A stretch of DNA of 23,230 nucleotides from a virus, in IMG/VR virus record IMGVR_UViG_3300027824_000020, positions 1 to 23,230 of that record. One strand, 5' to 3'. The position numbers were made by a program, and so were the translations under genes. Below, one piece after another: positions 1 to 23,230 of this stretch. Each line of letters opens with the position of its first letter. The first letter of the stretch is position 1. Under the pieces are notes generated by a model, which had not been told where the DNA came from, did no database searches, and saw only the letters and a list, made by a program, of their open reading frames with translations.

Positions 1-2
1 AG

Positions 3-158
3 GGCGTGATCATCTGCGTCCTGGGAAAGCAGCTCCACGAGGAGCGGGAACGGTCCTGGAGGGTCGCCGAGCGGCTCGCCGAACTGCGGCAGGCCCAAAA
101 GCGAACAGAGTCGCCACGAAGCAGGGCGCCTGAAGTGGATCCGTGCGAAGAGATCTAA
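3..158 (+). CDS. hypothetical protein, C-terminal fragment (5' end outside window)
   Basis: An open frame enters from the left edge and ends at TAA 156-158, giving the last 51 residues of a protein. What can be seen is a short hydrophobic start (GVIICVLGK), then a charged, probably helical stretch rich in Glu and Arg (about residues 13-38), and a polar tail ending DPCEEI. Third positions are mostly G or C, as in the other genes here. There is no recognisable domain. A short membrane-anchored or coiled-coil protein of the lysis or late-regulation region is possible, but nothing in the sequence decides this. The frame and stop are clear, while the real length and start are unknown. Confidence 0.5.
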   Translation, partial: GVIICVLGKQLHEERERSWRVAERLAELRQAQKRTESPRSRAPEVDPCEEI

Positions 159-189
159 CCGGGTCGATGCCGACCCAGAGAGCAAAGCG

Positions 190-426
190 ATGTGTACTCT
201 CTCGATCCCGATCGGTCACGATGCGCGGGTTCGGGCGCGCACGCGACACCGGCTCGGCCTCTGGCGGCCGGCCGTCTGCCGGCCCGCGGCGCCGTTCGCC
301 CGGCTCCGCTATCAGCGCGAGGGTGGCGAGCCAGTGGAAGTGGTGGCCTGGCTGCCCGGTCCGCACCCCGAGGACGCCGCCTGGTGGAAGGATCTGGGGC
401 TCTGGGTGGTCGTCCAGGCGGCCTGA
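190..426 (+). CDS. small hypothetical protein (78 aa)
   Basis: The frame has strong GC3 bias and a protein-like C-terminal half with tryptophans (VVAWLPG, then AAWWKDLGLWVVV), so it looks translated. The competing frames over the same bases read as Arg/Ser-rich noise. The Arg-rich first half (about residues 14-42) is basic and could bind nucleic acid, but no family is recognised. No Shine-Dalgarno is visible before ATG 190 and the true start could differ. It is followed directly by the AT-rich repeat at 430-546, so it is the last gene of the leftward block. No function is assigned. Confidence 0.45.
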   Translation: MCTLSIPIGHDARVRARTRHRLGLWRPAVCRPAAPFARLRYQREGGEPVEVVAWLPGPHPEDAAWWKDLGLWVVVQAA

Positions 427-429
427 TCA

Positions 430-546
430 GGGAACTGTCCGCAGATCACGATGGAACACGATCTGTCCGCAGATGAAAAAGACAGATTAACGCAGATAAA
501 TTGAATTATCTGTATTTTCATCTGTGTCATCTGCGGACTGTTTCCC
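430..546. repeat. interspersed AT-rich inverted repeat (TCTGCG family), copy A
   Basis: The outer arms are GGGAA plus CTGTCCGCAGAT on the left and its near reverse complement, ATCTGCGGAC then TGTTTCCC, on the right. Inside, GTCCGCAGATGAAAA pairs imperfectly with TTTTCATCTG and CATCTGCGGAC, and the core CAGATAA/TTATCTG forms a stem with a 6-nt loop. The element is much more AT-rich than its surroundings. A shorter relative with the same GTCCGCAGAT start and CAGATAA/TTATCTG core lies at 10441-10507. No open reading frame crosses it convincingly. I recall similar TCTGCGTAATCTGCGG sequences being scattered through intergenic regions of many environmental bacteria. The function is unknown. Confidence 0.75.
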
Positions 547-752
547 GTTGCGCGGCTGCAACCCGTATCGACGCCGTAAATCCACGGCCCGTCAACGTCA
601 GCGATCGCATAAACGGATCTATAGTAATCTAAAACGTGCGGCGTGTCGTATTCTAATGAATTGGGGACTGGGCCATCGGTCCTCGCCTCTCTGTGCGATG
701 GTGCACGCCGCGCCGTTTCTCCACCGGCGCGGCATTTTCCCAGCGAGTCGCG
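547..752. other. non-coding leader upstream of the sigma-factor gene
   Basis: This is about 206 bases without a convincing gene. Around 600-665 it is relatively AT-rich (ATCTATAGTAATCTAAAACG, then TATTCTAATGAATTGG), so a promoter for the sigma-led operon may lie here. I cannot pair a convincing -35 with a -10 box. The apparent N-terminal extension of the sigma frame (from 693) runs through this leader and is not protein-like. No RNA gene or clear operator is seen. Confidence 0.4.
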
Positions 753-1439
753 ATGCTCTTAACCGCCGACGAAGAAGTCGCCCTGGGCCGCCGCGCTCGA
801 AGGGGCGACCTGGCCGCGCGCAACGAGCTGGTGGAGCGCAACCGGCGGTTTGCCCGTTCGCTCGCCCATGGCTATGCGCGCCGCTGTCGCTGCTATGACG
901 ATGATTTGTACCAGGCAGCCAACCTCGGCCTGGTCCGTGGCGCGAACGCATTCGATCCTCAGGCTTATCCGAACACGAAGTTTTCGGCAATCGCCAGGCA
1001 CTACATCCGGGCGGAGCTGCTCAGTTATCTCTACGGCCGGCAGCTCGTGCGAGTACCACATAATATGAGGCCGGGCGAGATCAAGAATCATCCGCTCGAA
1101 ACGACCAAGCCGAGGTGGAAGGCGACGCGAGAATGGGCCATCCAGTGTGCCGCGCGGGCTAGCAGTCGAGTGCAGCAGCACGAAGATGAAGAGCAGATTG
1201 TGGATCGATCACAGCCCTGGTCCGAACTGGAAAGCTCGCGAGCCGAAACTGTGGAAATGGTGGAGGCCGCGCTCGATCGCCTGCCGCCGCTCCATGAGGA
1301 CATCGTGCGACGCCGCTTCGGCATCGGTGTCCCGCGCCAGACGGCCCGAGCCATCGCCCAAGAGTACGGGACCAGCCGCGAGAGCGTATACAACCTCCAG
1401 CGGCGTGCCCTGACGGAGTTGCGGGAGGCCATCGCGTGA
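753..1439 (+). CDS. RNA polymerase sigma factor, sigma-70 family
   Basis: A 228-residue protein with both core sigma domains. Region 2 spans about residues 19-95, with NELVERNRRFARSLA and the hallmark DLYQAANLGLVRGANAFDP (51-69), used for core polymerase and -10 recognition. Region 4 spans 176-228, with LPPLHEDIVRRRFG and a helix-turn-helix ending ESVYNLQRRALTELREA, used for -35 recognition. Length and spacing fit a group 3-like minimal sigma with a short region 3. ATG 753 was chosen because MLLTADEEVALGRRARRGD is the usual way such factors begin. It opens a tightly overlapped operon of phage genes, so it probably redirects host polymerase to late phage promoters. That role is inferred from position. 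A displaced host sigma gene is the alternative. Confidence 0.85.
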   Translation: MLLTADEEVALGRRARRGDLAARNELVERNRRFARSLAHGYARRCRCYDDDLYQAANLGLVRGANAFDPQAYPNTKFSAIARHYIRAELLSYLYGRQLVRVPHNMRPGEIKNHPLETTKPRWKATREWAIQCAARASSRVQQHEDEEQIVDRSQPWSELESSRAETVEMVEAALDRLPPLHEDIVRRRFGIGVPRQTARAIAQEYGTSRESVYNLQRRALTELREAIA

Positions 1440-1624
1440 ACACGTCCATCAAGATCGGTGATCTGGTAACTCGCACCGGGGATCCCCGTCCCTGGCGGGT
1501 CGTCGACGTCTACCCGGACCTCGGCTTCGCGCGGCTCGAGTTCGCGGGCGACGCCTGGGTGAAGTCCGCGACCGCGGACCTGGACCAACTGCAACCCTAC
1601 CGCGAAGTCGTTGAGGCAGCTTAG
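1436..1624 (+). CDS. small SH3-like hypothetical protein (62 aa)
   Basis: GTG 1436 overlaps the sigma stop (GTGA), so translation is probably coupled. The protein starts KIGDLVTRTGDPRPWRVVDV and continues with alternating short strands (FARLEFAG). This pattern resembles small SH3-like barrels such as YodC/DUF2158 proteins, with a Gly-Asp turn and a Trp-Arg-Val-Val strand. It is related in style, though not obviously in sequence, to the 75-residue protein at 4577-4804. The role is unknown. Position beside the sigma gene would allow a modulator of it, but nothing shows this. Confidence 0.7.
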   Translation: MNTSIKIGDLVTRTGDPRPWRVVDVYPDLGFARLEFAGDAWVKSATADLDQLQPYREVVEAA

Positions 1625-1628
1625 CGCG

Positions 1629-2015
1629 ATGCAGCGCGTCGTGAACTGGTGTGCCGGTTCCATGCCGGCGATGGGGTTCGGCGGTTCGTTCTTCGCCGCG
1701 ATGGAGCGCAACGCGTTCATGGCCTGGACTGCGGCCGGCGTCGGCGCCGCGGGACTGATCGTCCAGGGGATTCTGTCGTGGTATCGCCAGGCACGCGAGG
1801 CACGGCGGATCGAGGACGAGAAGGACCACCTGGCGGAGCTCGAGGTGGTCCGACTGCTGGGCAAGGTTCAGCTCGAGCTTGAGGCCCGGATCATAAAGAG
1901 CGAGCACGACATCCTCGAGCTGGTGAGGCGGATCGATTGCGTGCGGTGTACCTTCCCGAACGCCGACGGGTCGCCGCGCTGCAAGGGCCTGGAGAAACCC
2001 CCGTGCACGGTATAG
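1629..2015 (+). CDS. membrane-anchored coiled-coil protein with Cys cluster
   Basis: A 128-residue protein. A hydrophobic segment at about 31-52 (AWTAAGVGAAGLIVQGILSW) is followed by a charged helical stretch at 53-102 with heptad-like Leu/Val spacing, and then a tail with four cysteines (C104, C107, C118, C126) arranged CxxC-x10-C-x7-C, which could bind a metal. ATG 1629 is preferred over an upstream TTG at 1611 because a GAGG-containing stretch precedes it (from about 1613). One membrane segment plus a coiled coil next to a second tiny membrane protein recalls phage lysis accessory proteins (holin or spanin-like), but no family is recognised and this is only a guess. Confidence 0.65.
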   Translation: MQRVVNWCAGSMPAMGFGGSFFAAMERNAFMAWTAAGVGAAGLIVQGILSWYRQAREARRIEDEKDHLAELEVVRLLGKVQLELEARIIKSEHDILELVRRIDCVRCTFPNADGSPRCKGLEKPPCTV

Positions 2016-2137
2016 ATCCTGAGAACCTGCGGATCGCGATCGGCTGGAGTTTTGTGGCCTCGGTCCTGGCCTGGCTTTTCCTGAGATGGGCATTCCGTGA
2101 CGCGATTGATGACCGAGATCCAACTGACGAGCTGTGA
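2003..2137 (+). CDS. tiny single-pass membrane protein (44 aa)
   Basis: GTG 2003 lies within the last codons of the previous gene and has GGAG eight bases upstream (1991-1994). The protein is one hydrophobic helix at about residues 11-27 (IAIGWSFVASVLAWLFL) followed by an acidic tail ending DRDPTDEL. A longer frame starting at 1937 would be an overlap artefact reading the previous gene out of frame. Pairing with the preceding membrane protein suggests the two act together at the inner membrane. A holin-like role is possible but unproven, because 44 residues with one helix is short for that class. Confidence 0.6.
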   Translation: MHGIDPENLRIAIGWSFVASVLAWLFLRWAFRDAIDDRDPTDEL

Positions 2138-2264
2138 CTTCACGTTCCGCGGCTGGCCTGACCCCGACTACCCCGAGCCTGATCCCGACCCGCCCAAGCC
2201 GGCCAGGCCGCAGACCGTGCGGATCGACCTGGAGCAGCACGCGGGTTACCTGGAGACGCCGTGA
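2109..2264 (+). CDS. small acidic proline-rich protein (51 aa)
   Basis: The frame runs from ATG 2109, 29 bases inside the previous gene, to TGA 2262-2264, which overlaps the GTG of the next gene (GTGA). The product has a beta-like start (MTEIQLTSCDFTFRGWP), a Pro-Asp stretch at about residues 17-34 with alternating PDP and PEP, and a tail QTVRIDLEQHAGYLETP. Without it the overlapping gene chain would have a 120-base hole. Its codon use matches the neighbours. No family is recognised. A disordered acidic linker or adaptor is the plainest description. Confidence 0.6.
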   Translation: MTEIQLTSCDFTFRGWPDPDYPEPDPDPPKPARPQTVRIDLEQHAGYLETP

Positions 2265-2638
2265 GCCGGCCCATCAGCGTCAAGCCCGATGAGACGCTCG
2301 TGTGGGATCTGGCCTATCTCGGGCACTCGGACCGACACATCGCCGCGGTGATCGGCTGCCACCAGTCCCTGATTTCGAGGCGGCGCGACCTCTCCGCGAT
2401 CATCGCGCAAGCTCGGGCGGAACGGGCCGAAGCGATCGCGAAGCTGTGGGGCCAGAGCTCGGCCGGGGCCCTCCGCGATGACCAGCGGGCCGGCTGCCTC
2501 ACCAAGCTGGTGGCGGCGGCCGATCGGCGGGCGATCCGACGCCGACCCGAACAGCGAAAGAACAGCGGAGTCGATCGTGGCGAAGAAGCCCAGAGGCCGG
2601 CCCTTCAAACCGGGGACGAGCGGCAACCCGAGAGGTAG
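2261..2638 (+). CDS. helix-turn-helix protein, candidate small terminase
   Basis: GTG 2261 overlaps the preceding stop. Residues about 10-45 hold a helix-turn-helix-like stretch (LAYLGHSDRHIAAVIGCHQS, then LISRRRD) followed by a long charged helix (AQARAERAEAIAKLWGQS). This is the architecture of phage small terminases and of related phage Myb/homeodomain-like proteins: DNA recognition, then an oligomerising helix. It sits two genes before the large terminase, which fits. Small terminases bind the pac or cos site and load DNA onto the motor. Odd point: the last 20 or so residues (62 bases) overlap the DUF5681 gene and look low-complexity and charged, so the natural end may be elsewhere or a small frameshift may be present. 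Confidence 0.55.
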   Translation: MSRPISVKPDETLVWDLAYLGHSDRHIAAVIGCHQSLISRRRDLSAIIAQARAERAEAIAKLWGQSSAGALRDDQRAGCLTKLVAAADRRAIRRRPEQRKNSGVDRGEEAQRPALQTGDERQPER

Positions 2639-2945
2639 GCCGCCGGCCGAGATCTGCCTGACGGCACTGCTGAAAGCCTATCTCGCGGAGAAGGAACCCG
2701 ACGGTAAACGAACGAACGCCCGGGCTATCATCGAAGCGCTTGGCACAGTGGCCAAAGAGGGTAAAACAGCGGCGATACAGCAAATCTTCGATCGCAACGA
2801 CGGTTTGCTCCAGCCGATCCTGGAGGGGCCCGTGCTCGACCTCGAGGCCGTGGCGCGAAGGATGAGGGAGAAAGTCACTGAACGGGCTGGAATCACTGGC
2901 GGACCTGCTCTACCTGACCCGGAACGATCCGGACCTGTTCAATGA
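2577..2945 (+). CDS. DUF5681 domain protein
   Basis: A 122-residue protein beginning with the DUF5681 signature: AKKPRGRPFKPGTSGNPRGR at residues 2-21, a basic Gly-rich patch typical of this phage-associated family. A helical body follows (ALLKAYLAEKEPDGKRTNAR, IIEALGTVAKEGKTAAIQQI). GTG 2577 is chosen because GGAG lies at 2567-2570 with six-base spacing and because the family starts close to this motif. An upstream ATG at 2478 would add an unrelated Arg/Ser-rich extension. DUF5681 genes commonly sit next to terminase genes. The molecular role is not established, and it may assist packaging or act as the small terminase itself. Its 3' end overlaps the terminase start by 68 bases. Confidence 0.8.
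   Translation: MAKKPRGRPFKPGTSGNPRGRPPAEICLTALLKAYLAEKEPDGKRTNARAIIEALGTVAKEGKTAAIQQIFDRNDGLLQPILEGPVLDLEAVARRMREKVTERAGITGGPALPDPERSGPVQ
2865..2870 (+). promoter_or_regulatory. Shine-Dalgarno AGGGAG that supports a CTG start for the terminase
   Basis: AGGGAG lies inside the end of the DUF5681 gene with exactly seven bases to CTG 2878. No ATG, GTG or TTG exists in the terminase frame between the in-frame TGA at 2863-2865 and GTG 3022, yet the translated sequence between 2878 and 3022 is protein-like and leads straight into the Walker A strand. The site therefore decides the most likely start. Confidence 0.6.
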
Positions 2946-4320
2946 GCTGTTCGTCGACGACGACCGGCACTTTTGGAGCCGCCAGCGCGAGCTGTGCGAG
3001 GCGATCGTCAAGTATCGGACCGTGGCCTGTTACTCCGGCAACATGGTCGGCAAGGACTTCACGATCGGCCGGATCATCTGGTGGTGGTTGTACACGCGGC
3101 CGGACAGCCTGGTGATCGTCACGGGACCAAGTCAGACGAACCTGGGAAGTGTGACCTGGAAGGAAGTACGGCGGGCTCGACCCGCCCTGGCCAGTGCTCG
3201 ACTGAGCCGCGGTGTGAAGACCTCGCCCCAGCAAGTGGACTGCGGTAACGGCTGGCAAGCGCTGGGGTTCTCCACCACGTCGATCGAGCGAGCATCGGGC
3301 CAGCACAACGAGCAGCTCCTCGTCGTCGTCGACGAGGCTTCTGGAGTTGAAGAGGAGATCTGGGACGCGATCGAGAGCCTTGGTTACGAGCGGATGGTGG
3401 CCATCGGCAACCCGATCCGGGCTGAAGGCCGATTCGTCGACCTGATCCGCCAGGCAGACACCGACACCGCCGACAACGTCCCTCCCCGGCTCGCCGTGAA
3501 GGCGATCCAGATCCCGAGCACGGATTCACCGCATGCCAACCTCGATAAAAGCCCCTGGGGAATCGCCGATCGAACCTGGCTTGAATCCTGTTACCGACGC
3601 TATGGCCGCGACAGCCTCTGGGTCCGCAGCCACATCCGGGCCGAGATCCCGGAAATCTCAAGCGACATCCTCATTCCGCCCGCATGGCTCGATAGGGCAA
3701 CAGCCGTGCAACGCCAATCATTTCCCCCGAGTCACCCCGTCCACCGTACTCGACGAATGGCTGTGGATCTTGGTGAAGGGGTAGGCCGGGACTCGACCGC
3801 AATCCTTGTGAGGGACGCTGATGGGATCCTCGATTGTCACGCCGGGAGTGCTCTATCTCTGGCTGATGCAGCGCAAGAAGTCGCGCGCCTTAGCCGCGTC
3901 TGGGCAATCCCCGCCGAACGGGTCAGTTACGACAAGCTTGGCGTCGGCCGCGACTTCCGCAACCACCTCGTCAGGCACGGACTCGGCGACGCCGTCGGCT
4001 ACGCCGGATCTGGACGGCCTCAAGACCGCAAAGCATTCACCAATCTCCGCAGCGAAGCGGCATGGAAGGCACGACGCCGGCTAGACCCCGAGCGGCACCT
4101 CGACGACCGCTACCCGCTGTCGAGCCGGCAGCCGCCGTTCCATATCCCACCGCGAGCCTGGTGGGCCTTGCTCCGCGAGGACCTCGAGGCGCTGACCTAC
4201 GACCTGGTCGGCAACCAGACTCGGCTGATCAAGAAAGAAGACTGGTGCGACATCCTCGGGCGCAGCCCCGACCGTGGCGACGCGTTCATCCAGAGCTTTT
4301 TCCAGGAGCCGATGAGGTGA
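2878..4320 (+). CDS. terL: phage terminase large subunit
   Basis: The DNA-packaging motor: an ATPase plus a nuclease that pumps DNA into the prohead through the portal. With a CTG start it is 480 residues. The adenine-binding helix region FWSRQRELCEAIVKYRTVA precedes Walker A GNMVGKD (about 54-60). Walker B is LLVVVDEA (D152, E153), and IAIGNP-like coupling follows. The C-terminal RNase H-like nuclease shows acidic residues in MAVDLGEG (D297), SYDKLGVG (D352) and SPDRGDA (about D465/D468). A start at GTG 3022 would remove the strand and helix before Walker A, which is why CTG 2878 with its AGGGAG is preferred. The length is normal for TerL. It is translationally coupled to the gene after it (GTGA). 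Confidence 0.92.
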   Translation: MNGLESLADLLYLTRNDPDLFNELFVDDDRHFWSRQRELCEAIVKYRTVACYSGNMVGKDFTIGRIIWWWLYTRPDSLVIVTGPSQTNLGSVTWKEVRRARPALASARLSRGVKTSPQQVDCGNGWQALGFSTTSIERASGQHNEQLLVVVDEASGVEEEIWDAIESLGYERMVAIGNPIRAEGRFVDLIRQADTDTADNVPPRLAVKAIQIPSTDSPHANLDKSPWGIADRTWLESCYRRYGRDSLWVRSHIRAEIPEISSDILIPPAWLDRATAVQRQSFPPSHPVHRTRRMAVDLGEGVGRDSTAILVRDADGILDCHAGSALSLADAAQEVARLSRVWAIPAERVSYDKLGVGRDFRNHLVRHGLGDAVGYAGSGRPQDRKAFTNLRSEAAWKARRRLDPERHLDDRYPLSSRQPPFHIPPRAWWALLREDLEALTYDLVGNQTRLIKKEDWCDILGRSPDRGDAFIQSFFQEPMR

Positions 4321-4580
4321 CCAAGACCAAGCAAACAATCCTGGACAGGATCAACTCTGACTTCGCCTTCCGCCCCTGTCCGATCGGCGCGGACCCGATC
4401 CGGCATCACGACCGCGAGGCCGTGCGCTGCGTGCTGGGTGTCGCGGCCTTCGACCTGGCGCGGATCTGCCCGTCGTCTCGCGAACTGAACCACGCGCTCA
4501 ACAAGCTCGAGGAGACCGTGCACTGGGCACACAGTGCCATCGACCGGCACGGCGTGTCGAGCCCGGCGGAGGACGCATGA
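4317..4580 (+). CDS. Acb2/Tad1-domain protein, putative cyclic-nucleotide sponge (anti-CBASS)
   Basis: An 87-residue protein. GTG 4317 overlaps the terminase stop, with AGGAG at 4304-4308. After an N-terminal strand/helix with FAFRPCP (about 16-22), it carries the helical-hairpin pattern of the Acb2/Tad1 family: DREAVRCVLGVAAFDLARIC (32-51), then PSSRELNHALNKLEETVHWA (52-71) and HSAIDR. The block with P-x-SRE-x4-AL-x-KLEE-x-VxWAxxAI is what I recognise from phage T4 Vs.4/Acb2-like proteins. Those are small oligomeric phage proteins that bind cyclic di- and trinucleotides and so block CBASS (and some related) immune signalling. Length (about 90 aa) fits. The family call is by pattern memory. 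Ligand specificity is not readable here. The alternative is a family member with another ligand or none. Confidence 0.75.
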   Translation: MTKTKQTILDRINSDFAFRPCPIGADPIRHHDREAVRCVLGVAAFDLARICPSSRELNHALNKLEETVHWAHSAIDRHGVSSPAEDA

Positions 4581-4804
4581 TCACCGTCGAAACACCATCG
4601 CGGATCATCCCGCTGACCTATGATGTCGGCGAAGTGGTCTACCACCGGCTCGCGAGCGACCGACATCGCGGCATGGTGACCGGGATCCAGATCCAGCCGG
4701 ACGGAATCTCCTACTGGGTCACGTGGGACGATCGGCATGAGACGCGGCACTACGCGATCGAGCTGAGCACGGAGTTCGTGCCCGACTACGAAACAAGCGG
4801 ATGA
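4577..4804 (+). CDS. small beta-rich hypothetical protein (75 aa)
   Basis: It starts with an ATGA overlap on the Acb2-like stop and has GGAGG at 4567-4571. The sequence YDVGEVVYHRLASDRHRGMV followed by TGIQIQ and SYWVTWDD reads as a small SH3-like barrel of the kind found in YodC/DUF2158-type proteins, where GEVVY is the first strand and YWVTWDD a later one. No catalytic residues are visible. Its tight coupling to the Acb2-like gene means both are made together, so it may be another early or counter-defence protein, but there is no direct sign of function. Confidence 0.7.
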   Translation: MITVETPSRIIPLTYDVGEVVYHRLASDRHRGMVTGIQIQPDGISYWVTWDDRHETRHYAIELSTEFVPDYETSG

Positions 4805-5016
4805 AGATCATTCCACGTCCCACTCGCAACGAGGTCTTTCCGACCGAGCCCCCGGGCCTTTACCAGCACGCGCTGGGCCGGGATTGCTGGTGCCGGCCCG
4901 TGATACTGGGCGCCGTGATCATCCATAGACCCTGGGCCGAGTGCGGGCGCGAGGTGGCGGAGACGCTGCTCGCAAGCGATGTCTTCCCCTGCAACTGGAA
5001 TGCGAACCGAGCATGA
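4801..5016 (+). CDS. small hypothetical protein (71 aa)
   Basis: ATG 4801 overlaps the previous stop (ATGA), and its own TGA at 5014-5016 overlaps the methylase ATG, so it is held in place by coupling on both sides. The protein has three cysteines (C30, C32, C49 region) around CWCRPVILGAVIIHRPWAEC, and a C-terminal CNWNANRA. A hydrophobic strand in the middle (PVILGAVII) may be a core strand rather than a membrane helix. Nothing matches a family I know. Its place immediately before the adenine methylase may mean a joint role in DNA modification or its control. Confidence 0.65.
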   Translation: MKIIPRPTRNEVFPTEPPGLYQHALGRDCWCRPVILGAVIIHRPWAECGREVAETLLASDVFPCNWNANRA

Positions 5017-6110
5017 TCCTGAAAGCTCCCTTCCCCTACTTCGGCGGCAAGTCGCGCGCCGCCGCTCTCGTCTGGCCTCGCTTCGGCGTGGTGCGGAACT
5101 ATGTCGAGCCCTTCTTCGGCTCGGGCGCCATGCTCCTGGCCCGGCCCGAGAGCTGGACCGGCACCGAGACCGTGAACGACATCGATGGCTTGCTCAGCAA
5201 CTTCTGGCGGGCCCTGAAGGATGATCCGGCGGCCGTCGCGAAGTGGGCCGACTGGCCAGTAAACGAGAACGACCTGCACGCCCGCCATGCCTGGCTGGTG
5301 CAGCGCAAGGACTCGCTCCAGGCTCGGCTCGAGGGCGACCCGGACTTCTACTGCCCCAAATCGGCCGGCTGGTGGGTCTGGGGCATGGCCTGTTGGATCG
5401 CGGGTGGGTTCTGCTCAGGCAAGGGGCCGTGGCATGTCCAGGACGTCGATGGAGTTCGCCAGCTCGTGCGCCTGGGGACTGCGGGCCAGGGTGTGAACCG
5501 CAAGCTCGTGCACCTGGGGAACTCGGGCCAGGGTGTGAACCGCAAGCTCGTGCACCTGGGGAACTCGGGCCAGGGTGTGAACCGCAAGCTCGTGAAAATC
5601 AGCGCCCGCTCAAATGGCGGGATTGGCCTTCCTCGAAACATGGATCTGATCACCTACTTTCACTCCTTCGCGGACCGCCTGGCCCGCGTGCGGGTCTGCT
5701 GTGGCGACTGGAAGCGCGTCTGCGGGCCGACCCCGACGGTCAAGATGGGACTCACGGCGGTATTCCTTGATCCGCCCTATGCCGACACGGCCAAGCGGTG
5801 TCCCGACCTCTACCGTATCGACAGCGAATCGGTCGCTCACGACGTCCGCGAGTGGGCCCTAGAGCACGGTGACGACCCCATGATGCGGATCGCCCTGTGC
5901 GGCTACGAGGGCGAGCACAAGATGCCGCGAGGCTGGACCTGCATCCGGGGCAAGGCGACAAACGGCGGCTATGCCTCGCAGAAGCGATCCCCCGGCGGCC
6001 ATTCGGTCAACTCGCACCGTGAGCGCATCTGGTTCTCTAAATATTGTCTGAAGCCTGCGACCACGCGTCGCTCTTCCGTCTCTGTGCCCTCTGTGCTCTC
6101 TGTGGTTTGA
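5013..6110 (+). CDS. D12-class N6-adenine DNA methyltransferase (Dam-like)
   Basis: A 365-residue enzyme that should transfer a methyl group from SAM to adenine N6. N-terminal FPYFGGKS (7-14) and EPFFGSGAM (32-40) form the SAM-binding motifs X and I. The catalytic motif IV DPPY is at 253-256 in VFLDPPYAD. The conserved end NSHRERIWFS is present. Between the SAM site and the catalytic motif lies a run of 14-residue units (GQGVNRKLVHLGNS), encoded by a 42-bp tandem repeat. ATG 5013 overlaps the previous stop, and an upstream frame from 4941 reads that gene out of frame. The last 16 or so residues (RRSSVSVPSVLSVV) are encoded by an interspersed repeat that seems to have replaced the original 3' end. 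In phages such enzymes usually protect DNA from host restriction. Confidence 0.9.
   Translation: MILKAPFPYFGGKSRAAALVWPRFGVVRNYVEPFFGSGAMLLARPESWTGTETVNDIDGLLSNFWRALKDDPAAVAKWADWPVNENDLHARHAWLVQRKDSLQARLEGDPDFYCPKSAGWWVWGMACWIAGGFCSGKGPWHVQDVDGVRQLVRLGTAGQGVNRKLVHLGNSGQGVNRKLVHLGNSGQGVNRKLVKISARSNGGIGLPRNMDLITYFHSFADRLARVRVCCGDWKRVCGPTPTVKMGLTAVFLDPPYADTAKRCPDLYRIDSESVAHDVREWALEHGDDPMMRIALCGYEGEHKMPRGWTCIRGKATNGGYASQKRSPGGHSVNSHRERIWFSKYCLKPATTRRSSVSVPSVLSVV
5461..5586 (+). repeat. three 42-bp tandem units inside the methylase gene
   Basis: The units run 5461-5502, 5503-5544 and 5545-5586, followed by the first 8 bases of a fourth. Units 2 and 3 are identical, and unit 1 differs near CGCCTGGGGACTGCG. 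Each unit adds 14 residues in frame. The perfect identity of units 2 and 3 points to recent duplication, and copy number could change without breaking the reading frame. Confidence 0.9.
6071..6108. repeat. interspersed TCTGTGNNN element at the methylase/portal junction
   Basis: Three 9-base units follow one another: TCTGTGCCC (6081-6089), TCTGTGCTC (6090-6098) and TCTGTGGTT (6099-6107), preceded by CTCTTCCGTC. The reverse complement, ACCACAGAGAGCACAGAGG, is a sequence I know as a recurrent interspersed repeat in varied environmental bacteria and archaea. It supplies the last codons and the stop of the methylase and lies only 8 bases before the portal ATG. A TTG-started portal frame would read it as LCALCALCG, which is the usual sign of this repeat mistranslated. 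Confidence 0.7.
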
Positions 6111-6115
6111 TCGCT

Positions 6116-7720
6116 ATGGCCGACACCGACCCCCGTTTATTCCCCGCCCTCCCCAACGTCGGCGGCTCTTTCAGTTCCGACGATCGCGCGTGGATAATCC
6201 GGGAAGTCGAGTCCGGTCTGCGCAACCACCGGCCGCGGCTCGCATCCGCCATCGAGAACCAGGCCTTCTACGACCTGGAGTCCGACCGCTATCAGCCGAG
6301 GCGCGAAGCTGAGACTGAGTTTGATTTCGCCGGCCGTCCTCGTCGTCAGTCTGGATTTGTTCAGCAGGCCGTGGATCGACTCTGCGAACACACCTACAAT
6401 CCAGGCCCTCAGAGGACTGTCGTTGGCGATGGCCTTGCTGATTCCCTGCTTGCCCAGGTCTACGAAACCAACCACATCGACTGCGTGATGCAGCACGCTG
6501 AGTGCCAGGCGACCCTGAATGACGTCTGCGCCGTGCAGATCAAGTGCACGAACGACAAGGACAAGCCTGTCGATCTCCAGCTCTGGGGCGGCGACGAGTT
6601 CACGGTCTTCACCGACCCGGAAGATCCCCGGCAGGCGTTCGCGGTTGTCACGATCGACCGCTACAATGAACGCACGCGGTACCGGCTCTGGTTTGAGGAT
6701 GAAGTCCGAACCTTCCTCACTGAACAGTATCAGAGCGACAAGACGGCCGGGGCCCGGATCGCGCTCGAGACCAGAGAGCGCGAGAAGAACACGTATGGCT
6801 GCATACCTTTCGCTTTCCTGCACTATCGTGCTCCAGTTCGACAATTCTGGACGCCTGGTGTTGGAACGTTCCTGCGTAAGGCAGAACTCCGGATTAACGA
6901 CCGACTTTCAGAGCTTGATGAACTCATCAGCAAATACGGGCGACCCATCGGTGTTTTCCGAAACGTCAGCCCTACTTACACTCCTGAGATCGGCCCTGGA
7001 AGATTCCTGCGCCTATGCCGAGGCGGAACAGGCTACTCGGGCGAAGGGTATGCCGACGGCGGCGAGCCCTCCGCCGAGTATCTCCAAGCCCAGCTAGCGA
7101 TCGAGAGCATCTGGGTCGACCTCGAGAAGTACATGAAGCAGGTGGCGGCGGCGGTCAATCTGCCGTTCACGGCCCTCGAGCTTCAGTACGACGACGCGGC
7201 CAGTGGAATCGCGCTGGTCATCAAGTCGGCGCCGCTCCTGACCCGGGCCCGCCAGCGGCGGCCGATCTACCAGCTCGCCGAGCTGGGCTTGGCCCGCAAG
7301 GTCCTGACCGCCTGCGGCAATCACTACGGCCACGCCGACCTGCTCGAGCAGGCGAAGCAGCTCCAGCTCCTGCTGGCCTGGGCCGAGCCCCGCATCCCTA
7401 TCCCCGGCCCGGACCGTGACCAGTCCGACGAGTGGGAGATGCAGGTCGGCATCCGGTCGCGGATCGGCGTCTGCATGGAGCGGTACGGGCTCAACCATGA
7501 CCAGGCCGTCGAGCACATGAAGCAGGTGGCCGAGGATGAGGAAATCGCCAAGCAGGTCTTGCCCCAGGAGCTGACCCCGCCAGCCTCGGAGACGATGCCC
7601 TCCGAGGAACAGGACCAACGGCAGGAAGACCGGGCCGACGCGGACGCCACCCGCGGAGCAGAACAGGCCGGCGACTCCCCCTCCGGTGGGCCCGCAGACC
7701 CGACCAAAGCGAGTGACTGA
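6116..7720 (+). CDS. phage portal protein
   Basis: A 534-residue protein with portal character: an N-terminal helical part with AFYDLESDRYQPRRE, a central beta wing (QIKCTNDKDKPVDLQLWGGD, then FTVFTDPEDPRQAFAVVT), a PFAFLHYRAPV-type strand, a long clip/stem helix region (RINDRLSELDELISKYG) and a crown-side Gln/Asp/Pro-rich tail. The portal is the dodecameric ring at one head vertex through which DNA enters and leaves and on which terminase docks. Length and position after terminase and before scaffold and capsid agree. ATG 6116 is preferred, since an upstream TTG would translate the repeat. The start has no Shine-Dalgarno, because the repeat fills the leader. Portal subfamily is not decided. 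Confidence 0.85.
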   Translation: MADTDPRLFPALPNVGGSFSSDDRAWIIREVESGLRNHRPRLASAIENQAFYDLESDRYQPRREAETEFDFAGRPRRQSGFVQQAVDRLCEHTYNPGPQRTVVGDGLADSLLAQVYETNHIDCVMQHAECQATLNDVCAVQIKCTNDKDKPVDLQLWGGDEFTVFTDPEDPRQAFAVVTIDRYNERTRYRLWFEDEVRTFLTEQYQSDKTAGARIALETREREKNTYGCIPFAFLHYRAPVRQFWTPGVGTFLRKAELRINDRLSELDELISKYGRPIGVFRNVSPTYTPEIGPGRFLRLCRGGTGYSGEGYADGGEPSAEYLQAQLAIESIWVDLEKYMKQVAAAVNLPFTALELQYDDAASGIALVIKSAPLLTRARQRRPIYQLAELGLARKVLTACGNHYGHADLLEQAKQLQLLLAWAEPRIPIPGPDRDQSDEWEMQVGIRSRIGVCMERYGLNHDQAVEHMKQVAEDEEIAKQVLPQELTPPASETMPSEEQDQRQEDRADADATRGAEQAGDSPSGGPADPTKASD

Positions 7721-7920
7721 TGGACGCTGACCGCATCCAGGCCGCGATCCGGGCCCACCGGCGGCTTGTGCGTGTCTATCGCCATCCCGAGCGGGCGCCG
7801 GAGTGGGCCGAGGTGATGGCTGATCTGATCGACGCGGAAACGTTCTATGCGGGCCTGGGCGAACTGACGGCGGACCAGGCGCTGGATTACAGGCGCGTGC
7901 GCCTCGCACTGAGGAGATAA
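7720..7920 (+). CDS. small helical hypothetical protein (66 aa)
   Basis: ATG 7720 shares its first base with the portal stop (TGATG). The product is almost entirely helical and charged: MDADRIQAAIRAHRRLVRVY, then PEWAEVMADLIDAETFYAGL and a final ALDYRRVRLALRR. Small proteins of this kind often follow the portal gene, but I do not recognise a family. It could be a minor head or portal accessory factor, and this is only from position. Confidence 0.65.
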   Translation: MDADRIQAAIRAHRRLVRVYRHPERAPEWAEVMADLIDAETFYAGLGELTADQALDYRRVRLALRR

Positions 7921-7925
7921 CGAAA

Positions 7926-8822
7926 ATGGCAGTTCAATCGAGAAGACTTAAGGGCGGAGCACGAATCAGGCCCTCGGGACCCGAGGGCGGGCCCGGACGC
8001 TGGGTGACAGTGCATCATCACCACGTGTTTTTGGAGGACGCTCCCCGGAATTATCCCACTCCGAATCCGGATGGTGGTCCGGTCCAGAAGGATCGCAAAG
8101 TCAATCGCGCCGACGTCTCCGTGAAGTCCTGGGACCTGACGCCCGCAGAAAAAGAGCGCGAGTACTGGAAAACGCACAAGCCAGTATCCGCCGAACAGCG
8201 CGCGAGTGACACCGAGATCGCCAAGAGGAACCAGGACGCGGCCGACTATCAGCGGAATTTCCATCGCGCGGCCAGCGAATGGTACCGGGACATGAAGCGC
8301 GATTTTGAGATTGCGCAAAACATCATCACTGTCCTGGAAACAGCCCCTAAAGCACTCGCCGGCGCCAAGAAGTTCTTGTCTTCCGTCGGCGCGCGTCGCG
8401 CGGCTGGCGGGGGCGGTCTGACTGGCGAAGGATTGGCGGCCAAGAGGGCAGCGGACGCGGCGGTCGCGAGGGCCGAAGCCGCGGTCGATCGGGCCGCGAA
8501 AGCCGCCGAACGATACGGCGCCTCGGTCGCGAAGGATCTGAAGCAAGAGGCCGCGAACGCGACGAAGCAGGCCGGGGCCGCGGTCGAGAAAGTCCAAAAG
8601 TACGCGAAAGAGGAGTATGCGGCAGAAGCGGTGCGCCGGGTGTCGACAGTGGGGCCGGTCACCGTCCGCGAGGGAGCGTCAGTGGAAGAGCAGGCCAGAG
8701 CGGCTGGCAATGCCTGGGCGAGTGGGATCAAGGCAGCGATCAAGAAGAAGACGCCGATCACCAGCGGCAAAACAACGCTCCGAGGGCCGGGCGGCACGTT
8801 TTTGAAGCGCAAAAAGCCGTAG
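7926..8822 (+). CDS. Ala-rich coiled-coil head-region protein of unknown function
   Basis: A 298-residue protein starting five bases after the previous gene. An N-terminal tract (PSGPEGGPGRWVTVHHHHVF, about residues 16-35) has the GRWVT...HHVF pattern that recurs at the front of proteins encoded in phage head modules. The middle (about 60-135) is charged and helical. Residues about 150-235 form a long Ala/Lys/Glu-rich amphipathic helix or coiled coil (AAKRAADAAVARAEAAVDRA). The end is basic (IKKKTPITSG, FLKRKKP). No enzyme motif is visible. Position between portal and scaffold is where minor head or injected pilot proteins lie, so a packaged internal protein is a reasonable inference. Its codon use is slightly less GC3-biased than the capsid genes. 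Confidence 0.65.
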   Translation: MAVQSRRLKGGARIRPSGPEGGPGRWVTVHHHHVFLEDAPRNYPTPNPDGGPVQKDRKVNRADVSVKSWDLTPAEKEREYWKTHKPVSAEQRASDTEIAKRNQDAADYQRNFHRAASEWYRDMKRDFEIAQNIITVLETAPKALAGAKKFLSSVGARRAAGGGGLTGEGLAAKRAADAAVARAEAAVDRAAKAAERYGASVAKDLKQEAANATKQAGAAVEKVQKYAKEEYAAEAVRRVSTVGPVTVREGASVEEQARAAGNAWASGIKAAIKKKTPITSGKTTLRGPGGTFLKRKKP

Positions 8823-8837
8823 TCCAGGACTCCCTCC

Positions 8838-9584
8838 ATGTGGAACGAAAACGAGCCCCGCGACCAGCGCGGCCGATGGACCAGCGGCGGCGGGTCGAGC
8901 AAAATCGCTAGCAAGTCGCGAAAATCCCGCGCACTTGAGCGAATGGTCGTCGCACACCTTAAAGCCGAGGAGAGCCCAACCGACCAAAATGTGGAAGCAG
9001 CCGAAGCCGCCGAGAAAGCATTCCAGGCCGTCGGTGGAACGGATGCGGAATCTACACGTGCAATCGATAGAGCTCGGGGGCGACGTGCAAAAGGGAAAGC
9101 CGCTGCCGCGCAAAAGAATATCTCGCTTGCGGTCGCCGCGGCTGACAAGTCTGGCGTGAAAGTCAAGGTAGTGGATGCCGACGAAGCCCGCGCTCTGTGG
9201 GGAGATCAATGGGACACGATACAAGCCGCTTATAACGCGCAAGACGACTTGATCTTGATTAACAGGCAGCATCCTGACTGGGCGAACCCATCCAACGCCA
9301 TCGAAGAGCACAGGATCGGGTGGTTCTCGACTGGCGATTCCGACCGAGTGATTCAGCACGAGCTTGCCCATCGAGAGCATGCGCAAAGGATCGGCTGGCG
9401 GCGGATCAGCGAACTGGGCGCCAGGAAGCCGAAGTACGCCGAAGAAATCACTCGTGAAATCGGCCGCTATGCAGCGACGAGCGAAGCTGAATTCGTGGCC
9501 GAAATGCGTGTCGGAATGAAGGCCGGGTACCGCTACACGGACATGCTGATGGACTATTACACGCGCCTTGGAGGTGTCAGGTGA
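8838..9584 (+). CDS. HExxH metallopeptidase-like protein of the head module
   Basis: A 248-residue protein. The N-terminus WNENEPRDQRGRWTSGGG (2-19) is the short motif N-x-PRDxxGRW(T/F)xxGG seen at the front of many phage head-module proteins. A helical Ala/Lys/Glu region follows (about 25-105). The C-terminal domain has a zincin signature VIQHELAHREH, with H174, E175 and H178. A likely third ligand lies in YAATSEAEFVAEM (E218 or E222), an arrangement like that of ATLF-type phage/toxin peptidases. If active it would cut a protein, either a virion precursor or, if packaged, a host target after injection. Inhibited or inactive forms cannot be excluded. ATG 8838 is preceded by CCAGGA. The gene is coupled to the next (GTGA). 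Confidence 0.7.
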   Translation: MWNENEPRDQRGRWTSGGGSSKIASKSRKSRALERMVVAHLKAEESPTDQNVEAAEAAEKAFQAVGGTDAESTRAIDRARGRRAKGKAAAAQKNISLAVAAADKSGVKVKVVDADEARALWGDQWDTIQAAYNAQDDLILINRQHPDWANPSNAIEEHRIGWFSTGDSDRVIQHELAHREHAQRIGWRRISELGARKPKYAEEITREIGRYAATSEAEFVAEMRVGMKAGYRYTDMLMDYYTRLGGVR

Positions 9585-9781
9585 ATGTGGTCCCGATCTG
9601 CCTACGATGCCGGCACCTCCAGATGAACCGGATCGGCAAGTCCGCCTGGACCTGCGCTGCGTTCCCGACGGGCATACCCGACAGCATCCTGACCATGAAG
9701 AACGATCATCGGAAACCCTACCCGGGAGACCACGGCATTCGATTCGAGCAACGTGCCGAGGCCCCTACCACAGAAGTCTAA
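9581..9781 (+). CDS. small Cys-motif phage protein (66 aa)
   Basis: GTG 9581 overlaps the stop of the peptidase-like gene. The protein has CLRCRHL (CxxC), then WTCAAFPTGIPDSILTMKND and KPYPGDHGIRFE. This C-AFP-GIP-(I/L)-H-KPYPGD-GI-F pattern is one I recognise from small proteins encoded close to head genes in many siphoviruses. The three cysteines and one or two histidines may hold a metal. The function of the family is not known to me. The proximity to the peptidase-like gene here may mean a partner or inhibitor relation, which is speculation. Confidence 0.75.
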   Translation: MNVVPICLRCRHLQMNRIGKSAWTCAAFPTGIPDSILTMKNDHRKPYPGDHGIRFEQRAEAPTTEV

Positions 9782-9793
9782 CCGGAGAGCACC

Positions 9794-10423
9794 ATGCCAG
9801 AGGAACCGTCTGCCGTCAGTATCCTGACATCCCAACTCGCCGCCACCCAAGAGCAAATCTCGAGCTTGATCGCCGAGCGCGACTCCCTGCATACCGCACT
9901 GTCGGATATCGGAGCCGAGCGCGATGAACTCAGGGGCCGGCTGGAATCTCCCGACGAACTGACACAGCGTGTCTATGAACTTGAAGCCTCGATCCGCGAC
10001 CGCAACCACTTCGACAAGTTCGCCGAGCTAGCCAAGGGCGCGAAGGCCAAGGACAAGGCGCTGAAGCAGCTCTGGCGCGACGCCAAGGACCGCGGCTACA
10101 TGCTCGAGGACGACGAGATCGACGAGAAGGCCCTCCAGTCCGTCGTGGCACAACTGAAGACCGAGGTCGACTACGCCTTCGAGCCTGAGCTTGATTCCAC
10201 GTCTGCCGCGGCCAGGGAAGCGGCCAGGCCCACGAGTCGCACCAAGTATGGGCTCGAGCTGAAAGGCGAGGAACCCGCGGCCGGCAGCGGCCGGCAGGAA
10301 CGCAACAAAGGTGCCGACGGCACCATCGTGACCCAGGAGATGCGAGCCGACCCCAAGTTTATGCTCGACCCCCGTAACAAGGAGATCATCCGCGACGCCG
10401 CGCTCGGCGGTCGGTTCCGCTGA
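9794..10423 (+). CDS. scaffold-like protein
   Basis: A 209-residue acidic helical protein directly before the capsid gene. Residues about 10-75 form a coiled coil (EQISSLIAERDSLHTALSDI, ERDELRGRLE). A charged Lys/Asp middle follows (AKDKALKQLWRDAKDRGYML), and the C-terminal end is polar and basic (DPRNKEIIRDAALGGRFR). A coiled coil with a basic C-terminal helix-turn-helix-like end is the architecture of phage scaffolding proteins, which bind inner faces of capsid subunits during prohead assembly and then leave. There is no protease active site, so it is probably removed rather than self-cleaving. A Shine-Dalgarno-like GGAGAG precedes the ATG. The call rests on composition and position. Confidence 0.7.
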   Translation: MPEEPSAVSILTSQLAATQEQISSLIAERDSLHTALSDIGAERDELRGRLESPDELTQRVYELEASIRDRNHFDKFAELAKGAKAKDKALKQLWRDAKDRGYMLEDDEIDEKALQSVVAQLKTEVDYAFEPELDSTSAAAREAARPTSRTKYGLELKGEEPAAGSGRQERNKGADGTIVTQEMRADPKFMLDPRNKEIIRDAALGGRFR

Positions 10424-10440
10424 TCCAGTAAAGGCAGCCT

Positions 10441-10507
10441 GTCCGCAGATTACGCAGATGAAAAATTCAGATAAGTCAATCGTGATTTATCTGCGTCAAT
10501 TTGTCTC
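10441..10507. repeat. interspersed AT-rich inverted repeat (TCTGCG family), copy B
   Basis: It begins GTCCGCAGATTACGCAGATG, continues through AAAAATTCAGATAA, an 11-base loop, then TTATCTGCGTCAATTTG. CAGATAA and TTATCTG can pair. The first 10 bases and the core match copy A at 430-546. It fills most of the 196-base gap before the capsid gene, which otherwise holds only the capsid leader. Its AT content stands out against its neighbours. Confidence 0.75.
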
Positions 10508-10619
10508 GGGCACCGCCCGAAGGGTGGTCGCTGCGGACCATTCCTGATCCCTCTCCCCGTTCTTTCTCAATCCGTTCCCCGGCGCCGTTCACGCCCCGGG
10601 CCTTTCAGGAGTTCCCAGC

Positions 10620-12017
10620 ATGGCGAACAATTTCGCTGCATTTTTCGAGACCCTCGTGGCCGGGGCCGACGAATACAACAAGGCCAAGGTCGGGCGCACC
10701 GCGCTGCTGAACAGCGTCTACAAAGACGTCAAGCCCGAGGCGGCCCGCATCGGCAAGACGGTTGACGTCTACTTCCCGGACATTGGCCCGTTGCAGGCGA
10801 TCAACAACGGCATCCTGACCGGGACCTCGGTCAATCCCAACTACATCCCGTTGGTGTTCCAGACCCGGGCCGGGGCCGCGCTGCAGTTCCAGGACTTCGA
10901 GCAGTGGCAGACCGCTGTCGACCTCGCCCAGAAGTTCTTTGATCCGCTGTACAAGCGTGCCAAGGAATATCTGAACGGCCAGATCGCCGCGCTGGTGACC
11001 ACGTCCAACTTCAACTCTAACGCCCCGATCAGCAGCGCGCTGCAAGGCGAGGTCGGCGTGGCCGATCAGCTCAACGCCTGGGGCACGCTGGCCGACCAGA
11101 AGGTCCCCCTCGAGGACTCGACCAAGCTGTCGCTCTTGGTCCATAACCGGGTCTATCAGAAGATGCTCGGTGATGCTGGCTGGGTGCAGGAAAGCTTGGT
11201 CTCGGCGTCGATCGCCGCGGCGGCTCGCGAGGAAGCGGACCTGGCGCACGCGTTCAACTTCCAGCCGAAGTGGGACCAGCAGATGCCGACGGCATCGGGC
11301 TCGATCCTCTATGGCCAGCTCACGCTCACGTCCGGGTCGACCACGGTCACCGGCCTGAACACCAACTTCACCACAGCGGGGACCGGCGGCACCAGCTTGG
11401 TGGGCTATTACCTGGTCTTCGGCAACGACAGTACCAAGACCCAGTACAAAGTCAGTGCGGTAGCGACGGACACCTCGCTCACGCTGTCCAACGCCATTCC
11501 GACCACCCTGGTCACCGCCGCGGCTGCCACGTGTACCACGACGGCCCGGCTCATCACCCTGCTCGCTCACACCGTGGCCACGACCGCAGGCTCGACGACC
11601 GCCACGATCACGAGCGGTGACCTCACGTCCGCCAATATCGGCCAGTGGCTACAGTTCGCGACCGGCGCCAACAACGCGGTCTCGAGCAACTACTACCAGA
11701 TCGCCAATGTGTCCACCACTACGTTGACACTGGCCACTCCGATCGCCACGGCCGACGCGGGCACGATGTACGGCACGCTCCAAAGCTACACCAACGTGGC
11801 TATGCATGAGTACGCCATCGCCCTGGCCCTGCGGCCGATCGCCACGCCCGACGAGGCGCGGAACGTCGTCGATGTGTCGTACATCGACCTCATGGGCATT
11901 CCCCTGCGGGTCATGGTGTCCTACGTCCACATCTATCAGGCCCTGTTTGTGACCGTCGACTTCGGCTACGCCCTGGGCGTCATCCGTCCCGACTTTGGCG
12001 TCATCATCCAGTGCTGA
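10620..12017 (+). CDS. major capsid protein, P22 coat (gp5)-like, with inserted beta domain
   Basis: A 465-residue protein with a strong Shine-Dalgarno (CAGGAG). The front matches P22-type coats: MANNFAAFFETLV, KVGRTALLNSVYKD, and KTVDVYFPDIGPL (about 46-58). The end matches too: AMHEYAIALALRP (395-407), then GIPLRVMVSYVHIYQALFVT and FGYALGVIRPDFGVII. Between FNFQPKWDQQMPTA and NVAMHEYAI, where simple relatives run almost straight on, lie about 160 extra residues (225-385). These contain two Thr/Ser/Gly-rich beta units, one with SGSTTVTGLNTNFTTAG and TDTSLTLSNA, the other with AGSTTATITSGDL and TTTLTLATP. The insert probably projects from the capsid surface. It forms the icosahedral shell together with the scaffold. 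Confidence 0.85.
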   Translation: MANNFAAFFETLVAGADEYNKAKVGRTALLNSVYKDVKPEAARIGKTVDVYFPDIGPLQAINNGILTGTSVNPNYIPLVFQTRAGAALQFQDFEQWQTAVDLAQKFFDPLYKRAKEYLNGQIAALVTTSNFNSNAPISSALQGEVGVADQLNAWGTLADQKVPLEDSTKLSLLVHNRVYQKMLGDAGWVQESLVSASIAAAAREEADLAHAFNFQPKWDQQMPTASGSILYGQLTLTSGSTTVTGLNTNFTTAGTGGTSLVGYYLVFGNDSTKTQYKVSAVATDTSLTLSNAIPTTLVTAAAATCTTTARLITLLAHTVATTAGSTTATITSGDLTSANIGQWLQFATGANNAVSSNYYQIANVSTTTLTLATPIATADAGTMYGTLQSYTNVAMHEYAIALALRPIATPDEARNVVDVSYIDLMGIPLRVMVSYVHIYQALFVTVDFGYALGVIRPDFGVIIQC

Positions 12018-12030
12018 AAGGGGGTGTCCT

Positions 12031-12492
12031 TTGGGTATCAATCTGCAAAGTCCCCCCAGTGTCCCGATGGGGACCGTCGCGGCCACGACGGTGACGGGGG
12101 ACACGCTTCCTTACAGCCCCACTAACTCCGTGCCGATCAGCACGGGATCGGGCTGGACCACCAAACCCGCCCTCTGCGGCGGGGTCAACGGCGCGGTCAC
12201 CGTCACCAACAGCGTCAACGTCGACTGGTCGTCAGCATCGGCGTTTCAGTACACGCTGGTTGCCGGTCAAACGATGTGGCCGCTTTTCGTCAACCAGACG
12301 GCCGGCCAGCAGATCTCCCTGATCCTCACGCAACCCGCGGGCGGTCTCGACTATGTGGTCTGGCCAGCCGGCATCACGTTCGTCGGTGGGACCAAGACGC
12401 TCTCGAGCGTCACGGCCTACGTCGACTTTTGCACCGTCACCTGCGTTTCTCAATCCGTCTTCGTCGGCAACCTGGGCAAGAACGTCTCGTAA
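12031..12492 (+). CDS. beta-rich virion protein, paralogue 1 (capsid decoration or fibre-like)
   Basis: A 153-residue protein started at TTG 12031, with a GGGGG/AGGGGG Shine-Dalgarno about seven bases upstream. A longer frame from 11995 would overlap the capsid gene. The core reads VTVTNSVNVDWSSASAFQYT, then AGQTMWPLFVNQTAGQQISL and TQPAGGLDYVVWPAGITFVG, with regularly spaced strands. The FQ-L-x-GQT...F-N-T-GQ-I-L-LTQ...V-WP pattern is common in phage fibre and appendage beta-sandwich domains. It shares about two thirds of these positions with the next gene. Placement straight after the capsid gene suggests a shell decoration protein. No enzyme motif is seen. Confidence 0.65.
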   Translation: MGINLQSPPSVPMGTVAATTVTGDTLPYSPTNSVPISTGSGWTTKPALCGGVNGAVTVTNSVNVDWSSASAFQYTLVAGQTMWPLFVNQTAGQQISLILTQPAGGLDYVVWPAGITFVGGTKTLSSVTAYVDFCTVTCVSQSVFVGNLGKNVS

Positions 12493-12503
12493 GGGGGTAT
12501 CCC

Positions 12504-12914
12504 ATGATTCTCGGAGCATCAGGAGCAGACATGGGCTACACCCAGGGCTTTGTGCCCGTCGGTGGTGGAACCCAGTGGCAGCTCAAACCGGCCGGCGTCG
12601 GGGCTCTGGCCCCGGCCGTGACCGTCACCAACAGCGTCAACGTGGACTGGTCGACGGCATCGATCTTCCAGATCACGGGCGTGGCATCGCAGACGATGTG
12701 GCCGCTGTTCGTCAACCAGACGATCGGCCAGACCATCCGGCTGATCGTCACCCAGCCCACGGGCGGCCTCGACTACGTGGTGTGGCCCGGGACCACGACC
12801 TTCGTGGGCGGCACCAACACGCTCTCGAGCGTCACGGCCTACGTCGACATCGTCGACATCACCTGCGTCGCGCAGTCCACGTTCTACGGCAACATGCTCA
12901 AGTACGTGCATTAA
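12504..12914 (+). CDS. beta-rich virion protein, paralogue 2
   Basis: A 136-residue paralogue of the preceding gene: VTVTNSVNVDWSTASIFQIT, SQTMWPLFVNQTIGQTIRLI, TQPTGGLDYVVWPGTTTFVG, and LSSVTAYVDI all align with it. It lacks the longer N-terminal region and has its own start, MILGASGADMGYTQG. An AAGGGGG Shine-Dalgarno precedes ATG 12504. The pair arose by tandem duplication, probably allowing mixed or alternative surface subunits on the head. It is the last gene before the terminator at 12950-12975. Confidence 0.65.
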   Translation: MILGASGADMGYTQGFVPVGGGTQWQLKPAGVGALAPAVTVTNSVNVDWSTASIFQITGVASQTMWPLFVNQTIGQTIRLIVTQPTGGLDYVVWPGTTTFVGGTNTLSSVTAYVDIVDITCVAQSTFYGNMLKYVH

Positions 12915-12949
12915 CGAACCGGACCTGACGGTCGTCTTCAAGCTTTTCG

Positions 12950-12975
12950 CCCCCGGGCCCGCAGCCCGGGGGTTT
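12950..12975 (+). terminator. Rho-independent terminator after the capsid gene block
   Basis: A perfect 9-bp stem, CCCCCGGGC/GCCCGGGGG, has a 5-base loop (CCGCA), and a short T run (TTT, then ACCC) follows. It sits 35 bases after the last capsid-block gene and 20 before the glycosyltransferase gene, so it separates the abundant structural message from what follows. The T run is short, so termination may be partial. Confidence 0.75.
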
Positions 12976-12995
12976 ACCCTCGAGACCATTCCCGC

Positions 12996-14609
12996 ATGGA
13001 CTATCATTTCTATTCCCCGCTCCACTATGAAAAGTGGGATCACCGGAGTCCTGATGACCCTGGTATCGGGGGCTCGGAAACTGCTGTCACTGAGCTGGCC
13101 TGGCGGCTTGCCCGTCGTGGGCACGCGGTCAAGGTCTACGCTCCGATCCGGGACGATTGCCCGTCGCCGGACAAGGGGGGCGCAATCTGGCTACCGATCG
13201 AGGCAGCGGATTTCACCGCACATGGTTTCTGGGTGCTCTCCAGGTGCCCGGCGGACATCGATCGTTTCGAGGTGGACCACCCGTTTCAGAAGATCTGGCT
13301 GGTCTGCCAGGACGCGGCCTACCCGGCAACCCAACCGTGGGGGCTCACCCATGAGCGAGCGGCCAAGCTCGACATCTGCATCGCGCTTTGCCATGACCAC
13401 GCGGCACTCCTGGACCGCACCTATCCCGAGCTGAAAGGCAAGATGGGCCTGAGTTCCAATGGCTTCAAGGTCGAGCTGGCCGAAAGGATCGAGGCAGCCG
13501 GGCCGATTGAACGCGACCCGTTCAAGCTGGTCTACACGTCCAGCCCCGACCGCGGGCTTGTGAACCTGCTCAAGATTTTCAAGCGGGCCCGTGAATTCGA
13601 GCCGAGGTTGAAGCTCAGCGCAGCCTACGGGTTCAACAACATCGACAAGTGCGAGCCGGACCAGCAGCTCGTGCGGATGAAAGCCGAGTGCGAAGCGCTG
13701 GTCGCAGAGCTGGGCGTGACCTGGCTCGGCCGCATGGGGCAAGAAGCGATTTACCGGGAGTTCCTCTCGGCCGGCATCTGGTGCTATCCCACGACGTTCA
13801 CGGAGACGTCGTGCGTGACCTGCATGGAAGCCCAGGCCCTGGGCGCGATCCCGATCACGTCCCCCATCTGGGCCCTGGCCGACAATGTGCGGCATGGTGT
13901 CTTCATCCAGGGGGACCCCAAGGATCCGCTCATCAAGGCGACCTACGTCGCAGAGCTGGTCAAGCTGGCGCGCGACGCGGACCTCCAGGCCACAATCCGG
14001 GCCGAGAGCATGCCCTACGCTCGCGCGCGGTTCAACTGGGAGCGAGTGGCCGATCAGTACGAAAGCTACACGTGCCCGACCTGGGGCAATCATCTGACAT
14101 TCCAGCTTCGTAACGGCAACGGGCGCGTGCTCAATATCGGCAGTAACGCGGACTGGGGCGGGTTCGGCGCTCGCGGCGCCGTCAACCTGGACTTGCTCGC
14201 GGTCGACCCTAACGGGTGGGAAAACAAGGTCGATGTGCTGGCGGATTGTCGCGATCCCCTGCCATTCCCACCGCAGTCGTTCGACAGCATCATCCTGGGC
14301 GACATCCTCGAGCACCTCGATAACGAAGGTGCGGTCAAGACACTCAAGAACGCCAAGGCGGTTCTAGCCGACGGCGGCCACATCGTCATCACCGTGCCGG
14401 AGGATTCCCGACCTCCGGAAGAGCAGGGCAAAACACTCGGTCTGACGTACGCACCAGGCATCAAGGGCTATCACGATCGGCCGATCAGCCTGGCGCTCAT
14501 CCGGGACTGGCTGGACCAGGCTGGACTTCGAGAAAAGCATGTCGAGCCGATCAACTACGTGTTCGATCCCTACCCCTCGTTCACTGGCCATGGAGTCCTC
14601 GCGTGCTAA
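12996..14609 (+). CDS. fused GT-B glycosyltransferase and SAM methyltransferase
   Basis: A 537-residue two-domain enzyme. Residues 1 to about 355 are a GT4-like GT-B glycosyltransferase: GIGGSETAVTELAWRLARRG (23-42) with the Gly-rich loop, VYTSSPDRGLVNLLKIFKRA at the start of the second Rossmann half, and the sugar-nucleotide-binding CMEAQALGAIPI with E278. Residues about 365-537 are a class I methyltransferase: GRVLNIGSNADWGG (motif I, from about 376), DVLADCRDPLPFPPQSFDSI, and GDILEHLDN. The protein should add a sugar and then methylate it or a nearby group. The target is not shown. Standing among virion genes it may modify capsid or fibre proteins, and surface-polysaccharide change in a lysogen is the alternative. 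The next gene overlaps it. Confidence 0.8.
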   Translation: MDYHFYSPLHYEKWDHRSPDDPGIGGSETAVTELAWRLARRGHAVKVYAPIRDDCPSPDKGGAIWLPIEAADFTAHGFWVLSRCPADIDRFEVDHPFQKIWLVCQDAAYPATQPWGLTHERAAKLDICIALCHDHAALLDRTYPELKGKMGLSSNGFKVELAERIEAAGPIERDPFKLVYTSSPDRGLVNLLKIFKRAREFEPRLKLSAAYGFNNIDKCEPDQQLVRMKAECEALVAELGVTWLGRMGQEAIYREFLSAGIWCYPTTFTETSCVTCMEAQALGAIPITSPIWALADNVRHGVFIQGDPKDPLIKATYVAELVKLARDADLQATIRAESMPYARARFNWERVADQYESYTCPTWGNHLTFQLRNGNGRVLNIGSNADWGGFGARGAVNLDLLAVDPNGWENKVDVLADCRDPLPFPPQSFDSIILGDILEHLDNEGAVKTLKNAKAVLADGGHIVITVPEDSRPPEEQGKTLGLTYAPGIKGYHDRPISLALIRDWLDQAGLREKHVEPINYVFDPYPSFTGHGVLAC

Positions 14610-15337
14610 GTACGACCCGCTATCTTGGCACGGTGGCCCGTATGGGTGGCGTGCCTGCGATGCTCACGCAGTTCGTCGATTCCTTCATCGACATGGTGGC
14701 CTGGAATCAGCAGTATCTCTGCGACGCGGGCCAGTTTATCAGCTACCCCCGACCCCCAGCCTGCAGCGTCCAAGACATCACGCGCAACATGCTCGCCGAA
14801 TCGTTTCACGGCGACTGGCTGTTGCAGCTCGATTCGGACCACCAGTTTGAGCCTGACCTGGTCGCCCGGCTGCTCAACGTCGCGCAGCACACGGGTGCTC
14901 AGGTAGTGACGGGCCTGTACCAGTTCAAGGCACACCCGCATTCCCCGGTCCTGTATCGCCGGCTGGAAGACGGGTTCTACCCCCTCGTGGAATGGGATCG
15001 CCAGGCGAATGCCATGATCGTCGATTCGGCGGGCGGCGGCTGCCTGTGGGTCAAGCGGGAGGTCTTCGACCGTATCCGCACCGAGCTCGGCGAAAAGCCC
15101 TTCAACCGCTACGACGAGCTGAGCGAGGATCATAGCTTTTTCGTGCGGCTGCGCAAGCTCGAGATCCCGGTCGTCTGCGCTCCCAAAGTTGAGTGCCATC
15201 ACCTCATCGTCAAGCCGGTTGCACTCGCGGACTATGACCGGGCCTGGATCAACAGCGTCCGCATGGTCGACAGCAAAGTCATGGGAGACCCCATCGATGC
15301 CATACCCGAGTCCTGCGGCGTTGCAGCCCCAATATGA
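14603..15337 (+). CDS. GT-A-fold glycosyltransferase
   Basis: A 244-residue protein beginning at GTG 14603 inside the end of the previous gene. The DxD motif is DSD at 77-79 in WLLQLDSDHQFEP, the metal/nucleotide-sugar site of GT-A enzymes. VDSAGGGCLWVKREVFDRI (about 140-158) and DELSEDHSFFVRLRKL, with an acidic ED for the acceptor side, follow the GT2-like plan. VECHHLIV supplies a later His pair. The front (MLSTTRYLGTVARMGGVPAM) is typical of phage-borne relatives that lack a membrane segment, so it should act in the cytoplasm. It is transcribed with the fused enzyme upstream, and the two probably build one glycan. Confidence 0.75.
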   Translation: MLSTTRYLGTVARMGGVPAMLTQFVDSFIDMVAWNQQYLCDAGQFISYPRPPACSVQDITRNMLAESFHGDWLLQLDSDHQFEPDLVARLLNVAQHTGAQVVTGLYQFKAHPHSPVLYRRLEDGFYPLVEWDRQANAMIVDSAGGGCLWVKREVFDRIRTELGEKPFNRYDELSEDHSFFVRLRKLEIPVVCAPKVECHHLIVKPVALADYDRAWINSVRMVDSKVMGDPIDAIPESCGVAAPI

Positions 15338-15740
15338 TCAATACGGCAACCAGTACGGCGTCAATCCGCTGGTCGCCCGATCCTCTGCGGGGCCACTAGC
15401 CCCCGGTCAGTCCCTCTGGTCCACGTCGGGCCGAATCAGCAACCAGACATCAGGCACGACGCCGGTTCCGCTGCTGGCCGTCCCCGCCAACATGGTGCTC
15501 TATATCACGGACTTCTCGGCCTCGACCGTGGGCTCGGCCGAAGTCGATGTGCAGGTCCAGAGCGGGACGATGGTGGTCCTTCGCGCGGCGGTCTTCGCGA
15601 CGTGCCCGGCCGCGGCGATGTTTGAGACCCAGCCCATGGTCATTGGCGGCAACACCGTCAATCTGGTCGCCAGCGCCACGGGATCTGCTCAAGTGATCGA
15701 TTTTTATATCGGCGGTTATCTTCAGTCTTTCGGTTTTTAG
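15297..15740 (+). CDS. small beta-rich virion protein (147 aa)
   Basis: ATG 15297 lies 41 bases inside the previous gene with GGGAG at 15283-15287. The longer frame from 15189 reads the glycosyltransferase out of frame. After a Tyr/Pro/Gln-rich front (MPYPSPAALQPQYDQYGNQY) comes a predicted beta sandwich: PVPLLAVPANMVLYITDFSA, VDVQVQSGTMVVLRAAVFA, VNLVASATGSAQVIDFYIGG. This strand pattern with a hydrophobic end (GGYLQSFGF) is typical of small trimeric phage accessory proteins on head or tail. No family name can be given with confidence. Return to structural genes immediately after the sugar genes supports a virion target for them. Confidence 0.6.
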   Translation: MPYPSPAALQPQYDQYGNQYGVNPLVARSSAGPLAPGQSLWSTSGRISNQTSGTTPVPLLAVPANMVLYITDFSASTVGSAEVDVQVQSGTMVVLRAAVFATCPAAAMFETQPMVIGGNTVNLVASATGSAQVIDFYIGGYLQSFGF

Positions 15741-15748
15741 GGGGCACC

Positions 15749-16156
15749 ATGCCAGTCACAATCTCGGTCGCGTCGGGCGACGGCATCAACAATGCCGCCC
15801 TGCGCATGAATATCGGTCTTCCCGACACGGGCAACCAGGTCACCATCCAGGGAATCTACCAGCCGGCTGCGTTGGCACAGGCGCCGCCCAACAACCAGCA
15901 GGCCGTGCTGGCGTTCGCCGGCACCGTCACCAGTCCAGGCTTCAACGCGACCTGGACCACGTTCTGGGGCGCCGAGATCAATCCGTCGACCGGCAGTTAC
16001 AAGGCAATCTCCGGCACCAGTACCATGCCCACAGCGGACTCCGGCAACCTCGTGCTGTTCTCCCAGGCCATGGGTACGGCCGCCTCGTCGACGGTGTCGA
16101 TGACCATCCAGCCGGCAATTACCTTTCCCTCGCTCGTGAACGTCGCCCCGTACTAG
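15749..16156 (+). CDS. small hypothetical structural protein (135 aa)
   Basis: It begins eight bases after the previous stop, with GGGGG before the ATG. The sequence is poor in charge and rich in Thr, Ser, Ala, Asn and Gly, with strands such as VTIQGIYQPAALAQ and FNATWTTFWGAEINPSTGSY and an end ITFPSLVNVAPY. This composition fits a beta-structured virion protein. No motif for catalysis or membrane insertion is present. It belongs to the same run as the fibre gene after it and may be a fibre-base or decoration component. I do not recognise the family. Confidence 0.55.
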   Translation: MPVTISVASGDGINNAALRMNIGLPDTGNQVTIQGIYQPAALAQAPPNNQQAVLAFAGTVTSPGFNATWTTFWGAEINPSTGSYKAISGTSTMPTADSGNLVLFSQAMGTAASSTVSMTIQPAITFPSLVNVAPY

Positions 16157-16165
16157 CAACCGGCG

Positions 16166-16187
16166 CGCGGGGGACCTCCACCCCGCG
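16166..16187 (+). terminator. GC hairpin between structural genes (weak terminator or mRNA processing/stability element)
   Basis: CGCGGGG (16166-16172) pairs with CCCCGCG (16181-16187) around an 8-base loop in the 57-base gap before the fibre gene. No T run follows, so true intrinsic termination is doubtful. It may set relative expression by stabilising the upstream message. Confidence 0.35.
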
Positions 16188-16213
16188 AGGCTGCTCCCAC
16201 CTCGAGGAACACC

Positions 16214-17806
16214 ATGGCCGACGAACCGCTTTCAGGTCTCTCCGGGACCTTCACGTTTGGCTATTCGACCGCCAACGTGATGCTCCTGCTCGACGTGCTC
16301 GACACCAGCATGTACACCACGGGCACGGACAAGGGAATTCCCGTCTCGACGTTCCTGGCTCAGTACTTCCACGCCGGCTCGAATATCTCGCTCACGCCGG
16401 GGTCCAGTGGAGTCACGGTTGCCGCGACCACCCCCGCCTCGCTCCCCAGCCCGTTCACGATCACCTCGGGCGGCCCCACGCTGCTGAACGTGATCCCGAT
16501 GATGTACACGGACACGAACGGCCCGCCCCCGCTGGTCGCGTCCGCATCCACCGAGGTCAACACCTCAAACCAGGCATGGAACGCGTTCGACTACAACTCC
16601 GCCACCCGCTGGCTGGCCAGCGGCACGAGCGGCTGGCTGCAGATCGACCTGGGGGCCGGCAACGCGGTCGTCAGCACGGCCTACTCGATCCAGGCCACGG
16701 ACAGCGGCAACCTGTCATTCATGATGACCGGGTGGACCTTGGCGGGCAGCAACGACGGCTCATCCTGGACCACCCTGGACACCGAGAGCAGCATCACCTG
16801 GACGGCCCTGCAGACCCAGACCTGGTCGTTCACCAACGTCACAGCCTACCGGTATTACCGCCTGACCTCATCGTCCAACAATGGCGGCGGTCTCTGCGGG
16901 GTCGGCGCTCTGCTGGTCCTGGCCACGTCCACCGCCGCCCCGCTGTCCGTCTCCAGCACGGTCATCAACGTGGGCGGCAACCTTAACCCCGCGATCCAGC
17001 TCTACGGCACCGCCGTGGTCTCCGGCGGGCTCACCGTGGGCGGCGCCATTGCGACCTACGGCAATATCACATGCAACCAGCCGGCTACCGGCAACACGCT
17101 CACGGTCAACGGCACCGCGTCGCTCGGCGGGCTCACCGTACCCGGTCTCACCATCAGCAGCGGCGGGCTCACCCTCGGGACCAGCGCGAACAATGCCTAC
17201 CAGATTGGCTCCAACGTCCAGTTCGCCTATGCGTCAAGCGGATCATCCTGGATGCTCGGCGCCCAGGCTGGCGACGCGATCATCCGCAACGCGAGCAACC
17301 GGATCCTGATCGGGGTCGGCAGCACAGACTACCCCCAGCTCATCGCCTCTTCGACCGGCACGCAAATCCTCTCCCTGGTCACCACCGGCTCACCGCTCGT
17401 GGTCACGGGCATGGCCAGCCAGACCGCACCGCTCCTGCCTCTGCAGAACCTCTCGAGCACCGCGACGGCCCGCAACTGCGGGGTCATTGACGCCACGTTC
17501 AACACCAGCACGGACGCGTCCTGGACGGGCAACCTGCTCTTGTACGCGGGCGACTACACCAGCTCCAACGCGGGCCAGCGACTGGGTATCCAGGTCCAGT
17601 CCAACGGCTCGGTCGCCCTGATCGGCCACTACGGCGCGACGCCAGTGATCCAGCCCCAGACCACGGGCACAACCACGGGCACGACCGCCGGCACAACGAC
17701 CGCGTTGCACGCGGACAGCTCGGCGACTGGCAACACCGGTTCAACAGCCTACACGCTGGGCGACATCGTACTTGCGCTTAAGCAACTCGGTCTGCTCAAG
17801 ACATAA
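16214..17806 (+). CDS. fibre-like protein with discoidin (F5/8 type C) domain
   Basis: A 530-residue Thr/Ser/Gly-rich protein. Residues about 105-237 form a discoidin-like domain: NQAWNAFDYNSATRWLA, GWLQIDLGAGNAVVS, WTLAGSNDGSSWTTLDTES and AYRYYRLTSSS are its classic strands and the family binds sugars. From about 245 come repeated GG-L-T-V-like beta turns (SGGLTVGGA, LGGLTVPGLTISSGGLTLG), as in phage fibre shafts. A region near 350-380 (WMLGAQAGDAIIRNASNRIL) and the end TAYTLGDIVLALKQLGLL resemble C-terminal fibre segments. It should form a virion appendage that contacts host-surface glycans. There is no intramolecular chaperone signature. Its small size suggests a side fibre or head fibre. 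Confidence 0.75.
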   Translation: MADEPLSGLSGTFTFGYSTANVMLLLDVLDTSMYTTGTDKGIPVSTFLAQYFHAGSNISLTPGSSGVTVAATTPASLPSPFTITSGGPTLLNVIPMMYTDTNGPPPLVASASTEVNTSNQAWNAFDYNSATRWLASGTSGWLQIDLGAGNAVVSTAYSIQATDSGNLSFMMTGWTLAGSNDGSSWTTLDTESSITWTALQTQTWSFTNVTAYRYYRLTSSSNNGGGLCGVGALLVLATSTAAPLSVSSTVINVGGNLNPAIQLYGTAVVSGGLTVGGAIATYGNITCNQPATGNTLTVNGTASLGGLTVPGLTISSGGLTLGTSANNAYQIGSNVQFAYASSGSSWMLGAQAGDAIIRNASNRILIGVGSTDYPQLIASSTGTQILSLVTTGSPLVVTGMASQTAPLLPLQNLSSTATARNCGVIDATFNTSTDASWTGNLLLYAGDYTSSNAGQRLGIQVQSNGSVALIGHYGATPVIQPQTTGTTTGTTAGTTTALHADSSATGNTGSTAYTLGDIVLALKQLGLLKT

Positions 17807-17807
17807 A

Positions 17808-18224
17808 ATGGCCTACCTGCTGCTCGAAAATGGATCGAAGCTGCTTCTCGAGGGCGGCACGGGGCGGCTCTTGCTCGAGGGGCCGATCTCGTTCTATCTG
17901 CCCTACGAATTCACCTCGGTTCTGATCACGGCCGGCAACGCCAACCCGTTCAACGTCGACCCCGAGCAGACTTCGCTCATCCTGGCCGGCAACGCCAACC
18001 CGTTCAACGTCGACCCCGAGCAGACTTCGCTCATCCTGGCCGGCAACGTGAACCCGTTCAACGTCGACCCCGAACAGACCGTGCTGATCAGCGCCGGCAA
18101 CGTGGATCCGTTCGCCATCGACCCCGAACAGACCGTGCTCATCAGCGTTGGTAATACAAACCCCTTCGACATCGACCCCGAGCGAACCGTGCTCATCACG
18201 GTGGGCCTGACCAGCGCAGATTAA
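17808..18224 (+). CDS. 18-residue-repeat protein
   Basis: A 138-residue protein starting one base after the fibre gene's stop. The N-terminus has a smaller repeat of LLLEN/LLLEGG (residues 4-25). Residues 42-131 are five 18-residue units of the form AGNxNPFNVDPEQTxLIL, the last two more diverged (VGNTNPFDIDPERTVLIT). Regular strand and turn spacing suggests a solenoid or stacked beta structure, and the Asn/Asp positions could bind calcium, though no EF-hand or RTX consensus is present. No family is recognised. Coupling to the fibre gene suggests a fibre-associated spacer whose length may vary with repeat number. Confidence 0.6.
   Translation: MAYLLLENGSKLLLEGGTGRLLLEGPISFYLPYEFTSVLITAGNANPFNVDPEQTSLILAGNANPFNVDPEQTSLILAGNVNPFNVDPEQTVLISAGNVDPFAIDPEQTVLISVGNTNPFDIDPERTVLITVGLTSAD
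17931..18200 (+). repeat. five 54-bp tandem units inside the repeat-protein gene
   Basis: The units run 17931-17984, 17985-18038, 18039-18092, 18093-18146 and 18147-18200. Units 1 and 2 are identical base for base. Unit 3 differs at a few codons, and units 4 and 5 more. The gradient of identity indicates recent expansion at the 5' end. Every unit is a multiple of three, so copy number can change in frame. Confidence 0.92.
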
Positions 18225-18252
18225 CGGGGCGAGAGACACACCTCCCGCCCCG
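18225..18252 (+). terminator. GC hairpin after the repeat-protein gene
   Basis: CGGGGCG (18225-18231) pairs with CGCCCCG (18246-18252), and the inner GAG/CTC can extend the stem. It begins at the base after the stop codon. No T run follows. It resembles the hairpin at 16166-16187 and may be a weak terminator or stabilise the message. Confidence 0.4.
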
Positions 18253-18276
18253 ACTCACTACGCACCGAGATCTATC

Positions 18277-19122
18277 ATGGCGATCGCACTGGAATTAGTT
18301 CAAGGCACCGCGAGGGACTTCCCCTTCCAGGTCACCAACCCGGACGGCACGGTCCCCACCAGCATCTTCACGGGTTCGGACGTGCTCACGTCGAAGCTCT
18401 GGGCGGGGTCGAACGAGACTCCGCTGTTGACGCCAACAGCGACCTGGATCTCGGCGACGAATGCCCAGTATCAGATCGCGATCCAGAACACCGACAGCAG
18501 CTCCCTGGCGTACGGAATCTACTACCTCCAGGCATACGCGACCCGGGCCGGGTCGCCCAGCCGGACCACGGCACTCCTGCCCCGCGGCACCTCACTCGAG
18601 ATCATCGCGTCGCCCGCAACGGCGACGCCCAGTCCGACCTACATCACGATCGCGGACCTGCGCAAGATCGCGCCGTGGATCGACGACCTCCAGGTTCCCG
18701 ACTCGCACGCGGGCTTCGACGACCCTTGTGCGGACTCTCGGGCTTGGCTCGACGAGATGACCCTGCGCAACTACCGCGGCGGCAACGTCTCGCTCCTGGG
18801 GTATCACGGATTCGCCCTCGACGCCTGGTACACCGGCGGCGGGCGGCGGACCAGCTTGACGAATCGCTGGCTGTTCACGGCCCTGGCGTCGAACCAGCTC
18901 CTGGTCACACCCCGGGTCCGCACCGTCTGCGCCTACTACGCCCTGTCGCGGATCTGCGAGAGCATGATCACCAAGGGCGGGATGTATGCGATGCTCGCGG
19001 CCCGCTATCGACTCGAGGCCGAGAGCCTGCTGGCCTCAACCACGGTGGAAATCGATGTCAACGGAGATGGCTACGGGGAGGTCCCGATCAACTTCAGCTC
19101 GACGAACACGCTCTGGGCGTGA
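18277..19122 (+). CDS. putative head-tail connector protein
   Basis: A 281-residue protein in two parts. Residues 1 to about 112 are beta-rich (ALELVQGTARDFPFQVTNPD, YGIYYLQAYATRAGSPSRTT), like small beta domains found fused to phage structural proteins. Residues about 118-281 are helical with TIADLRKIAPWIDDLQ, SRAWLDEMTLRNYRG, LTNRWLFTALASNQLLV and CAYYALSRICESMI, a pattern reminiscent of the helical head-completion/connector proteins (gp6/gp15-like) that extend the portal. This fits its place before the neck and tail-tube candidates. The final KGGMYAMLAARYRLEAESLL and VDVNGDGYGE-type end may be a loop. It could instead be an accessory structural protein. The next hairpin lies three bases after its stop. 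Confidence 0.55.
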   Translation: MAIALELVQGTARDFPFQVTNPDGTVPTSIFTGSDVLTSKLWAGSNETPLLTPTATWISATNAQYQIAIQNTDSSSLAYGIYYLQAYATRAGSPSRTTALLPRGTSLEIIASPATATPSPTYITIADLRKIAPWIDDLQVPDSHAGFDDPCADSRAWLDEMTLRNYRGGNVSLLGYHGFALDAWYTGGGRRTSLTNRWLFTALASNQLLVTPRVRTVCAYYALSRICESMITKGGMYAMLAARYRLEAESLLASTTVEIDVNGDGYGEVPINFSSTNTLWA

Positions 19123-19124
19123 TC

Positions 19125-19163
19125 GCTTTAACAAGGGGCGATGTGCGCGGTTCTTGTTAAAGC
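19125..19163. terminator. convergent hairpin with perfect 11-bp stem
   Basis: GCTTTAACAAG (19125-19135) pairs perfectly with CTTGTTAAAGC (19153-19163) around a 17-base loop. It lies between the + strand connector gene and the stop of the minus-strand gene (19170), so it can end transcripts from both sides. Read on either strand the stem ends in AAGC or GCTT with no long T run, so efficiency is uncertain. Its AT-rich stem is unlike the GC hairpins elsewhere, as if it arrived with the minus-strand gene. Confidence 0.55.
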
Positions 19164-19169
19164 CAGGTT

Positions 19170-19382
19170 TCACTCTTCGACGTCAATCCATTCCTCCGAT
19201 ATGTGCGGTCTGTCGAGGTAGACAGTCAGCTCACTCACTTGCTCGCCGTCCGAGAAGCGAGATTTCGCCTCGAACCGGATGCCTTTGGCCTTCAAGTGTT
19301 GCATGACGCGCGCGAGCTGACGCCGTTCACTCGCATCCTCCGCCCTCAGACCAATATGAGCGTAGCCGACCTGCATCAGCAT
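19170..19382 (-). CDS. minus-strand moron: small hypothetical protein (70 aa)
   Basis: The only gene on the opposite strand. It runs from ATG at 19382 to TGA at 19172-19170 and has a perfect AGGAGG six bases upstream. The longer open frame reaching 20294 is a shadow of the + strand genes. The product has a strand (QVGYAHIGLRAED), a helix (ASERRQLARVMQHLKAKGIR), a second strand (FEAKSRF) and a hairpin with SELTVYLDRP, ending acidic (EEWIDVEE). This compact alpha/beta plan could be a small regulator, inhibitor or antitoxin-like protein, but no family is recognised. Its lone opposite orientation, strong ribosome site and own hairpin are the marks of a phage moron, a cargo gene expressed apart from the late operon. 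Confidence 0.7.
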   Translation of the reverse strand: MLMQVGYAHIGLRAEDASERRQLARVMQHLKAKGIRFEAKSRFSDGEQVSELTVYLDRPHISEEWIDVEE

Positions 19383-19388
19383 TATCGA

Positions 19389-19394
19389 CCTCCT
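19389..19394 (-). promoter_or_regulatory. consensus AGGAGG ribosome-binding site of the minus-strand gene
   Basis: On the minus strand AGGAGG is followed by six bases and ATG, the best Shine-Dalgarno of the window. It fixes the start at 19382 and shows the frame is real. A possible -10-like TAGAAT lies just upstream on the same strand (around 19401-19406), but no clear -35 is visible. Confidence 0.7.
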
Positions 19395-19409
19395 CGGTGA
19401 CATTCTACT

Positions 19410-19916
19410 ATGGCTGGCGTTCGATCCCTCGATCTCCCCGTGTCTCCCCGGGCCGCGGTGTTCCGCGCCATGGAAACCATCGTGCGGGGCAACGCGCTCT
19501 TCCAGCGCACCGTCAAACCGGACAACTTCCGGACCTGGCAGGGCGAGCCGCGCGACGTCAAGCCGTTCGATCAAAGTAACACGCCGTGCATGCGCTGGAC
19601 GCCGATGAACACGGGCGAGGAGTTCCGCACTCCGGACAGCATGAGCGGCGATCTGCTGATCAACTGCGAGATCATCTGCCGGGGGTCGTGCTGCGACGAC
19701 CTGACCAATTTCTGGTGGATGCTGGCCCGCTGTTTCTACCCGATCCAGACCGCGAGCACGAGCGTCAACACGATCGTCCTGACACTCCAGCAGGCTGGTG
19801 CTCGCAGCGGCCTGGTCAAGTTTTCGCAGCCCGCGTTCGACCCGGCGCCCGACGGTGTGTTCTTCGCTGGGCAAGGCCAGCTCAAGATCGAAATTCAATC
19901 GAACCTTTCCAGTTGA
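19410..19916 (+). CDS. putative neck or tail-completion protein
   Basis: A 168-residue protein. The front MAGVRSLDLPVSPRAAVFRA is followed by METIVRGNALFQRTVKPDNF, then alternating strands (LLINCEIICRGSCCDDLTNF, IVLTLQQAGARS) and an end GQGQLKIEIQSNLSS. Small alpha/beta proteins of this size with an N-terminal helix and a beta-sheet end, placed just before the tail-tube gene, are typically tail terminators or minor tail proteins. The four cysteines clustered around CEIICRGSCC (about 87-97) are unusual for a cytoplasmic phage and could form a metal site. No family is identified beyond position and fold impression. The Shine-Dalgarno is weak (GGTGA). Confidence 0.5.
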   Translation: MAGVRSLDLPVSPRAAVFRAMETIVRGNALFQRTVKPDNFRTWQGEPRDVKPFDQSNTPCMRWTPMNTGEEFRTPDSMSGDLLINCEIICRGSCCDDLTNFWWMLARCFYPIQTASTSVNTIVLTLQQAGARSGLVKFSQPAFDPAPDGVFFAGQGQLKIEIQSNLSS

Positions 19917-19925
19917 GGTCACACC

Positions 19926-21014
19926 ATGGCGGCCAGAGAATGGCTGTATATCGTCCAGGAATCTGCGTTCAACACGCCGATCGTCGCAGCCTCCCAGGTC
20001 GTCGGCGGGACCACGCCCAATGCGTTCTACCTGCGACTCGACGGCTCGGACACGTTCACCATGCGACCCGTGCCCGTGATGGTCGCGGTGCCCTACGGTG
20101 GCGGCTACGCGATCGATGCCTTCCGGGTCAGCGACAAGACCGAGCTCCGCGGCCGGATCACGACCAAGCTCTATCAGGGTCAGTTCGCCAGCTTCCTCTT
20201 GAGCTGGGCAGGGGTGCGGATCAACTCGGGGCAGACGGCACCCTGGACCACGAGCGAACCGCCCGGTGACCTGGCAAGCTGTGCTTTGGTGCACGCGATC
20301 CAGGCCACGACCCCCTCCAACGTGACCAGCTTCGTGATGCGTGGTTACACCGGCGTGAAGGTCGAAGGCTACGACTTCACGGTCTCCGAGGATCAGCAGA
20401 TCGCGACCCTGTCGCTAAACCTCTCGGCCTCGACACCCGCACCGCTGATCGAGGGCGGCTCGGCACCGGCCTGGTTCACCTCTCTCGCGGCGCCGACCGA
20501 CGTGCAGCTTCCCGGTCCCCAGGCGTCGGCCGGCTGCGGCGGGGCACCCTACGTGTTCACTCACGCGGGCACCGGCGGCGGCGGGACCAGCCTTGTGCTG
20601 GGCGGCGGCGGCTCGCCGATCACGCGGGTCCAGTTCCAGAACCTCACGATCAGCAGCAAGAACACGCTCATGCGCCGGTTCTGGGCGAACCAGTACGCCC
20701 AAATCATGCGGTTCTGCGGGCGAAGTACCACACTCCAGGCCCAGCACTTCTACAACATCACGCCCGATGACCGGATCAACTACGAGGCGCTCACCACAAT
20801 GACGCCAGCGACCTTCCAGCTCTACGCTTCGGCGACCGAAGCGGTCACGTGGAACTTCAACACGAACTCGGTCCTGACTGCCGTCACCGACCAGCTCGCG
20901 CTCAACGACCTCTTCCTGCAGACGTTCACGCTCCAGTGTCAGTATGACGCCAGTGTGGGCGGCAGCGGCTACGCCCAGGATTACTCGCTCACCCTGCTAC
21001 CTGCGACATTTTAA
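19926..21014 (+). CDS. major tail protein, tail-tube-like
   Basis: A 362-residue beta-rich protein, starting nine bases after the previous stop. The opening AAREWLYIVQESAFNTPIVA with G-T-P-N-A-F-Y-LRLDGSDTF is the way many siphovirus tail-tube proteins begin (a short helix and W/Y-rich strand, then domain). Further strands are GYAIDAFRVSDKTELRGRIT, KVEGYDFTVSEDQQIATLSL and AQDYSLTLLPATF at the end. A Gly-rich insertion around residues 210-235 (HAGTGGGGTSLVLGGGGSP) may be a surface loop or an extra domain. The tube is built of stacked hexamers. Length is larger than minimal tubes, in line with extra surface domains. The call is by pattern and by position after connectors. Confidence 0.65.
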   Translation: MAAREWLYIVQESAFNTPIVAASQVVGGTTPNAFYLRLDGSDTFTMRPVPVMVAVPYGGGYAIDAFRVSDKTELRGRITTKLYQGQFASFLLSWAGVRINSGQTAPWTTSEPPGDLASCALVHAIQATTPSNVTSFVMRGYTGVKVEGYDFTVSEDQQIATLSLNLSASTPAPLIEGGSAPAWFTSLAAPTDVQLPGPQASAGCGGAPYVFTHAGTGGGGTSLVLGGGGSPITRVQFQNLTISSKNTLMRRFWANQYAQIMRFCGRSTTLQAQHFYNITPDDRINYEALTTMTPATFQLYASATEAVTWNFNTNSVLTAVTDQLALNDLFLQTFTLQCQYDASVGGSGYAQDYSLTLLPATF

Positions 21015-21023
21015 GGAGACCAC

Positions 21024-21878
21024 GTGCGTATCGAGGCGGTCACGGTCTGCTTGCACTACGACGATTTTCTCGAGCAAACCATCCGGGTCAATCAGTCGCT
21101 CTTCGACGACTGGGTTGTGGTGACCTCCCAGGCCGACAAGGGCACGATCGCGGTCTGCAACCGGTACGGCGTGCGGACGGCGTTCTGCCCGTACTTCCAG
21201 CGGCAGGGCGAGAAGTTCGCCAAGGCACTGGCGATCAACATCGGCCTGGGGCATTTGAAACTCGAAGACTGGGCTCTGCACATCGACGCCGATACCGCGC
21301 TGCCCCGGAACACGCGCAAGCACCTGGCGAACGTGGAGCTGGACCCCTCATGCGTCTACGGCATCGACCGGGTCGACTGTCCAAGCCTTGCAGACTGGCA
21401 CAGCTTCCTCATCGACCCCGATCCCTACGAAAAGCACTACTTTCACCATGGGCCGAGAAGCTGGCCGCTCGGATCGAGGGTCGGCCACTTCGACTATGGC
21501 GGGTACGCCCCGATCGGGTTCTTTCAGCTTTGGAATCGGGCCTCGGGAATCACCCGATATCCTTCCGTACAGGGGTGGGACGCCGAGCATACCGACATGT
21601 TGCACGCACTGCAATGGCCGCGGTCGAAGCGGATCCTGATTCCTGAGATCACGGCGGTCCACCTGAGCACCGGCGGCAAGGACTGGGGCGTGAACTGGCA
21701 TGGACGCAAGTCGCCGCGGTTCGAGGCTGGCCCGACCCCCACCCCTGCTGGGGGCCCGGACCCGTCAGAACGCGTCAGAACGCGTCAGGACGCGTCCCAG
21801 GCCGACTGTCCACGTCCGCATCCGCCACGACCGCGACCGCACCCGCCGCATCCCGGGCCTGAGCCGTACAAGCCATGA
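21024..21878 (+). CDS. GT-A glycosyltransferase with proline-rich variable tail
   Basis: A 284-residue protein with GTG 21024 and AAGGAG upstream. The DxD motif is DAD at 88-90 in WALHIDADTALP. The start RIEAVTVCLHYDDFLEQTIR has the GT2-like first strand and loop. DYGGYAPIGFFQLW (about 155-168) and EHTDMLHALQWPR (acceptor/base region), with a late VHLSTGGKDWG, follow the plan of phage-encoded GT2 relatives. Residues about 236-284 are a Pro/His/Arg-rich tail (PHPPRPRPHPPHPGPEP), encoded across a 10-bp tandem repeat. It is the third sugar-transfer gene of the window, placed next to the tail-tube gene, so tail or tube glycosylation is a fair guess. Confidence 0.75.
   Translation: MRIEAVTVCLHYDDFLEQTIRVNQSLFDDWVVVTSQADKGTIAVCNRYGVRTAFCPYFQRQGEKFAKALAINIGLGHLKLEDWALHIDADTALPRNTRKHLANVELDPSCVYGIDRVDCPSLADWHSFLIDPDPYEKHYFHHGPRSWPLGSRVGHFDYGGYAPIGFFQLWNRASGITRYPSVQGWDAEHTDMLHALQWPRSKRILIPEITAVHLSTGGKDWGVNWHGRKSPRFEAGPTPTPAGGPDPSERVRTRQDASQADCPRPHPPRPRPHPPHPGPEPYKP
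21761..21796 (+). repeat. 10-bp tandem repeat in the glycosyltransferase 3' end
   Basis: The unit CGCGTCAGAA occurs at 21771-21780, in near-identical form at 21761-21770 (CCCGTCAGAA) and 21781-21790 (CGCGTCAGGA), with the start of a fourth copy (CGCGTC). The unit is not a multiple of three, so gain or loss of one copy shifts the reading frame of the proline-rich tail without touching the catalytic part. Confidence 0.85.
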
Positions 21879-22600
21879 GCGACCGAGAATCAACTGCCGT
21901 CGGCTACCGATTGCGGATGCAACCTACGGACCTGTCGATTTACCCGAACCGCATCAAACTGATGTGGTTCGAATGGGTCGTCAAATATGGCCTCGAGGCC
22001 AAGCTCCGTGATTTACGGAAGGGGAAGGACAAGGACGGGGCCATTCACCCACTCGCGCCGCGCACGATCAAATATCGCCAGTCCCAGGTCGGGCCCGTGC
22101 ACAAGACCGCCCCGCGGGGCATTCCCGCGCTCGACCGCTCGCGCGTGATGTCGCTCCTGACCGGGCGGGCCCACAGCAGTTCGGCGGAGTTCTATTGGAA
22201 GTACGATCCAGTGACGGCGGAGTCGTTCGCCGTGATCCTCCATTTCTGGGCCGACGACCAGGGCCACGATGTGTTCGGTCTCTCCCCCGAGGGAACGGCC
22301 TGGGTGACCGCAGAAGCGACGAAGCGATGGAACGCATGGAAAGCCGCGGGCGGCGCCAATCGTGCTACAGCCGAGGTCCCTGGGGCCAAGGTGAGCCGAA
22401 AGCCAGAGTGGCTCAATCCGATCCGCAAGCTGAACCCAACCGGAGAGAAACGGATCGGCAAGTACGATCTGTCCAGTCCGGAGGCAAAGGAGCAGGTCAA
22501 GCGGTCGATCCGCGAGGGCACATCCCCGGGGTTTCGGAGACTGAACTCGCGCGGAGAGCAGTGGAAGCCCGGCACGGGGCTCGGGGGAGAAAGGCCTTGA
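21875..22600 (+). CDS. hypothetical tail-region protein (241 aa)
   Basis: ATG 21875 overlaps the previous stop (ATGA). The sequence has IYPNRIKLMWFEWVVKYGLE, an early aromatic helix, a charged region (KLRDLRKGKDKDGAIHPLAP), a strand-rich middle (AEFYWKYDPVTAESFAVILH) with FWADDQGHDVFGLSPEGTAW, and a basic C-terminus (RKLNPTGEKRIGKYDLSS, REGTSPGFRRLNSRGEQW). It somewhat recalls phage virion-morphogenesis or minor tail proteins, where a G-D-x-W-x-PL-like front is usual, but I cannot name it. It ends on the ATG of the next gene (TGATG), so the two are coupled and may act as a pair. No enzyme motif is seen. Confidence 0.6.
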   Translation: MSDRESTAVGYRLRMQPTDLSIYPNRIKLMWFEWVVKYGLEAKLRDLRKGKDKDGAIHPLAPRTIKYRQSQVGPVHKTAPRGIPALDRSRVMSLLTGRAHSSSAEFYWKYDPVTAESFAVILHFWADDQGHDVFGLSPEGTAWVTAEATKRWNAWKAAGGANRATAEVPGAKVSRKPEWLNPIRKLNPTGEKRIGKYDLSSPEAKEQVKRSIREGTSPGFRRLNSRGEQWKPGTGLGGERP

Positions 22601-23214
22601 TGCGATTCAATCTTGACGATCTCGGCGCTCTGGCGGCGCGCGTCAAGCGGCTCACCCTGTTCGCCGGCAGCCCCGACGATCCCGTGCTCGTGAGCGCGAT
22701 GGCCGACCTCCTGGAGAGCTGGGAGCGCATCATGGAATCAGGCAACCGCAAGGGCCTGCTGGCCGGGCAGGACGCGAAGGGGAACCCGGCCCCGCCGTTG
22801 AAATACCGGCCTCGGGGCGAGGTCCGCAAGCTCACAGTCGCCCAGCGACTGGGACAGCATCCGCGGCTGGGCCGCGGCAAGTACTTCGGGGGCACGGGGG
22901 CGGGCCTGACCTCGGCGGAGTACCAACGGCTGGACGGACCGCGCGATGCACCGAGGCGACAGTTTTCGAGAGTGATCACGAACGCGGCAACCACGCACGG
23001 GCGGGTTGCCGGGGAGCGGCTGGTGTGGTTCGTCGAGTTGGGGTGGAAGGACATCGTGAGCAAGCGGGGCTTCCATTTTCTGCCCACGCTCTGTGCGGGA
23101 AACCGCTTCATCCCAGCCTATGAGATCCGCGGGATCAGGCCCAACGATGTGCTGAAAATGCGGGCCGCACTGCAGGCGTGGGCCAAGCTCCTGATCAGGG
23201 GCTACGACGACTGA
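22600..23214 (+). CDS. hypothetical tail-region protein (204 aa), virion-morphogenesis-like
   Basis: ATG 22600 shares a base with the previous stop. The front MRFNLDDLGALAARVKRLTL is helical, followed by MADLLESWERIMESGNRKGL and AGQDAKGNPAPPLKYRPRGE. The G-x-D-x-x-GNP-x-P-L-K-Y run resembles the start of Mu gpG-like phage virion-morphogenesis proteins (which complete the tail end). The middle is basic with RGKYFGGTGAGLTSAEYQRL and VAGERLVWFVELGWKDIVSK, and the end is helical (VLKMRAALQAWAKLLIRGYD). The longer frame beginning at 22195 is a shadow of the previous gene. Not certain. The remaining 16 bases of the window hold no gene start I can call. Confidence 0.6.
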   Translation: MRFNLDDLGALAARVKRLTLFAGSPDDPVLVSAMADLLESWERIMESGNRKGLLAGQDAKGNPAPPLKYRPRGEVRKLTVAQRLGQHPRLGRGKYFGGTGAGLTSAEYQRLDGPRDAPRRQFSRVITNAATTHGRVAGERLVWFVELGWKDIVSKRGFHFLPTLCAGNRFIPAYEIRGIRPNDVLKMRAALQAWAKLLIRGYDD

Positions 23215-23230
23215 GCCAAGATCGGAATCA

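Follow-up and report, generated by a model that had tools for sequence, protein, structure and literature searches.

The gene at 4317–4580 (+ strand) of the window, the whole 23,230-nucleotide stretch of viral DNA analysed here, is probably an accessory gene for a divergent cyclic-oligonucleotide sponge of the Acb2 type, located in the slot between the terminase large subunit gene (terL) and the portal-position gene of a planctomycete phage lineage. Profile comparisons, phylogeny and a structural model together make it credible that the 87-aa product represents a new branch, distantly related to Acb2. An initial annotation had recognized an Acb2/Tad1 hairpin in the protein, and profile (51.8 bits), tree and predicted fold all bear this out.

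The reading frame opens with a GTG at 4317 that overlaps the TerL stop as GTGA, an overlap already pointed out in the initial annotation. A Shine–Dalgarno-like AGGAG, read from the sequence, lies at 4304–4308 (+), 8 nt before the GTG, and the start is backed by the relatives, whose ORFs open at the same residue. Residues 52–75 carry the previously described motif P-x-SRE-x4-AL-x-KLEE-x-VxWAxxAI. Across seven related genes (21 pairs), the median dN/dS is 0.28; the gene is under purifying selection and is thus a real, constrained gene.

By sequence profile, the 87-aa protein belongs to the Acb2/Tad1 hairpin superfamily. The search against the hairpin family that had been proposed as a check returned phrog_1454 (PHROGs; E 3.4e-10, residues 10–80) and the Pfam family PF24729, Acb2_Tad1_hairpin (E 1e-4, 22.9 bits), the latter below its gathering cut-off of 27 bits. 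This shortfall counts against the sponge reading, and we therefore name the protein a divergent relative and not a formal Pfam member. The relative L001 scores 19 bits in PF24729, and T4 Vs.4/Acb2 scores 71.4 bits. Relatives were collected and 68 were aligned; a second version, with the loci of annotated phage records left out, held 64 members, all of which match PF24729. A family profile built with the window's branch left out scored the 87-aa protein at 51.8 bits over residues 10–79, against 7.3 bits for the best of 5,000 in the shuffle control with the same profile, and the similarity is not due to chance. The family profile also matched the solved Acb2 homolog 43 (9PTQ) with E 1.4e-9, Tad1 with E 3e-4 and T4 Vs.4 weakly, and direct profile comparison of the 87-aa protein with T4 Acb2 was likewise weak, covering ~22 residues. 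A single-sequence phmmer search of the PDB returned only designed helical repeat proteins, with no stretch passing alone; a profile of the branch alignment found no relative in the genome contigs, and PADLOC and NCBIfam gave nothing for this gene.

In the tree, seven genes including that of the window form one branch inside the family (support 100/99), nested in a supported set of 20 (99/97). The stem of this branch is long, at 2.45 changes per column, which counts against the sponge reading; the long-branched L083 joins the branch, which makes its precise neighbour uncertain.

The AlphaFold2 model (pLDDT 91.5) consists of helices at residues 3–15, 27–50 and 55–78, the last two forming a helical hairpin preceded by a loop with F-A-F-R-P-C-P. 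Such an arrangement fits the Acb2 protomer, described as one short helix and two long antiparallel helices (PMC12043709). The ‘Phe-rich N-terminal strand’ of the initial annotation is not borne out, as the model places helix 3–15 there and contains no strand anywhere. Foldseek comparison with viral models gave many top matches named Acb2/Tad1 hairpin, with probabilities of 0.96–1.00. When the same small helical monomer was searched against the PDB and by VIA-align, only common helical bundles were returned and Acb2 was not retrieved. A control model of the family member L026 ranked the T4 Vs.4–cGAMP complex (7UQ2) top at a probability of 0.99, with Tad1 and Acb2 lower down; 8H2X was also among its matches. 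On our reading, the miss of the window model in the PDB probably reflects divergence and small size and not another fold.

The genomic setting was examined in the window and its relatives. The listed TerL ORF (3022–4320, +; phrog_2, E 3.2e-25) probably has its true start upstream: the frame is open at 2866–3022, and the relatives' TerL aligns ~50 residues farther upstream than the listed GTG at 3022. This stretch holds no ATG, GTG or TTG, and CTG 2878 or another rare start may serve. Upstream of the terminase genes, positions 693–1439 encode a phage sigma-70 factor with regions 1.2, 2 and 4 (PF00140, PF04542, PF04545; phrog_351, E 2e-28), and a 54-bp tandem repeat in five copies occupies 17925–18198. 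Downstream of the candidate sponge gene, a 75-aa neighbour (4577–4804, +), a 71-aa neighbour (4801–5016, +) and a D12-class N6-adenine DNA methyltransferase (5013–6110, +; PF02086, E 6.2e-7; phrog_56, E 1.1e-20; ATG 5013 is its preferred start) each overlap the preceding gene as ATGA, in agreement with the chain drawn in the initial annotation. Profile matches to the methylase cover mainly its N-terminal part, and a 42-bp in-frame tandem repeat of three copies lies inside its gene at 5457–5594. The right border of the slot is the portal-position gene (6116–7720, +), assigned by position and synteny with no family hit, and 85–92% identical among close relatives.

Comparison of TerL relatives revealed the terL–portal gap as a variable slot that can hold DNA methylases. 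The candidate sponge gene occurs in seven of the nine phages whose portals are at least 85% identical, the window counted: the window, L001, L093, L095, L097 (= L010), L098 (= L012) and L099. L094 and L096 (portals 88–92% identical) lack it, as do more distant relatives. The slot of L096 holds only the 71-aa gene and that of L094 only a short methylase remnant; in L100 and L102, which have more distant portals, ~35 bp separate terL from the portal gene. L095 carries a 590-aa N6/N4 methylase (PF01555, E 3e-41), and the whole D12 methylase is found only in the window phage among its close relatives. In L094, a 63-aa ORF (L094:7301–7492) fuses residues 1–43 of the D12 methylase with a short tail resembling its C-terminal end, and is a deletion remnant. 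The 75-aa neighbour, which has no family, is kept beside the candidate sponge gene in L001 (68%); the 71-aa neighbour has homologues in L096, L097, L098 and L099, that of L096 standing without the candidate sponge gene. Neither neighbour matched anything in phage records. Another small conserved gene (~75 aa, ILSG and TRGRGHS motifs) lies between terL and the candidate sponge gene in three relatives (L001:4901–5128, L093:6338–6595 and L097:7302–7529) and is absent from the window; it matched no Pfam family (two tested). Relatives do not share the overlap with terL, having a gap of tens to hundreds of bases or another small gene at this point. The candidate sponge gene thus sits where content varies between close relatives, which fits a dispensable, counter-defence-like accessory gene and not a part of the packaging machinery. 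The counter-defence island suggested in the initial annotation is plausible inasmuch as the slot is variable and can hold methylases, but the two small neighbours are without known function.

TerL relatives were found in contigs of a Planctomycetaceae metagenome-assembled genome (MAG), and a planctomycete host for the window phage is possible on this indirect evidence. Among 294 genomes from the phylum of this MAG, 15 (~5%) encode a SMODS nucleotidyltransferase (CD-NTase), so that signals to sponge exist in the phylum; the low share nonetheless counts against the sponge reading. An Acb2/Tad1 hairpin protein scored over the cut-off in eight of the same 294 genomes, and the hairpin family is very common in phages. 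The wider range envisaged in the initial annotation therefore holds in a modest form: by sequence, the window adds a distinct branch to the phylum and not its first record of the superfamily, since family members and CD-NTases are already present there.

How far the branch has kept the binding pocket can be judged against T4 Acb2, in which mutation of Y8 disrupts binding and F82C and T68M weaken it (PMC12657218, PMC12657230). The T4 register, taken from PF24729 coordinates (T4 7–83, and relatives) and hhalign, equates Y8, T68 and F82 with positions 18, 62 and 76. At the Y8 equivalent the aromatic persists: the 87-aa protein has F18, and each of the seven branch members has F or Y. All 68 aligned sequences share R37. 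At the T68 and F82 equivalents, where T4 has T and F, the 87-aa protein has N62 and D76. The rest of the sampled family is nearly uniform at several positions, with T at 62 in 59 of 64 sequences, N at 72 in all 64, A at 76 in 63 and H at 19 in 62; the conservation around W70 is partly inflated, because relatives were found with a pattern located there. The branch has changed jointly (N72 to H/Q, A76 to D, H19 to R, Y33 to R and T62 to N), positions 19, 33, 58, 59, 62, 72 and 76 being altered together, and 3–4 residues are inserted in the loop preceding the hairpin. Since near-invariant residues have changed while the Y8 aromatic is kept, the ligand range may differ, and the branch substitutions may have altered ligand choice. 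A bolder version, which we regard as doubtful, is that the branch remodelled its pocket through the changes at 72, 76, 62 and 19 and the loop insertion so as to capture a second messenger outside the binding range of known Acb2/Tad1 proteins, which would point to an undescribed nucleotide-based planctomycete defence.

This joint change of near-invariant residues counts against the sponge reading as judged from the alignment, and together with the loop insertion and the long stem it favours an alternative in which the protein is a superfamily member by descent whose cyclic-nucleotide binding has been lost or changed, its hairpin now binding another ligand, a protein or a different planctomycete second messenger. 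Continued purifying selection also speaks for that alternative, in showing that some function is kept. Retention of the Y8-equivalent aromatic and of R37 speaks against it, however, as do the variation that working Acb2 proteins already show at these positions (in T4, the 72 equivalent is C and the 76 equivalent is F) and a presence/absence pattern in a variable slot that fits counter-defence; we consider it unlikely, though the strongest competitor to a sponge. Far less probable is a Tad1-type anti-Thoeris sponge for gcADPR in place of an Acb2-type one. The hairpin SRE-xx-AL-x-x-LEE-x-x-W is common to Tad1 (positions 47–67 of the family profile in the E 3e-4 match), but the 87-aa, all-helical model is without the N-terminal sheet of Tad1, four-stranded and antiparallel in the protomer (PMC12043709). 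A packaging or head-assembly accessory, such as a terminase partner translated with terL, would account for the site between terL and portal and for the window's overlap of the gene's GTG with the terL stop, yet relatives carry the gene without that overlap, and several actinophages and Paenibacillus phages have their homologues among replication genes. This too is highly improbable, and a terminase-partner role in particular was rejected, since the close relatives L094 and L096 lack the gene.

The preferred reading of a divergent Acb2-type sponge implies that the 87-aa protomers would assemble into an Acb2-like hexamer, in which residues around F18, R37, N62 and 72–76 would line a pocket between protomers. 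The predicted sponge would sequester host cyclic di- or trinucleotides, and CBASS-like effectors would stay inactive once these were removed. If the protein is indeed a sponge, its ligand would reveal which nucleotide signals planctomycetes turn on phages, in a phylum where nucleotide-signal defences have been little studied. The branch-specific substitutions provide a natural experiment on the hairpin residues that determine ligand choice, and the terL–portal slot is a practical site in which to seek further counter-defence genes of this phage lineage.

Among characterized systems, T4 Vs.4/Acb2 (7UQ2) resembles the window protein in length (88 versus 87 aa), in its short N-terminal element, in an aromatic–basic–P motif (Y8-K-P in T4, F18-R-P in the window) and in the K-L-x-E-x-x-x-W-A helical hairpin, whereas the window protein has an SRE turn and N62 for T68, H72 for C78 and D76 for F82. 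Of the solved structures, Acb2 homolog 43 (9PTQ) matches the family profile best, over 58 positions, and differs in hairpin details, lacking the W and having FFAT for MWAN. Tad1 (7UAV, 8KBB and others) has the C-terminal hairpin motif in common with the window protein, whereas its added N-terminal beta-sheet domain has no counterpart in the strandless 87-aa model. The PF24729/phrog_1454 proteins of actinophages and Paenibacillus phages, some already annotated as cyclic-nucleotide sequestering, show the same architecture as the window protein, with the motif F-x-[YF]-H-...-IR-...-CPxSRExSLAxTKLEEAxxWANAAIAR; the window branch is set apart from them by FxFR-P-C-P, by the 3–4 residue insertion and by NHALN and WAHxAIDRH, which replace SLALT and WANAAIARN.
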